The notes below the pieces were generated by a model. That model was not told where the DNA came from. It saw nothing but the letters and a program-made list of their open reading frames with translations, and searched no databases. A stretch of DNA of 64,000 nt, taken from Rhodoferax sp. Its GTDB lineage: Bacteria; Pseudomonadota; Gammaproteobacteria; Burkholderiales; Burkholderiaceae_C. Below are positions 1 through 64,000 of this stretch, one piece after another. Positions within the stretch are counted from its first letter, which is position 1, and the number at the start of each line of letters is the position of its first letter. Where the stretch lies: positions 1 to 64,000 of the forward strand of contig JARLJH010000023.1 of assembly GCA_031291305.1 (NCBI GenBank), read 5' to 3'. The position numbers and the translations under genes were made by a program.

Positions 1-15
1 AAGCAAGGACTCTGC

Positions 16-903
16 ATGCAAGCCGCCAACCCGCGTCGCGGGTACATCCTCGGCCTCAGCGCCTACATCATCTGGGGCCTGTTCCCGATCTACTTCAAAG
101 CCATCGCCGCCGTACCGGCCGTCGAGATCATCATCCACCGCGTGCTCTGGTCCGCCCTGTTCGGCAGCCTCCTGCTGCTGGTCTGGAAACACCCGGGCTG
201 GTGGCGCGAACTGCGCGACAATCCGCGCCGCCTGGCGGTCCTGGCCCTGAGCGGGACCCTGATCGCCGCCAACTGGCTGACCTACGTCTGGTCGGTGAAT
301 AACGGGCGCATGCTCGAAGCCAGCCTGGGCTACTACATCAATCCGCTGGTCAACGTGCTACTGGGTATGCTGTTGTTGGGCGAACGCCTGCGCCGCCTGC
401 AATGGATCGCCGTCGGCCTGGCCGCGCTGGGCGTGGCGCAGCAGGTCTGGCAGGTCGGCAGCCTGCCCTGGGTCTCGCTGGTGCTGGCGTTGACCTTCGG
501 CTTCTACGGGCTGATCCGTAAACAGGCACCGGTCAAGGCCCTGCCGGGGCTGGTGGTGGAAACCTGGATGCTGGTGCCGATCGCCATCGGCTGGCTGTTG
601 CTGAATCCGCTCGCCACCAGCGCCCAGGCCGAATTCTGGAGCACCTCGCAGGCCTGGTGGCTGATCGCCGCCGGCCCGGTCACGCTGATCCCGCTGGTGT
701 GCTTCAACGCGGCGGCGCGTCACCTGCCCTACACCACCCTGGGTTTCCTGCAATACCTGGCACCGACCCTGGTCTTGCTGCTAGCCGTGCTGCTGTACGA
801 CGAACACCTGACCTCCAGCAACCTGGTGGCCTTCCTGTTTATCTGGACCGGATTGGCGGTGTACAGCGTCGATGCCTGGCTCAGCCTGCGCAAGCGCGGC
901 TGA
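16..903 (+). CDS. rarD: RarD-type EamA-family permease
   Basis: A 295-residue inner-membrane protein of the drug/metabolite transporter superfamily. It is almost wholly hydrophobic, with about ten predicted transmembrane helices in two EamA repeats. The N-terminus reads GYILGLSAYIIWGLFPIYFK, typical of RarD (chloramphenicol-sensitivity protein). The transported substrate is not established for the family. It starts at ATG 16, and length and both ends match the family. Codon style is GC-rich and Pseudomonas-like, and the order rarD, ACT protein, glcB is one I recall from Pseudomonas genomes. It therefore belongs with the foreign-looking left end of the window. Confidence 0.9.
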   Translation: MQAANPRRGYILGLSAYIIWGLFPIYFKAIAAVPAVEIIIHRVLWSALFGSLLLLVWKHPGWWRELRDNPRRLAVLALSGTLIAANWLTYVWSVNNGRMLEASLGYYINPLVNVLLGMLLLGERLRRLQWIAVGLAALGVAQQVWQVGSLPWVSLVLALTFGFYGLIRKQAPVKALPGLVVETWMLVPIAIGWLLLNPLATSAQAEFWSTSQAWWLIAAGPVTLIPLVCFNAAARHLPYTTLGFLQYLAPTLVLLLAVLLYDEHLTSSNLVAFLFIWTGLAVYSVDAWLSLRKRG

Positions 904-916
904 TCAAAAAGCACAC

Positions 917-957
917 AAAAGCCTGCATGCCTTGCTGCACTTGGGCTGCAGGCTTCT
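917..957 (-). terminator. Hairpin between convergent rarD and gcvR-like gene
   Basis: A perfect 9-bp inverted repeat, AAGCCTGCA (919-927) with TGCAGGCTT (947-955), has a 19-nt loop. On the minus strand the second arm runs into TTTTGTGTGCTTTTT, a terminator-like T-rich tail. On the plus strand no T-run follows. It lies just after the rarD stop and 160 bp beyond the gcvR-like stop, so it may serve either gene. Confidence 0.4.
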
Positions 958-1119
958 ACCCCAAGGTTATCCACAAGCCGGTCCACGGCGTTTGTGCACA
1001 AGCCCTTGAAACTGCTCGTTTTTTGCTCAAGTCCTGGAAAGCCCCGGCCGGCCTGGCCGGGCGCCGGCTCTCCCCAGGTTATCCACAGGCCCGTCCCCGT
1101 TAAAACTGGATAACCCGCC

Positions 1120-1641
1120 TCACTCTTCGTCGCTGCGCAACATCAACTCCACCATCAGCTCATCGGCCAGGGTTTCCAGGCACGACTGCAAGGCTTCCAG
1201 CGGCAGCTCCAGGGGCACCGCCAGGATCGCCTCGGCATGGAACAGCAGGTCGCCGCTCATGGGCGCGGGGCTCACGTCGGTCACCAGTTGCTCCAGGTTG
1301 ATCCCCTGTTCGGCCAGCAAACGGGTGATGTCCCGCACAATGCCCGGACGATCATTGCCCACCAGCTCCATCGCGATGGGTTTCCACTGGCCGGGGGTTT
1401 CGCCGCTACCGGGAATCACCTGGATCTGGATACCCTGGCTGGCGAGTGCCTGGAGCGCCTTGATCAACGCATCATGGGCCTGGGTCGGCGCCTCGACCCG
1501 GACAATCCCGACAAACTGCCCGGCCAGGCCCGACATGCGGCTTTCCAGCCAGTTGCCGCCGTGCTCGGCGATACACAGGGCAATCTGTTCGACTTGGCCG
1601 GCCTTGTCGGGTGCGAATACAGTCAGTACGAGATGGTCCAC
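1120..1641 (-). CDS. GcvR-like tandem ACT-domain regulator
   Basis: A 173-residue cytoplasmic protein with two ACT domains: about residues 3-75 (LVLTVFAPDKAGQVEQIALC) and 90-165 (MELVGNDRPGIVRDITRLL). This is the architecture of the glycine-cleavage repressor GcvR, which in E. coli binds glycine and antagonises GcvA. No DNA-binding domain is present. The start codon is GTG at 1641, preceded by AGAGGG at good spacing. It diverges from glcB across 420 bp. The orthologous pair occurs in Pseudomonas, so a role linked to glycine/glyoxylate control of glcB is an inference from position only. Confidence 0.8.
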   Translation of the reverse strand: MDHLVLTVFAPDKAGQVEQIALCIAEHGGNWLESRMSGLAGQFVGIVRVEAPTQAHDALIKALQALASQGIQIQVIPGSGETPGQWKPIAMELVGNDRPGIVRDITRLLAEQGINLEQLVTDVSPAPMSGDLLFHAEAILAVPLELPLEALQSCLETLADELMVELMLRSDEE

Positions 1642-1864
1642 GGGATAGCCCTCTGGTTGGTTGATCCAGTATAGGCACTACCATTGCCGAGCGCCGTGCG
1701 GCCGGGCGTGACAAACCCACCGACAAAAATCGTGTACGATTTTTATATTTATCTGGAACAATTCATATATTTCTTGAGAACATCAAGGCCCGCGACATGA
1801 CCAGACAGAACCCTCTGGTCGCGAAACGACGTATTTAGTCTAATTTTCACAAGCGCAATGCATC

Positions 1865-1892
1865 ATGTAGTATGCGCCAGCACGCACTACAT
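1865..1892. promoter_or_regulatory. Inverted repeat upstream of glcB
   Basis: ATGTAGT (1865-1871) is answered by ACTACAT (1886-1892). An inner GCG/CGC pairing allows a longer hairpin with a 2-nt bulge. It sits about 170 bp before the glcB ATG in the 420-bp divergent gcvR-like/glcB region. It could be an operator for a dimeric regulator. The rest of this intergenic stretch is AT-rich near 1735-1775 (likely promoter of the gcvR-like gene) and shows no gene. Confidence 0.35.
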
Positions 1893-2061
1893 AATGTCGC
1901 AACGATGTCTGCCCGAGTGCCTGCGAAAGCACGCCAAGCCCTGCCCGCTAGCGTTGGCGGGGCTCGCCCAGCCGCCTGCAAGGGCATGTTCTGGTACTGT
2001 GTTTAGAGAAGCGCGCAAGGCTTTAAATAGAAGTGAATAGCTGAGCAGAGTGAGGCAAGCA

Positions 2062-4233
2062 ATGACTGAACACGTTCAAGTCGGTGGCCTTAAGGTCGCC
2101 AAAGTCCTGTTCGACTTCGTGAACCACGAAGCCATTCCCGGTACCGGCCTGACCGCCGACCAGTTCTGGGCCGGTGCCGACAAGGTCATCCACGACCTGG
2201 CGCCGAAGAACCGAGCCCTACTCGCCAAACGCGATGATTTCCAGGCGCGCATCGACGCCTGGCACCAGTCCCGGGCCGGTCAGGCCCACGACGCCGTGGC
2301 TTACAAAGCCTTCCTGCAAGACATTGGTTACCTGCTGCCAGAAGCGGCGGATTTCCAAGCCACTACCCAGAATGTCGACGACGAGATCGCCCGCATGGCC
2401 GGCCCGCAGCTGGTGGTGCCGGTAATGAACGCGCGTTTCGCCCTCAACGCCTCGAACGCCCGCTGGGGCTCGCTGTATGACGCGCTCTATGGCACCGATG
2501 CCATCAGCGAAGCCGACGGCGCGGAAAAAGGCAAAGGCTACAACAAGGTCCGTGGCGACAAGGTCATCGCCTTCGCCCGCACCTTCCTCGATGAAGCCGT
2601 GCCCCTGGTCGCCGGCTCCCACGCCGACTCGGTGGGCTACAAGATTGTCGACGGCAAGCTGGTGGTCAGCCTCAAGGGCGGCACCAACAGCGGCCTGCGC
2701 AACGACGCCCAGCTGATCGGTTTCCAGGGAGAGGCCGCGGCCCCTGCCGCGATCCTGCTGAAGAACCACGGCCTGCACTTCGAAATCCAGATCGACGCCG
2801 GCAGCCCGGTCGGCCAGACCGACGCCGCCGGCGTCAAGGACCTGCTGATGGAAGCGGCCCTGACCACCATCATGGACTGCGAAGACTCGGTCGCCGCCGT
2901 CGATGCCGATGACAAGGTGGTGATCTACCGCAACTGGCTCGGCCTGATGAAGGGCGACCTGGCGGAACAGGTCGCCAAGGGCGGCACCACCTTCACCCGC
3001 ACGATGAACGCCGACCGCACCTACACCGCCGTCGACGGCAGCGAACTGAGCCTGCACGGTCGCTCACTGCTGTTCGTGCGCAACGTCGGTCACCTGATGA
3101 CCATCGACGCGATCCTCGACAGCCACGGCAACGAAGTCCCCGAAGGCATCCTCGACGGCCTGCTCACCAGCCTCGCGGCGATCCACAGCCTCAACGGCAA
3201 CAGCGTGCGCAAGAACAGCCGCACCGGCTCGGTCTATATCGTCAAGCCGAAGATGCACGGCCCGGAAGAAGCCGCGTTCACCAACGAGCTGTTCGGCCGT
3301 ATCGAAGAAGTCCTGAACCTGCCGCGCAACACCCTGAAAGTCGGGATCATGGACGAGGAGCGGCGTACCACCGTCAATCTGAAAGCCTGCATCAAGGCCG
3401 CCAGCGAGCGTGTGGTGTTCATCAACACCGGCTTCCTCGACCGTACCGGCGACGAGATCCACACCTCCATGGAGGCCGGCGCGATGGTGCGCAAGGCGGC
3501 CATGAAGACGGAGAAATGGATCGGCGCCTATGAGAACTGGAACGTCGATATCGGTTTGAGCACCGGCCTGCAAGGTCGCGCCCAGATCGGCAAGGGCATG
3601 TGGGCCATGCCCGACCTGATGGCGGCGATGCTTGAACAGAAGATCGCCCACCCGCTGGCCGGCGCCAACACCGCCTGGGTCCCGTCGCCCACCGCGGCCG
3701 CGTTGCATGCGCTGCATTACCACAAGGTCGACGTGTTCGCCCGCCAGGCCGAACTGGCCAAGCGCGCGCGGGCTTCGCTCGACGATATCCTGACCATCCC
3801 GTTGGCGAGCAATACCGACTGGTCGGCCGAGGACATCCGCAACGAACTGGACAACAACGCCCAGGGCATCCTCGGCTACGTGGTGCGCTGGATCGACCAG
3901 GGTGTCGGTTGCTCGAAGGTGCCGGACATCCATGATGTCGGCCTGATGGAAGACCGCGCCACCCTGCGCATTTCCAGCCAGCACATGGCCAACTGGCTGC
4001 ACCACGGTGTCGTCACTGAGGCGCAAGTCAAAGCCACCTTCGAACGCATGGCCGCCGTGGTGGACGCGCAAAACGCTGGTGACCCGCTGTACAAGCCGAT
4101 GGCAGGGCACTTTGACACGTCGATGGCGTACCAGGCGGCTTGTGATCTGGTGTTCAAGGGCTTGGCACAGCCCAGTGGCTATACCGAGCCGCTGTTGCAT
4201 GGCTGGCGCTTGAAGGTGAAGGCTGCGGGTTGA
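2062..4233 (+). CDS. glcB: Malate synthase G (mosaic 3' end)
   Basis: Condenses glyoxylate and acetyl-CoA to malate (glyoxylate/glycolate metabolism). It has 723 residues, the normal length for the G isoform. Family segments are visible: [18 protein letters not shown] (metal/acid cluster), [15 protein letters not shown] (conserved Arg) and [20 protein letters not shown] near the catalytic Asp. Start ATG 2062 follows GAGG at about 7 nt; the in-frame GTG at 2050 is less likely. Up to about residue 655 the protein reads like Pseudomonas GlcB. From [10 protein letters not shown] to the stop, and through the downstream repeat, it matches the Comamonadaceae-type fragment at 8630-8992. The gene looks intact but recombinant. 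Confidence 0.95.
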
Positions 4234-4307
4234 TGGCTTGATGTGCAGATTGCTATCAAAGTAATATCTGCTTGCCCAGGTAATTACTGGGCCAGAGCCT
4301 GATTTTT
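3870..4307 (+). repeat. Left copy of glcB-3' direct repeat
   Basis: The last ~360 bp of glcB plus ~70 bp downstream recur in direct orientation at about 8630-9066. The two copies agree at most positions but are clearly diverged: many third-position differences in the first half, closer agreement after about 4020. Together they bracket the 1399-residue gene. They are too diverged for a fresh tandem duplication and look like homologues from two related lineages. Confidence 0.85.
4252..4307 (+). repeat. Dispersed palindromic element, copy 1
   Basis: AT-rich left flank with GCTAT, then CTGCTTGCCCAGG, a hairpin GCCCAG (4274-4279)/CTGGGC (4287-4292), and a right flank GCCAGAGCCTGATTTTT. Shares flank and stem layout with the copies at 9011, 11863, 40130, 47649 and 53181 and with those inside genes. 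It lies directly after glcB. Confidence 0.7.
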
Positions 4308-4329
4308 CTTGTAAGTTTGTAAGTCTTGG

Positions 4330-4357
4330 AAACGGCATCAGCGGATGCCGTTTCTTT
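4330..4357. terminator. Hairpin between convergent glcB and Avs-like gene
   Basis: Perfect 10-bp stem AAACGGCATC (4330-4339) / GATGCCGTTT (4344-4353) with a 4-nt loop, followed on the plus strand by a short T-rich tract. It sits 10-40 bp from the stop of the minus-strand gene. It is suitable as a bidirectional terminator, with weak U-tracts on both sides. Confidence 0.65.
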
Positions 4358-4366
4358 GTCAATTAA

Positions 4367-7300
4367 TCAACTCTCAAATTTCTCCGGCTCATCATATTTG
4401 TTGACTGTGTGTCCACCTGTAATGTGCCCGTGTCCATCCATAACGTAGACCGCGCTTTGAACTGAAATTCCTCCAACATGTGCCGACCCGTTCCATGCTG
4501 ACTTTTCAGCAAGCAACGCCCACACCAACGCATAGCTTTGTGCTTCCATGTACTGGAGCATTGCAGTTTGATTAACCATCAGCATCCTTCCACCTGACGA
4601 GGAACTTCTGAAGATGCACCGCCCATCCCTGCCATGAATTTCCATTGCACCGTTTGATGTCAATCTCGGCGCGGAAAGCGCGCCACCCAGTACGGCCCCA
4701 AGTTCACGGTGCAATGTCGGAGCTGGTAACAGCACGTGTTTTGACTCATTGGAAACTTCACACACGGGCAAAAAGAAACGCTGCCTCAGTTCACTCACCC
4801 ACGTTTCGTTGCGTCGACAACTTTCATCAATCTCAGCAAACGCAGGATGCCATGGATACTCTGATATCCAACACTGATGCACTTCAGGCACCTCACAACC
4901 GTCGCCAAAGAAGTCTTTGCCACGAAGGACTTTCAGTTTTTTTGAGAGCTGTGATTTTGGAATCAAAAAAACACGCACATCAATCCACTGCGACATCTGC
5001 GCCGCCTTGAATCGTTCTACCCCAAATCCAGGCTCTTCGTCGAAAGTGAGGTGCGCTTTCAACACAATCCATTTCTGCTGCTTATGCTCCACTGTGAGGT
5101 ATGGCTCGAACAACGAAAAAGCAGAACTCACCCAATTTTGCTTTTCTGCAATACAGTCCAGCGCTAAAACAGGGTTTGGAATATCCCACCATGATGGAGG
5201 GCCATCTTCTTGGTCTGGCAATGTTTCCCGTGGGCCAAGCGCTGCGCCGGGGTCGTAATCTCTGGCGTGCAACTCCCATGCGCCACGAAGCGGGCGGCTG
5301 GCTTCATTCCACTCCTGAAATAGCAGAGCGTCTGACAGATGCCCCAGGTATTCGTGCAATCCGATCCATTGGTATTTCTTGGAAATACGCTCGATTTTTT
5401 TGCTGTCTCGCCCGCGCCCGGAATAGCCCAAACCACGTTCAAAATCGGCATAGCGATCAGGTGTCCAGCCGAGTTCGATGATGCATTGCCATATATAGCG
5501 CCGGGCAAATCGCGCATCGTGCTCATGACCGCCCCGTCCGAGTCCGAAGGTTTTCGAGTCAGCTCGTTCATCGTCCACAAAGTGGTGAACCGCAGACCCC
5601 ATCACGTAACGCCCGAAGTCGCCATAGTGGCCCATCTCCTCTGGTACAAGAGAACTTGAAATCGACCCGTATGCACGGTCAGCGTCATACACCTGAACCT
5701 GCTCCTCAGTCCAGACGACTGGCTTTGACTTGTGGATGCCCTTTTCCGACACGCCGACATGTATGGAAGGCAGTGCACCCGTTGCACACGCATGTCGAAC
5801 AATGAATGCTGCGTACTCGCGCTGCAGAATATGTGGAGCGACCTCGTTTTGTTGCCAAAATCGACTCAGGACAAATTCCGAAACTTCCTTTGCTTCCAGA
5901 GAACCGAGGTACGGAAGCACGCCACACATGACGGCCAGCAACCGCTCCTTGACGTAGGGGTCATTGACTTCCCAGAAAGCTTCAAGCAACCGCACGCAAA
6001 CTGCACCAGACCGGCTTGCAACCAGTATTCTGATGGCGATATCGGTCGCCCTGTCTCGCAATTCTCGATTAGGTGAGCTTGTCAGCCACAACAACACAGT
6101 TGCAGCAAGGCGTACTTGTTCATCTGACGCCTTACCTGCTGATGCGTCCGCCCAGTAAAGAAATGGCGCGACGATGCTCTCTCCAGTTTGATCTGTTGAG
6201 CTCTCCAGTGCGAGGGGAACTGTCCAGCTTAATTCGCGTTGCGGAAGCTCCAATTTGAGCAAGTGACGATGCAAAAAATCTGCATTCAAAGGATGCGCCG
6301 GGACACATGAGAATTGAAGCACTCGCACCCAAACCGTGCGCTGATAGCTCTGGTTATTGGCCCACAAGGCAAAGAGACGAACAATTTTGGTGTCGTCGTG
6401 CTCAAGAATCCGCCACGCAAGCGCATCCAGCCATGCAGACCAGAACTTCCCCTTGGCTTGCGATCGCGCCCATTCGTCATGAATCAACGATGCAATTGGA
6501 CACTCGACCAACTCAAGCCCGACGGCATCCGGCAGCAATAGCGCATACGCAAACAGCTGGGGTTCCGCAGCCCAATCCAGCTGTCCATAGACAACGAGGT
6601 TTGGCAAGATGCTCGAATGCCAATACGCCAGCCACTTTTCTTTTGTCAAGAAATTTTCTAATGCGACTTGAGCAATCCGAACGTCGCTAAACCGCTCATA
6701 TTGCAGGCGAACTTGTGTCCCATCCTCTGCTTCTATCTCCTGCAATAACCCCTCAGAATTCAGGTGACGGTACAAAGATTGGGAAGCCGTTGGGACGGCA
6801 AAGTGTCTTAGACAAATTGCTTCAACCTCAGCTGCACGCATCCGTCTTGCGTCTGATGTCGCAAGCGTCGAGATAATTTCGGCGACCGCACGTTGAGTTG
6901 CGGTACATGGACAGTCAATTCGTGTTTCAATTTCCTCTGCAATGCGTGCTTCCCACGCGGTCAATACACCAACGAAGGAAACGGGACCAAGTGGCAAGGT
7001 TCTACCTCGGTAGGCTTCACACAGTGTCTTGAGAAATAGCGGGTTTTGAAACTCCGCATTCAATGTCGGGAACTGATGGCTGGTGACCTTATAGCCATCA
7101 AAGTAGGCTGTCACAGCGGCATGAAATTCGAGATCGAACCCATGATGCTTGATCTGGAGAGCATCGCTCAAAAGCACCGGCGGGATGGATGAATCAAGAC
7201 AGTCGGAACGACAAGACACCAGCAATCTGATGCCAGCAAACTCCTTCACCAATGCGACGAATGGTGGTAACTCCCGTCGCCACAAGCCACGTTGTGGCGA

Positions 7301-8566
7301 CTCATTGATCGCATCAACCATCAATATGCACGCATTCCCCGTGATGGCCGCCTGCATCGACAGGCAGGCCAACAAGTCTCGCATTGACCCGTTCCAGTCT
7401 ACGAGCGCCGGAATCTGACCACCCAGCACATCTTGAGAGGCGAAGCGCTCGCCAACCACCAATAAACATGCGCGGCCTTCGGCCAAAGTCGATCTCGCCA
7501 AACTGGCCAAGAGATGACTTTTACCGCTTCCAGCCTCCCCAGTCAGAACCCAAACAGATTGCTGTTTGGCGTTGCTAAATTTTTTGACACCTTCCAGAAT
7601 TTCTTCCGTCTGGTGTAGCGCCTTATCCAACTTCGAGTTGCGGCGAAAGTCGTAAATTGCATTCCCATCTTCCTCCCCAGGCGCACCCATCGGAAACAAG
7701 CGGTTAAGAAACTTTTCAGTCTCATTTGACAAGGTGGTAAGCGCTTTAATCAAGTCGTCGCCTTGCTCAACGAGACTTCCTCCCTGAAGCGCTTTCAACA
7801 TCGCGTCGTGCGTCTGTTGAAGCAACGATAGAGATTCTGATCGCTTCAGCTTTGACATCTCTCCTGGCAGATTTTCAAAAACATGCCGCCACGCGATGAC
7901 CAGCTTGGAGCAGGCCTGACGATGACCAGCCCGAGCCTTTTCTGAAGCTGTCCAAAACCCGAGCGCGACTTCAGCTGACGTGTTCTGATGGAGTTGTGGC
8001 GTATACCGATCATGCAGCTGCTCTATCGCTACTTCTGTCTGCCTTGCCACCCAATCCAGAGAGAATTGTGGGTAAGAAAACCAATAGGTCAGGATGTGAC
8101 CGGCCTCGGGTTTTAGTAAGTACCTTAGGAGCTCGGAATATCCAACCCAGTCGACTACCAACGCCGAATTGAGTGCATGCCAGCTCGCCACAAGCGCGGT
8201 CCACTTTTTGAGTTGCCCCGGAGTTCGATCCAACGGCACGCAGACGAAATAGCGTGTCAATTCGGGATGTTTGTCGATGGCCGTTTTGACAGATTCATCG
8301 ACCTGCCGCCATTGCGTTGCATCCAACTTTGTAAAGAACTTCGATTGGAGACCGACATGTTGACCCGGCACCGTAAATGCAATCGACTCCACCCCGCCAT
8401 CACCGCCACGCCCCTCGATTCGATCAAGTCGTTGGAGCCTCTCGCCAACCATCATTGGCAAAAGTTGCACGGAAAGCTCTTCGAATCCCTTGTCCTGCTT
8501 GCCTTCCAGAGTTCGAATTTCTGAAAATTTGATATTGGGTTTGATGGCCGCGTTGCTTCTTTTCAC
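4367..8566 (-). CDS. Avs-like STAND NTPase with N-terminal nuclease
   Basis: A 1399-residue cytoplasmic protein. Residues ~25-110 look like a PD-(D/E)XK/Mrr-type nuclease: helix [11 protein letters not shown], then GGDGGVES (Asp56) and LQSKFF (Gln75, Lys77), a QxK variant. Residues ~310-470 form a P-loop NTPase: Walker [12 protein letters not shown] (343-353), Walker [11 protein letters not shown] (414-423) and sensor LLVSCRS (448-454). About 900 helical residues follow, as in a STAND sensor region, with [11 protein letters not shown]. Nuclease + STAND ATPase + long sensor is the plan of Avs (AVAST) antiphage proteins, which bind phage proteins and activate the nuclease. The exact Avs type is not assigned. 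The gene is alone, AT-richer than its neighbours, and flanked by the glcB-3' repeats. Defence function is inferred. Confidence 0.65.
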
Positions 8567-8629
8567 TGGCGATCCCTTTTCTTGATTTGTTGGTTTTCGG
8601 ATGCTACTCGCTCAGGCTCTCAAAGAGTT

Positions 8630-8992
8630 CTGCGCTACGTGGTGCGCTGGGTTGCCCAAGGTGTGGGCTGCTCCAAGGTGCCCGACATCCACAACATCGG
8701 CCTGACGGAAGACCGCGCCACGCTGCGCATCTCCAGCCAGCACATGGCCAACTGGCTGCACTATGGTGTGGTCACCTTGCCCCAAGTCAAAGCCACCTTC
8801 GAGCGCATGGCTGCTGTGGTGGATGCGCAAAACGCCGGTGACCCGCTCTACAAGCCGATGGCTGGGCACTTTGACACGTCCATGGCGTACCAGGCAGCTT
8901 GTGATCTGGTGTTCAAGGGACTGGCGCAACCCAGCAGCTATACCGAGCCGCTGCTGCATGGGTGGCGGTTGAAGGTGAAGGCGGTGGGTTGA
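8630..8992 (+). pseudogene. glcB 3' fragment (about 120 C-terminal codons)
   Basis: Encodes the malate synthase G C-terminus from [20 protein letters not shown] to the stop, aligning with 3870-4233 of the intact gene. Upstream of about 8630 the reading frame continues into unrelated sequence before the Avs-like gene, so the first ~600 codons are missing. It has no plausible start or function. It is entirely Comamonadaceae-like and abuts the next native gene, so it probably marks the resident glcB locus left by the recombination that brought in 1-8.6 kb. Confidence 0.9.
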
Positions 8993-9010
8993 TGGCCTGA
9001 TGTGCAAATT

Positions 9011-9066
9011 GCTATAAAAATGATATCTTCTTGCCCAGGTAATTGCTGGGCTACAGGCCAACTTTC
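9011..9066 (+). repeat. Dispersed palindromic element, copy 2
   Basis: GCTATAAAAATGATATCTTC, then TTGCCCAGG, hairpin GCCCAG (9033-9038)/CTGGGC (9046-9051), then CTACAGGCCAACTTT. Nearly collinear with copy 1 because both follow a glcB 3' end. It forms the right edge of the direct repeat. Confidence 0.7.
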
Positions 9067-9187
9067 CTCACAAACTCCGACACCACCACAGTCCGCTCCC
9101 GGTTTGACCACACAAGGCAGCGATGCGGCATTCATGGTGCGCGAGAATCAAACCCTCACCCACCACCCGCACCAGCGCACCTCCGAG

Positions 9188-11815
9188 ATGTCCACCCGCA
9201 ACGCATCCACCGCCCGCAAATCCCTGGCCAAGAAGGTCAAAAAGACCAAGACCGCCAAGGCAATCGAGCCCCGCCTGTCGCGCACACGCCGCCCGCCGGA
9301 GCTGGAAGTCGTCGACTGGCAGACCGCGCTGCGTCGCCAGTTTGGCCGCGAGCAAAACTTTGGGCTTGAAAACCTCGGAGCAGAGCCGGTGTTTTCCGAA
9401 TTCCGGGTGCACAACCCGGACAACAACACGCGCTACCGCGTGACCATTCGCGGCCAGGCACCGGGGCACAACACTTGTACCTGCCTGGACTACGCCACCA
9501 ACGACCTGGGCACCTGCAAGCACATCGAATTCACACTCGCCAAGCTGCAAGCCAAGCGTGGTGGCAAGGCGGCCCTGGCGCGCGGTTTTCAACCCGGCTA
9601 CAGCGAAGTCTGGCTCGACTATGCCGGTGAGCGCCGCGTGCGCTTCAGCGCTGGCGCGGACTGCCCGGATGCCTTGTTGCGGCGAGCCAAAACGCTGTTT
9701 GATGCCGACGCAGGCTGGGCCTTGCGCAAAGACCAGCAAGGCGCGTTGGAGCCGTTGTTGCAGGCCGCGCAGACCAGTGGCCACGAGTTGCGCTGTCGCG
9801 ATGATGTCTGGCCCTTCATTGCCGAACTGCGCGACGCCGAGCACCGCCATGCCGCCCTGGCGCAGGCCTGTCCCAAGGGCATCAAGGACAAGGCCTTGAC
9901 GCGCCTTTTGAAGGTCAAGCTCTACCCCTACCAGGCCGAAGGCGCGCTGTTTGCCGCACAGGCCGGGCGCTGTCTGATTGGCGACGAAATGGGTCTGGGC
10001 AAAACCATCCAGGCCATTGCAGCCGCCGAGCTGTTTGCGCGCCACTTCGGCGTCAGCCGGGTGCTGGTGGTGTGCCCGACATCGCTCAAGCACCAGTGGA
10101 AGAACGAGATCGAGCGCTTCACGGATCGGACCGTGCAGGTAATCCATGGCCTGCGCGCGCAGCGCCAGATGCAATACCGCGAAGACGTGTTCTGCAAGAT
10201 CACCAACTACGAAACCCTGGTGCGCGATGCCGACCTGATCGATGCCTGGGCCCCCGAGCTGGTGATCGCCGACGAGGCGCAGCGCATCAAAAACTGGAAC
10301 ACCATCGCCGCGCGCGCCCTCAAGCGCATCGCCAGCCCCTACGCCGTGGTGCTGACCGGCACGCCGCTGGAAAACCGCCTGGAAGAGCTGATCTCCATCG
10401 TCCAGTTCGTCGACCAGCATCGGTTGGGCCCGACCTGGCGGCTGCTTGACGAGCACCAGACCCGCGACGAGACCGGCCGCGTCATCGGCTACCGCGCGCT
10501 GGATCGCATCAACCAAACGCTGGCGCCGGTGATGCTGCGCCGACGCAAGGCCGAGGTGCTGACGCAGCTACCAGAACGTGTGGACAACCGCATCTTCGTG
10601 GCGCTGACACCTGAACAGCGGGTACACCATGACGAGAATGGCCTGATCGTCACCCGCATCGTGTCGCGCTGGCGCCAGACCGGCTACCTGTCGGACAGCG
10701 ACCAGCGCCGCCTGCAGTGTGCCTTGCAGAACATGCGCATGGCCTGCAACAGCACCTTTCTGCTGGACCACGAAACCGACCACGGCAACAAGGTCGATGA
10801 GCTGATGACCCTGCTCGACGAGTTGCTGGAAGACCCCGCCGCCAAGGTGGTCGTCTTCAGCCAGTGGCTGGGCACGCATGAGCTGATTCAGCGCCGCCTG
10901 GCCTTGCGCTCTCAGGGCAAAGGCCAGCCGGTCTGGAAGCATGTGCTGTTCAGCGGCAGCGTGCCCGGCGACAAACGCGGCGCGCTGGTCGACCAGTTTC
11001 ACAACGAGCCGGATTGCCGCTTGTTCCTGTCCACCGACGCGGGCGGCGTCGGGTTGAACCTGCAACACGCTGCCGCCGTGGTGATCAACATGGACTTGCC
11101 GTGGAACCCGGCAGTGCTGGAGCAGCGCATCGGCCGTGTGCACCGCATGGGCCAGTCGCGCGGCGTGCAGGTGGTCAACTTCGTCGGCCAGGGCAGCATT
11201 GAGGAAGGCATTCTGTCAATACTGGCCTTCAAGAAGTCGCTGTTCGCAGGCGTGCTGGACGGTGGCGAAAACGAAATCTTCCTGCAAGGCACGCGCCTGT
11301 CCCAATTCATGAAAAGCGTGGAGCAAGTGGCCGGGGCGATTGGCGAGGTGGAGGCGGATGTGGAATCTGGCACCCCCACACGCGCAGCTCAAGGCGCGCC
11401 TGCCGAGCCACCAGCACTAGCACCAGTGATCGAACTGGCCGCCATGGATACCGCTGCGGCCACACCCGAGGCCCCGGCCGAAGTGCCAACCCAGGCCGAA
11501 CCGGTTGCGGCAAGCCCAGTGCCCGTCGATGCCGCGCCGCCAACCGGGGCGGCCGATACCACGCCGGTCACCGAGGTGGCCAGCCCAGCGACAGGCGGTG
11601 CTGCCGCAGACCCTTGGGCCGCGATTCTGGAAGCCGGTGCCGCGCTGCTGCAAGGCTTGGCTGCATCGCGCGGCGCCGATGGTGCCAGCGCCGCCAAGGC
11701 ACCCATTGCCATCGAACGTGACCCCGTCACCGGCCAAGCCAGTGTGCGCCTGCCGCTGCCCGACCCGGCTGTGTTGCAGCGGCTGGCCAAGGCGTTCGAG
11801 CCCTGGTTGCGCTAG
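9188..11815 (+). CDS. SWIM zinc-finger SNF2-family helicase
   Basis: An 875-residue SF2 ATPase. After a Lys-rich N-terminus comes a SWIM finger, CTC (97-99)...CKH (110-112). The SNF2 core has DEMGLGKT (266-273), a DEAQ box at 362-365 where many relatives have DEAH, TGTPLEN (390-396), DAGGVGLNLQ and RIGRVHRMGQ (about 620-665). The last ~150 residues are Ala/Pro-rich and probably disordered. It likely translocates on dsDNA; the bacterial role is unknown, with repair or transcription recycling possible. ATG 9188 is chosen for the basic N-terminus; ATG 9134 is also in frame, and neither has a strong ribosome site. Confidence 0.85.
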   Translation: MSTRNASTARKSLAKKVKKTKTAKAIEPRLSRTRRPPELEVVDWQTALRRQFGREQNFGLENLGAEPVFSEFRVHNPDNNTRYRVTIRGQAPGHNTCTCLDYATNDLGTCKHIEFTLAKLQAKRGGKAALARGFQPGYSEVWLDYAGERRVRFSAGADCPDALLRRAKTLFDADAGWALRKDQQGALEPLLQAAQTSGHELRCRDDVWPFIAELRDAEHRHAALAQACPKGIKDKALTRLLKVKLYPYQAEGALFAAQAGRCLIGDEMGLGKTIQAIAAAELFARHFGVSRVLVVCPTSLKHQWKNEIERFTDRTVQVIHGLRAQRQMQYREDVFCKITNYETLVRDADLIDAWAPELVIADEAQRIKNWNTIAARALKRIASPYAVVLTGTPLENRLEELISIVQFVDQHRLGPTWRLLDEHQTRDETGRVIGYRALDRINQTLAPVMLRRRKAEVLTQLPERVDNRIFVALTPEQRVHHDENGLIVTRIVSRWRQTGYLSDSDQRRLQCALQNMRMACNSTFLLDHETDHGNKVDELMTLLDELLEDPAAKVVVFSQWLGTHELIQRRLALRSQGKGQPVWKHVLFSGSVPGDKRGALVDQFHNEPDCRLFLSTDAGGVGLNLQHAAAVVINMDLPWNPAVLEQRIGRVHRMGQSRGVQVVNFVGQGSIEEGILSILAFKKSLFAGVLDGGENEIFLQGTRLSQFMKSVEQVAGAIGEVEADVESGTPTRAAQGAPAEPPALAPVIELAAMDTAAATPEAPAEVPTQAEPVAASPVPVDAAPPTGAADTTPVTEVASPATGGAAADPWAAILEAGAALLQGLAASRGADGASAAKAPIAIERDPVTGQASVRLPLPDPAVLQRLAKAFEPWLR

Positions 11816-12607
11816 GCGGAGGGGGCGAGCGGTGGGTGGCAGGCATAACGCAGCCGACAAAAACTACAAAATTAAGAGCTGCTTGTGCATATTTGACAAG
11901 GGCTAGAGGCCTATTTTTCATGAAACCTCTCGGTCAAACGGCATCTGCAGCTACCGTTTTGCACGTTGACCCCACAGCCTGCCGCCTACCGCATCGGTTG
12001 GTTGCCAGCGGGCACTGCACGCCCAGATTGATGAGCCGATCATGCGCAAACCCCTGACCGTGCGTCTGGATGCAGACTGCTGAGTTCGGTAGCCTTCACA
12101 GTGAACGTTAAATTACCTCCTATCAGGGCAAAGTTCAGCCAACGTCATGCTTCAATTCTGTGTACCTAGGCAGTCCACGCACATGGAAGCAGAGCGGGCC
12201 ACAGGCGTCACATAACCGTCCTGTTGGTGCACCCGATGGGCATTTTGACCTGCGCCTGCGCTTGGCTCGTTTGTTGGCCCTGAGTGTGCATCTAGGAGGA
12301 ATTTCAATTTGCGTCAAAGATCGTGATCAAGGTGAGGCAGCAAGCGTGCGGCAAAAGTGCATAACGCTGCGGTTTTTGTCTCGTTTGGCAGACGCCGATT
12401 GGCCTGCGCGGCTTCGAGATATCAGCCAAAACATCGATAATCCTCACATCTATCAAGAATTATTGAAATCGTTTGTCAAGTTACAAGCAAAAAGGGCGAC
12501 CTACTGCGAGTAAGCTTGAAGGGTTTAGGTTACATGCATCAACAACTTGGTGCGCTTTTGTTGTCGGGCAGTTCGGGGGGCAATCACCACAACATGGAAA
12601 AGTGTTT
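11816..12607. other. 792-bp intergenic region, no convincing gene
   Basis: Holds a palindromic element copy (11863-11918). Beyond it I see no credible gene. A frame of 117 codons at 12160-12513 has no recognisable motif or ribosome site. A 13-codon frame at 12042-12083 (MRKPLTVRLDADC) resembles the start of a ribbon-helix-helix antitoxin and then stops. It may be degraded accessory DNA plus the promoter of the FimV-like gene. Confidence 0.5.
11863..11918 (+). repeat. Dispersed palindromic element, copy 3
   Basis: ACTACAAAATTAAGAGCTGC, then TTGTGCATATTTGACAAG and GGGCTAGAGGCCTATTTTT. This is the cleanest example of the family's two flanks: left (TA/GAGCTGCTT) and right (GGGCTAGAGGCCTATTTTT). 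It lies 48 bp after the helicase stop. Confidence 0.75.
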
Positions 12608-14515
12608 TTGAATACCAAGATCATTCATCGCGTCACCTTCTTGGCGACGTCAATTGTTTTGTCAACTGCTGGCCATGCTGTCACTTTAGGTGATTTGCGC
12701 GGTTCAGCCGTGTTGGGTCGGCCTTTGGATGTCTCGGCATGGATTAGCGCTGGTGACGGGGAAACGATTTCTGAAGAGTGTTTGTCTGCCCAACTGATGT
12801 TTGGGGATTTCCCACAGCCCTCCCCCAAATTGAGCCTCCCAAAATCTGTAACGAGTGCTGCAGCGGCGTCTTTGGTGCGCATCACATCCTCTGTTGCAGT
12901 CAACGAACCGGTTGTCACGGTTGTGTTGCGATCCACTTGCGGTGCTACCACCTCGCGTAGCTACGTGTTGCTGTCTGATTTTCCTGCGACAGATCTGCCC
13001 ATCGTCAATGCGTTGCCTGCTGTTAAACCAGCAGGGAGCTCTACACCAAGCGCAAAAGCAACATCACCGGCTGTGACAGATTTGCAGCGGCCATTGGCCT
13101 CGACATTGACACCCACCGCCAAAGCTTCGATCCCTGTGGTTGCGGTGAGGCGCAAACCGGCGAAGCTAGCTGCGGTTGCCGCCCCGAAAAAGAAAACTTC
13201 GTCTGCGTTGCACCTGGTGAACCAGACGCCGCCTCATGCTTTAGCGAGTGCCGAGGCAGACAGTGGACAACTGGTCTTGAAGCTTGATTCGGAGATGGTC
13301 ATTCTGACCCCGGCAGAAATGGCGGCCATGGCGGCGCGGCGAGTCTCATTGCCGACATTGGAGCCCGAGGGCGACGTTTTGAAGCAATCAGCGCAGCTTG
13401 AGACTTTGCAAAACGACCTCAAGGCCTTCAAAGTTCTCACTGCCAAGAATCAGGCCACCCTGGTTTCACTTGAAGCAAAGCTCCGTCAGGCCGAGGCCGA
13501 GCGCGCTCCCGTGATGTGGCTCTATCTGCTGGCAGGGTTGCTGGTGGTTGCGTTAGGTGCTCTGGCTTGGGTACTGCGCCAACAAAAAAACGCCAAGGAA
13601 GCCTGGTGGCATCAGGCGGACGAGTACATGCCAGAAACGATGGGGCCTGTCGCCAGCGATGCGTTGTCTGAGCCTGCCACGATGGTCTTCCCCTTGGAGA
13701 AACCCGCTGTGCAGGATGCGCCCCTGGTTGACCTGGATTTCGATCTGGATGATCTCAGTGCAACATCAACATCGGTTAATGCGCCGCTGGATGTGACATC
13801 ACCAAACCTTTTCGGCGGTATCCGCGACTTGAATTCGGAGGCCATTTCTGACATTCGTCAACAGGCAGAGTTTTTTGTTTCTCTAGGCCAGACATCGCGT
13901 GCGATCGACTTGCTGCATCGGCAGATCCAGGAGAGTACCGAACCCAATCCTCTGGTGTATTTGGATTTGTTGACGCTGTATCACTCACAAGGCATTAAGA
14001 CCGAGTTTCGCGAACTGCGCACGCACTTCAATCAGTTGTTCCACTGTATGGCACCTGATTTTCCGAGCTACCACCAAGAGGGGAAAGTCCTGCTGGGCTA
14101 CCCAGAGTTATTGGACGAGCTGGTCCGTGCCTGGGCAAACGAAGACGCTGTGGCCTTTCTGGACGGGTGCATTTTCCGCAAAGACTCGTCGGCCCTGCGC
14201 GTAGATTTTGACCTCGCAGCGTTCCGCGATTTGCTTTTGTTACGCACCCTCGTTAAAAAACCCAGAGGCGACGCTCAGAGTATTCCAGCTACGCCTTTGG
14301 ACGTGAAGGAGCATCCAAATCATTTGGTCGATTTTCCTGAACGAGATGCGATGCCCTACACAGGCAGTTTGGTGTCTGAGCAGGCAACCATGCCTGATGC
14401 CATGCCGATGGCACAGTCGAGCTGGTTTGCACTGCCACCCGTGCCTACTACCGAGGAGTTGGATATCGAATTCCCGATCGACATGCTCAAGTCCACGGGA
14501 GCCCCTGGTAACTAG
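12608..14515 (+). CDS. FimV-like membrane protein, full length
   Basis: A 635-residue envelope protein. It has a signal peptide (about residues 1-24, ending AGHA), then TLGDLRGSAVLGRPLDV, which resembles the N-terminal region of FimV/HubP polar proteins. A Thr/Pro/Ala/Lys-rich linker, a coiled-coil stretch near residue 265, one transmembrane helix (VMWLYLLAGLLVVALGALAW) and an acidic cytoplasmic tail follow. The tail contains a helical repeat-like segment (QQAEFFVSLGQTSRAIDLL) like FimV's C-terminal region. Start TTG 12608 is inferred: it follows GGA at 9 nt and gives a signal peptide equal in length to the paralogue's. GTG 12602 is also possible. A role in type IV pili or pole organisation is inferred. 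Confidence 0.65.
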   Translation: MNTKIIHRVTFLATSIVLSTAGHAVTLGDLRGSAVLGRPLDVSAWISAGDGETISEECLSAQLMFGDFPQPSPKLSLPKSVTSAAAASLVRITSSVAVNEPVVTVVLRSTCGATTSRSYVLLSDFPATDLPIVNALPAVKPAGSSTPSAKATSPAVTDLQRPLASTLTPTAKASIPVVAVRRKPAKLAAVAAPKKKTSSALHLVNQTPPHALASAEADSGQLVLKLDSEMVILTPAEMAAMAARRVSLPTLEPEGDVLKQSAQLETLQNDLKAFKVLTAKNQATLVSLEAKLRQAEAERAPVMWLYLLAGLLVVALGALAWVLRQQKNAKEAWWHQADEYMPETMGPVASDALSEPATMVFPLEKPAVQDAPLVDLDFDLDDLSATSTSVNAPLDVTSPNLFGGIRDLNSEAISDIRQQAEFFVSLGQTSRAIDLLHRQIQESTEPNPLVYLDLLTLYHSQGIKTEFRELRTHFNQLFHCMAPDFPSYHQEGKVLLGYPELLDELVRAWANEDAVAFLDGCIFRKDSSALRVDFDLAAFRDLLLLRTLVKKPRGDAQSIPATPLDVKEHPNHLVDFPERDAMPYTGSLVSEQATMPDAMPMAQSSWFALPPVPTTEELDIEFPIDMLKSTGAPGN

Positions 14516-15491
14516 CTGTCTGGCTTGTCCATTCTGCTGGACCGTTTTTACTGCTGCCCTGCTGCCTACTCAGCACCCAGGTTAGTGTGGCCAAAGTGGT
14601 CATCAGCAAACCAGCCAAGAGGTAAACCCATGTCCAGGGAACGCGCTCAGATTCAGCCTGGTGCAGCTTGGACTGGAATTCAGTCAAGCGGACTTCGTTT
14701 TTTTGTGCCAGATCCGTGAGGACCTTGATATCACTTTGCAAGGCTTCGATACGCACGGCAAGTTTCAATGGATTTTCACTGGGTGCTGGGGCTGACAGTT
14801 CCACCGGATGAGGTGTTTCAGCAAGGACCGGCAACACCAGCGACTCGTCAAGCTTCAACACCGGCCTGCTTAGTTCGGACTCCGTTTCAGCCCTCATCGG
14901 TGGCAATGGTCGCTTGGGGCCATTTTGGGCGGATGTTGTCGGCCTAGGTGTGACCGGACCTGTGCGCGTTGTGTGATGGTGAGCCGTTCGTCTCGACGCT
15001 GGCGCTTCGACACCTGCAGCCGTTTGCGACGCCGCTATAGATCCACTGGCAAACGCTGGGGGCAACAACCGTTCGGTGACCGATGCGATTTCTACATGGG
15101 GTAGGTCTGGCGTTGGAAAATTCGTCAATAAAACATAGCGGCGCGTGGTGGTGGAGTCGCAGGTTGAACGTAAAACTACCGTGACGACGGGTTCATTCAC
15201 CAACGAACTTGATTTGATTCTCAGCATGGTCATGGAGACCAATCCTGAATTGACCGGCGTCAACGCAATGGAGGTTGTCAATTGCCGCAGATCGCCAAAA
15301 AAGACTTCGGCCGACATACAGGATGCCAAAACTTCTTCGCCCATGTCGGCCACTACCGGCACAGACAGGTCCAGCGAGCGCCCGATCACAGCGCTACCAC
15401 GCAAATCACCCAGGGTAAATGCATGACCCGTTATTGCGGCACTGGTTAAAACTGCCGTCAAGGCAATAAAATAGCAGCCTCGGTTCTTCAA
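14487..15491 (-). CDS. FimV-like membrane protein, short paralogue
   Basis: A 334-residue paralogue of the preceding gene on the opposite strand. It has a signal peptide (MKNRGCYFIALTAVLTSAAI...GHA), FTLGDLRGSAVIGRSLDL, VVLRSTCDSTTTRRYVLL matching the partner, a Pro/Ala linker, a short coiled coil and a transmembrane helix (WVYLLAGLLMTTLATLTW). It ends about 25 residues after the membrane, so the cytoplasmic FimV-like tail is absent. The 3' ends of the two genes overlap by 29 bp. This suggests an inverted duplication with loss of one tail, or a deliberate short form. Function unknown. Confidence 0.65.
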   Translation of the reverse strand: MKNRGCYFIALTAVLTSAAITGHAFTLGDLRGSAVIGRSLDLSVPVVADMGEEVLASCMSAEVFFGDLRQLTTSIALTPVNSGLVSMTMLRIKSSSLVNEPVVTVVLRSTCDSTTTRRYVLLTNFPTPDLPHVEIASVTERLLPPAFASGSIAASQTAAGVEAPASRRTAHHHTTRTGPVTPRPTTSAQNGPKRPLPPMRAETESELSRPVLKLDESLVLPVLAETPHPVELSAPAPSENPLKLAVRIEALQSDIKVLTDLAQKNEVRLTEFQSKLHQAESERVPWTWVYLLAGLLMTTLATLTWVLSRQQGSSKNGPAEWTSQTASYQGLPWT

Positions 15492-15727
15492 GACAACTTC
15501 CCCATGTTGTGATGATTAATGCTTCGAAAACAACCTGCGGACAGGCACTTCCTGTGCCAACTGATCTGACGGACCTTCGTCCAAACATACAGCTGGCAGC
15601 ATACTCGCGATGCAGCTTTATATTTTGGAAACCTGCCAACTTGATGCAAAACATTGCAGGTAATTGCTGAGCTTTGCGCCTTGAGGCAATAGTTTGCTAC
15701 CTGTGTCACGCGACGGAACCATTCACC

Positions 15728-16666
15728 ATGTGCCAATTGCTCGGAATGAACAGCCGTTTACCGGCCAGCTTGACGCTGAGTTTTACAGGTTTTTCACAGC
15801 GCGGCGGTTGTACTGACCACCATGGAGACGGCTGGGGCATCGCATTTTTCGAGAGCGACGATTCCATGCCTGGAAAAGGCGTACGACATTTTGTGGACAA
15901 ACACAGTGCAGCCACCTCGCCGATTGCACAGATGCTCAAGAGCTATCCCATCAAAAGTCACAACGTAGTGGCCCACGTTCGCAAGGCCACGGTGGGCCAG
16001 GTCACACTGGAAAACACGCATCCCTTTGTGCGTGAGCTTTGGGGCCGCTACTGGGTTTTTGCCCACAACGGCGACCTGAAGAGCTATGCACCGCATCTGC
16101 ACGGCCATTTCAAGCCAGTTGGTAACACGGACAGCGAACAGGCGTTTTGCTGGATCATGCAAGAACTCGCCAAATCGCATGCTGACGTCCCCACCGTGGA
16201 CGAACTCACACGGACCCTGCAGGAACTGATTCCGCAAATTTCCAGACACGGCACTTTCAATTTCCTGCTCAGCAATGGCCAGGCGCTGTGGGCGCACGCC
16301 ACCACCAAGCTGTGCTACGTGCTGCGGCAGCACCCTTTTCATCAGGTGCACCTGAAAGACGACGACGTGACGGTGAATCTGGCGCGACTCAACAGCCCAC
16401 AAGACCGGCTGGCCATCATCGTGACTGAACCTCTGACCACTGACGAGGATTGGACCGCGTTTGAACCGGGTGAACTGAAGGTATTTGTGGATGGCGCATT
16501 GGCGCATTGCAGTTGCCAATGCGCTGCACCGCCACGTCCGGCACCCATCACCGACCCATTCGGCCCGGTGCCGGTGGTATCCGCAGGACCTGCGCCTCAG
16601 TGCGTGCGCGCCTGCGTGGCTTCCAGTGCCTGCACAAACATGGCGGCCACGTCAAACCCGGTTTGA
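15728..16666 (+). CDS. Class II glutamine amidotransferase (YafJ-like)
   Basis: A 312-residue cytoplasmic protein. It starts MCQLLGMN, placing Cys2 at the mature N-terminus as the Ntn-type nucleophile of class II amidotransferases. Further family signatures are HHGDGWGIAFFE, NTHPFVRELWGRYWVFAHNG and GNTDSEQAFCWIM. The ammonia acceptor is not known for YafJ-like proteins. The upstream in-frame extension lacks the Cys2 arrangement, which decides the start. Its last 70 bp overlap the end of the convergent gshB, and the final ~45 residues (Cys/Pro/Ala-rich) look nonconserved. Confidence 0.8.
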   Translation: MCQLLGMNSRLPASLTLSFTGFSQRGGCTDHHGDGWGIAFFESDDSMPGKGVRHFVDKHSAATSPIAQMLKSYPIKSHNVVAHVRKATVGQVTLENTHPFVRELWGRYWVFAHNGDLKSYAPHLHGHFKPVGNTDSEQAFCWIMQELAKSHADVPTVDELTRTLQELIPQISRHGTFNFLLSNGQALWAHATTKLCYVLRQHPFHQVHLKDDDVTVNLARLNSPQDRLAIIVTEPLTTDEDWTAFEPGELKVFVDGALAHCSCQCAAPPRPAPITDPFGPVPVVSAGPAPQCVRACVASSACTNMAATSNPV

Positions 16667-17562
16667 TCAAAAATTTCCTGAAAACAAGTCGGACTGGTGA
16701 CATTGATCTCGGTGAGATGATCGCCAATCACATCCAGGCCGATCAGCAGCAAGCCGCGCTTAAATAGCACCGGGCCAATTGCCTCGGCAATCTCACGGTC
16801 ACGCGCTGTGATCGGTTGCGCCACACCCTTGCCACCTGCTGCCAGGTTGCCACGCACTTCACCGCCTTGCGGAATGCGCGCCAGGCTGTACGGCACGGGC
16901 TGGCCGCCGATCACCAGCACACGTTTGTCACCCTGGGCGATGGCAGGTAAAAACTTTTGCACCATCACTGTCTCGGCGCCGTTCTTGTTCAGAGTTTCGA
17001 TGATGCCGCCAAGGTTCAGGCCATCTTCCTTGACTCGGAAAATCCCCGTTCCCCCCATGCCGTCGAGCGGCTTGAGAATGATGTCTTGGTGCTCGGCGTG
17101 AAAACGCCGGATGTCTTGCGCGTTGCGTGTGACCAGCGTCGGGCCAATGAACTGCGGCCACTCCAGTATCGCCAGCTTTTCGGGGTGGTCGCGCAGCGCA
17201 CGCGGCTTGTTGAAAACCCTGGCGCCTTCACGCTCAGCTTGCTCCAGCAGGTGGGTGGCGTAGAAAAACTCACTGTTAAACGGCGGGTCCTTGCGCATCA
17301 CGACGGCATCAAAGTCTTTCAACGCTGCGCTGCGCTCGTTCGGTGCTTGCTGCGCGGCGGTGAACCAATCGGGACTTTGGCCGGTGAGCGTGATGTCACG
17401 CACAAAGCCCGTCACTGGCGCGCCACGTTGCCACATGATGTCTTTGGGTTCGCAGGCACTGATGCTATGACCACGCCGTTGTGCCTCGCGCATCATGGCA
17501 AAGGTGGTGTCCTTGTAAATCTTGAAGGATTCCAGCGGGTCGGCGACAAACAACAGTTTCAT
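16597..17562 (-). CDS. gshB: Glutathione synthetase
   Basis: ATP-grasp ligase joining gamma-glutamylcysteine to glycine, the second step of glutathione synthesis. It has 321 residues, normal for proteobacterial GshB. Start MKLLFVADPLESFKIYKDTT at 17562 fits the family. ATP-grasp features include DIILKPLDGMGGTGIFRV and a C-terminal GLDVIGDHLTEINVTSPTC. It is the last of four minus-strand genes gshA-kup-benE-gshB, 73 bp after benE. Confidence 0.95.
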   Translation of the reverse strand: MKLLFVADPLESFKIYKDTTFAMMREAQRRGHSISACEPKDIMWQRGAPVTGFVRDITLTGQSPDWFTAAQQAPNERSAALKDFDAVVMRKDPPFNSEFFYATHLLEQAEREGARVFNKPRALRDHPEKLAILEWPQFIGPTLVTRNAQDIRRFHAEHQDIILKPLDGMGGTGIFRVKEDGLNLGGIIETLNKNGAETVMVQKFLPAIAQGDKRVLVIGGQPVPYSLARIPQGGEVRGNLAAGGKGVAQPITARDREIAEAIGPVLFKRGLLLIGLDVIGDHLTEINVTSPTCFQEIFDQTGFDVAAMFVQALEATQARTH

Positions 17563-17635
17563 GGGATGAATCACTTTCTGGGTGAACCGGGTTGGACCAA
17601 AGAGCGGCGCAACAACGGCAAAGGCGCAGCAACGA

Positions 17636-18886
17636 TCAACGCTGCGGCAAGTCAAAGTGCGATTTTCCCGCCCTTTGTACCAGCAGCGCCAGCGCACCGG
17701 CAATCACCCCCCAAAACGCTGAGCCGACACCGGCCACCACCACGCCGCTCAGGGTGACCAAAAAGGTGATCAGCGCGGCCTCGCGGTGAAAATCGTCACG
17801 CAGCGCCACGCTCAAGGCAGAGCCAATCGTGCCAAGCAGCGCCAGTCCGGCGATAGCGGCAATCAGCTCTTTGGGGAAGGCCGTGAGGGCGCCAGTGATG
17901 GCCGTACCAAATACACCGATCAGGATGTACAACGCGCCGCACGACACGGCGGCGGTGTAGCGCTTGTCCGGGTTGGGGTGCGCCTCGCTCCCCATGCAGA
18001 TAGCCGCCGTGATCGCGCTGAAGTTCAGGGCAAACGCACCAAACGGCGCCAGCAACAAGGTGGCAATACCCGTCAATGTCACCGTGCCTGACACCGGAAT
18101 ACCCCGCTTGTCTGTGCTGTGGCCGTAGCCCGCCGCAGCAATGGCCGCCACTCCTGGCAAATTTTGCGACGCCATCGTCACAACAAACAGTGGTAGTGCC
18201 AGACTGACGGTCGCACTCCAGGTGAACTGCGGTGTGGTCCACAACGGAGCAGCCAAGCCAAATTGCACACTAGCCCCCGTGAAACCTGATGATACAGCTA
18301 CATAACAAATAGCAGCCAACAAGGTTAGTGGCACAGCATAACGCGCCAGCCAACGCTTGCCCACCAGGTAAGTGAGCAGCATGATCAACACCAACGGCAA
18401 ATTGGTTTGTGCCGCAGTGAACGCCTGCATGCCAAACCGTGCCAGCACACCGGCCAGCAACCCGGAGGCAATGGCAATGGGCAAATGGTTCATGGCGCGT
18501 TCAAACCAGCCCGTCACGCCCACCAGCGTGATCAGCGCAGCGCATACCATGAACGCCCCGACAGCTTCCGCCATGTTGAACCCACCTGCCGCACCGGCTG
18601 TGGCCAGCACGGCCGCGCCCGGTGTGCTCCAGGCCACCATCACCGGCTTTTTGAGAATCAACGATGGCACGGCCGTGCACAAGCCCATGCCCAGGCCGAG
18701 TGCCCACATCCACGACGTGATCTGCTCAGGCGTGGCGCCAAAGGCCAGCGCGGCCTGAAAGACGATGGCCACCGAACTGGTAAAGCCAACCAACACGGCG
18801 ACAAAACCGGCCGTAAACGCGCTGGGAGAGAGGTCTTTGAAAAACTGCACGCCTTGATCTTCTGGTTGGCTGGGCTGTGACGTCAC
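17636..18886 (-). CDS. benE: BenE-family benzoate/H+ symporter
   Basis: A 416-residue inner-membrane transporter with about twelve hydrophobic helices. Family segments include STPGAAVLATAG, GLLAGVLARFGMQAF and VTMASQNLPGVAAIAAAGY. Known BenE proteins import benzoate, but no aromatic catabolic genes are nearby, so the substrate is uncertain. The start is GTG 18886, 9 bp after kup, implying cotranscription. Residues ~192-205 (CYVAVSSGFTGAS region) are encoded by a palindromic element copy and fall in a loop between helices. Confidence 0.85.
   Translation of the reverse strand: MTSQPSQPEDQGVQFFKDLSPSAFTAGFVAVLVGFTSSVAIVFQAALAFGATPEQITSWMWALGLGMGLCTAVPSLILKKPVMVAWSTPGAAVLATAGAAGGFNMAEAVGAFMVCAALITLVGVTGWFERAMNHLPIAIASGLLAGVLARFGMQAFTAAQTNLPLVLIMLLTYLVGKRWLARYAVPLTLLAAICYVAVSSGFTGASVQFGLAAPLWTTPQFTWSATVSLALPLFVVTMASQNLPGVAAIAAAGYGHSTDKRGIPVSGTVTLTGIATLLLAPFGAFALNFSAITAAICMGSEAHPNPDKRYTAAVSCGALYILIGVFGTAITGALTAFPKELIAAIAGLALLGTIGSALSVALRDDFHREAALITFLVTLSGVVVAGVGSAFWGVIAGALALLVQRAGKSHFDLPQR
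18270..18313 (-). repeat. Palindromic element inside benE
   Basis: On the minus strand: GCTATTTGTTATGTAGCTG, then TATCATCAGG and TTTCACGGGGGCTAG. It matches the mtnN copy (40501-40549) closely, including GCTATTT, GCTGT and GACGGGGG/CACGGGGG. It is read through in frame. Confidence 0.55.
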
Positions 18887-18895
18887 CAGGGAAAA

Positions 18896-20764
18896 CTAAA
18901 TCTCGATTTTCGAGCCCAACTCCACCACCGCATTGCTTGGCAAGTTCAGGAACCCCGCTGCACCGCTGGCATTCAGATGCATCTGGGCAAAGAGTTTTTC
19001 ACGCCAAAGCGCCATGCCGCTGCCGATGGTGGGCACCACCGTGTCACGTGACAGGAAATAACTGGTGGTCATCGGGTCCACGTCGCAGCCACGTCCTTTG
19101 ATGCTTTGCAGCGCCTTGGGCAGGTCGGGATCGTTCTTGAATCCATAGTTGACGGTCACAGCCCAGCAATCGTGCCCCAAAGACTCGATAGACAGGCGCT
19201 TGTCCATGCCGATCCACGGTACCTCGTGGCTGATCACGGTAATGAACAGGTTGGTCTCATGCAGCACCTTGTTGTGCTTGAGGTTGTGCAGCATGGCGTT
19301 GGGCACAGTACCGGCCTCTGCAGTCAAAAACACCGCTGTACCAGGGACACGCACCGGCGGGCTGACAAATACCGCTTCCAAAAAGCTGTTCAGGTCAATG
19401 GCATCGATCAAGAGCTTGCGTTTCAACAGACGGCGTCCCTGTTTCCAGGTGGACATCACCAGATACAAGCCGCCAGCCATCGCCAGCGGAAACCAGCCAC
19501 CCTGCAAAATCTTCACCGAATTGGAGGCAAAAAATACGCAGTCGATTGTCAGAAAAAAACCAGTGGCAGCGAAACTGATTGGCAATTTGTAACCCCATCC
19601 ATAGCGCAGCACAAAAAATGTCATCATGGTGGTGATGATCATCACCAGACTCACAGAAATTCCGTATGCCGCCGCCAGCGCCGTAGACGAACCAAACAAT
19701 CCCACAGCAAATACCACACCAATCAGCAGGAACCAGTTGACCACCGGGATGTAAATTTGCCCGGTATCACGCACCGACGTGTGCAAAATAGACAAGCGTG
19801 GCAAATACCCCAGCTGGATGGTCTGCTTTGTGGCTGAAAAGGACCCAGAGATCAGTGCTTGCGAGGCGATCACCGTAGCGGCAGTAGCCAAGACCACCAG
19901 CGGAATCAGCGCCCAATTCGGAGCCAACAAGAAGAATGGACTTTCAACAGCCGTGGGGTGCGCCAGCACGAGCGCACCCTGCCCGAAGTAGTTCAACACC
20001 AGCGACGGCAGCACTAGACTAAACCAAGCTATGCGGATTGGCAGTTTGCCAAAGTGGCCCATGTCGGCGTACAGCGCCTCGGCCCCGGTCAGACACAAAA
20101 ACACCGCGCCCAGAGTAATGAACGCCATGCCCACATGGTTAACGACGAAACGCAAGGCGTACCAGGGCAATAACGCCAAAAGAATCGACGGATTGTCGAC
20201 AATCTCAACCGCGCCGATCACACCGATGGCCAAAAACCATATCAAAGTGATAGGGCCGAAAAATTTGCCGATATCGCCAGTGCCGCGTCGCTGCACAATG
20301 AATAGCGCCAGCAACACGATGAGCGAAATCGGCACCACAAACTGTTTGGCTGCTGGTGTCACGACTTCCAGACCTTCCACCGCCGAGAGCACCGAAATGG
20401 CCGGGGTGATGACACCATCACCAAAAAACAGCGCCACGCCAAACACTCCCAGCACCGTCAGGATGCCACGCAATTTGGGCCGATCCTTGATGCTCATGGA
20501 GGCCAGCGCCAGCAAGGCCATCAAGCCGCCTTCGCCGTGGTTGTCGGCACGCATGATCAGCACCACGTACTTGAGCGACACGATCATCGTCAACGCCCAG
20601 AAGAACAACGACAGCACGCCCAGCACGTTGCCTTCGGTGATCGGCACATGCCCGCTGACAAACACTTCTTTGAAAGCATACAGCACGCTGGTACCGATGT
20701 CTCCGTAGACGACACCGATGGCACCCAGGGTGAGCGCGCGAAGGGATGATTGAGATGTAGCCAA
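18896..20764 (-). CDS. kup: Kup/TrkD low-affinity potassium transporter
   Basis: A 622-residue K+:H+ symporter of the KUP family. [20 protein letters not shown] opens the protein, twelve or so helices follow, and a ~170-residue cytoplasmic C-terminal domain ends it. The start appears to be TTG at 20764 with a weak purine-rich site upstream; no in-frame ATG lies nearby upstream. It is encoded between gshA and benE on the same strand. A link between K+ uptake and glutathione (which gates Kef efflux elsewhere) is only suggestive. Confidence 0.93.
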
Positions 20765-20919
20765 ACAAGCACCCAGCCACCAACGAGGCCAGGCTCCATA
20801 TCATGAGAGGCCGCCATTTTGCGTCAGAAAGCCCTGACACCTCCAACACTCGGTCGAACTAGGCTCGCTCTCGCTCCATTCATTCTCGCAGTCTGTAGTT
20901 TGTGACCAACAGGGCGTGG

Positions 20920-22215
20920 TCAATCATAGACCTCGGCATCGGGGTCCGTGGCTTCCAGCTCGTAACTGGCCGCCAGCATTGCCAGACGCCCGACCACGCC
21001 GTACATATAGAAGCGGTTGGGCACGCTGGCACCGGGTTTGACACCCGGCTGTGGCAACTGGGTGCTGTGCTCAAAAGCCAGTGGCACGTAGTCAGAGCCC
21101 GGCGCCTTCAGGGTTTCGTCGGCGCCGCGCCCGGCAAGCACCCGGTAATAGCCCCCCACCACATAACGGTCCATGGTGTAGATCACCGGCTCGGCGACCG
21201 CGTCATTGACGCGCTCTTGCGTCAATACACCTTCCTGCACCATGAAACCATGCGGCGGCAGTGGAGTTTTTCGCCGTTGGTTCAGTGTCTTGACTCGTTC
21301 CGCCAGGGCTTGCAGGTCTTTGGCATCGCGCACGGTCACGATGCCGATCTCATGCGTCCCATGGTCGGCCTTGACGACGACAAACGGTTTTTCTTTGATG
21401 CCGTATTCCTTGTACTTGCGCCGCACGCGGGCCAGCACCACATCCACTTGGCCGCGCAAGTCATCCAGACCGCTGTCCTTGTCAAAATCGACTTCATCAC
21501 ATTTGTCAAACAGCGGATTGATCAGCCAGGGGTCCACCCCCATGAGCTTGCCAAGACGCTTGGCCACTTCTTCGTAGGCTTTGAAATGCGTGCTTTTGCG
21601 ACGGGTGGGCCAGCCAGCGTGCAGCGGCGGCAGCAGGTACTGCTCAAAAATCTCCTCCAGAATGCCCGGTACGCCGGTGTTCAGGTCGTTGTTGAGCAGA
21701 ATGGTGCAGGGATCGAAATTTTTCAGCCCCAGGCGGCGCTTGCTGCGAATGACCGGCTCCAGTGTGACGATATCGCCATCGGGCAGCTCGATGGTGGTGC
21801 TTTGCTTGACCGCCGGGTCAATCGAACCCAGCCGCACATTCAGGCCGGCCATGTTGAAGATGCGGCTGAGCTGCGCCAGGTTGGCCAGGTAGCGCGCGCT
21901 GTGATCACCGTTCTTGGGAATGAGCAGCAGATTGCGCGCTTCGGGGCAGATCTTCTCGATGGCGGCCATGGCCGCCTGCACGGCCAGTGGCAACATCTCC
22001 GGAGTGAGATAGTTCCAGCCGGTGGGAAACAGGCGGGTACTGACCGGCGCGAGCTTGAAACCGGCGTTACGGATATCCACCGAGGTGTAAAACGGCGGGG
22101 TGTGCTCCATCCACTCCAGGCGGAACCAGCGTTCGATGGCAGGCATGGAGTCCAGCACGCGCTGCTCCAGCTCGTTGATAGGGCCAGTCAGGGCGGTGAT
22201 GAGGTGAGGAACCAT
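20920..22215 (-). CDS. gshA: Glutamate-cysteine ligase
   Basis: First, rate-limiting step of glutathione synthesis: L-glutamate + L-cysteine + ATP to gamma-glutamylcysteine. The 431 residues belong to the distinct beta/gamma-proteobacterial GshA subfamily, not the E. coli type, with signatures FRLEWMEHTPPFYTSVDIRN, FVVVKADHGTHEIGI and VVGGYYRVLAGRGADE. Start ATG 22215. It heads a co-oriented set gshA-kup-benE-gshB; the 155-bp gap to kup may hold a separate promoter. Confidence 0.92.
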   Translation of the reverse strand: MVPHLITALTGPINELEQRVLDSMPAIERWFRLEWMEHTPPFYTSVDIRNAGFKLAPVSTRLFPTGWNYLTPEMLPLAVQAAMAAIEKICPEARNLLLIPKNGDHSARYLANLAQLSRIFNMAGLNVRLGSIDPAVKQSTTIELPDGDIVTLEPVIRSKRRLGLKNFDPCTILLNNDLNTGVPGILEEIFEQYLLPPLHAGWPTRRKSTHFKAYEEVAKRLGKLMGVDPWLINPLFDKCDEVDFDKDSGLDDLRGQVDVVLARVRRKYKEYGIKEKPFVVVKADHGTHEIGIVTVRDAKDLQALAERVKTLNQRRKTPLPPHGFMVQEGVLTQERVNDAVAEPVIYTMDRYVVGGYYRVLAGRGADETLKAPGSDYVPLAFEHSTQLPQPGVKPGASVPNRFYMYGVVGRLAMLAASYELEATDPDAEVYD

Positions 22216-22359
22216 GGGTAACCTTGCGAAAGTGTTGCTTTTATTCTAGGACGGGGCTTTGTCAGCCCGACCACTATCAAGTGATGATGTGCCAAAGATT
22301 TATTCAGAGCCCGCCCGGGCCTGATAGTTCCAGATCACGCCACGTTGGCATGCCAGCAC

Positions 22360-23715
22360 TCACACCCGAACTTCACCCTGCCCCAACACCACGTACTTGA
22401 GCGAGGTCAGGCCTTCAATGCCGACCGGGCCACGGGCGTGGAACTTGTCGGTGGAGATGCCAATTTCTGCCCCCAGGCCGTACTCAAAGCCGTCGGCAAA
22501 ACGCGTGCTGGTGTTGACCATGACGCTGGCCGAGTCCACTTCACGCAGGAACGCTTGGGCATGCATGTGATCACGGGTCAGGATGGCGTCGGTGTGGTGG
22601 CTGCTGTACTGGTTGATGTGGGCAATAGCTTCGTCCACGCCCGCCACCACCTTGATGCTGATGATCGGGGCCAGGTATTCCTCAAACCAGTCGGACTCCT
22701 GCGCGAGCACCAGTTTGAAGTGTTCGCCAGACCCCTGGATTGCTTCAATATGCGTAGCTGCTTGCCCTTGATTTACCTGGGCTATAGGGCTATTTTCTTT
22801 ATAAGATTGCAACAAGGCGAGAGCCTCGGCATCACAGCGCATCTCCACCCCTTTGTCGGCGAAAATTTGGCCGATCAATGGCAAAAACTCTGCCGCCACG
22901 CCGCGCGCCACCAACAGGCTCTCGGTGGCGTTGCATGGGCTGTATTTGTTGGTTTTGGCGTTGTCGGCCACCTTGAGCGCCATGACCATGTCGCACGGGT
23001 CGTCCACATAGGTGTGGCAATTGCCGTCCAGGTGTTTGATGACCGGTACCTTGGCATCCCGACTGATGCGCTCGATGAGCCCCTTGCCACCCCGTGGAAT
23101 GATCACATCGACAAACTGCGGCATGGCAATCAGCTGACCGACCACCTCGCGATCGATGGTTTGCACCAGTTGCACGGCGTGTTCCGGCAAGCCACTTTCC
23201 ACCAGCGCCTGCTGCACCAGTTTGGCCAGCGCCTTGTTGGAGTCGATCGCCTCGGAGCCGCCGCGCAGGATGCAGGCGTTGCCGCTCTTGATGCTCAACG
23301 ATGCCGCTTCAATCGTCACATTCGGACGGCTCTCGAAAATCATGCCAAACACGCCAATCGGCACGCGCATCTGCCCCACGCGGATGCCGCTGGGCTGCTC
23401 TTTCATGCCAATGATTTCGCCAATCACGTCGGCCATGGCGGCCAGCTGCTCACAGCCCTGGGCGCAGGTCTCGATCACTTTGGGGGTAAGTTTGAGCCGA
23501 TCCACCATGGGCGCGGCCAATCCAGCGGCCACGGCGCGCTCAATGTCATTGGCGTTGTCGATCTGCAAGGCGTCCACATTGGCGCGCAGCAACTCTGCCA
23601 GCTTTTTAAGAGCTGCATTTTTGATAGCTGCTTGTGCACGTGCCATCTGGGCTGAGGCCTGTTTTGCCTGTGCACCCAGAGTTTGGGCATAGTCGGAAAT
23701 AGTCATCGCGTTCAT
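22360..23715 (-). CDS. proA: Glutamate-5-semialdehyde dehydrogenase
   Basis: Reduces gamma-glutamyl phosphate to glutamate semialdehyde in proline synthesis (NADPH). It has 451 residues against about 417 in E. coli. Family blocks include [52 protein letters not shown] and [20 protein letters not shown]. The active-site Cys region NATESLLV is preserved. The excess length comes largely from a palindromic element translated as about residues 307-324 ([17 protein letters not shown]). A second copy encodes residues ~17-35 near the N-terminus. The following gene on this strand is not proB. Confidence 0.95.
22744..22797 (+). repeat. Palindromic element inside proA (distal copy)
   Basis: Plus strand: TTCAATATGCGTAGCTGCTT, GCCCTTGATTTACCTGGGC, TATAGGGCTATTTTC. 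Left flank TAGCTGCTTGCCC and right flank GGGCTAT..GGCTATTTT follow the family pattern. It is translated from the minus strand as an in-frame insertion relative to E. coli ProA. Confidence 0.7.
23610..23665 (+). repeat. Palindromic element inside proA (proximal copy)
   Basis: Plus strand: GAGCTGCATTTTTGATAGCT, GCTTGTGCACGTGCCATC, TGGGCTGAGGCCTGTTTT. The match to the intergenic copy at 11863 (GCTTGTGCA, GGGCTAGAGGCCTATTTT) is clear. It replaces rather than lengthens the N-terminal helix of ProA. Confidence 0.65.
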
Positions 23716-23733
23716 GGGCCCATTTTGGCACGC

Positions 23734-25881
23734 TCACGACCAGGTATACATCGGTCGCAACAAGCCTATGGCATTGCTCATGATGCGCGTCGCCTCGATC
23801 AGAACGATGTCTTTGATCGACTTCAGCGATTTTTCAACCCGCAATTCTTCTGTCACGCTACGCTCACCGGGCAATAGGCCATCATCAAGTGCCGTGCTGA
23901 TCGCCTCATTCGGCAGGCTGGCACCGCTGCTCCCAGTGCCTGGTTTGCCGTGCTTGCTGTTGGCCTGGCGGGCAGCCAACTGCGCCTGCCTGGTCACCCG
24001 TTCTTTGCGCCGTTCGGCCTCATTCAATGAGATGTCCTTCATGTCGCGTTGCCGCTTGAACTCATCGATGTCTGCTTGCAAATTCTTGAAGTCAGGGTCT
24101 TGTTTGATGCGCAACGCATGTTGCTCCGCCAGGACGGGGAGTATCGACTTCACATTGGCACGGGGCGAGTAATAAACCGCCTTGATTTGGGTCCAGGGCA
24201 ACGCGTTATCAAAGCCTGACTCGCCGGGCGTTCCCTCATCGAAGATGCCGGGAAACCCAATGTCTGGAACGACACCCTTGAGCTGTGTTGTGCCGCCGCT
24301 GACACGAAAGAACTGGGCCACCGTCATCTTCAGTTCGCCCAGTTGCGGTTTGGCGCTTTTCGCGAGTTCGTCCAGATCGATCATCGATTGGACGGTACCC
24401 TTGCCAAAGCTGGGCTGGCCGATGATGACCCCACGTCCATAGTCCTGGATGGCTGCTGCGAATATTTCAGACGCGGACGCTGAACGTTTGTCAATCAGCA
24501 CACCTAGCGGCCCATGCCAGACGACGCTGGCTTGGGTGTCTATGCCGACCACAACATCACCAGTCGCGTCGCGTTGCTGCACGACAGGAACATTACCAAT
24601 GAAGAGGCTGGTCAGCTCGATGGCTTGTGTCAGGGAACCCCCTCCGTTGCCGCGCAAATCAACCAGAACAGCGTCGACGTGCTGAGACTTGAACGCTGTC
24701 AATAGCCTTTGTACGTCATGGGTTGCACTTTTGAAATTCGGGTCACCGTCATGCTTGCCGGCGAAGTCCTCATAGAAAGACGGCAGGGTGATCACGCCAA
24801 TTCGACGCGAAGTCGCACCATCTGAAACGGTTTCAATGCTCGACTTTGCAGCGTCTTCCTCCAGGCCCACTGGTTTGCGAACAAGACTGACGAATTTTTG
24901 CTTCCCGCCATCCGCCGCGTCTGCAGGTAAAACGGCCAACCTGACCACCGTCTCAGCCGGGCCCCGGATGAGCTCAATCAGGTCATCGGGTCGCCAACCG
25001 ACCACATCCACCATCGGGCCAGCGGCGCCTTGTGCCACGCCAACAATCCGGTCCCCGACCTTGATCTGCCCCGACCGACTGGCGGGGCCGCCTGCCGTTA
25101 ACTCCGAGATGGTGGCGGTATCGTCAGCACTGGAAATCGATGCGCCAATGCCGACCAATGACAAGCGCATGGCGATGTCAAACTCCTCTACAGCTCGGGG
25201 CCCCATGTAATTGGTGTGGGGTTCGATCGACATCGTGTAGGCGTTCATGAACGTCTGAAAGGCATCGGCGTTTGTGGTCTGGCTTACGCGTTTGAGAGCG
25301 TGCTCGTAACGCTTGTCGAGCGTTTTCACGATGCTAGGGTCGTCTTTGCCCGCCAGTTTGAGGGATAGCCACTCGCTCTTCACACGCTTTCGCCACAACT
25401 CGTCGAGTTCAGATGTGGTTTGCGGCCAGGGTTGTGTTTCTCGCGATATCTGAAAACGTTCATCCACCTGGAAATCAAAACCGTGCTTCAGGAGATTGCG
25501 GGCGTATTGGAATCGCTGTGCCACGCGCCGCTGGGACACATTGAATATTGCAAAGGGCACGCTCAGGTCGTCCCGCCGGATGGCCGGTCCCATCTTGTCG
25601 CGCTCACCTGAAAACCGGTCAACATCCGCCTGCAGAAAAAACGACTTTTCCGGATCAAGGGCTTTGAGGTATCGGTCAAAAATTTTCTCGGACAAAGCCT
25701 GATCCAGCGGCACCGCTTTGTAGTGGTAACGGGAAATGATATCAGCGGCCATATGCGCCGCCTTGACCTCAAGTTGTGTCGGCTGAAGATCATGGGGAAA
25801 GCTGGCCGCAGTTGAATCGATTGCCACAGCTTGTACCCACCCGGACAGGCCAAGAATGAGTAGCAGCATTATTTTTTTCAT
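23734..25881 (-). CDS. prc: Carboxyl-terminal processing protease (Prc/Tsp)
   Basis: A 715-residue periplasmic S41 serine protease. It has a signal peptide (MKKIMLLLILGLSGWVQA), an N-terminal helical domain, a PDZ domain (about residues 240-320, GGPASRSGQIKVGDRIVGVA), and a peptidase core with RSASASEIFAAAIQDYGRG (catalytic Ser) and QPSFGKGTVQ (catalytic Lys). A Tsp-type C-terminal domain follows. Substrates elsewhere include FtsI and ssrA-tagged periplasmic proteins. ATG 25881 (after AAAGAG) gives a clean signal peptide; GTG 25893 is also in frame. It lies between holA and proA, which are adjacent in many relatives. Confidence 0.93.
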   Translation of the reverse strand: MKKIMLLLILGLSGWVQAVAIDSTAASFPHDLQPTQLEVKAAHMAADIISRYHYKAVPLDQALSEKIFDRYLKALDPEKSFFLQADVDRFSGERDKMGPAIRRDDLSVPFAIFNVSQRRVAQRFQYARNLLKHGFDFQVDERFQISRETQPWPQTTSELDELWRKRVKSEWLSLKLAGKDDPSIVKTLDKRYEHALKRVSQTTNADAFQTFMNAYTMSIEPHTNYMGPRAVEEFDIAMRLSLVGIGASISSADDTATISELTAGGPASRSGQIKVGDRIVGVAQGAAGPMVDVVGWRPDDLIELIRGPAETVVRLAVLPADAADGGKQKFVSLVRKPVGLEEDAAKSSIETVSDGATSRRIGVITLPSFYEDFAGKHDGDPNFKSATHDVQRLLTAFKSQHVDAVLVDLRGNGGGSLTQAIELTSLFIGNVPVVQQRDATGDVVVGIDTQASVVWHGPLGVLIDKRSASASEIFAAAIQDYGRGVIIGQPSFGKGTVQSMIDLDELAKSAKPQLGELKMTVAQFFRVSGGTTQLKGVVPDIGFPGIFDEGTPGESGFDNALPWTQIKAVYYSPRANVKSILPVLAEQHALRIKQDPDFKNLQADIDEFKRQRDMKDISLNEAERRKERVTRQAQLAARQANSKHGKPGTGSSGASLPNEAISTALDDGLLPGERSVTEELRVEKSLKSIKDIVLIEATRIMSNAIGLLRPMYTWS

Positions 25882-26063
25882 GGGCTCTTTCACGTTTGAA
25901 ACACAAGGGGCAAAGACTAACTTTCAAAGCTAGGTCCCAGTGTGTCGGAGGCGTAAAGAAAAGTGAAATTCAGGCCTGCGTGGATCGCTCAGCACAGCAC
26001 GGCGCAGATAACCACCCATTGCTGGTGAAACTGATCTACTGGCCGCAAGGCGACCACTTCCCA

Positions 26064-27146
26064 CTACTTCGACTTGGCTCCCGCCAGCGGTTTGTGGGGG
26101 ACTGCCACGCATAGACTGCACAGTTGCATCGCCAACCTGCCCAGCGCCTGCCAGCCGTCTGTCGGCCATTCAGGGACTTTCAGGCCTTTGACGATGCCAT
26201 CCACCTGGTGGGCGCTTTGCAGCAGTTGCGCCAGCGCCGCGTCGCTCAGGCGCGGCAACACGCGCTCGAACAATCGCTCTTTGTTGCCCCACACACGCTG
26301 TTCGCGCAGTGCCATGGGCAGCGGCTTGCCCTGGCCCATGGCGTCTTTGACGCGTTTGAGGGCGCGAATGTCTTCGGCCAGGGTGTAGTGCACCAGCACT
26401 TCGGCCTCACCCTCGGCCTGCAGGCCGTCGAGCATGCGCTGCACCCGTGGGGCCTGCCCGGCCAGCACGGCCTCGCTGAGTTTGAACACGTCATAGCGCG
26501 CCACGTTCAGCACCGCGTTTTCGATCTGCTCAAAACTCAGTTCGCCCGCAGGATGCAGCAGTGCCAGCTTCTGGATTTCCTGGTGCGCCGCCAGCAGATT
26601 GCCCTCCACCCGGTCGGCAAAAAACTGCAGGGTGCGTTGCCCCTCCTCGCCTGCCGCCACGCGCTGGCCTTGCGCTGCCAGGCGCTGGGCAATCCATTGC
26701 GGCAACGCCGCGCGCTCTACCGGGCTCACCTCCAGGGTGATACCGCTTTCCAGCGCCGTAAACCAGGCGGCAGACTTCGTCATCTTGTCGAGTCGCGGCA
26801 GGATCACCAGCGTCAAGGTCGAGTCGTTGCCGCGCGATTGCTCCACCAACTGCTGCAGCGCCACGCTGCCGTCCTTGCCGGGTTTGCCGCTGGGGACGCG
26901 CAGCTCCACAATCTGCTTGTCGGCAAACAGGCTCAAGCTGCCACACGCGGCCAGCACCTCGCTCCAGTCAAAGTTGGCGCCACTGACGGTGTGGGAGGTG
27001 CGCTCGGTGAAGCCTTGTGTGCGGGCGGTGGTGCGAATGGCGTCCAGCGCCTCCTGAATCAGCAGCGGTTCGTCGCCGTGCAGGGTGTATAGGCTTTTCA
27101 GGCCCTTACCAAGGTGGGCTGTGAGCTGGTTGGGGCTGAGTTGCAT
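26064..27146 (-). CDS. holA: DNA polymerase III delta subunit
   Basis: Clamp-loader delta subunit that opens the beta sliding clamp. It has 360 residues, slightly longer than E. coli HolA (343). Recognisable parts: QLTAHLGKGLKSLYTLHGDE at the N-terminus, SLFADKQIVELRVPSGKPGK, and LLAAHQEIQKLALLHPAGEL of the helical domain. It usually follows lptE directly; here ~3.4 kb carrying a chemoreceptor, an Lrp regulator and ocd separates them. Confidence 0.93.
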   Translation of the reverse strand: MQLSPNQLTAHLGKGLKSLYTLHGDEPLLIQEALDAIRTTARTQGFTERTSHTVSGANFDWSEVLAACGSLSLFADKQIVELRVPSGKPGKDGSVALQQLVEQSRGNDSTLTLVILPRLDKMTKSAAWFTALESGITLEVSPVERAALPQWIAQRLAAQGQRVAAGEEGQRTLQFFADRVEGNLLAAHQEIQKLALLHPAGELSFEQIENAVLNVARYDVFKLSEAVLAGQAPRVQRMLDGLQAEGEAEVLVHYTLAEDIRALKRVKDAMGQGKPLPMALREQRVWGNKERLFERVLPRLSDAALAQLLQSAHQVDGIVKGLKVPEWPTDGWQALGRLAMQLCSLCVAVPHKPLAGAKSK

Positions 27147-27155
27147 TGAACCGGT

Positions 27156-28751
27156 CTAGCTTGCACTTGCTGCGATGCGCAGCAAGCCATGTCCGGAGGT
27201 GTCAGCCCCCCCTTTGAACAGTGCCACCACCTCGACCAGCCCGTCGGCTTGGCTCCTCAAATGGCTTGCGGATGCCGCCATTTGCTCAACCAGAGCGGCA
27301 TTTTGCTGGGTCGTTTGGTCCATTTGACCAATGGCCTCACCCACTCGGGAGACACCGGCGCTTTGTTCTGAACTGGCCGCACTGATTTCACTCACAATGC
27401 CGGTCACACGCTGGATGGCGGCGACAATTTCTGTCATGGTGACCCCTGCGCGGTCTACGAGTTCTGTGCCTTGCTCCACCCGTTGCACACTGGCACCGAT
27501 CAGATTTTTGATCTCCTTGGCTGCCTCTGCGGAACGGCCCGCCAGCGAGCGCACCTCGGACGCCACCACCGCAAAGCCGCGCCCTTGCTCACCCGCACGG
27601 GCGGCTTCGACGGCAGCATTGAGTGCCAGGATGTTGGTCTGAAAAGCAATGCCGTCAATCACCTGAATGATGTCGGCAATCTGGCGTGACGATTGGTTGA
27701 TGCCTTTCATGGTTTCCACCACCTGCGCCACAACATCGCCACCCTTGGTTGCAACCGTAGACGCATTCAGGGCCAAGTCATTGGCCAGTCGGGCGTTGTC
27801 GGCATTTTGATGAACGGTGGCCTCCAAAGATTGCATGGATGATGCCGTGACTTGCAGGGCACTGGCCTGATTCTCGGTTCTGTCACTTAAATCCTGATTG
27901 CCTTGGGCGATTTCGGCACTGGCGTTGGCAACGCTGCCTGAGCCCTGGCGAACCTGTTCGACGATGTCACGCAGACTGGCTTGCATGCGCGCCAACGCCT
28001 GTAAAAGCCGACCAGTTTCATTGGTGGACTCCGCGTCAATGTTCTGCGACAAATCCCCGGCAGCAATGCCGCTGGCGACCTCAATGGCGGCGTTCAGCGG
28101 TTGGGTGACCGAGCGGACCAGCCAAACCGCAGCCCCCACGGCCAACAGCACACAGGCCACCAATGCGCCAAGCAATGTGTAGCGTGCATTCGCGTAAGTC
28201 GCACCACTTTCTGTGGTGGTTGTCGCCGCCGCTGCGTGATTCATCTCGGCCAACTGGCTACCCGATGCGTTGAGATGCTCAAAGGAAGCATACGAATCAC
28301 CCTCCAGCAGCTTCCTGGCAGTGAACTTCTCGCGATTGGTGGACAGCTCCACAATCTGCTGGTGGATCTTGACGTAGTTCTTCCATTCCGCCTCCATCGC
28401 CTGAAAGGATTTTTTCTCTTCGCTACCCGTCACAAGCGGCGCGTAGGCGCTCAAGTCGGCATTGACGGCACGCAACTGCTCCTCCATCTCCTTGGCAGTT
28501 TTGGCCATGCCGTTTTCTTCCTGGTTCATCACGTGCTGTGTCTCGTCAATTCGCAGATTGGCGAAGTTGATTTTGAGACGATTGACCAACTCTACAGACG
28601 GCAAATGTTGTTCGGCAATGTCAAGGGTCACCTCTCGCATGGTCTTCATTTGCAGCAGAGCGACCGTAACGATCACGACCAGCAGGGCAATCAGGAGTCC
28701 AAAGGTCACGGACAAACGGGTAGAAATTTTCAGGTTTTGCATGTTCATCAT
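27156..28751 (-). CDS. Methyl-accepting chemotaxis protein, 4HB type
   Basis: A 531-residue inner-membrane chemoreceptor. It has TM1 (about residues 12-33), a helical periplasmic sensor of four-helix-bundle type (~35-190), TM2 (~192-212), HAMP (~213-265, [20 protein letters not shown]) and a signalling coiled coil with the conserved tip ([39 protein letters not shown]). It carries no C-terminal CheR-docking pentapeptide. Ligand unknown. It ends 9 bp before holA, whose promoter may lie within it. Confidence 0.92.
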
Positions 28752-28908
28752 GTTGGTCTCGACGAATACCTAAGTCACATAGATTGGCCACCCATTCTGG
28801 GCAGAGGCCCATGACGCAGGCGGTCTGCTTGGCCTTTCAATCATAGTCCCTGATAGCCCTGCACTCGTTGCGTTTGGTTAGCATGCCATCCTGAGCAAAA
28901 TGACCAAG

Positions 28909-29334
28909 CTATGACAACCTGTAGGTCTCCAGGTGAATGCTGGTTTCGGTATTGCTGATGCCTTTGAGCAGGCGGATGCGCTCCAGGACTTTCGCCAGGT
29001 CTTGCAGGGTTTCGGCACGCAGTTCGGCCAGCAAGTCCCAGCGCCCGTTGGTGTCATGCAAGGTGGCCACGCCGGGCTCGCCCAGCAGTGCGGCGATCAC
29101 GGCGCGGGTCTGGTTACCGTCCACGGCGATGCTCATCCAGGCGGTGATCTGGTCGTGCTGTACGTCCGGGCGCAGACGCACGGTGTAGCCAACGATCACG
29201 CCATCGTCCTCCAGTCGGCGAATGCGGTTGGTGACGGTGCCGCGCGAGACCTTGAGTTTGAGCGCGAGCGCCGCCACCGAGAGGCGGGCGTCTTGCCGCA
29301 GCAAGGACAGCAATTGTTGGTCCGTTTCATCCAT
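28909..29334 (-). CDS. Lrp/AsnC-family regulator
   Basis: A 141-residue protein: N-terminal HTH (about residues 1-60, DARLSVAALALKLKVSRGTV) and a RAM/ACT ligand domain (~65-135). It is divergent from the ornithine cyclodeaminase gene across 136 bp containing phased direct repeats. A regulator of amino acid-responsive ocd expression and of its own gene is the natural inference; the effector may be ornithine or a related amino acid. Confidence 0.88.
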   Translation of the reverse strand: MDETDQQLLSLLRQDARLSVAALALKLKVSRGTVTNRIRRLEDDGVIVGYTVRLRPDVQHDQITAWMSIAVDGNQTRAVIAALLGEPGVATLHDTNGRWDLLAELRAETLQDLAKVLERIRLLKGISNTETSIHLETYRLS

Positions 29335-29368
29335 ATTGCTAATTCAACATGCCAAAACGGCAATTATG

Positions 29369-29454
29369 TGACGATTTTTATACAAAGTTGACGATTGTTA
29401 TTGTCGGCACGTGTGGGCAAACTCTTGGACAACTATTTGCAGAATTTATACAAA
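29369..29454. promoter_or_regulatory. Phased direct repeats in the lrp-ocd region
   Basis: TGACGATTTTTAT (29369-29381) and TGACGATTGTTAT (29389-29401) are exactly 20 bp apart. TTTATACAAA occurs at 29377-29386 and again at 29445-29454. Helically phased AT-rich half-sites suit Lrp-family octamers that wrap DNA. The last repeat lies just upstream of the ocd ATG at 29471, so it would overlap its promoter or leader. Confidence 0.45.
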
Positions 29455-29470
29455 CCGAAGAGACACCCTC

Positions 29471-30598
29471 ATGAGCAGCCCACACACAACATCTGCCAGC
29501 CGCACCAACACGCTATTTCTCAGCCCACAAGACGTGGCTAGCATCATTGGCCGCCAAGGCATGGCCGCCACGCTGCAAGGCATGGCGACCTATATCCGAC
29601 AGGACTTTTTGCGTTGGGAGAGTTTTGACAAGGCTCCACGGGTGGCCAGCCATTCACCAGACGGCGTTATTGAACTCATGCCGATTGCTGACGCCAGCCG
29701 CTACGCGTTCAAATACGTCAACGGCCACCCCAAAAACACCGCCCAAGGCTTGTCCACGGTGATGGCGTTTGGCGTGCTGGCCGATGTGGCAACGGGCACG
29801 CCGCTGTTGCTCAGTGAGATGACGCTGACCACCGCGCTGCGCACTGCGGCCACATCTGCTGTCGCAGCCCGTGCACTGGCCAGACCGGACAGCCGGGTCA
29901 TGGCCTTGATTGGCAACGGCGCGCAAAGCGAATTCCAGGCGCTGGCATTCCACCATCTGATGGACATTGAAGAAATTCGCCTGTATGACATCGACCTGGC
30001 CGCTACCGCCAAGCTGATGCACAACCTGCAAGCCAACCCGGACGCTGCAGGCCTGCGGCTGATCGCCTGCGCCAGCGTGGCAGATGCGGTGCGCGGTGCC
30101 GATATCGTGACCACCATCACGGCGGACAAGACCAATGCAGCCATCATCACCGCAGACATGCTGGAGCCGGGCATGCATATCAACGGTGTAGGAGGTGACT
30201 GCCCAGGTAAGACAGAGATCCACCATGGTGTGCTGCGCGCCGCCAAAGTGTTTGTGGAATTCGAGCCGCAGACCCGCATTGAAGGCGACCTGCAACATCT
30301 GCCCGCTGAATTCCCTGTCACCGAGTTGTGGCAAGTGCTCTCAGGTCAAAAGCCAGGTCGCGACAACGCCAATCAGATCACGATGTTTGATTCGGTCGGC
30401 TTTGCCATGGAAGACTTTTCTGCCCTGCGCTATCTGTTCGACCAGGCACAGACCTTGCGGTTGGGCGCACCGATTGCCCTGATAGCACAGCTGAGCGACC
30501 CGAAAGACCTGTATCGACTGATCCGGCCAATGCCCGCCAGATCAGAGCGCGCGGCCACTCAGGTCGATGCCCACGTAGCACTTACTGAAACTGCTTGA
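29471..30598 (+). CDS. Ornithine cyclodeaminase family protein
   Basis: A 375-residue NAD-dependent enzyme of the OCD/mu-crystallin family, with a Rossmann motif VMALIGNGAQSEFQALAF, TALRTAATSAVAARALARPD and VGGDCPGKTEIH. True OCD converts L-ornithine to L-proline with release of ammonia; relatives act on other amino acids or imines, so the substrate is not certain. Start ATG 29471. It is the only plus-strand gene for about 13 kb. Its last 17 bp overlap the 3' end of the convergent lptE. Confidence 0.85.
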   Translation: MSSPHTTSASRTNTLFLSPQDVASIIGRQGMAATLQGMATYIRQDFLRWESFDKAPRVASHSPDGVIELMPIADASRYAFKYVNGHPKNTAQGLSTVMAFGVLADVATGTPLLLSEMTLTTALRTAATSAVAARALARPDSRVMALIGNGAQSEFQALAFHHLMDIEEIRLYDIDLAATAKLMHNLQANPDAAGLRLIACASVADAVRGADIVTTITADKTNAAIITADMLEPGMHINGVGGDCPGKTEIHHGVLRAAKVFVEFEPQTRIEGDLQHLPAEFPVTELWQVLSGQKPGRDNANQITMFDSVGFAMEDFSALRYLFDQAQTLRLGAPIALIAQLSDPKDLYRLIRPMPARSERAATQVDAHVALTETA

Positions 30599-31109
30599 CT
30601 GCAGCCAGACGGCGCTGAATCTGCTGCGCAATGTCGCGCTCCATGTCAACGTACAAATTGGCCATCTCGGTTTCTTTGGCCAGCGCAGCCGATTCGCTAT
30701 AGCTGACTTCACGCTGCTGCATGATTTCGTTTTCAGCAATCAACTCTTTGCCTTGGGGCGTATCCAGCCGGAAACGCACCCGCAATCGCAGTTGAAATTC
30801 AAGTACCTGGCCAGAGGAGTTCACGCCGACCACGACTTTTTCGCGCTGCTCTCCCAGTATCTTGAGCACCACTTGGGCCTGCGCGACGGGTACATCGGTG
30901 CTCAGCACTTGTACCGTGCCGCCAAAAGAGCGGCGCAACTCCTGCACCACAGCGCCGCCCGGGTCGGGCTGGATCGCGATACTGCTAAAAGCGAAGTTTT
31001 GACTGCCACGCAGTTTGAAGCCGCAACCCGCCAGCAGGCTAGTGGCCACCAGCGCGACAACCAGGCTGCGCCGTGGCAAGTTGCTCGGATTCCAGAAAGC
31101 AGACTTCAT
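30582..31109 (-). CDS. lptE: LPS-assembly lipoprotein LptE
   Basis: A 175-residue outer-membrane lipoprotein that plugs the LptD translocon for lipopolysaccharide export. The signal sequence ends with lipobox LLAGC (about residue 28), followed by GFKLRGSQNFAFSSIAIQPD. Start ATG 31109 has AAGGAG at ideal spacing and lies 9 bp after the leuS stop, as in most beta- and gammaproteobacteria. Confidence 0.92.
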   Translation of the reverse strand: MKSAFWNPSNLPRRSLVVALVATSLLAGCGFKLRGSQNFAFSSIAIQPDPGGAVVQELRRSFGGTVQVLSTDVPVAQAQVVLKILGEQREKVVVGVNSSGQVLEFQLRLRVRFRLDTPQGKELIAENEIMQQREVSYSESAALAKETEMANLYVDMERDIAQQIQRRLAAVKQFQ

Positions 31110-31118
31110 GAAAGCTCC

Positions 31119-33818
31119 TTAAACCACCAGATTGACCAGCCGTCCTGGAACCACAATGACCTTTTTGGGTGCAGCGCCGTTGGCCAACTTTTGAAACGTT
31201 TCGCTGGCAATGGCCGCCTGCTCAATGGCAAGCTTATCGGCACTGCTGCTGACCACGATGGAGCCGCGCAGCTTGCCATTGACCTGCAGCATCAGTTCGA
31301 TCTCATCCTTGACCAGCGCGCCGGGATCAACTTGCGGCCAGGGTGTATCCAGCAAGTCGCCCAATGCATCGGCATAGCCCAACTCTGACCACAAGGCATG
31401 CGCAATGTGCGGTGTGGCTGGGTACAGGCAACGCAGCAGAATGCCAAAGCCTTCAGTCAGCGCCAACTGGGCACCGGCCGACTCCAAGGCCTTGAAGTCT
31501 TCCAGCGCATTGATCATCTTCATCGCGCCGCTGACCACGGTGTTGTACTGCATGCGCTGGTAGTCGTAATCCACCTGCTTGAGCACGGTGTGAATCTCCA
31601 GACGCAGCGCTTTGGCTTCTTTGCCAAACTCTACGTCTTTTAACCCCGTAGCCCCTGTCGCAACTGCACTTGCAGCTTCACAATTCATAGCTGACTGTTT
31701 GACACCAAAATTCCACACACGGCGCAGGAAGCGGTAACTACCCTCCACCGCCGCGTCGTTCCACTCCAGCGTTGCCTCGGGCGGGGCGGTGAACATGGTG
31801 TACAGGCGGGCGGTGTCGGCACCGTATTTTTCAATCAGATCTTGCGGATCCACGCCGTTGTTTTTGGACTTGGACATGGTGCCCACGCCCTCGTAGTCAA
31901 TGAGCGTGCCCACCGGCAGATCACCCACGGCCTTGATCAAGCGTGCGCCGATGACTTTGCCGGCATCATCCAACACGTGCTCCACATCGCTGGGCCAGAA
32001 GTAGTCTTTGCCGCCCTTGTCGGTGCGGCGGCTGTAGATGTGGTTCAGCACCATGCCTTGCGTGAGCAGTTTGGTGAAGGGCTCGTCCACTTTCACCAGC
32101 CCCAGGTCGCGCATCACCTTGGTCCAGAAGCGGGCGTACAACAAGTGCAGGATGGCGTGTTCGATGCCGCCGATGTACTGGTCCATCGGCATCCAGTAGT
32201 CCGCGCCCTCTGCCACCATCTTCTCGGCATTGGTCGGGTCGCAGTAGCGCATGAAATACCAGGAGCTGTCGACAAAGGTGTCCATGGTGTCGGTTTCGCG
32301 CCGCGCCGGTTTACCGCAGATTGGGCAGGTGACCCCGGCGTGAAAGCCTTCGTGTTTGTGCAGCGGGTTGCCAGAGCCGTCGGGAATGCAGTCTTGCGGC
32401 AACACCACCGGCAAATCTTTCTCAGGCACCGGCACCGCACCGTGGTCGTCGCAATGGATGATCGGGATCGGCGTGCCCCAGTAACGCTGGCGGCTCACAC
32501 CCCAATCGCGCAGACGCCAGGTGACTTTCCTTTCGCCCAGGCCTTTGGCGGCCAACAGTTCAGCAACCTTGGTCACGGCGGCTTTTTGATCCAGGCCGTC
32601 GAGGACGCCGGAGTTGACACTGACACCGTTTTGCTTGTCGGCATACCAGTCATGCCAAACCTTGTCATCAAAGATCTGGTCTTTGACCGCCACCACAGGC
32701 TGGATTGGGAGCTGGTATTTCAAGGCAAACGCAAAGTCCCGCTCATCATGCGCCGGCACACCCATCACCGCACCGTCGCCGTAGCTCATCAGCACGTAAT
32801 TGCCAACCCAGACCTCGACTTGTTTGCCGGTCAACGGATGGGTGACAAACAAGCCGGTGGGCATGCCGACTTTTTCTTTCAAAGCCAGCTCGGCCTCGGT
32901 GGTGCCGCCCTTTTTGCATTCTTCGATGAAGGTTGCCAACGCCGGATTGCTGGCTGCCGCGTGCACGGCCAGCGGGTGTTCAGCGGCCACCGCGCAAAAG
33001 GTCACGCCCATGATGGTGTCGGCGCGGGTGGTGAAGACGTACATCTTGCCGTCGCCGATCAGCGCACCGTCAGCACCCTTGATGTCATGGGTGAAAGCAA
33101 AGCGCACTCCCTCTGACTTGCCAATCCAGTTTTCCTGCATCAGCTTGACACGCTCGGGCCAACCTGGCATGTTGTCGCCGGTGACGTTGGCCAGCAGTTC
33201 GTCGGCGTACTGGGTGATGGCTAGGTAGTAGCCCGGGATTTCGCGCTTTTCGACCACCGCACCGGTGCGCCAGCCTTTGCCGTCAATCACTTGCTCGTTG
33301 GCCAGCACGGTCATGTCCACCGGGTCCCAGTTGACAACCTGGGTCTTGCGGTAGGCAATGCCTTTTTCCAGCATCTTCAGGAACAGCCACTGGTTCCACT
33401 TGTAGTACTCGGGCGTGCAGGTGGCGACTTCGCGGCTCCAGTCGATGGCCAGGCCCATGGCTTGCATCTGGCCCTTCATGTAGGCGATGTTCTCAAAGGT
33501 CCACTGGGCTGGGGGCACACCGTTTTTCAACGCGGCGTTCTCAGCGGGCAGGCCAAATGCATCCCAGCCCATGGGCATGAGCACGTTGTAGCCCTGCATG
33601 CGCAGCTGGCGCGTGAGCATGTCGTTGATGGTGTAGTTGCGCACATGGCCCATGTGCAGCTTGCCGCTGGGGTAAGGCAGCATGGAGCAGGCGTAGAACT
33701 TCTTCTTCGGCTTGCCGTTGACATCCTTGGCGTTTTCGCTCACACGGTAGGCATCGGTGGACTGCCAATGGGCTTGGGCAGCGGGTTCAACGTCGAGGTG
33801 GTTGTATTTTTCTTGCAT
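31119..33818 (-). CDS. leuS: Leucyl-tRNA synthetase
   Basis: An 899-residue class Ia synthetase. HIGH-type motif [19 protein letters not shown] (about residue 48) and KMSKS-type [10 protein letters not shown] (about 650) are present, with the CP1 editing domain between them. It is slightly longer than E. coli LeuS (860). Part of the excess is a palindromic element translated as about residues 709-724 ([15 protein letters not shown]) at the start of the anticodon-binding helical domain. It is cotranscribed with lptE. Confidence 0.96.
31645..31693 (-). repeat. Palindromic element inside leuS
   Basis: Minus strand: AGCTATGAATTGTGAAGCTG, CAAGTGCAGTTGCGACAG, GGGGCTACGGGG. It shows the AGCTAT...AAGCTGC left flank and CAGGGGCTA right flank of the family. 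The protein segment it encodes is Ala/Thr/Gly-rich and absent from E. coli LeuS as I recall it. Confidence 0.55.
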
Positions 33819-33928
33819 GGCGATGGATCTTGGCGGCGGGCAGCCGCTCGGGCGTGAGATGACTGAATGATGTGGGCGTGTTGTTGATCCCGTGCACGCC
33901 AGGCGCTCACGGGGAACCTGGCCCGATT

Positions 33929-34411
33929 TTAGGGTTTGCGCGGCGCGGCCCCAGCGGGCGCTGCCACCGGCGACGTTGAAGGCGATGTTGTGGCGTTGGA
34001 AGGCACATCGGCAACAAACCCGATGCGGTTCAGATTCGCCTTTTGGGCCACGCCCATGACTTCCACAATGCGTCCATAGGGGACTGCCTTGTCGGCGCGT
34101 AGTTGCACCTCGGTGTCTGGGTTCAGCTGCTGCGAGGTGACAAATTGACGGGCCAACTCTTCCAGAGATACCGGGTGATCATTCAGAAACGTCTGACCGG
34201 AAGCATCCACCACCACTCTGACGGCCTTTGGCACATCACTGGATTTGGCAGCATCGGTTTTCGGCAGATCAAGCTTGATGGAGCTGGCTAGCAGTGGCGC
34301 GGTGATGATGAAGATCACCACCAGCACCAGCATCACGTCGATCAGCGGCGTCATGTTGATGTCGCTCATGGGCTGTGAGCCCAAACTGCGATCCAGACGG
34401 CCGAAAGACAT
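33929..34411 (-). CDS. exbD: ExbD/TolR-family biopolymer transport protein
   Basis: A 160-residue inner-membrane stator protein. One transmembrane helix with the conserved Asp ([20 protein letters not shown]) is followed by a periplasmic domain ending in a Pro/Ala tail. It partners the ExbB/TolQ-like protein encoded 16 bp upstream to use the proton gradient for TonB- or Tol-dependent work. ATG 34411 is preferred over longer frames because it starts two dozen residues before the helix. No tonB, tolA or tolB is adjacent, so Exb versus Tol is undecided. Confidence 0.85.
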
Positions 34412-34427
34412 GTGACTCAGTCTGCCA

Positions 34428-35078
34428 TCAAACCTGAGCGCTGGCGTTACCCACCAACTCGCGCAGGTCACGCGCAAAACCTTCAAGCTCGGCTTCGATG
34501 CGCGCCACCGAACGACCAAGAACGTTGTAAGCCAGCACCGCTGGAATGGCCACCGCCAGACCCGTAGCCGTCATGATCAACGACTCGCCCACGGGGCCGG
34601 AAATCTTGTCGATGGAGACCTGCCCCGCTGTCGCAATACCTATGAGTGCATGGTAGATGCCCCATACCGTTCCCAGCAGGCCGACAAAGGGGGCTGTAGC
34701 ACCCACGGTGGCCAGCAATACCTGACCGTGCTGAAGTTTGGTCAGGGCCTGGTGCAGTGCGTTGCGTAGCACGCGCGTTAACTGAGTTTCCAGGCCACCG
34801 GCACCAGCCAACGTCTTGCTTGCTTCTATCTTTGTAGCTTCAACCATAGGTAGAACAAGGGCTTCACGGTCAAAAACCTTAATTTTTTGGGTAGCCTCCC
34901 CGACGCTGGTCGACTGCCAGAAAACGGCAATGCAGCGATCCACGTCGCGACTGGCCCTGTGCAACAGCCAGGCTTTCCACAAAATCACCACCCAACTACC
35001 CACTGACATGGCCAGCAGCAGCAAGGCCACACTCCGCGCCAAGGCATCTCCGTGCCAGAAAAACTGTGCCAGGTTCAT
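34428..35078 (-). CDS. exbB: ExbB/TolQ-family proton-channel protein
   Basis: A 216-residue protein with three transmembrane helices (about residues 12-35, 125-150, 165-190). Family signatures: [20 protein letters not shown] and [20 protein letters not shown]. It forms the proton-driven motor with the downstream ExbD. Its start overlaps the dapB stop by 4 bp (ATGA), so dapB, exbB and exbD are translationally coupled. Confidence 0.88.
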
Positions 35079-35890
35079 TTCAGGTTGAGCACGTCAGCCA
35101 TGTCAAACAGACCTGCTTTGTGGTCATGCAGAAAACGCGCGGCGCGCAAACTGCCCTGTGCGTAGCTGACGCGGCTCGACGACTTGTGGGTGATCTCGAT
35201 GCGTTCACCTGTCCCGGCAAACAGCACAGTGTGGTCGCCAACGATGTCACCGCCACGAATGGTGGCAAAACCGATGGAAGATGGATCGCGCTCACCCGTG
35301 ACACCTTCACGTGCATAGACTGCGCAATCTTTCAGGTCGCGCCCCAGCGCATCGGCGATGACTTCACCCATTTTCAGAGCCGTACCCGATGGTGCATCCA
35401 CCTTGTGACGGTGATGTGCCTCAATGATTTCGATGTCGTAACCAGTGGACAACGCCTTCGCAGCCAATTCCAGCAGTTTGAACGTCACATTCACGCCCAC
35501 ACTCATGTTTGGTGCCATCACGATGGCGATGTCCTTGCTGGCAGCAGCAATCTCGGCTTTTTGCGCGTCAGTAAACCCTGTGGTCCCAATGACCAGATTG
35601 ACACCCAGTTCGCGGCATGCTTGCAGGTGGGCCAGCGTACCCTCTGGCCGCGTGAAATCGATCAATACATCGGAGTGGCTGAGCCCGGTCTGCAGGTCTG
35701 AGGTAATGGCAATGCCACTGCTCAATCCCAGGAACGCAGCAGGGTCAAGACCAATGGCAGGGCTACCCGGCACATCAAGTGCACCGCTGAGTTGGCAGTC
35801 GTCAGCTTTGGCCACTGCTTCAACCAGCATACGGCCCATACGGCCACTGGCGCCAGCCACACAGATACGGTGGTGAGTTGTCTCGCTCAT
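35075..35890 (-). CDS. dapB: 4-hydroxy-tetrahydrodipicolinate reductase
   Basis: Lysine/diaminopimelate pathway enzyme. It has 271 residues, with the NAD(P)-binding motif [16 protein letters not shown] at the N-terminus and the catalytic segment [16 protein letters not shown]. Start ATG 35890 lies 8 bp after the bamE stop. Gene order bamE-dapB-exbB-exbD on the minus strand suggests one transcript. Confidence 0.95.
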
Positions 35891-35898
35891 AGCGGCTA

Positions 35899-36450
35899 TC
35901 AGCGCGCAGGCGCTTCAAGGGGGGGGTAAACGACAGGTGGCGATGCCACCAGCTGAACAGAAGGAGTGGGCGCAACGGCTTCGGGCTTGGCGCTGGCTTT
36001 CAGGCTTTCCGGCGACATTTCCAGCACGGGTACGGGTCCGGATTTGCGGCCCGAATCCAGAGAGGCAACAAACTCGGCTTCGGTGGGCAAGGGATCGGCC
36101 TCCACACGGGCCACAACGTCATCTTTGAAGAAAACGGTGACCTTTCGATCCTGGGGCTCAGTACCCTGGCGTTTGAAGGTAAAGACGTAGTCCCACCGGT
36201 CCGCATGAAAAATATCGGTCAGTAGAGGTGTGCCAAGGATATTTTTGACCTGGCCGCGGCTCATGCCTTCTTTGAGCGCTGCCAATTGCTCACTGGAGAC
36301 AAAATTGCCCTGCACGATGTCGATCTTGTAGGGTCGCACCATACTAACCAGCCGATTGCTGGCGTTATCGACCGAGCCACAAGCCGACAATGTGGCCATG
36401 GTGGCACCCAGTGCACTCCAGCAGATACAACGAACGATGGAATCAAACAT
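35899..36450 (-). CDS. bamE: Outer-membrane assembly lipoprotein BamE
   Basis: A 183-residue lipoprotein of the BAM beta-barrel assembly machine (SmpA/OmlA family). Signal peptide with lipobox LSAC (about residue 24), then the BamE core [20 protein letters not shown] and [20 protein letters not shown]. It has a ~60-residue Pro/Ala-rich C-terminal extension beyond the E. coli form (113 residues). ATG 36450 is chosen; GTG 36462 is in frame. Divergent from fur, as commonly seen in betaproteobacteria. Confidence 0.9.
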
Positions 36451-36547
36451 AGAAAAAGCCACGACGATATGATCCGCGCATTGTACCGATAGCGTTTCAA
36501 CTCGCGACGTGTGGGAATGCTACGTAATTGGCAACCGGAAAATCCGT

Positions 36548-36982
36548 ATGAGCAAGATTGAAGAACTCAAAAGCACGGGCCTGAAGGCCACTCTGCCAAG
36601 ACTAAAGATTCTGGAAATTTTCCAGAAAAGCGCCCATCGGCACATGACAGCCGAAGATGTGTCACGGGTGTTGCTGCAAGAAAACTCGGATGTTGGCCTG
36701 GCCACGGTGTACCGCGTGCTGGCTCAGTTCGAGCAGGCGGAAATTTTGATTCGCAGCCACTTCGAAAGTGACAAGGCAGTCTATGAACTCAATGAAGGAC
36801 AACACCACGACCATTTGGTTTGTCTGGACTGTGGCCGGGTTGTTGAGTTTTATGACGCCCAGATCGAACAGCGACAAAACGCTGTAGCGAAGGAAAAAGG
36901 CTTTGCCATCGCTGACCACGCCTTGAGCCTCTATGCCCACTGCACCCGCGACAACTGCGAGCATCGGCGCACGGCGGATTAG
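36548..36982 (+). CDS. fur: Ferric uptake regulator Fur
   Basis: A 144-residue iron-responsive repressor. Winged-helix N-terminus ([30 protein letters not shown]) and metal sites [11 protein letters not shown] and [10 protein letters not shown] are visible. Start MSKIEELK at 36548 agrees with the family. Its stop overlaps the convergent hprK stop by 4 bp. It shares a 97-bp divergent promoter region with bamE. Confidence 0.95.
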
Positions 36983-37929
36983 TGGGGCTCTTCCATGGCC
37001 TTGCGATGGCGTTCAACAAATTCCTTGTAGGTATCCACACCACGAATCTGCAAGATGGTGTTGCGCACGGCAGCTTCCACCAGCACCGCGATGTTGCGAC
37101 CTGCCACCACTTGAATGACCACCTTGCGCACTGGCACATCCAGTACATCCTGGGTGAGTGGCTCATAGGGAATACGCTCGTAATCACGTTCCATGGTTTC
37201 GCGGCGAACCAAATGCACGATCAACTGCAGGCGTTTTTTGCGCCGCACAGCGGTTTCACCAAAAATGCAGCGGATGTCGAGCAGGCCAATGCCACGCACT
37301 TCCAGCAAATTGAGTAGCAGTTCCGGGCAGCGGCCCTCAATAGTGTCCTGGTTGATACGGTACAGATCCACCGCGTCGTCCGCCACCAGACCGTTGCCGC
37401 GGGAGATCAGCTCCAAACCCAGTTCACTTTTACCCAAACCTGACTCGCCCGTGATCATCACCCCGAGGCCCAAAATGTCCATGAAAACGCCGTGCATGGT
37501 GCAGCGGTCGGCAAAATGTTTGGATAGGTAGGCCCGCAGCACATCAATCACAAAGGCCGACGAGCCACTGGTAGCAAACATCGGAATCTGGGCGCGCTCG
37601 CACATGGACAACAGAGCCTCTGGCGCTGTTTGCCCATCAGCCAGGATCAAGACTGGCGGCTCCAATGTGACGATGCGGGCGATACGCCGCTGACAATCTT
37701 CAGGGCTGGCGTTGGCCAGATAAGCCACCTCGCGTTCACCCAGAATCTGTACTCGATAGGGATGGATATAGTTGAGATAGCCCACCAAATCAGCTCCCGA
37801 GCGGGCAGCGCGTACGGCCAACTCGTCAAAACGCCGCTCGGAGGCCCCCAGCCCGGCCACCCATTCCCAGCGCAGACTACCCCTGAACGCCTCAAAGAGT
37901 ACGTCAGCACTGATAACGGTGGGTTTCAA
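36979..37929 (-). CDS. hprK: HPr kinase/phosphorylase
   Basis: A 316-residue bifunctional kinase/phosphorylase acting on the HPr-type phosphocarrier. Walker [18 protein letters not shown] (about residue 155), the preceding conserved MHGVFMDI, and [20 protein letters not shown] with the C-terminal signature. It ends the hpf-ptsN-hprK cluster, the remnant nitrogen-PTS control module found downstream of rpoN in many proteobacteria; rpoN is not present in this window upstream of hpf. Confidence 0.95.
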
Positions 37930-37938
37930 GGCTTTAGA

Positions 37939-38406
37939 TCAGTTTGACTGGACTGACTGCCAATCGGTGATCAGCCCATGCAACTCAGCCACAGACGTGC
38001 TGGCGTTGAGCTTTTCACGTAAGCTTGCATCGCTGAGCATTTCTGCGATCTCTGACAGGATTTCAAGGTGCTTTTGGGTGGCCGCCTCAGGCACCAACAG
38101 AAAAATCATCAGGCCGACCGCGAGCTCGTCCGGTGCTTCAAACCCAATAGGATGAGCAAGCTGGAAGACGGCCGCCATAGGGGATTTCAACCCCTTGATG
38201 CGGCCGTGCGGTATGGCCACACCATGCCCCAAGCCGGTGGAACCCAGACGTTCCCGGGAAAACAGGCTGTCCGTGACCAAAGCGCGGCTCAAACCATGCA
38301 AATTCTCAAACAATAGGCCTGCTTCTTCAAAAGCCCGTTTCTTGCTGGAAATGTCCAACTGGACAAGCACATGGTCAGGAGTAAGGATAGACGCGAGTCG
38401 ATTCAT
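37939..38406 (-). CDS. ptsN: PTS IIA-like nitrogen regulatory protein
   Basis: A 155-residue EIIA-Ntr. The phosphorylated His lies in GLGHGVAIPHGRIKGL. It receives phosphate via PtsP/NPr and adjusts K+ transport and nitrogen responses in other bacteria. Start ATG 38406; 9 bp before hprK. Confidence 0.94.
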   Translation of the reverse strand: MNRLASILTPDHVLVQLDISSKKRAFEEAGLLFENLHGLSRALVTDSLFSRERLGSTGLGHGVAIPHGRIKGLKSPMAAVFQLAHPIGFEAPDELAVGLMIFLLVPEAATQKHLEILSEIAEMLSDASLREKLNASTSVAELHGLITDWQSVQSN

Positions 38407-38487
38407 GATTGGCCCAAATTATGCACCCGGAAAAAATGGGCGCAAAAAAAGCCGCACGCACCAGCGGGCGGCTCGGCAGAGTTTAAA

Positions 38488-38817
38488 TTACATCAGACGT
38501 TTGGTGGCATCGTGATGATGAGATTGCAGCCGGTCTTTGTGACGCACCACTTGTCGGTCAAGTTTATCCACCAATTCGTCAACGGCGGCATACAGGTCGG
38601 CGTGGGCACTTTCGGCAAACAACTCAATGCCTTTGATATAAATATTGCACTCGGCTTTCTGTCGACGCTCCTTTTCTTTAAGATTTTCAAGTGTGAGTAG
38701 CACTTTGACATCCACGACCTGGTCGAAATGGCGCTTGATCCGGTCCAGCTTGTTGGTGACATAAGACCGCAACGCTGGAGTTACCTCCAGATGGTGACCA
38801 CTGATCGTCAAATTCAT
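38488..38817 (-). CDS. hpf: Ribosome hibernation-promoting factor
   Basis: A 109-residue short-form HPF/RaiA protein ([37 protein letters not shown]). It binds the 30S subunit and promotes 100S dimers in stationary phase. AGGAGG precedes the ATG at ideal spacing. First gene of the hpf-ptsN-hprK run. Confidence 0.93.
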
Positions 38818-39044
38818 ACATAGCCTCCTACAGCTTGGTTAAAAGAGCTGCCAACGCCAAGTCGGCAACCGGAATGGAAAATGTGTAAGGTTGATGACAC
38901 TATGCCCGGCCAATATCTTTAATGCAATGTATTTCCATGTTGCACCGCAACAGTATCAGGCCTTACCCTTTGCAACTTGTCCGCGGAAGCATCGCAGTGC
39001 CATAATCTTGCGGTTCAAACAAAAGGATTCACCACCTTGGAAAC

Positions 39045-39098
39045 CTACCCTAGTCGGTAGCTTTCGACCCCAAAAACCAGCGTCAGGGGTTGGAAGCT
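39045..39098 (+). promoter_or_regulatory. Two-hairpin leader upstream of corA
   Basis: A 13-bp stem pairs AGCTTTCGACCCC (39059-39071) with GGGGTTGGAAGCT (39086-39098), using two G-T wobbles and a 14-nt loop. A shorter stem CTACC (39045-39049)/GGTAG (39056-39060) overlaps it by two bases, so the two compete at the edge. No T-run follows. It ends 44 nt before the corA ATG, which has a strong GGGAGTGAG site. A cis-regulatory leader is possible; the rest of the 325-bp hpf-corA gap shows nothing else. Confidence 0.4.
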
Positions 39099-39142
39099 TA
39101 GCCCATACCACTTGATGCCTTGTTTATTTTGGGAGTGAGCAC

Positions 39143-40132
39143 ATGCTCAACGTCTTTACCCTTGCCAATGGACGGCTGTTCCAGGAAGAAATTGAATCGC
39201 TGGAGGAACTCTCCCGCTTTCAGCCTATCTGGGTCGATCTGGAATCGCCCACACCTGAAGAAAAGCGCTGGATCAAGCAATATTTTGGCTTGTCGATTCC
39301 GGAAGATGCGATGGACGAAGACATCGAGGAGTCTGCCCGCTTTTACAAGGAAGATAACGGCGAACTGCATATCCGCAGTGACTTTTTGGTTGCGGACGAG
39401 GAAGCGCCACACACCGTTCGGGTGGCGTTCATCCTGAATACCGACAATAACCAACTCAAGAGCCATGGCGTGCTGTTCTCCATCCACGATGAAGACGTGC
39501 CGGTGTTCCGGTTGCTTCGCATGCGGGCTCGGCGTGCCCCAGGGCTGATTGAGGATGCCAAGGAAGTTCTGCTCAAACTGTTTGATGCGGATGCCGAGTA
39601 CTCTGCTGACACTCTGGAAGAAATTTACGACGAACTGGAAAAAGTCAGCCGCAAGGTACTGTCTGGCGACATGACCGATGAACTGGCCGGTGAAGTGCTC
39701 GGCGCGATTGCTCGCCACGAAGACATGAGCGGTCGGATTCGCCGCAATGTGATGGACACCCGGCGCGCGGTGAGCTTCATGGTACGCAGCAAGTTGCTCA
39801 CCGGTGAGCAGTTTGAAGAAGCGCGGCAGATTCTGCGTGATATGGATTCGCTGGACTCCCACACCGCATTCCTGTTCGACAAGATCAACTTTTTGATGGA
39901 TGCCACGGTGGGCTTCATTAACATCAATCAGAACAAGATCATCAAGATCTTCTCGGTGGCCAGCGTGGCCCTGCTGCCACCCACTTTGATCGCCAGCGTC
40001 TATGGCATGAATCTGAAGTTTCCGGAACTGGAGTTTCTGGGCGGATGGAGCTACCCATATACCGTGGCACTGATGGTCGCCAGTGCGCTGGTGCCCATGT
40101 GGTACTTTAGAAAGCGCGGCTGGCTTACATAA
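39143..40132 (+). CDS. corA: CorA-type magnesium/cobalt channel
   Basis: A 329-residue divalent-cation channel. Large acidic cytoplasmic domain, long stalk helix (~205-265), two C-terminal transmembrane helices and the selectivity motif YGMN after TM1 (ASVYGMNLKFPELE). Works as a homopentamer importing Mg2+. It is a lone plus-strand gene between minus-strand hpf and mtnN. Confidence 0.94.
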   Translation: MLNVFTLANGRLFQEEIESLEELSRFQPIWVDLESPTPEEKRWIKQYFGLSIPEDAMDEDIEESARFYKEDNGELHIRSDFLVADEEAPHTVRVAFILNTDNNQLKSHGVLFSIHDEDVPVFRLLRMRARRAPGLIEDAKEVLLKLFDADAEYSADTLEEIYDELEKVSRKVLSGDMTDELAGEVLGAIARHEDMSGRIRRNVMDTRRAVSFMVRSKLLTGEQFEEARQILRDMDSLDSHTAFLFDKINFLMDATVGFININQNKIIKIFSVASVALLPPTLIASVYGMNLKFPELEFLGGWSYPYTVALMVASALVPMWYFRKRGWLT

Positions 40133-40180
40133 ATATGCCTCTTACCCTTATGTAATAAGGGCTTTACGCTCCTATTTTTG
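40130..40180 (+). repeat. Dispersed palindromic element after corA
   Basis: AAATATGCCTCTTA, then a perfect 7-bp stem CCCTTAT (40145-40151)/ATAAGGG (40155-40161) with loop GTA, then CTTTACGCTCCTATTTTT. It lies between the convergent corA and mtnN stops and could double as a terminator for both. Confidence 0.55.
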
Positions 40181-40930
40181 GAGTTTTTTCATGAACTGCG
40201 AAACAATCGCCAAGGCATAGGGGCTGGCCACCTGCTGCACAAAAGCCGAAAAGTCCATGTGCGCCTGAGCGTCGGCGCGGTCTGAAATGGTTCGCACCGC
40301 TGCAAAGGGAATGCCGTAGTCATAGCAGACCTGAGCGACGGCCGCCCCTTCCATCTCTACCGCCAAAGGCGCATGCCCTGCTGATTGCAGGCCAGCACGC
40401 AGACAATCAACATCAGAGGGGTCGCAGACAAACTGATCACCGCTGGCAATCAGACCACGGTGCACGTTGGGAGCCTCCAGAAGACTTGTGCGATGAAAAT
40501 GGTCACCAACCCCCGTCAAACCCAATTTAACAGCTTCAAATAAAATAGCAGAAAGACTAGCATCACAGTCCAGTGTTGATCGCCCATACAGCGGTATTTC
40601 GTAGCGCGGAAACAGTGGGCCGGAATCCATGTCGTGCTGAATGAAAGCATCGGCAACGACCACATCGCCCACCTTGACACCCTCTCCGATGCCGCCAGCC
40701 ACGCCCGTGAACAGTACCCGTTCGACACCAAAGGCCTCAATCAGGGTCACCGTGGTGCTTGCCGCAGCCACCTTGCCTACCTTGGAAAGCACCAGCACCA
40801 CGTCATGTCCAGCCCACTGGCCCGACCAGAAGCTGCGCCCGGCACGAATCCTTTTAGTGGGTTGCTGCAGTTGATCCAGCAGCCCTTTTTGTTCGTCCAG
40901 CAGAGCGCTGACGATGGCCAGTTTTGCCAA
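40172..40930 (-). CDS. mtnN: 5'-methylthioadenosine/SAH nucleosidase
   Basis: A 252-residue phosphorylase-fold nucleosidase that cleaves adenine from S-adenosylhomocysteine and methylthioadenosine. Signatures: LFTGVAGGIGEGVKVGDVVV, VEMEGAAVAQVCYDYGIPFA (purine/ribose site) and ISDRAD (catalytic Asp). Start is TTG 40930, supported by AGGAG five bases upstream. The longer frame would overlap fadD by 70 bp. Residues ~128-143 are encoded by a palindromic element copy. Confidence 0.92.
   Translation of the reverse strand: MAKLAIVSALLDEQKGLLDQLQQPTKRIRAGRSFWSGQWAGHDVVLVLSKVGKVAAASTTVTLIEAFGVERVLFTGVAGGIGEGVKVGDVVVADAFIQHDMDSGPLFPRYEIPLYGRSTLDCDASLSAILFEAVKLGLTGVGDHFHRTSLLEAPNVHRGLIASGDQFVCDPSDVDCLRAGLQSAGHAPLAVEMEGAAVAQVCYDYGIPFAAVRTISDRADAQAHMDFSAFVQQVASPYALAIVSQFMKKLQK
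40501..40549 (-). repeat. Palindromic element inside mtnN
   Basis: Minus strand: GCTATTTTATTTGAAGCTG, TTAAATTGGGTTTGACG, GGGGTTGGTGACC. It lines up base by base with much of the benE copy. Its in-frame product is ILFEAVKLGLTGVGD, so it is absorbed as a helix plus loop. Confidence 0.45.
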
Positions 40931-40940
40931 TGATGCTCCT

Positions 40941-42614
40941 CTATTTGTTGCGCAATTCGCGCCGCAGGATTTTACCCACCGGTGTTTTGGGCAATTCAGA
41001 ACGGAACTCAACCATCTTGGGTTGTTTGTAGCCGGTCATGTTTTCCCTGCAATAGGCGCGCACTTGTGTCTCGGTGAGGTCGGCATTTTTTTTGACGACA
41101 ACCAGTTTGACGGCTTCACCCGATTTATCGTCAGGTATGCCGACACAAGCGCACTCCATGACGCCATCCATCTGCGACACCACATCCTCGACCTCGTTGG
41201 GGTACACGTTGAAGCCGCTGACCAGAATCATGTCTTTCTTGCGATCCACAATCTTGAAATAACCGCGCTCGTCCATCACACCAATGTCACCTGATTTGAA
41301 ATAGCCGTCCGGCGTCATGACCTTGGCTGTATCGTCCGGGCGCTGCCAGTAACCGGCCATCACCTGCGGGCCCTTGATGGCAATCTCGCCAGCTTCACCT
41401 GGCGCAGACTCGTTGCCATCGTCGTCAAGCAATTTGAGCCAGGTGCTGGGTACCGGAACACCGATTGAGCCTGAATACTCGGTGGTGTTGACTGGATTGG
41501 ACGTCGCGATTGGTGACGTTTCACTGAGCCCGTAACCTTCACAAATGGCACAGCCGGTCTTCTCGAACCAGAGTTTTGCTACAGAACTTTGCACCGCGGT
41601 GCCACCTCCGGCAGATACCATCAGACTTTTCCAATTGACTTTGCCGAAGTCTGGGTGATTCGCCAAGCCATTAAACAGCGTGTTGACCGCTGGCAACACA
41701 TGCACCTTGTGCTTGGCCAACTCGCCCAGCACCGCTGGGAAATCGCGCGGGTTGGGGATCAGGATCAGCTTGCCGCCCGCTCTCAGAGACAACATCATGC
41801 CCACAGTGAAGGCGAAGATGTGATACAGCGGCAGCGCACAAACCGAATTGATTTGCTCGTCAGCAGGAATCTTAACGAGTGCTGGCTGAAAACAGGCATC
41901 TGCCTGGAGTACGTTGGCAACTAAGTTGCGATGCAGCAGAACCGCCCCTTTGGAGACGCCAGTCGTGCCGCCGGTATATTGCAGCACCGCCACATCATCT
42001 GCTTTAACAGCAACTTTTTTAAGCGTACGGCCACTTGCCTGGACCAACGCAGTGTTGAAGCGCACTGCATCAGGCAAGTTATAGGCTGGTACCATTTTCT
42101 TGACATTGCGTACCACATAATTCACCAGAGAGCCTTTGAGCAGGCCAAGTTGGTCGCCCATAGCGCACAAAACCACATGCTTGACCGGTGTCGCTGCCAC
42201 GCACTTTTCCAGCGTAGCGGCAAAATTTTCCAGGATAACGATGACTTTGGCGCCTGAATCCTTGAGCTGATGCTCCAGTTCACGAGCGGTATATAGCGGA
42301 TTGACGTTCACCAGTGTGAACCCAGCGCGCAAGATGGCCATCACCGCTATCGGGTACTGCATGACATTGGGCATCATGACCGCCACGCGGTCACCACGCA
42401 CCAGTCCCAAGCCCTGCAGATAGGCACCCAAAGTCCGGCTGACCTCGTCAACTTGGCGATAACTTAACTCCTTGCCCAGAAAGCTGTATGCACTCAGGCT
42501 GGCGTATTTCTGGAAACTTTCCTCCATCAACTCGACCAGGGAGGTGTAGCGACTTTCGTCAATGTCTGAGGGGACACCTGGAGGGTAGCTACTGAGCCAG
42601 ATGCGGTCGGTCAT
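40941..42614 (-). CDS. fadD: Long-chain fatty acid-CoA ligase
   Basis: A 557-residue AMP-forming acyl-CoA synthetase that activates fatty acids for beta-oxidation. AMP-binding motif VAVLQYTGGTTGVSKGAVLL, then EGYGLSETSPIATSN, YFKSGDIGVMDERGYFKIVD and C-terminal lysine motif LPKTPVGKILRRELR. Start ATG 42614 follows GGAG. It ends 10 bp before mtnN. Confidence 0.92.
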   Translation of the reverse strand: MTDRIWLSSYPPGVPSDIDESRYTSLVELMEESFQKYASLSAYSFLGKELSYRQVDEVSRTLGAYLQGLGLVRGDRVAVMMPNVMQYPIAVMAILRAGFTLVNVNPLYTARELEHQLKDSGAKVIVILENFAATLEKCVAATPVKHVVLCAMGDQLGLLKGSLVNYVVRNVKKMVPAYNLPDAVRFNTALVQASGRTLKKVAVKADDVAVLQYTGGTTGVSKGAVLLHRNLVANVLQADACFQPALVKIPADEQINSVCALPLYHIFAFTVGMMLSLRAGGKLILIPNPRDFPAVLGELAKHKVHVLPAVNTLFNGLANHPDFGKVNWKSLMVSAGGGTAVQSSVAKLWFEKTGCAICEGYGLSETSPIATSNPVNTTEYSGSIGVPVPSTWLKLLDDDGNESAPGEAGEIAIKGPQVMAGYWQRPDDTAKVMTPDGYFKSGDIGVMDERGYFKIVDRKKDMILVSGFNVYPNEVEDVVSQMDGVMECACVGIPDDKSGEAVKLVVVKKNADLTETQVRAYCRENMTGYKQPKMVEFRSELPKTPVGKILRRELRNK

Positions 42615-42695
42615 ATTGGAGTCTCCGTATTTTTAACCAAAGCGTCGATTCTCACCCGCTTGTCAGCTTCTGTAAGCTGTATTTACCCTAATTAG

Positions 42696-42743
42696 AGAAA
42701 AGCCCCCAAATCCTGGTGCGTGTACACCGATATTTGGAGGCTT
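42696..42743 (-). terminator. Terminator after pntB
   Basis: A 12-bp stem with one mismatch, AAGCCCCCAAAT (42700-42711)/ATTTGGAGGCTT (42732-42743), has an inner GGTG/CACC stem in the loop. On the minus strand it is followed by TTTTCTCT. It lies 47 bp beyond the pntB stop. A smaller AGCCC/GGGCT hairpin (42757-42776) sits between. Confidence 0.65.
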
Positions 42744-42789
42744 GGTCGAAGCGCGCAGCCCTCGCAAATGGGGGCTATCTGTGGTCAGA

Positions 42790-44205
42790 TCAGGCTTTAA
42801 GCGCTGTCAGAACCTCGTCGAGCATCTTCTTGGCGTCACCAAACAGCATGCGATTGTTTTCTTTGTAAAACAAAGGGTTATCCACACCGGCATAACCGGA
42901 CGCCATACTGCGTTTCATGACGATGGAGGTCTTCGCTTTCCAGACTTCCAGAACTGGCATGCCGGCAATCGGACTCGACGGATCGTCTTGCGCACTGGGA
43001 TTTACGATGTCATTGGCGCCAATGACCATGCTGACATCGGTGTCAGGAAAGTCATCATTGAGCTCATCCATCTCAAACACGATGTCGTAGGGCACCTTGG
43101 CTTCGGCTAACAGCACATTCATATGGCCAGGCATGCGCCCAGCCACCGGGTGGATACCAAAACGCACATTGACACCTTTTTCGCGCAGAAATTTGGTGAT
43201 TTCAAACACCGTGTGCTGGGCCTGTGCCACCGCCATGCCGTAGCCAGGAACGATGATCACGCTCTTGGCTTCACGCAGCAATTCAGCGGTTTCCAGTGCC
43301 GTCACGGGGGTGACTTCGCCAGCAGGTTGCACCGCACCCGCAGCGGGTTTAGGTGTGCTGGTGGTGCCAAAACCACCAGCAATCACGCTGATGAAACTGC
43401 GATTCATGGCGTTGCACATGATGTACGACAGAATGGCACCACTGGAACCCACCAAAGCGCCAACCACAATCAGCAAGTCGTTAGACAACATGAACCCGGT
43501 GGCCGCTGCGGCCCAGCCGGAATAGCTGTTGAGCATGGACACCACCACCGGCATGTCGGCCCCGCCAATGGCCATCACCATGTGCACACCAAACAGCAGT
43601 GCCACAATCGTCATCACGATCACCGGCAACATGCCAGCCTGCACGTCGTGCGCCTGCATGAAGACACTACCGAAGTAAATAACCACAAGCAGGCCCATCA
43701 GATTGAGCCAATGCCGCCCCGGCAGCAATACCGGACTACCAGTGACACGCCCGGATAGCTTGCCAAACGCAATCACCGAGCCGGCAAATGTAACCGCACC
43801 GATAAAGACACCAATATAGATTTCCAACTCGTGAATGGTTTTTGCTGGACCTGCAAACGAAGCGCTGGCCGCCGGGTCAATAAAGGTGGAAAAACCCACC
43901 AACATCGCCGCCAAGCCCACCATGCTGTGCATCAACGCCACCAGTTCGGGCATTTGTGTCATCTGCACCGTGCGCGCCGCATATAGGCCAATGCTGCCGC
44001 CAATCACCATGGCACCAATGATCCACGGCAAACCCGCCGATGTCACCTGTGGTCCAAACACCGTAGCCAGCACCGCCAGCGTCATGCCGACCATGCCATA
44101 CAGGTTTCCGCGCAGCGCCGTGGTCTGGTTGGACAATCCACCGAGACTCAGAATAAAAAGGATGGTCGCACCAATGTAGGCAACCGTAGCCAGACTTGAA
44201 GACAT
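42790..44205 (-). CDS. pntB: NAD(P) transhydrogenase subunit beta
   Basis: A 471-residue inner-membrane protein with about nine helices plus a C-terminal NADP-binding domain ([39 protein letters not shown]). With PntA it couples proton entry to NADPH formation. 13 bp separate it from pntA. Confidence 0.95.
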
Positions 44206-44218
44206 GTTTGGCCCCTTC

Positions 44219-45871
44219 TTATTTACGGAACATCGCCAGCATGCGCTGGGTTACGGCGAAACCGCCGAACATATTGATAGCTGTCAGCACAATGGCGGCG
44301 CCTGCCACCCAGGTGATCATGCTGTTGGGCCGGTCGAGGGCATCAGACAAAGGCGAGATCTGTACTAACGCGCCGATGGCAATGATGCTGCTGATCGCGT
44401 TGGTCACACTCATCAGCGGCGTATGCAGCGCTGGCTTGACGTTCCAGACCACCATATAGCCGACAAAACACGCCAACACAAACACGGTGAAGTGCGACAT
44501 GAACTCCTTGGGTGCGTTCGCGCCAATGAGCCAGAACAAGGCAGCGGCTACACCAAACATGATCGCCAGCTTGTTGCCTGCCATAGGTTCGCTTTCCGCA
44601 CCATGGCCGCCTTTCTTGGCCGCAGGAGCTGCAACGGGTTTGGCAGCCGCCGCTGGTGGCGTTGCCGCCGGTTTGGGTGCCGGTGGCGGCCAAGTGATGT
44701 TGCCTTCTATGATGACCGTCAAGCCGCGGATAGCGTCATCGTCCATATTGACATCGATCACGCCGTCCTTGGTCTTGCACAGCTCCTCAGTGAGGCGAAA
44801 CAGATTGGTAGCGTAGAGCGTCGACGACTGCCTCGACAAACGCGAAACCAGGTCGGTGTAGCCGACGATGGTCACGCCATCCTTCACCACCACCTTGCCA
44901 GGCTCGGTCAGCTCACAGTTGCCCCCCTGTTCAGCGGCCATATCAACGATCACGCTGCCTGGCTTCATGCTCTTCACCATCTCTGCTGTAATGAGCTTGG
45001 GCGCTGGCTTTCCGGGGATCAGGGCGGTGGTGATGATGATGTCCACGTCCTTGGCCTGCTTGGCGTACATCTCGCGCTGGGCCTGCTGGAAGCCCTCGCT
45101 CATCACCTTGGCATAGCCGCCACCGCCAGAGCCTTCTTCCTCGTAATCGACTTTGACGAATTCGCCACCCAGTGACACCACTTGGTCAGCGACCTCTGCG
45201 CGGGTGTCGTTGGCACGCACAATGGCACCCAGGCCTGCCGCAGTTCCAATCGCCGCCAGTCCGGCGACACCAGCGCCAGCAATGAAAACCTTGGCAGGCG
45301 GAACCTTGCCCGCAGCGGTGATCTGACCGTTGAAAAAGCGACCAAAGGCGTTGGCTGCCTCAATGACAGCGCGGTACCCAGCAACCCCGGCCTGAGAGGT
45401 TAGGGCGTCCATCTTCTGGGCCCGACTCAGCGTGCGCGGCAGCGCGTCAATCGCCAGCACCGTCACATTCTTGGCTGCGAGCTGCTGCATCAATTCAGGG
45501 TTTTGGGCTGGCCAGACGAAGCTGATCAAAACGCCGCCTTGGCGCATTAAGACCACTTCTTCCGGGCTGGGGCCACGCACTTTGAAGACGATGTCTGAGG
45601 CGGTCCAAAGATTTGCAGCACCGTCAATAACCTCGGCACCCGCAGCACGATACGCAGCGTCGCTGAAATTAGCCAAGTCACCCGCTCCTGATTCGACGGC
45701 GACCCTGAACCCGAGTTTGATCAGCTTTTCGACCACTTCCGGCACCGTTGCCACGCGTTTTTCGTTTGGAAAAACCTCGCGCGGAATACCGATCCGTTGG
45801 GCAATTTTTGCAGTCAGCGGGACGGGGACAGCTGATCCTGATGAGCTATCAGTGGTGGCACTCGCTTGCAT
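44219..45871 (-). CDS. pntA: NAD(P) transhydrogenase subunit alpha (fused)
   Basis: A 550-residue protein joining the NAD-binding domain (about residues 20-395, [35 protein letters not shown]) to the short membrane domain (~445-550). An Ala/Pro/Lys-rich linker bridges the two parts. In many alphaproteobacteria these are two proteins. Start ATG 45871 is set by AGGAG upstream. It forms an operon with pntB. Confidence 0.93.
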
Positions 45872-46000
45872 AAGGCGACTCCTGTTTCTATGGGAAATCA
45901 AAAAACTCTCGAAGCTTACATCAGTTCCCCGGCCTTTCTGATGGGGACTTTTGAGATATGTCAATATTCGTTGCCTCGGCAAAATTTCCGATAATCGGGC

Positions 46001-46510
46001 ATGACAAACCGATGGAAACCCAGCGCCACAGTGGCGGCAATCATTGAAAAGGACGGCAAGTTCTTACTGGTGGAAGAGCACACCCCTGAAGGCTTGCGCC
46101 TGAACAACCCAGCCGGACACCTGGACGAAGGCGAAACCCTAGTAGAGGGTTGTGCTCGCGAGACCTTGGAAGAAACCATGCATCTGTTCACCCCGACCCA
46201 CCTCTTGGGTGTGTACATGTCTCGCTTTCACAGAGCTGCTCAGGGCGGACATGTGGCCGAAGACATCACTTACTTGCGTTTTGCTTTTGTCGGCACATTG
46301 GGTGCGCTGCAGCACGGACGGCAGCTGGACACGGGCATCGTACGCACGCTTTGGCTAAGTCCCGATGAGCTGCGTGACAGCGTAGCGCGACACCGTAGCC
46401 CTTTGGTGCTGCGGTGCATGGAAGACTATCTGCAGGGCCAGCGTTTCCCGCTGGAGCTGATTCACACCGAGGCAAGCGTCAGCAGTTTGACCAACGGCTC
46501 CAAAATATGA
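46001..46510 (+). CDS. Nudix hydrolase
   Basis: A 169-residue Nudix-fold protein. The box [20 protein letters not shown] keeps the metal-binding REx2-3EE core, but the box Gly after the EE pair is Met (EETMHL). Substrate unknown; phosphatase NudJ-like enzymes often sit before mnmA, as here. Its stop overlaps the mnmA start (ATGA), implying translational coupling. The ribosome site before ATG 46001 is weak. Confidence 0.85.
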
Positions 46511-47637
46511 TGAGTACAGACATCAAACGCCAGCGTGTTGTCGTGGGTTTGAGCGGCGGCGTCGATTCGGCCGTGACCGCGTGGCTGCTCAAGCAACAGG
46601 GACATGAGGTGCTGGGCATCTTCATGAAAAACTGGGAGGATGACGACGACACCGGTTACTGCTCCTCCAATGAAGACTTTGTCGATGCCGCAGCGGTCGC
46701 CGATGTGATCGGCATCGAGATTGAGCACGTCAACTTCGCCGCAGACTACAAAGATCGGGTGTTTGCCGACTTCTTACGCGAGTACAGCGCAGGTCGCACT
46801 CCCAACCCGGACATCCTGTGCAATGCCGAGATCAAGTTCAAGGCATTTCTGGATCACGCCCTGCGTCTGGGTGCCGAGAAGATCGCCACCGGCCACTACG
46901 CACTGGCCCGCCTGAACCCACACACCGGGCTGCACGAATTGCTCAAGGGCCGGGACCCGGCCAAGGATCAAAGCTATTTTTTGCACCGTCTCAACCAGGC
47001 CCAGTTATCCAAAACACTGTTCCCCGTCGGCGAGTTGCTGAAAACCGAAGTGCGCCGCATTGCCCTGGAGATTGGCCTGCCCAATGCCAAGAAAAAGGAC
47101 TCCACCGGCATCTGCTTTATCGGCGAGCGCCCATTTCGCGAGTTTTTGAACCGCTACATCGCCCGCGAACCCGGCCCCATCAAAAACGACAAGGGACAAA
47201 CCATTGGTCAACACGTGGGTTTGAGCTTTTATACGCTAGGCCAACGTCAAGGCCTGGGCATCGGCGGACTCAAAGCCAAAGGGGCACAGCGCGGCGGTGG
47301 CGACCATGCGCCGTGGTTTGTGGCACGCAAGGATCTGCCCGCCAATACTTTGTGGGTGGTGCAGGGGCACGACCACCCTTGGCTGCAATCACTGTCACTA
47401 CAAGCCGGGCAAGCCAGCTGGGTCGCTGGGTCAGCACCTGCACCACAAGCACTGGCGGCTAAAACTCGCTATCGCCAGGCCGACGCGCCATGCAGTTTGT
47501 CCGGTGTACAGGGAGACAACTTCGCGCTGTCTTTTAGTCATGCCCAGTGGGCCGTGACACCCGGGCAATCGGCGGTGCTGTATGACGGCGAGGTGTGCTT
47601 GGGTGGTGGCATCATCACCGACGCCAGTCGCGCATAA
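46507..47637 (+). CDS. mnmA: tRNA 2-thiouridylase MnmA
   Basis: A 376-residue ATP-dependent enzyme that thiolates U34 of tRNA(Lys, Glu, Gln). PP-loop [15 protein letters not shown], first Cys in [14 protein letters not shown] and second in [13 protein letters not shown] are all present. Start is ATG 46507 or the adjacent ATG 46510. Usual partner order Nudix-mnmA. Confidence 0.95.
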
Positions 47638-47648
47638 AAAAACTTCAG

Positions 47649-47695
47649 TTTTAATAGCTACTACCCCTTACAAAATAAGGGGTAGATGTCTATTT
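47649..47695 (+). repeat. Dispersed palindromic element after mnmA
   Basis: TTTTAATAGCTACTACCCC..., with a perfect 9-bp stem CTACCCCTT (47661-47669)/AAGGGGTAG (47677-47685) and right flank ATGTCTATTT. It lies between the convergent mnmA and csoR-family stops and is well placed as a bidirectional terminator. Confidence 0.65.
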
Positions 47696-47708
47696 CATAT
47701 GCAAAAAT

Positions 47709-48002
47709 CTAACCCATACGGGCGAGCAGATTCTCCATATCGCGGAGCATGGTCTCCACGTTGGCGGTATGCAATTGCTCCGGCGTGGCACATTGATGCA
47801 ACTCCTGCTCCATGAAGCACATGGTCATGCGCAGGTACGTGCTGTCCAGCGCTTTACGCACGGCCGAGAACTGCTGGCTGATTTTCAGACAGCTCTCACC
47901 CTCTTCAATCATGCGCTGCACGCCGCGAATCTGCCCTTCGGCGCGACGCAACCGATTGATGACATCGGTACGGGCCTCTTCGTTCTTCAATGCAGCAGTC
48001 AT
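47709..48002 (-). CDS. CsoR/CstR-family repressor
   Basis: A 97-residue all-helical repressor of the DUF156 family (RLRRAEGQIRGVQRMIEEGESC). Family sensing positions: Cys38 is present; the residues 25 and 29 after it are Phe63 and Glu67, unlike CsoR (His, Cys), FrmR (His, Glu) or CstR (Cys at +29). Cys62 and Cys71 are additional thiols. Last gene of the SQR-DUF2892 operon, so it probably senses (per)sulfide rather than copper; that is inference. Start ATG 48002 chosen for the conserved N-terminus. Confidence 0.82.
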   Translation of the reverse strand: MTAALKNEEARTDVINRLRRAEGQIRGVQRMIEEGESCLKISQQFSAVRKALDSTYLRMTMCFMEQELHQCATPEQLHTANVETMLRDMENLLARMG

Positions 48003-48066
48003 GACTTCATCCTCTTCAAATGGCAAGTGGCCCAGAGCGCACGCACCCTGGGCCACTCTGTGTGGC

Positions 48067-48291
48067 TTAGCGTGCGCAGCCGACCTTGTCTTCAGGGACG
48101 CCAAGCTTCTTCAGGATGACGCCCAACGGGCAAAAATTGGTGAAGCCGGACTGAAACAGGTTGGCCCCCACAAAAGCGGTGAACGCCAGCGCCCACTTGC
48201 TGACGAACAGCGGGCTACCCTCCACACCCAGGGCCAGTGACAGCATCACAAAAAACCCGGCAAACACCAAAATGTATCGTTGCACCGTCAT
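48067..48291 (-). CDS. DUF2892 membrane protein
   Basis: A 74-residue protein with two transmembrane helices, like the membrane part of YgaP rhodaneses: YILVFAGFFVMLSLALG and NLFQSGFTNFCPLGVILKKLG. No rhodanese domain is attached. The conserved FCPL Cys could carry sulfur. It lies 18 bp after the SQR gene and before the CsoR-family repressor; role in sulfide handling inferred from context. Confidence 0.85.
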   Translation of the reverse strand: MTVQRYILVFAGFFVMLSLALGVEGSPLFVSKWALAFTAFVGANLFQSGFTNFCPLGVILKKLGVPEDKVGCAR

Positions 48292-48309
48292 CTCAAAACT
48301 CCTTTAAAA

Positions 48310-49596
48310 CTACTTGTCCAATCGGTGAATGCCCACCAAGCCCATGATGTATTTCTCGTAAATGGGCTCAGACGAACCCTTCTTGAGCTTGCGCATGAAG
48401 TATTTTTCGTAAGCAACCTTGGCCAGATGCACCCATTTGCCCTTCTTGAACCAGTTCACGTTGCGCGGCGGAATCTGCGGCAGGGCCACAAAGGCCGCAC
48501 CGGTGTCGCCCATATCGGCTAGGCAAACCGCGTTCCAGGTGCCCTTTTCTAAGGCTGGCTTGCCCGCCAGCTCGTTGGCGAGGTTGTGGCAAATGGCGGT
48601 CATCATGCTCTCGATCATGTAACCGGTCTTGGGGCAACCTGTGGGCACCGGCGTGACTTCCACCGGCGGAATAGCCACACACACACCCGCAGAGAAAATG
48701 TTTTTGTACGCTTTGCTGCGCTGGAACTCGTCAATGATCACCATGCCGCGCGGATTGCAGAGTTTGGGTACCGCAGCCACAGCATCCACGCCCTTGAAGG
48801 CTGGCAGCATCATCGACAACTTGAAGGGCACTTCATGATCTTTCAGGACATTGCCCTGATCGTCGATCTGGGTCACAAACATCTTGCCTTCCTCCACCTT
48901 GGTGGTTTTGGCATTGGTGATCCACTTCACGTCGCGGTTGCGGAACTCGGATTCGAGCATCGACTTGCTGTCGCCCACACCACCCAGGCCCAGGTGCCCG
49001 ATGTAGGGCTCACTGCTCACGAAAGTGATCGGCACCTTATTGCGAATCTTGCGGCGGCGCAGATCAGTATCCAGCACCATGGCAAATTCGTATGCCGGGC
49101 CAAAGCAGCTTGCGCCAGGCATGGCACCCACAACGACGGGACCCGGATTTTTCAGGAATTGCTCATAGTCCGCGAAAAACGCCTGGGCGTGGTCCACATG
49201 GCAGATCGAATGTGTGAACCCCCCACCACCAGATGAAGCAGGCCCTGCACCCGGCACCTCGTCAAACGCCAGCTTCGGACCCGTGGCGATCAACAAATAG
49301 TCGTAATCCAGAACTTGGCCATCCACCAGCGTGAGCTTGCTGGCGTCAGCATCAATATGGGTAACGGCTTTAGCAATGAAATCAATATTCTTGCGTTTCA
49401 GATACGGTGCAATTTCCAGAGTCACCTCTTCGCGACCACGCCAGCCCACGGCCACCCACGGGTTGCTGGGCACAAATTGGAAATAGTCCGTGGTATTGAC
49501 GACGGTGATGCGGTGCTCTTCTGAGAGAGCTTCACGTATTTCGTAAGCGGCAGGCATGCCACCAATGCCTGCACCCATGATGACGATATGAGCCAT
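48310..49596 (-). CDS. sqr: Sulfide:quinone oxidoreductase-type flavoprotein
   Basis: A 428-residue FAD-dependent oxidoreductase. N-terminal Rossmann motif IVIMGAGIGGMPAAYEI, GASCFGPAYEFAM and TPVPTGCPKTGYMIESM carry the two Cys typical of SQR redox catalysis; SAGVCVAIPP adds a third. Predicted to oxidise sulfide to polysulfide/persulfide at the inner membrane, passing electrons to quinone. First gene of a three-gene operon. AGGAG precedes ATG 49596. Confidence 0.85.
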   Translation of the reverse strand: MAHIVIMGAGIGGMPAAYEIREALSEEHRITVVNTTDYFQFVPSNPWVAVGWRGREEVTLEIAPYLKRKNIDFIAKAVTHIDADASKLTLVDGQVLDYDYLLIATGPKLAFDEVPGAGPASSGGGGFTHSICHVDHAQAFFADYEQFLKNPGPVVVGAMPGASCFGPAYEFAMVLDTDLRRRKIRNKVPITFVSSEPYIGHLGLGGVGDSKSMLESEFRNRDVKWITNAKTTKVEEGKMFVTQIDDQGNVLKDHEVPFKLSMMLPAFKGVDAVAAVPKLCNPRGMVIIDEFQRSKAYKNIFSAGVCVAIPPVEVTPVPTGCPKTGYMIESMMTAICHNLANELAGKPALEKGTWNAVCLADMGDTGAAFVALPQIPPRNVNWFKKGKWVHLAKVAYEKYFMRKLKKGSSEPIYEKYIMGLVGIHRLDK

Positions 49597-49919
49597 GTTG
49601 TCTCCTAATATGTAAGTTTGTTATCCCCTGCCAAAAGAAACCGCCACGTCTTTGCGCAGCTCGCCACGCCACCAATATAGCGCGCAATGGATTGCAGAAC
49701 CAGCATCCAACGTAAACGTGAAAAACCAGAATGCCAAATCATCCAACCAGCGTCGCCCGGATACCCGGCGTGAACCAAAATACCGGTGGGAGTATATGGG
49801 AGTTCCGCCAGAACTGCAGGCGAGTGATCAGAAGCTGCCATTCCTTGAGGGGTGTTGGTCGCATAAGTCCATCAACCATATTCCGTCAGCGCGCTTCTGG
49901 AAAAGAAAAAACGTACTAT
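49597..49919. other. 323-bp gap between sqr and ssb
   Basis: I see no gene or RNA here. The part next to sqr is AT-rich and should hold its promoter, with GGGGATAAC near 49620-49630 on the minus strand as a possible half-operator. The remainder carries no clear hairpin or repeat. Confidence 0.4.
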
Positions 49920-50429
49920 TTAAAATGGGATATCGTCATCCATATCATCAAAGCCGCTGGCCGGGCGCGCAGCTGGTGCAGGTGCTGGCGTTGGCCTGCC
50001 AGGGCTGGGTGCAGGTCTTGACGCAGGTGCCGGACGGGAATAGCCACCTGCTTCCCCGCTGTAGCCATCATCGTCACCAGCCGGTGCACCCATGCCTTCA
50101 CGGCCACCTAGCAACTGCATCTCATTGGCGATGATGTCCGTGGCATATTTTTCCTGACCATCTTTGTCGGTGTACTTGCGTGTCTTGATGCGCCCTTCCA
50201 CATAGACAGGACGACCCTTTTTCAGATACTGGCTGGCGATTTCGGCCAGACGTCCAAAAAACGTTACCCGGTGCCACTCGGTTTCTTCAACCATTTCACC
50301 GGACTTGTTCTTGTAGCGACTGCTAGTGGCAATGGTGACATTGGCAACCGGGTCACCGCTGGGCAAGTACCGCACTTCCGGGTCACGCCCCAAATTGCCC
50401 ACCAAAATCACTTTATTTACCGAGGCCAT
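49920..50429 (-). CDS. ssb: Single-stranded DNA-binding protein
   Basis: A 169-residue SSB. OB fold ([40 protein letters not shown]), a Pro/Ala/Gly-rich linker and the acidic C-terminal tip DMDDDIPF that recruits partner proteins. Start ATG 50429. Confidence 0.97.
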
Positions 50430-50520
50430 AGCTTTCTTTCATGGTTAGGAGCCCGCCAGCTTAAAAAACAAGACGTGACCCGACTGGATGACAAACGAAC
50501 ACTTTATCAGGCTTTCGACA

Positions 50521-50545
50521 GCGCCTGCTGCGCTTTGGCAGGCGC
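50521..50545. terminator. GC-rich hairpin between DGC gene and ssb
   Basis: Perfect 8-bp stem GCGCCTGC (50521-50528)/GCAGGCGC (50538-50545) with a 9-nt loop. No T-run follows on either strand. It lies 100 bp after the DGC stop and 90 bp before the ssb start, so it could be a weak terminator or leader structure. Confidence 0.3.
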
Positions 50546-50644
50546 AGCTTATCGGTCAGGCCAGTGCAATCACAAAGTCTTCATCGCATCGCAACCAGCA
50601 AATAGTGGTTGCGCTACAAGCTCAGTGCACAACGTCAGCGGCCA

Positions 50645-51640
50645 TCACACGTGCGATACCGCAGCATGAAAACCCAGCACTTTGTTTCGTCCAGCCTGCT
50701 TGGCCTGGTAAAGCGCTTTATCAGCATTGTTCATCAATTGCTCAAACGACAAAGCGCCGCCTTTCTGGGTGGCGATGCCAATGCTGACCGTGACGCTCAC
50801 GCTGGTGCCCGCATTGTTTGTGTGTACCTGCTGTGCAGCTACTGCCTCGCGCAGGGATTCGGCCATGCTGAGGGCACTGGGGTAGTCGGTTTCTGGCAGC
50901 AGGACGACAAACTCCTCTCCACCTACTCGGGCCACCGTGTCCAGCCCGGCACGAACGCGGGTGCTACAGGTATCGGCCACAGCGCAAATGACGCGGTCGC
51001 CGACCTGGTGTCCCCAGGCATCGTTGATGGTTTTGAACAAGTCAATGTCCATCATCAACAATGACAGGGAGTGTTGAAAACGTTCTGTTCGCTTGCACTC
51101 ATTGCCCCCCACGTCCATTAGCCTGCGCCGATTGGCCAGTCCGGTGAGTGGGTCGCAGGAAGCTAGCAACTCCAGCGCGGTGTTGTAGCTCTGGAGCAAG
51201 GCGTTTTGCTCAGCCAGTTGCCGGTTGATCTGCGCAATCTCCTCTTCCCTGCGCTTTCTGTCGTCGATGTTGAATGTCACGCCGACAAAACGTTTGCCCG
51301 GAGTGGAGCTGTCGGCGTCCATGACTTTGCCGTAGTTGGCATACCAGACCCAGGTGCCATTTTTGGCACGCAGCCTGAACTCACACCGGTATTGGGGGGT
51401 TCGGCCAGACAAATGGTCGTCCACCGCAGCTCTGACCGTCGCGACATCGTCAGGGTGAAACAGTCGGTAGATCTCGTCCACGTAAGCGGCCATTTCGCGC
51501 GCGCTGTAGCCCAACTCGGTCAGGGTCTTCATGGCCTTGAGGGTGACCTCCCCAGTGAGAAGATTGTTCTCCCACAGATCCAGCCCAGCCGCTTCCAGCG
51601 CCAGTGCCAGCCGATTTCTGTTGAGTTCAGCTTCGCCCAT
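50645..51640 (-). CDS. PAS-GGDEF diguanylate cyclase
   Basis: A 331-residue cytoplasmic protein. PAS fold with PAC tail (about residues 10-130, FRLRAKNGTWVWYANYGKV), short coiled coil (~130-160) and GGDEF domain (~162-325). Active site GGEEF at 240-244 and DPLTGLANRR are intact, so it should make c-di-GMP. The inhibitory RxxD site is not kept: the Arg position is Ala231, with Asp234 retained. It begins 8 bp after the DUF917 gene, implying cotranscription. Confidence 0.9.
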   Translation of the reverse strand: MGEAELNRNRLALALEAAGLDLWENNLLTGEVTLKAMKTLTELGYSAREMAAYVDEIYRLFHPDDVATVRAAVDDHLSGRTPQYRCEFRLRAKNGTWVWYANYGKVMDADSSTPGKRFVGVTFNIDDRKRREEEIAQINRQLAEQNALLQSYNTALELLASCDPLTGLANRRRLMDVGGNECKRTERFQHSLSLLMMDIDLFKTINDAWGHQVGDRVICAVADTCSTRVRAGLDTVARVGGEEFVVLLPETDYPSALSMAESLREAVAAQQVHTNNAGTSVSVTVSIGIATQKGGALSFEQLMNNADKALYQAKQAGRNKVLGFHAAVSHV

Positions 51641-51648
51641 AGTGTGAA

Positions 51649-52830
51649 TCAGGCCAAAGGCATGGCGCCGGCGTAGCCGATGTTGCGCAACAGGCCGGCG
51701 AATGATGCCAACACGCCCGTCGCTTGGTACAACTGCGTTGCAGCCCTAACGCCGATGATGCTGACCGTACAGCCCGTGCTCTTGCCGGTTGTTGCATTGA
51801 AATAAGCTGCCAGATCGTCGCTGGCATTGGAGAAACCCCGCCCCGTGCTCTCGGAGTAGTAGCAAATCGAATCAGGCGCGATGACATCGGGCACCGCACT
51901 TGATGTCGAATACATGATGAGGTTTTCGTTCAGGTTGTAAAGATAGTGCGTTTGCGTGCTGTCGCTCTGAAGGGGTGCATTGTCCAAACGAATGATGCCA
52001 GAGTCCAACGACGCGCTGGATGTGGACTGCGTGACAGCAGTGATGTAAAAATTGGTGACGATGGTCTGAGCCGCACGCCCGGTGATTTCTGCAATGGCAA
52101 AGGCGACTTCAGCGGTGCTCAAAGGCGTAGTCGCATTCAACAGTAGTTGCCCAAGACCCCGGGCCTGCGCCAGGGTGCCAGCGATGTAGTTGCCGCTCAA
52201 GGCATAGCCGTTGCTGGCATTGGATGGCCATAGCGCAATGCCGCTGTAGCCACCAAAACCGGCCACCACACCGCCTGCCAGGGTTTCCACTTTGGCTGCC
52301 GTGTTGGCTTTCAGCACGGCTGATTCGACCTCACTGGCGGCATCGGTGTCGCTGGCCAGTGCGCAGGGGCAGGGGGCTAAGGACTTACTGCCACCAAAGG
52401 TGGTCTGAGGCAATTCGGGCACGGCACGCCCGGCACCATCACCATTCACCACCCAGAGCCGTCCACCGGACAGGGCGGCTGCGATCAATGGAACGAGCGA
52501 GTTGATCGGGCCAATCTCGACGGGGATGACGCATCCCAGTGGCGAGCCGGTGCTGGCTTCAAACACTGCAACGGTATTGCGGATGGCATTGGCAACATTG
52601 GCCAGAGTCAGGTTGTCGGCGGCATCGGGCGAACCCATGATGGCCAGCACACAGCCGTTGGTTGCGCCGTCGTAGTCTTGCACTGTCACCGTGCCCTGCC
52701 AGCCACTTTCGTTCAACTGCTGGAGTATTGCCAGGGCATCCTGGTAGCTGCCCCCGCCGCCACTGGCCAATACCGCAGCGCCTGCGGCTATGGCTTCAAA
52801 ATCTGTCATCCCATATTCCAACTCGATCAT
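51649..52830 (-). CDS. DUF917-family protein
   Basis: A 393-residue protein with the DUF917 opening TDFEAIAAGAAVLASGGGGS and VLAIMGSPDAADNLTLAN. Relatives include hydantoinase-associated proteins and S-methylthiohydantoin desulfurase; the substrate here is unknown. GGGGAAG precedes ATG 52830, which decides the start. Several Cys (CVIPVEIGP; APCPCALASD) could bind metal. Immediately upstream of the diguanylate cyclase. Confidence 0.7.
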   Translation of the reverse strand: MIELEYGMTDFEAIAAGAAVLASGGGGSYQDALAILQQLNESGWQGTVTVQDYDGATNGCVLAIMGSPDAADNLTLANVANAIRNTVAVFEASTGSPLGCVIPVEIGPINSLVPLIAAALSGGRLWVVNGDGAGRAVPELPQTTFGGSKSLAPCPCALASDTDAASEVESAVLKANTAAKVETLAGGVVAGFGGYSGIALWPSNASNGYALSGNYIAGTLAQARGLGQLLLNATTPLSTAEVAFAIAEITGRAAQTIVTNFYITAVTQSTSSASLDSGIIRLDNAPLQSDSTQTHYLYNLNENLIMYSTSSAVPDVIAPDSICYYSESTGRGFSNASDDLAAYFNATTGKSTGCTVSIIGVRAATQLYQATGVLASFAGLLRNIGYAGAMPLA

Positions 52831-53293
52831 TGGCTTCCCCCGGGTGATTGTGTAAAAACGATGTGGCGCACACAACGTGGCGTCAAACTGTAACAGGTAG
52901 TGGATAGCGAATTATCAAGCCGCCTGCGTAGCTTACCAGTGCGCGACGATGGTGGTGACATCGGCACCCCGTTCTACTCCGGGCAGTCCGCCAGTCTGGA
53001 TTTCAGGGCCTCAGCCAGCAGACGCACCTTGGTCACGACCAAACGCCAGCACAAGCAGCTGGGCATTCCCACCGCCTTGTTGGCTCAAGTTGATACGCTT
53101 TTTGCCCTTGTAGCTTGATTTCTTTCAGCACTAGTCAGCCAGGTCAGGCTTGCATTTGAGTGCGCAACGTAGCGGCATTAAACTATCCAATTTATAGCTA
53201 CTTACCCAAATTCCACCTGGGCCATAAGGCTATTTCTCTCCGATCATGCGCAACCTGAGTATGCGGAGAAAATCCGCGATAAGAAACTCCGCC
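52831..53293. other. 463-bp gap, one element copy, no clear gene
   Basis: Contains a palindromic element copy (53181-53235). A GTG-initiated frame at 52900-53118 could encode 72 residues ending TLVTTKRQHKQLGIPTALLA, but I recognise nothing in it and the ribosome site is poor. Otherwise nothing seen. Confidence 0.4.
53181..53235 (+). repeat. Dispersed palindromic element, copy near 53.2 kb
   Basis: AACTATCCAATTTATAGCTA, CTTACCCAAATTCCACCTGGG, CCATAAGGCTATTT. It shows the family's TATAGCT(A)CTT left flank, CCCA/TGGG stem and AAGGCTATTT right flank. It lies 60 bp before the HTH/coiled-coil gene. Confidence 0.65.
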
Positions 53294-53725
53294 ATGACCA
53301 CCAAACCCCTCACCACCCCAGACAAAGGCAACGCCCGAACCGAAGCCGCCCTAAAGCGTTTGCGCACGGCCATGTCCGACATGGAGACTGACATCGCGGC
53401 CAACAAAGGCATCTACCCGTACAACTATGGCAGGGTCACGCAGTCCGAACTGTGCCGCCGTGCGGACGTCAAGAAGGCCACGCTGCAAAACCCGCTGCAT
53501 AAGGACAGCACGCGGGTCGAGATCATGGCCTGGTTGGATGCGCTGAACGCTAACCTGACGCAAACCCGTGACAGCACCCGAGAGCGGGTCACGGCGGTAG
53601 CCGATGACTTGGCTGCAGAAGTTGAACGTCTAACCCACGCCAACCAGACGTTGCTGCGGCAGTTGAAAGCCGCCGAGTTGCTGGTGGCGCAGTTGCAGCA
53701 GGAAAAAGCGCAGCTACGGACTTGA
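53294..53725 (+). CDS. Unrecognised HTH plus coiled-coil protein
   Basis: A 143-residue protein I cannot name. Residues ~45-75 look like a helix-turn-helix (GRVTQSELCRRADVKKATLQ). Residues ~95-143 are a strong coiled coil (ADDLAAEVERLTHANQTLLR). The layout recalls small plasmid- or transposon-linked DNA-binding proteins. It starts at ATG 53294 (MTTKPLTTPD); the frame also opens at 53246. No partner gene is adjacent, and the preceding palindromic element suggests a cassette-like setting. Confidence 0.65.
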   Translation: MTTKPLTTPDKGNARTEAALKRLRTAMSDMETDIAANKGIYPYNYGRVTQSELCRRADVKKATLQNPLHKDSTRVEIMAWLDALNANLTQTRDSTRERVTAVADDLAAEVERLTHANQTLLRQLKAAELLVAQLQQEKAQLRT

Positions 53726-53852
53726 GCTGCGGCACTGCCTGCGCAAACACCTTCATACGCAGAAGCGCCGCGTTTATCATTCACCGGCATGGTTACCTGA
53801 ACAGTGAAATGATTTTGAACGGAATAACAGAACCAAGGGCGGACTCAATTTA

Positions 53853-54230
53853 ATGGCTTACGAAAGCGCCATCACCACCTTGTCACGGGATGACAAAGTA
53901 CGCTTTACAGCAGAGCGTTTGTCCATACTTTCTCCCGCCGACAGAAAGCGGTTGGAGGGTCGGATTGGGGTTGTCCAGGGACGCTGGAATTACACCAGAA
54001 AGCTGACGGTCTACTTCCCCGAAGATGGCCGCAGAGCAGAGCTGCGTATCCTGAGCGTAGAGCCAAGTCAACTTGAGCGAGTCGTTGAGGAAATCGTCAT
54101 GCCCGATGTGCCGCCCCCCAGTGCTGAGTCTGCCAGTACAGACGGGGCAAGCACAGTGGTCGCCAACACCGAAGCACCCCATGGCGACGAAAGGCTTTCC
54201 CAAGAGGACATGGACAATCTGTTTGGATAA
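53853..54230 (+). CDS. Unrecognised protein with C-terminal LSQEDMDNLF
   Basis: A 125-residue protein. The N-terminal half (about residues 10-75) looks like a small beta-barrel with SH3/KOW-like spacing (GRIGVVQGRWNYTRKLTVYF). It is followed by a disordered Ser/Thr/Ala/Pro stretch and ends LSQEDMDNLFG. That tail resembles the CheY-binding peptide at the N-terminus of FliM/FliN (LSQxEIDxLL). ATG 53853 is the only sensible start. No chemotaxis or flagellar genes are nearby, though a chemoreceptor lies 25 kb away. Function unknown. Confidence 0.7.
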   Translation: MAYESAITTLSRDDKVRFTAERLSILSPADRKRLEGRIGVVQGRWNYTRKLTVYFPEDGRRAELRILSVEPSQLERVVEEIVMPDVPPPSAESASTDGASTVVANTEAPHGDERLSQEDMDNLFG

Positions 54231-54254
54231 CCTACGCGCCGCAGCAGGTTCGAT

Positions 54255-54887
54255 CTACAAACCCATCGCAGGCCGCTGCTGCATCGCGGCGCGCCAGCGC
54301 AGCAGATGCGGGTGGCGTTCATCGGGCTTCACCTTGACGATGCGGGCAAAGTCCACCGCCACCACGGCAGTGATGTCAGCGATGCTGAACCGCTGCGCGG
54401 CGATGAAGTCGCACCCTGCCAGTCGCGCGTTAAGATCAGCAAAAAACTGCCACACCCGCGCCAGCCCGCGCTCGGCCAGTTGCGGGATTTGGGCGTAGTT
54501 CACCGGCCCCGGTAGGGCGCGATTGGCCATGGCGGGTGAGCTGTTGCGCAGCACCTCGGCAACCGCCATCAGCCCCTCAAACTCGGCACGCCAATGCCAG
54601 GTCGCAATTTCGGCCTTATCCAGTGGGGTGACGCCCAACAGCGGTGGCTGCGGGTAACGCGCTTCCAAGTAGGCGGCAATGGCAGCGTTGTCGGTCAGCA
54701 CCACGCCTTCTTCGGTGCGCAGCGCGGGCACGGTGCATTGGGGGTTGATTTGGCGATAAGCCTCGCCCAGCTGTTCACCGGCCCGCAAGTCGATCAGAAC
54801 CGTGTCATGAGCAATGTCCTTTTCAGCCAACAGGATGCGCGCCCGACGCGGACTGGGGGCGGTGGCGCAGTCGTACAGCGTGATCAT
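54255..54887 (-). CDS. Glutathione S-transferase
   Basis: A 210-residue soluble GST. Thioredoxin-like N-domain (MITLYDCATAPSPRRARILL; PQCTVPALRTEEGVVLTDNAAI with the cis-Pro and Ser/Asp glutathione site) and helical C-domain. The substrate is not predictable. It starts within the last 4 bp of the upstream YghU-like gene, so the pair is coupled. Confidence 0.88.
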   Translation of the reverse strand: MITLYDCATAPSPRRARILLAEKDIAHDTVLIDLRAGEQLGEAYRQINPQCTVPALRTEEGVVLTDNAAIAAYLEARYPQPPLLGVTPLDKAEIATWHWRAEFEGLMAVAEVLRNSSPAMANRALPGPVNYAQIPQLAERGLARVWQFFADLNARLAGCDFIAAQRFSIADITAVVAVDFARIVKVKPDERHPHLLRWRAAMQQRPAMGL

Positions 54888-55753
54888 TTGGAGAGCTTGT
54901 CTTGCGTTTGGGTATCGAAGTCGCTGGCATCGTGGCGTTCGTGCAACTGGGCTTCCAACGGCCCCGTCACGCGGTTGACCATGCGACCCCGTTTCACGGC
55001 GGGGCGCTCGGCAATCTCATCGGCCCAGCGGATCACGTGGGTGTACTCCTGCACCTGCAAAAACTCACCGGCCTCGTAGATCAGCCCTTTGACCAGGGCT
55101 CCATACCAAGGCCAGATGGCCATGTCGGCAATCGTGTACGCATCACCGCCCACATAGGGGCTCTCGGCCAGCCGCCGGTTGAGCACATCCAGCTGGCGTT
55201 TGACCTCCATCGCAAAGCGGTCGATGGCATATTCAATTTTGGTGGGCGCATAAGCATAGAAATGGCCAAAGCCCCCGCCCAGATAGGGCCCACTGCCCAT
55301 TTGCCAGAACAGCCACGACAGGCATTCGGCGCGCTGAGCCAGGTCAGTGGGCACAAAAGCGCCAAACTTCTCGGCCAGGTAAAGCAGGATTGAGCCGGAC
55401 TCAAACACCCGAATCGGTTCGGGCGCGCTGCAGTCCAGCAGCGCAGGGATTTTGGAGTTGGGGTTGACCCTCACAAAGCCACTGCCAAACTGGTCGCCCT
55501 CGTTGATACGTATCAGCCAGGCATCGTATTCGGCCCCGCTGTGGCCCAGCGCCAGCAGCTCTTCCAGCATGACCGTGACTTTGACCCCGTTGGGCGTGGC
55601 CAGCGAATACAGCTGCAGCGGGTGTTTACCGCGTGGCAGCTCCTTGTCATGCGTGGGGCCTGCGACGGGCCGGTTGATGTTGGCAAAGCGCCCGCCATTG
55701 GCCTTGTTCCAGGTCCAGACTTTGGGCGGGGTGTAGGGGGCTGAATCAGACAT
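54884..55753 (-). CDS. yghU: YghU-type GSH-dependent disulfide oxidoreductase
   Basis: A 289-residue nu-class GST-like protein: WTWNKANGGRFANINRPVAG at the N-terminus, HPLQLYSLATPNGVKVTVML, and FGSGFVRVNPNSKIPALLD. E. coli YghU binds two glutathiones and reduces disulfides and hydroperoxides. Overlaps the following GST gene by 4 bp. Confidence 0.9.
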   Translation of the reverse strand: MSDSAPYTPPKVWTWNKANGGRFANINRPVAGPTHDKELPRGKHPLQLYSLATPNGVKVTVMLEELLALGHSGAEYDAWLIRINEGDQFGSGFVRVNPNSKIPALLDCSAPEPIRVFESGSILLYLAEKFGAFVPTDLAQRAECLSWLFWQMGSGPYLGGGFGHFYAYAPTKIEYAIDRFAMEVKRQLDVLNRRLAESPYVGGDAYTIADMAIWPWYGALVKGLIYEAGEFLQVQEYTHVIRWADEIAERPAVKRGRMVNRVTGPLEAQLHERHDASDFDTQTQDKLSK

Positions 55754-55960
55754 GGGTGACCTCTGCGTTGGGTGGATTTGAACGCGGCATGATAGGACAG
55801 ACCGAAACGCGGTGCTGGCCCGAGGTTGACCAGCGAAAGCGCGTGTGACATTGGCTACAGCTGCAGCTGGTTCAAGGCAGGTTGTTGGCGCTACTTGACC
55901 AGGGTCTGTAGGCGGGGCACCTCATGGGGGAGCCAGGCCGTGAGTGGGCGTCTTCGGCGC

Positions 55961-56704
55961 TTACCGGGTTTCATCCTGAAAGCCGCCCGCGCGCAGCGTC
56001 AGCACCAGGGTATCGCGCCAGCCGTCGGTTGCCAGCGGCTGGATCGGTGTGGATTCGTGGATCACCCGTTCGTCGTCAAGCAGCATCACCGACCAGGGCT
56101 GGCTCAACGTGAAGCGCTGGCCGTTGGGGCCAGTCGCGTCAAACACCCGTGTCTCACCGCCCTTGATACCTTCGCGGTCGACCAGAAACACCGCCACCAT
56201 GTCCACGCCGTCGCGGTGCGCGCCTTCGGGTGTCGGGCGCCCGATACCGTCGGTGGTGTCAATGCGAAATTGATGCGCTTCGACAAACCAGGGCTGCTGG
56301 CCCCTCAGGCCCGAGCACACCGTAGCCACCCACAGCAGCAGTTGCGTCCACACCGGTTGGCCCAACACGTCTGCGGTCATGGGTTCAAACAGCCGCTGCA
56401 TGCCACCGTGCAAGGCGTTGTATTCCAGCGGCTGCCAGTGCGCCCGGTGCGGCTCCTGAGTGAGCTTCCCGTCTTGCACGACGAAGCTGGCGTGGCGACG
56501 ACGGCGATAACGCCCGCCGTCACGCAGGTAGGCGTCGGGCGGCAAATCGGTCCACTGAGCACGCAAACTGTCCAGGGCACTCAAACTGCAGCCGCTTAAA
56601 GCGCACATACTGACGGCATCCAGCAATGCAAAGCCTTGCTGTTGCAGCACCGCCCCCAAGGTTTCGGGTTGGGCCAAGGTGGGAGGAGCAAAAGACGGGG
56701 TCAT
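55961..56704 (-). CDS. 2OG-Fe(II) dioxygenase family protein
   Basis: A 247-residue protein of the family that includes L-isoleucine 4-hydroxylase-type enzymes. Iron ligands are suggested by EGAHRDGVDMV (His, Asp) and a distal His in VIHESTPI, with a following Arg (GWRDTLVLTLR) for 2-oxoglutarate. It probably hydroxylates a free amino acid or similar small molecule; substrate unknown. Start ATG 56704 is chosen; the upstream in-frame extension overlaps the radical SAM gene. Confidence 0.8.
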   Translation of the reverse strand: MTPSFAPPTLAQPETLGAVLQQQGFALLDAVSMCALSGCSLSALDSLRAQWTDLPPDAYLRDGGRYRRRRHASFVVQDGKLTQEPHRAHWQPLEYNALHGGMQRLFEPMTADVLGQPVWTQLLLWVATVCSGLRGQQPWFVEAHQFRIDTTDGIGRPTPEGAHRDGVDMVAVFLVDREGIKGGETRVFDATGPNGQRFTLSQPWSVMLLDDERVIHESTPIQPLATDGWRDTLVLTLRAGGFQDETR

Positions 56705-56789
56705 GACAGTGATACAGGAATGAAGGAGGGGCGGATGATGGCACAGAAGCGCGTGCCAAAAACCATTGTGAGTTGTTGCTTGAGCTTGG

Positions 56790-57689
56790 CTACAGCCCAC
56801 GCTGCCAGCTGGGCCGCAGCTTGGCCATTTCGGGGTGTTGCATGGCCTGGGTGATCTGCGCCAGCAAGCGTTCTTTTTCAGCACCCAGCACACCTTTGAG
56901 AACCAGCCAGTTGGAGGCATGGTCGCTGCGAAACACGGTGCGCTTGAGTTCCAGCGCCTGTAAAAACTGCGCCATCTCGGCAAACAGCGCAGGTAACTCC
57001 AGCGGCTCCCATTCTGGAAAGCCCTGGCGAAAACGGGCTTCGCCCTGCGGGAAACTCACCACCAGCGTGGCCAAAAACTCGGGCTGCGTCAGGTTGATCA
57101 GTCGGGCCGAATTTGCTGCGTGTTGACGCGACAACACGCCACCCCCCAAGCCGTTGAGCAACATCACCGAGCGGGTGATGCCCGCCGCGGCTAACTTGTC
57201 CAACGCCTCACGTGTGGACTCCAGCGTTTCGCCCTTGCTGACGCGCGCGAGCACCTCGTCGTCTCCTGACTCTGCGCCAACGTAGGCCAGCGTCAAACCA
57301 GCCTCACGCAGCTCCTGCAATTCGGACACGGTCTTGTGGCGCAGGTTGCGCGGCAAGCAGTAGCTGGAAATCCGCCGCACCCGAGGCAAGTGAGTTTGGA
57401 TGGCTTGGAGTATCGTCATCAGCCGCCGGGTGGATAGCGCCAGGGCATCGCCATCCCCAAGAAACACGCGCTGCACATGGTCGGCCAACTGCGCACCGCA
57501 ACCACGCAGCGCGGCCAAGGTTTCATCTTCGTCGCGCACGGCAAACTTCTTTTGTGGCTCGGTGTACATCTCGCAATAGGTGCACTTGTTCCAGGAGCAG
57601 CCATTGGTGACCGGCAAAATCAGCGACTCGGCCTCGCTGGGCGGGCGAAATACCGGGTTGATGTAACGGATTGGGAAGATGGGGTCCAT
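56790..57689 (-). CDS. Radical SAM protein
   Basis: A 299-residue protein with an iron-sulfur motif CX4CX2C (GCSWNKCTYCEMY) near residue 30, a known variant of the CX3CX2C motif. SAM-contact segments VFLGDGDALAL, AYVGAESGDDEVL and SVMLLNGLGG follow. It resembles Elp3/HemN-type TIM barrels but lacks their extra domains. Reaction unknown. 85 bp separate it from the 2OG-Fe gene. Confidence 0.88.
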   Translation of the reverse strand: MDPIFPIRYINPVFRPPSEAESLILPVTNGCSWNKCTYCEMYTEPQKKFAVRDEDETLAALRGCGAQLADHVQRVFLGDGDALALSTRRLMTILQAIQTHLPRVRRISSYCLPRNLRHKTVSELQELREAGLTLAYVGAESGDDEVLARVSKGETLESTREALDKLAAAGITRSVMLLNGLGGGVLSRQHAANSARLINLTQPEFLATLVVSFPQGEARFRQGFPEWEPLELPALFAEMAQFLQALELKRTVFRSDHASNWLVLKGVLGAEKERLLAQITQAMQHPEMAKLRPSWQRGL

Positions 57690-57898
57690 TGGCGGCTTTC
57701 AAAAGAATCCACACATGCGTAAGCGACCGTGCTTGGCGTGCGGGTGTGGATTGTCTCAGTGCTTGCCGCTGGCGCTGGCGATGCCGACAGGCCTGGTCTT
57801 CAAGTGCACCAAGTTGAACAGCTGCTCAGTGGAAGTACGGACCGTTTTTGCGCCAATGCTTGCGTGCCCGCCATCGCCATGGCGGCTTCATGGAGCGC

Positions 57899-58399
57899 TT
57901 ATTGCGCAGGCACCATGCTGCAGACTCTGCCAATGCACTGCACCCGTACGCCCATGGGTTTCGGGGGTGCAGCCTCCATCTCTTGCGTTTGTGCCATTCG
58001 CACCGTGCAGTCGCCGGGAATGGTGCTGCATAAAGCCGCATCGCTGATGCCGACTTTCTTTTGCGTGAGCCGAAAATCCTTCAAAAATTCGGCGGCAATC
58101 TGGTCGGCATTCATATGCCCCACCCGCATGTAGCTTAAAGCGCCGACATAGGCGAAATATTCAACGCCCAGCTTCTTCGGTAATGAGCCGTTCTGCGCAT
58201 TGCGCAAATCACGCAGACACTGGGCATAGGCATTGGAGTCGCGGTACATCTGCTTGTAGCACTGCTCCTTGGCGGTTTCAGCAGCGGCTGCAATCGTCTG
58301 TTGTCGGGTGTCCGGCTTGGCCCATGCGCCAGGTGTCTGGCACAGCAGCATGGCGGTCAACAGTGTGGCAGCGGTGGAATTCGAAATTACGATGGACAT
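57899..58399 (-). CDS. Small secreted Cys-containing protein
   Basis: A 166-residue protein I do not recognise. Signal peptide (MSIVISNSTAATLLTAMLLC...GAWA), then a periplasmic region with Cys pairs: QCYKQMYRDSNAYAQCLRDL, ALCSTIPGDC and QCIGRVC. The spacing suggests three disulfides. ATG 58399 fits the signal peptide. It follows the nucleotidase gene after a terminator, so it is probably expressed on its own. Confidence 0.7.
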   Translation of the reverse strand: MSIVISNSTAATLLTAMLLCQTPGAWAKPDTRQQTIAAAAETAKEQCYKQMYRDSNAYAQCLRDLRNAQNGSLPKKLGVEYFAYVGALSYMRVGHMNADQIAAEFLKDFRLTQKKVGISDAALCSTIPGDCTVRMAQTQEMEAAPPKPMGVRVQCIGRVCSMVPAQ

Positions 58400-58412
58400 G
58401 GTCTTCAGAATG

Positions 58413-58442
58413 GGAAAAGCCCTCCCAGGAGAGGGAGGGCTT
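58413..58442 (-). terminator. Rho-independent terminator of the nucleotidase gene
   Basis: Perfect 10-bp stem AAGCCCTCCC (58417-58426)/GGGAGGGCTT (58433-58442) with a 6-nt loop. On the minus strand it continues TTTTCCCA. It lies 16 bp after the nucleotidase stop and before the secreted-protein start. Confidence 0.8.
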
Positions 58443-58458
58443 GTAACGTCGCTGGTTA

Positions 58459-60801
58459 TCAATTCAACCGGGTCACACGCGGTGCCGGTGGGCTCACCGG
58501 GGAGTTGGCTTTGAAGTAGGCAATAAAGGCGTCCAGATCCAGCATCTTGGTGTCAGTGATGTTGGTGCCGGTGGCCATGACCGTGAAGTTGTCGGCCACA
58601 GCACCAATCATGAAGCTATTGGTCACGATCTTATAACTCTTGGCGGGGTCAATCGCCACCCCATTGAGCTTGAGCGTACCAGCGACGATAGGACTGCCGT
58701 CGATGGCGAAGTTGCCAGCAATCTTGCTGTTATCAAAGGTATAGGTGAATCCCTTGGACACAGCGAGCAGACGGCCTGCACCACCCGTGGTGGTATTAAC
58801 TTTGGCGTCGCGATTGGCCTTATTCCATTGCTCCGCGAGCAGGCTCTGGATTTGCGCGCCGGTCAGGTTCAGGGTAGTCAGCGTGTTGCCAAAAGGTTCG
58901 ACCGTTTGGAGCATGCTGTAGGTCACCGTGCCAGGTGCGGTGTAGCTCAGGTCGGCGCGTACCGAGCCTGGGTTGACAAAGGCAATGTCGGCACCACCAG
59001 GTACTCCGGCTAGGTAGGTATCGGCCATCAACGCACCGAGGGCGCCTTCGGCGGTCTCATCGCGGGTTGTGCTATTGGGCAGGGTGGCACGGTTAATACT
59101 GGCAGTGATGGTGCCCACGTTCGTTCCGCCCAGGGTGGCGGACAGCGTCTTGTACTTGGTCACCAGCGCATCCACAGTCGCGTCCTTAGCCACCGAGGTA
59201 AAGCCGGTGGGCAGCGTGGCATTGACAGCCGCATCGGCCTGAATCACCGGCACGGTGTTGGCGTTGACCGACACCATGCCCTTGCTGGGTTGCAGCACCA
59301 GGTCAATCGCGCTGACCGCGCCACCGTAGTAGCCGGTAGAGGTCAGCAGAATGTTTTTCTTGGCCGTTTTTGCGGCGTAGTTGCACACATATTCCTGGTG
59401 CGTATGGCCGCTGACAATCACATCCACATCAGCGCTGAGTTTGTCCACGATGGTGGTGATGTCGCCAGAAAAACCGGGGCAGGTCTTGTCATTGACCGTG
59501 GTGGCCATGGTCTGTCCACCCTGGTGAATCAGCACCACCACAGCGTTCACACCATTGGCCTTGAGCTTGGCGGCATATTGATTGATAACGGCGGACTCTT
59601 CCTTGAACTCCAGGCCAGCCACACCGCTTGCACTAACAGCTGTAGGAGTGCCTTGGAAGGTCAACCCGACGAAGCCCACGCTGACGGTGCCAAAGCGCTT
59701 GATATAGGTGGCCGGTAAAAGCGTCTTGCCTGTGGCCGTGACAACCACATTCGCAGCAAGATATTTGAACTTGGCACCAGGGTAGACGCCATTGACCAGA
59801 CAAGTGTCTGAACCCACTACCCCTTGCGAGCCTGAGGCCGGAAAGCAGCCGCCGTTTTGGATGCGCAACAGTTCTGTGCTGCCGTGGTCAAACTCGTGGT
59901 TACCCACAGACGACACTTCCAGGCCGATGGTGTTGAGAATGTCCACCGTGGCTTCGTCGTGGGTGATCATGGACTCAAAGGGCGATGCGCTGATGTCATC
60001 GCCTGCGGCCACCAGAATGCTATTGGGGTTCTCTGCCTTGAGGTTCTTCACCAGTGTGGCCAAATACGCAGCACCGCCGACGGTGACTTTTTGCCCGGCG
60101 CCGCCGTTGGGCAACACCATGCTGCCGCCATTGCTGGTAGAAGGCGGTGCAAAGTTGCCATGAAAGTCGTTCATGGCGATCAGCCGCACATTGACTGGCT
60201 TGGCCGCAACGCTGTCCAGCACCTGGTCGTACGCGTTACCGCTCTGGCTAGTCGTTTTGGCCACCAGCTTGTCGCCGATCAGATCTTTCAGCGCGCTGGT
60301 GTCCACGCCGATGGCGGCCAGGTTGTCCAGCACCTTCTTCTGCGCCGCAGCCAGTTTGTCAGAAGCGACGGCGGCAGCTTCACTGGTACCAAAGGCAGCA
60401 AAGAATGCAGCTGTGTCCACGCTGTCACTGGACAGGGATGCCACCATCTGTTCTGTCAACGGGGTGATATTGGCGGTAGCGCTGCTACCGCTGCCACTAG
60501 CCACCGAATGCAGTTTGTGTGTAGCGTCGCTGGCTTCCAACATGCAGGGAAATGTGCCAGAAGCCGCAATGGAATAGCTGCCGTCGGTCGCGGTTTTTGA
60601 GGTGTTGGCTTGGCCGTTCACGCACATGACCGCAACGGTGGCACCGCTCATGGCCGCACCAGTGGCTGCGACACCGCTTACCGTGACAGACGAGCCGCTG
60701 CTGCTGCCACCGCAACCAAACAGCAGGACCGAGCCGATGACTGCCACACAAAGTGCGGGCATAAACCCGAGAATGGGGCGAGTGGATGGGGGCAATTTCA
60801 T
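58459..60801 (-). CDS. Lipoprotein 5'-nucleotidase/metallophosphatase
   Basis: A 780-residue exported enzyme. Lipobox LLFGC (about residue 30); a carboxypeptidase-regulatory-like beta domain (~35-105, GATVAVMCVNGQANTSKTAT); an Ala-rich helical spacer; a metallophosphatase domain with MNDFHGNFAPP, GNHEFDHG and VSGHTHQEY; and a 5'-nucleotidase C-terminal domain (NPGSVRADLSYTAPGTVTYS; EPFGNTLTTL). It should dephosphorylate nucleotides in the periplasm or at the surface. ATG 60801 has AGGAT upstream. It is divergent from uvrA. Confidence 0.88.
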   Translation of the reverse strand: MKLPPSTRPILGFMPALCVAVIGSVLLFGCGGSSSGSSVTVSGVAATGAAMSGATVAVMCVNGQANTSKTATDGSYSIAASGTFPCMLEASDATHKLHSVASGSGSSATANITPLTEQMVASLSSDSVDTAAFFAAFGTSEAAAVASDKLAAAQKKVLDNLAAIGVDTSALKDLIGDKLVAKTTSQSGNAYDQVLDSVAAKPVNVRLIAMNDFHGNFAPPSTSNGGSMVLPNGGAGQKVTVGGAAYLATLVKNLKAENPNSILVAAGDDISASPFESMITHDEATVDILNTIGLEVSSVGNHEFDHGSTELLRIQNGGCFPASGSQGVVGSDTCLVNGVYPGAKFKYLAANVVVTATGKTLLPATYIKRFGTVSVGFVGLTFQGTPTAVSASGVAGLEFKEESAVINQYAAKLKANGVNAVVVLIHQGGQTMATTVNDKTCPGFSGDITTIVDKLSADVDVIVSGHTHQEYVCNYAAKTAKKNILLTSTGYYGGAVSAIDLVLQPSKGMVSVNANTVPVIQADAAVNATLPTGFTSVAKDATVDALVTKYKTLSATLGGTNVGTITASINRATLPNSTTRDETAEGALGALMADTYLAGVPGGADIAFVNPGSVRADLSYTAPGTVTYSMLQTVEPFGNTLTTLNLTGAQIQSLLAEQWNKANRDAKVNTTTGGAGRLLAVSKGFTYTFDNSKIAGNFAIDGSPIVAGTLKLNGVAIDPAKSYKIVTNSFMIGAVADNFTVMATGTNITDTKMLDLDAFIAYFKANSPVSPPAPRVTRLN

Positions 60802-61022
60802 TGCATATCCTAAGAAGTTGAGTAAACGCGCACAGCTTAGGTTGCCAATGTGAAAGCCAAGTGACAGCGAGAAAACAGCGCCTCCTATTGACGTGCGCCA
60901 ACGTCTTGTGTCGCATCTCCAAAACCCAGAAGCCCTGTCCCGGCTAGGCAAAGTCTGCAGCAGAGTTTTGGCGATCTATACAGCATTTGCCGCAAACGCG
61001 CATCTCCTCAACTGGATGTCAA

Positions 61023-64000
61023 ATGACCTTCCGCCCAGATTTGACTATCATGGCGAGTTACTCTTTTGGCGACCACACCTTGAACTCCACGACTGACAAC
61101 GGCAAGTACCTTGCCACGGCTCTGCAACACCAGAACATCAGCGTTCGGGGTGCACGCACGCACAACCTTAAAAACATCGACATTGATATCCCGCGCAACC
61201 AGTTGGTGGTCATCACCGGACTGAGCGGCTCGGGCAAGTCGAGTCTGGCGTTTGACACGCTGTATGCCGAAGGCCAGCGCCGCTATGTGGAAAGCCTGTC
61301 CACCTATGCGCGGCAGTTTTTGCAGCTGATGGACAAGCCCGACGTGGATGTGATTGAGGGCCTGTCTCCCGCCATTTCCATCGAGCAAAAAGCCACCAGC
61401 CACAACCCGCGCTCCACCGTCGGCACCGTGACCGAGATTCACGACTACCTGCGCCTGTTGTTTGCCCGCGCGGGTACGCCATACTGCCCGGAACACGACC
61501 TGCCGCTGCAGTCGCAAACCGTCAGCCAGATGGTGGACGCCACGCTGGCATTGCCCGCAGACACCCGGCTGATGATCCTGGCACCGCTGGCGCGCGAGAA
61601 AAAAGGCGAGTTCCTGGATGTATTTGCCGACATGCAAGCGCAGGGTTATGTGCGCTTTCGCATCAATGGCGTGGCGTACGAGTTTGACCAATTGCCCGCG
61701 CTCAAGAAAACCGAGAAGCACGATATCGACGTGGTGATTGACCGCATCAAGGTGCGCCATGCGCCTGCCGCTAGTGCATCAGAAACCCATTCAGCTGATG
61801 GCGACGAAGCGGTGGTTGACGCAGACATCCTGGCCGCCCATGCCGACTTTGCCGCGCTCAAACAGCGTCTGGCCGAGAGCTTTGAGGCGGCCTTGCGGCT
61901 CGCCAACGGTCGCGCCATTGTTGTCGAAATAAATAGTGAACAACCAAGCAACGACGGGGGCTACAAGCCAAAAGAACATCTATTCAATGCCAAGTTTGCC
62001 TGTCCGGTGTGCAATTACTCGATTGCCGAGCTGGAACCGCGCCTGTTCTCGTTCAACTCACCCGTGGGGGCCTGCCCGAGCTGCGACGGTCTGGGCATGC
62101 AGGACTTTTTTGACCCGGCGCGGGTGGTGGCGTTCCCGTCCTTGAGTCTGGCCAGCGGCGCCATCAAAGGCTGGGACCGGCGCAACGCCTACTACTTTGC
62201 CATGCTGGAGAGCCTGGCCGCGCACTACAAGTTTGATATTGACGCGACGTTTGAAACGCTGCCTGACGCGGTGCAAAACGCCATCCTGCACGGCTCGGGC
62301 GAGGAAGACATCAAGTTTTCCTATGTCATGGAATCGGGCAATAACGTTGGCAAGAAAGTCACCAAGAAGCACCCGTTCGAGGGCATCATCCCCAACCTGC
62401 AGCGGCGCTACCGCGAAACCGACTCGTCCGTGGTGCGCGAAGACCTGGCGCGTTACCGCGCCACGCAGCCCTGCCCGGATTGTGGTGGCAGCCGCCTGCG
62501 CACCGAAGCCCGGCACGTGAAGATTGGCGAGGACGATCAGGCGCGGGGCATTTTCGAACTTAGCCACTACACGCTGGCCGAGTGCTTTGGCTACTTCAAC
62601 ACCCTGCAAATGCAAGGTGCCAAGGGTGACATTGCCGCCAAGGTGGTGCGTGAAATCAGCCTGCGCCTGAAATTCCTCAACGACGTGGGCCTGACCTACC
62701 TGAGCTTGGACCGCAGCGCAGAAACCTTGAGCGGCGGTGAGAGCCAGCGCATCCGCCTGGCCAGCCAGATCGGCTCCGGACTCACGGGCGTGATGTACGT
62801 GCTTGACGAGCCCAGCATCGGCCTGCACCAGCGCGACAACGACCGCCTGATCGACACCCTGAAACACCTGCGCGACATTGGCAACAGCGTGCTGGTGGTC
62901 GAGCACGACGAAGACATGATGCGCGCCGCCGACCAGATCATCGACCTGGGGCCGGGCGCCGGCGTGCACGGCGGGCGAATCATGGCACAGGGCACGTTTG
63001 ACGAAGTCAGTGCCAACCCCAACTCATTGACCGGGCAGTATCTGGCACACACGCTGCAGATTGATGTGCCCAGCCATCGCACCGCGTGGCTGCCCACTGA
63101 GACTCCAAAAGCGTTCAACGATGGCAAAGCCAGCCGCCACGCACCCAGCCCCGCCGCCATCCGCCGCGCCGAGCGCGAGGCGCAGCACATCGCCACCCTG
63201 GGCGAACTGCAGGCCCTCAAGGTCATCGGCGCCAGCGGCCACAACCTGAAAAACGTCGATGTGGCCTTCCCGGTCGGCCTGTTCACCTGCGTGACCGGTG
63301 TGTCGGGCTCGGGCAAGTCCACGCTGGTCAACGACACGCTGTACAAGGCGGTGGCACGCACCATCTACCGCGCGCACGACGAGCCGTCGGAACACAGCGC
63401 CATCGAAGGCATTGAATACTTCGACAAGGTCATCAACGTCGACCAGAGCCCGATTGGCCGCACGCCGCGCTCCAACCCCGCCACCTACACCGGCCTGTTC
63501 ACCCCGATCCGCGAGCTGATGGCCGAGGTGCCGACAGCGCGCGAACGCGGCTACGGTCCGGGTCGCTTCAGTTTCAACGTCAGCCAGGCCAGCGGCGGCG
63601 GACGCTGCGAAGCCTGCGAAGGCGACGGCATGGTCAAGGTGGAAATGCACTTTTTGCCCGACGTCTATGTGCCCTGCGACGTGTGCGCTGGCAAGCGCTA
63701 CAACCGCGAAACGCTGGAAGTGCTCTACAAGGGCAAAAACATCGCGCAGATTCTGGACCTGACGGTGGAAGCCGCGCACGAGTTCTTCAAAGCCGTGCCG
63801 ACCATCGAGCGCAAGCTGCACACCCTGCTGGACGTGGGCCTGAGTTACATCCGGCTCGGTCAAGCCGCCACCACGCTGTCAGGCGGCGAGGCGCAGCGCG
63901 TGAAGCTCGCGCTGGAGCTCAGCAAGCGCGACACCGGGCGCACGCTCTACATCCTGGACGAGCCCACCACCGGCCTGCACTTTGCCGACATCGACTTGCT
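61023..64000 (+). CDS. uvrA: Excinuclease ABC subunit A (cut by window end)
   Basis: Damage-recognition ATPase of nucleotide excision repair. About 992 codons are visible, running off the window. N-terminal [16 protein letters not shown] and Walker [12 protein letters not shown]; zinc-finger Cys in CPVCNYS and CPDCGG; signature [12 protein letters not shown]; second Walker [28 protein letters not shown]; second signature [23 protein letters not shown] 61023 has GGAT seven bases upstream; ATG 61050 is in frame but lacks a site. A palindromic element encodes residues ~302-316 just before the first zinc finger. Confidence 0.96.
61927..61969 (+). repeat. Palindromic element inside uvrA
   Basis: AAATAAATAGTGAACAACC, AAGCAACGACG, GGGGCTACAAGCC. 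It has the AATAG left flank and GGGGCTA(C)A right flank. The translated [16 protein letters not shown] is absent from E. coli UvrA at this place, which is otherwise well aligned. Confidence 0.5.

What the first reader, a model, noticed from the sequence alone, without database searches (positions are those of the whole stretch)
4234..9066. Avs-like nuclease-STAND defence gene lodged in a glcB 3'-end duplication
One large, AT-richer gene (4367-8566) sits between two direct copies of the glcB 3' end plus downstream repeat. Its protein has a Mrr/PD-(D/E)XK-like N-terminus (Asp56, Gln75-x-Lys77), a P-loop NTPase ([18 protein letters not shown]) and ~900 residues of sensor-like helices. That plan matches Avs/AVAST antiphage proteins. 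No integrase or transposase accompanies it, so the flanking homology itself may be the way it moves between strains, using glcB as a hotspot. Whether it belongs to a known Avs type or a new subfamily is open.
Basis: partly seen in the sequence, partly recalled or inferred. Interest (0 to 1): 0.8.

Follow-up and report, generated by a model that had tools for sequence, protein, structure and literature searches.

The report
Divergent Avs2 defence gene at glcB
A single anti-phage gene of a known kind (an Avs2-like sensor joined to a DNA-cutting enzyme) sits right behind a metabolic gene, between two unequal copies of that gene's tail, at a place where related bacteria carry other inserts too, some of them defence genes, which suggests it moves by recombination rather than with its own integrase.

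Summary
The 1399-aa gene (4367-8566, minus) is the only large gene between two direct copies of the glcB 3' end (3875-4292 and 8634-9051, 418 bp, 88%). It is a divergent Avs2: six PADLOC Avs2 models hit it (best 805 bits) and it aligns along most of the solved Avs2 9o4e, but it misses NCBIfam's Avs2 naming cut-off (496 of 1000 bits). The N-terminus models as a PD-(D/E)XK nuclease whose best structural hit is Avs4; D56 and Q74-x-K76 are invariant in 64 aligned rows. It is thus a known kind of abortive-infection sensor.

The locus is less expected. The only close relative seen (61%, a Burkholderiaceae MAG) also lies beside glcB. Some congeners carry other cargo behind glcB, closed by a shortened glcB tail: DarTG plus a CHAT-AAA-TPR gene in one, an AlbA_2 gene in another, apparently non-defence genes in others. 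The window's two tails differ mostly at third codon positions, so they diverged as working genes, and the intact glcB is itself an interspecies chimera. This supports import by recombination at glcB. The route (one-sided homologous joining, circle crossover, lost integrase) is not shown.

The parts
2050..4233 (+). glcB (malate synthase G), 727 aa, intact but chimeric
   Evidence: Pfam MS domains; first 600 codons 60-65% identical to GlcB in the listed family rows and at best 68% in the order, 3' part 88-95% identical in 150-bp bins to three genus glcB, switch seen
3850..3999 (+). 150-bp stretch of glcB conserved in the compared GlcB; the crossover between foreign 5' and genus-type 3' lies in or beside it
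   Evidence: sliding identity against 11 GlcB
3875..4292 (+). left arm: genus-type glcB 3' end plus 59 bp of 3' flank
   Evidence: 418-bp direct repeat, 88% to right arm
4241..4330 (+). interspersed intergenic repeat (REP-like) after glcB
   Evidence: partial copies at 9000-9051 and 11864-11919; similar copies within 160 bp after glcB in 16 of 67 loci, the window's own included
4331..4353 (.). inverted repeat with T-rich tail between the convergent glcB and avs2 ends; possible shared terminator
   Evidence: read; terminator-like hit at 4340-4352, in a scan that found 7 sites against 5.0 (sd 2.4) in shuffles, so not above chance
4367..8566 (-). avs2-like gene, 1399 aa STAND NTPase with N-terminal nuclease
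   Evidence: PADLOC Avs2, PDB 9o4e alignment, tree
8078..8497 (-). codons 24-163: PD-(D/E)XK (Mrr/Avs4-like) nuclease domain; D56 at 8399-8401, Q74-x-K76 at 8339-8347
   Evidence: AlphaFold model pLDDT 88.5, helix, three strands, helix, strand, helix, strand; Foldseek best hit Avs4 8dgf, TM-score 0.52 on the query; invariant residues in 64 rows
7517..7540 (-). codons 343-350: Walker A GEAGSGKS
   Evidence: nSTAND/NACHT Pfam hits below their cut-offs
7298..7327 (-). codons 414-423: Walker B-like [10 protein letters not shown]
   Evidence: D418, N421, E422 invariant in the 4-row alignment, kept in 87, 87 and 84 of 90 rows
4370..6649 (-). codons 640-1399: C-terminal sensor region; 1015-1387 aligns to 1095-1479 of 9o4e
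   Evidence: boundary at 640 is approximate, the region was not modelled here
8634..9051 (+). right arm: truncated genus-type glcB 3' end (to stop at 8992) plus 59 bp flank
   Evidence: nhmmer 8620-8989 E 1.8e-117
9131..11815 (+). SNF2-family helicase gene, first gene right of the insert (start codon not settled; longest ORF 9002-11815); also found downstream of glcB in some congeners
   Evidence: Pfam; tblastn hits in 4 other fetched loci

Best explanation
The gene is a divergent Avs2-type antiviral STAND protein. Its C-terminal region most likely binds a conserved phage protein (terminase or another phage protein). Binding lets the ATP-loaded central domain oligomerise, which switches on the N-terminal PD-(D/E)XK nuclease; this cuts phage and host DNA and the cell dies before phage release. 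Domain layout, the modelled nuclease fold and conserved residues are shown here; ligand, oligomerisation, cutting and phage protection are inferred from the family. It occupies a recurrent cargo site behind glcB. The cargo most likely arrived as foreign DNA that carried its own glcB tail: the incoming tail recombined with the resident glcB and replaced its end, so glcB stayed intact, while the resident tail was left behind as the truncated downstream copy. One-sided homologous, other-sided illegitimate joining fits best because the left-over tails begin at different places in different genomes; this route is inferred.
For: Avs2: six PADLOC Avs2 models at E 1.8e-87 to 4.3e-242; 9o4e Avs2 aligned over 169-995 and 1015-1387, E 9e-85. 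Nuclease: model pLDDT 88.5 with the PD-(D/E)XK order of elements; Foldseek ranks Avs4 8dgf first (E 1.9e-5), with EcoO109I and a repair endonuclease among the next; F28 E29 E30 D56 G58 E60 Q74 K76 invariant in 64 rows. Function kept: 61% aa identity to L185 over 1077 codons with codon-position differences 341/229/649. Site: L185 has avs2 convergent with glcB and 109 bp from it; G121 has DarT, DarT, DarG, a CHAT-AAA-TPR gene and a DUF900 hydrolase between glcB and a 270-276 bp truncated tail; G253 an AlbA_2 gene before a 247-bp tail. Arms diverged as coding sequence: 43 differences in 357 bp, 30 at third positions, no stop; in G121 28 of 34. Tails start at different glcB positions (profile 219, 316, 353, 383 in the window, G121, G253, G628). 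glcB chimera.
Against: NCBIfam Avs2 equivalog cut-off not reached. The N-terminal nuclease profile did not match the N-terminus of the solved Avs2 9o4e, only its residues 164-206. No phage or ligand evidence. Of 60 downstream loci only 4 have a truncated tail over 100 bp, and 3 a trace of 37-64 bp; G628 and the G647/G648/G256/G217 group seem to carry non-defence cargo. Six other Avs2-like places in the family (L265-L270, four of them in the genus) have no glcB tail in the stretches fetched, so Avs2 is not tied to glcB. In G628 the tail differences are 7, 3 and 12 by codon position, a weaker third-position bias. The window's right tail has more amino-acid changes against L095 than the left (9 versus 5 codons). 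Tree support for the relation of the two arms is weak (93/0). Which tail is the incomer is not resolved.
Confidence: 0.75

Rival explanations
1. The insert is the remnant of an integrase-borne island that used a site inside the glcB 3' end and carried a replacement tail (as some phages do in icd, recalled), and has since lost its integrase.
For: Insertion behind a gene 3' end with a replacement tail is the classic outcome of tyrosine-integrase islands (recalled); cargo varies between genomes.
Against: Left-over tails start at different glcB positions, though decay of their 5' ends could blur a common start; no integrase recognised by eye in the window insert or in the ORFs printed for G121, G253, G256, nor by Pfam in the cargo proteins scanned; arms only 88% alike.
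Confidence: 0.2
2. A circular DNA that carried a glcB tail and avs2 integrated by one RecA-dependent crossover (Campbell type).
For: Gives exactly two direct tails around the cargo and a tail start set by the piece on the circle; single crossovers of circularised DNA are described (PMC3240628, abstract).
Against: Needs a circular intermediate, for which I have no evidence (not searched for); it predicts much the same arms, so it is not separable here.
Confidence: 0.25
3. A local tandem duplication of the glcB end took place and avs2 entered between the copies later.
For: Two adjacent direct copies in one genome; the tree puts them together, at 93/0 support.
Against: 12% divergence concentrated at third codon positions means both evolved as coding DNA for long, which a useless truncated tail would not; the same build with other cargo recurs in other species.
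Confidence: 0.1
4. Not a defence gene but another STAND regulator.
For: No phage test; Pfam NTPase hits are below cut-off.
Against: Avs2 homology along the protein and a nuclease effector.
Confidence: 0.04
5. Assembly artefact joining two strains.
For: glcB is chimeric and the genome is a 69-contig draft.
Against: The frame runs through the joint; arms differ by 12%; the same kind of arrangement stands in the single-contig genome G121.
Confidence: 0.05

Closest known systems
Avs2 (AVAST type 2), PADLOC PDLC02161-02166, PDB 9o4e
   Same: Homology along the protein, central STAND NTPase, C-terminal sensor region
   Different: 23-33% identity to 79 of the 80 kept relatives, own deep branch with L185; below the NCBIfam equivalog cut-off
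Avs4 nuclease effector, PDB 8dgf
   Same: N-terminal PD-(D/E)XK fold, best structural hit, weak profile match E 0.003
   Different: STAND and sensor parts belong to Avs2, not Avs4 (NCBIfam Avs4 only 11.9 bits)
Core defence hotspots of Pseudomonas aeruginosa and hotspots of the E. coli pan-genome (PMC10250203, PMC10121019; passages seen)
   Same: Variable defence cargo between fixed core genes, often without mobility genes (29% of cDHS1 and 47% of cDHS2 sites had none, PMC10250203)
   Different: Here the cargo is bounded by a shortened, diverged copy of the neighbouring core gene's tail; the passages seen do not describe that, the rest of the papers was not read
Homology-facilitated illegitimate recombination (PMC3240628; abstract and section list seen)
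   Same: One homologous and one illegitimate joint would give the observed geometry
   Different: Described in the abstract as an experimental event, not as a source of defence cargo

Membership tests
Avs2 | Match to Avs2 profile models over effector, NTPase and sensor | tested here: met
   PDLC02162 covers 11-1382 of 1399 (531 bits); PDLC02164 covers 10-1002 (805 bits)
Avs2 | NCBIfam NF041813 equivalog cut-off (1000 bits), a naming threshold | tested here: not met
   495.6 bits, best stretch 181-997; hence described as a divergent, Avs2-like protein and not as that equivalog
Avs2 | STAND NTPase with Walker A and B | tested here: met
   K349, D418, N421, E422 conserved; Pfam NTPase models only below cut-off
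Avs2 | Nuclease effector with catalytic residues | tested here: met
   modelled fold and invariant D56, Q74, K76; activity itself not tested
Avs2 | Homology to solved Avs2 along the sensor | tested here: met
   1015-1387 to 1095-1479 of 9o4e
Avs2 | Activation by a phage protein, oligomer formation, abortive infection | not testable with these tools
   family knowledge; passage of PMC12931631 on Avs1-4
Defence hotspot | Different defence cargo at the same core-gene junction in relatives | tested here: met
   window Avs2, G121 DarTG, G253 AlbA_2 (the last weak as defence); type III R-M genes in L113 and a DrmMI/type IIG-like gene in L151 behind glcB
Defence hotspot | Enrichment of defence genes over other loci | not tested
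   20 cargo proteins were chosen by hand where 645 downstream ORFs had been listed; no background set
Integrase-borne island | Fixed insertion point | tested here: not met
   tail start points scatter, with the caveat that tails may have decayed
Integrase-borne island | Integrase in the insert | tested here: not met
   avs2 is the only ORF above 140 aa lying inside 4234-8633; no dedicated integrase profile search

The most novel reading that the evidence does not exclude
The glcB 3' end is an integrase-free docking site: cassettes (Avs2, DarTG with a CHAT-AAA-TPR gene, and others) travel between Burkholderiales species with a piece of glcB tail attached, which both guides recombination and repairs the gene they enter, leaving the old tail as a scar. 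Such tail-bearing cassettes would be a general, overlooked way for defence genes to move without mobility genes, and the scars would let one count and date the events.
Probability: 0.3. Interest if true: 0.7.

Novelty: new member of a known kind. Interest (0 to 1): 0.48.

Why it matters
Many defence islands lack any recognisable mobility gene, and how they move is open (PMC10121019, PMC10250203, passages seen). A locus where insertions leave a readable scar, a truncated and diverged tail of the neighbouring gene, makes the question testable by sequence alone: the scars show the joint, the side and perhaps the donor lineage. The Avs2 itself adds a divergent branch with an Avs4-like nuclease fold.

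Tried and rejected
One of the two patterns of that scan comes from the nuclease domain, so the share of hits that keep the nuclease is biased upward. Avs2 in whole genomes: 6 of 200 and 3 of 399 in the family (different cut-offs), 6 of 369 in the class, 5 of 89 in the genus, each count with the window's own genome.

Donor of the foreign glcB 5' part: not found.

Native versus incoming tail: a tree of 71 tails gave no supported answer. G121's own glcB shows no visible chimera against G221. In one search the window's truncated tail was put in out of frame, so its columns there mean nothing; redid it. In one search the L096 rows and the G253 row are mis-registered and were not used.

Empty site: only 10 of 60 loci with at least 2 kb downstream have the FimV-like gene as first ORF of 150 aa or more; the region is variable in most, so the plain junction is seen in only part of the genus. 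The search for the usual left neighbours in the own genome gave no HAD match and a 37% CaiB relative; the tool warns that an empty answer without a positive control shows nothing, and the genome is a draft.

G225 has its glcB tails at contig ends and an Avs2-like piece on a third contig; I fetched that whole 3.4-kb contig and found no glcB tail on it, so no link can be shown.

Labels FimV-like, MBL, CaiB, HAD, GAT2, RarD, GcvR and 'blaC' (beta-lactamase/esterase-like) were given by eye from translations, not by a search. DUF4062 for the N-terminus of L075 is by eye.

Promoter scan found none. Literature: 'malate synthase' with 'defense systems' and 'hotspot' gave 0 papers in the held library; that is one search of an open-licence subset. 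Recalled, not read: the original Avs papers (Gao et al.); Bechon et al. was seen only as a reference.
Full report
WHAT IS THERE. Between 4234 and 8633 the only ORF above 140 aa is the 1399-aa ORF 4367-8566 on the minus strand. GC is 51.9% against 64-65% in its neighbours. It is convergent with glcB, 133 bp apart, with an inverted repeat between the two stops. The flanks 3875-4292 and 8634-9051 are 88.0% identical over 418 ungapped bases, E 8e-153. They hold the last 359 bp of glcB and 59 bp behind it.

THE PROTEIN. Six PADLOC Avs2 models match, best 805 bits over 10-1002; PDLC02162 covers 11-1382. NCBIfam's Avs2 model gives 495.6 bits against a cut-off of 1000. By sequence the only PDB match up to E 0.1 is Avs2 9o4e, E 9e-85, in two stretches, 169-995 and 1015-1387. 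A profile-guided scan of genome contigs kept 80 of 529 relatives, from many phyla. Of these, 79 have 23-33% identity; the exception, L185 from a Burkholderiaceae MAG, is 61% identical over 322-1396 and is cut by its contig end. In a FastTree of 36 hand-picked rows the window gene and L185 form one long-stemmed branch (support 1.0) beside three Verrucomicrobia and one Acidobacteriota sequence. Other relatives occur on plasmids (74 records, all under 60% identity); the phage collection gave one record with a partial hit.

THE EFFECTOR. In 64 aligned N-termini, F28, E29, E30, D56, G58, E60, Q74, K76, S92 and P111 are invariant; in the wider set of 90 rows, which holds truncated ones, D56 is kept in 82, Q74 in 80 and K76 in 81. 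The AlphaFold model of residues 1-210 has mean pLDDT 88.5 and the helix, three strands, helix, strand, helix, strand order of PD-(D/E)XK nucleases. Foldseek ranks Avs4 (8dgf) first, E 1.9e-5, TM-score 0.52 on the query; EcoO109I, a Pyrococcus repair endonuclease and EndoMS follow, with an ASFV RNA polymerase subunit at rank 3 that aligns at 18.6 A rmsd. The same profile finds 8dgf at E 0.003 but only residues 164-206 of Avs2 9o4e, so by sequence the nuclease resembles that of Avs4 more than the start of the solved Avs2. Between the window gene and L185, differences by codon position are 341, 229 and 649 over 1077 codons, dN 0.31, dS saturated: the gene has been under selection for function.

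HOW IT WORKS (inferred from the family). A passage of PMC12931631 says that the nuclease effectors of Avs1-Avs4 cut phage and host genomes after recognition of terminase, portal or another phage protein, Ksap1. Domain order and catalytic residues here fit that. Which phage protein this one senses is unknown.

THE SITE. In the genus, 51 of 60 and 67 of 78 (asked for at least 80% completeness) genomes have a match to the glcB 3' end; the two sets overlap. I fetched the surroundings for nearly all of them (G214, G224, G227, G229 and G254, on short contigs or with weak hits, were not put in) and oriented 69 loci with a glcB 3' end, the window included; 60 have at least 2 kb downstream. A second, truncated glcB tail over 100 bp on the same strand and contig is present in 4 of these 60: the window, G121, G253 and G628. 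Three more (G648, G256, G217) have traces of 37-64 bp. G647, whose contig starts inside glcB and which is outside the 60, has a tail in pieces. Tail pieces at contig ends or elsewhere, in G641, G212, G225, G213, G649, G648 (a second one) and G234, were not counted. Cargo: window Avs2; G121 two DarT and one DarG (PADLOC and Pfam), a CHAT-AAA_16-TPR protein of 1389 aa and a DUF900 hydrolase, both without a PADLOC hit; G253 an AlbA_2/Schlafen protein (PADLOC only a weak pAgo-type hit, 55 bits); G628 a Crp-type and a TetR-type regulator and a dehydrogenase; G647, G648 and G256 a serine-hydrolase-like gene (by eye). Without a tail copy, some glcB neighbours are also defence-like: type III R-M in L113, a DrmMI/type IIG-like gene in L151, a type III restriction subunit in L096, and weaker or candidate-only hits in L095, L118, L138, L145 and one of the two L153 proteins. 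These 20 proteins were picked by hand, so no enrichment is claimed. L185 has its avs2 109 bp from glcB in the same convergent order; whether a second tail follows is hidden by the contig end. Against a tight link: of the other four Avs2-like hits in the genus three lie on contigs other than those with glcB and the fourth genome, G232, gave no glcB match; these four and two more from the family (L265-L270) show no glcB tail in the stretches fetched.

HOW IT GOT THERE. Three results bear on it. First, the two tails in the window differ at 9, 4 and 30 first, second and third codon positions, 28 synonymous and 10 non-synonymous codons, no stop; G121's pair shows 2, 4 and 28; G628's, over 180 bp, 7, 3 and 12. 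So at least the first two pairs diverged mainly as working genes, most simply in different lineages, and were brought together later. Second, the truncated tails begin at different points of glcB, unlike an integrase core site, unless decay has blurred a common start. Third, the window's intact glcB is a chimera: up to about 3850 it is no closer to the genus than to other families of the order; from about 4000 on it is 83-97% identical in 30-bp bins to the nearest congener (L095) but 56-80% to the best outside GlcB (L271); the switch falls in or beside a 150-bp stretch that the compared GlcB share. The right flank (SNF2, FimV-like, GAT2 and on) is a neighbourhood seen in part of the genus; the usual left neighbours (CaiB, HAD) were not found in this genome (only a 37% CaiB relative; no positive control). 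Hence glcB has recombined between species at least once here. A one-sided homologous joining, known as homology-facilitated illegitimate recombination (PMC3240628, abstract), would explain an intact glcB with a foreign tail, the cargo, and a resident tail cut at a random point. A circle crossover explains most of it too. I cannot separate these.

VERDICT. A divergent Avs2-type gene, a new member of a known kind, in a recurrent and partly defensive cargo site behind glcB that seems to be fed by recombination.

Noticed in passing
window 2050-4233: glcB is an interspecies chimera: about 1.8-1.95 kb of a foreign type (best 68% protein identity, in other families of the order) joined in frame to a genus-type 3' end.
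   Followed up: partly
L080:4804-12753 (genome G121): Next to DarTG lies a CHAT-AAA-TPR protein of 1389 aa with a DUF900 hydrolase, without a PADLOC hit: a candidate defence pair. Two DarT genes accompany one DarG.
   Followed up: partly
window 4241-4330, 9000-9051, 11864-11919; L080:10310-10395 and 12890-12975: An interspersed intergenic repeat follows glcB and also flanks the DarTG module in G121, a possible second homology for cassette stacking.
   Followed up: partly
L075:541-4884: An Avs2 relative with a different N-terminus (DUF4062-like by eye), which hints that effectors are swapped within Avs2.
   Followed up: no
window 12473-15491: Two FimV-like genes (by eye) of unlike sequence face each other right of the insert.
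   Followed up: no
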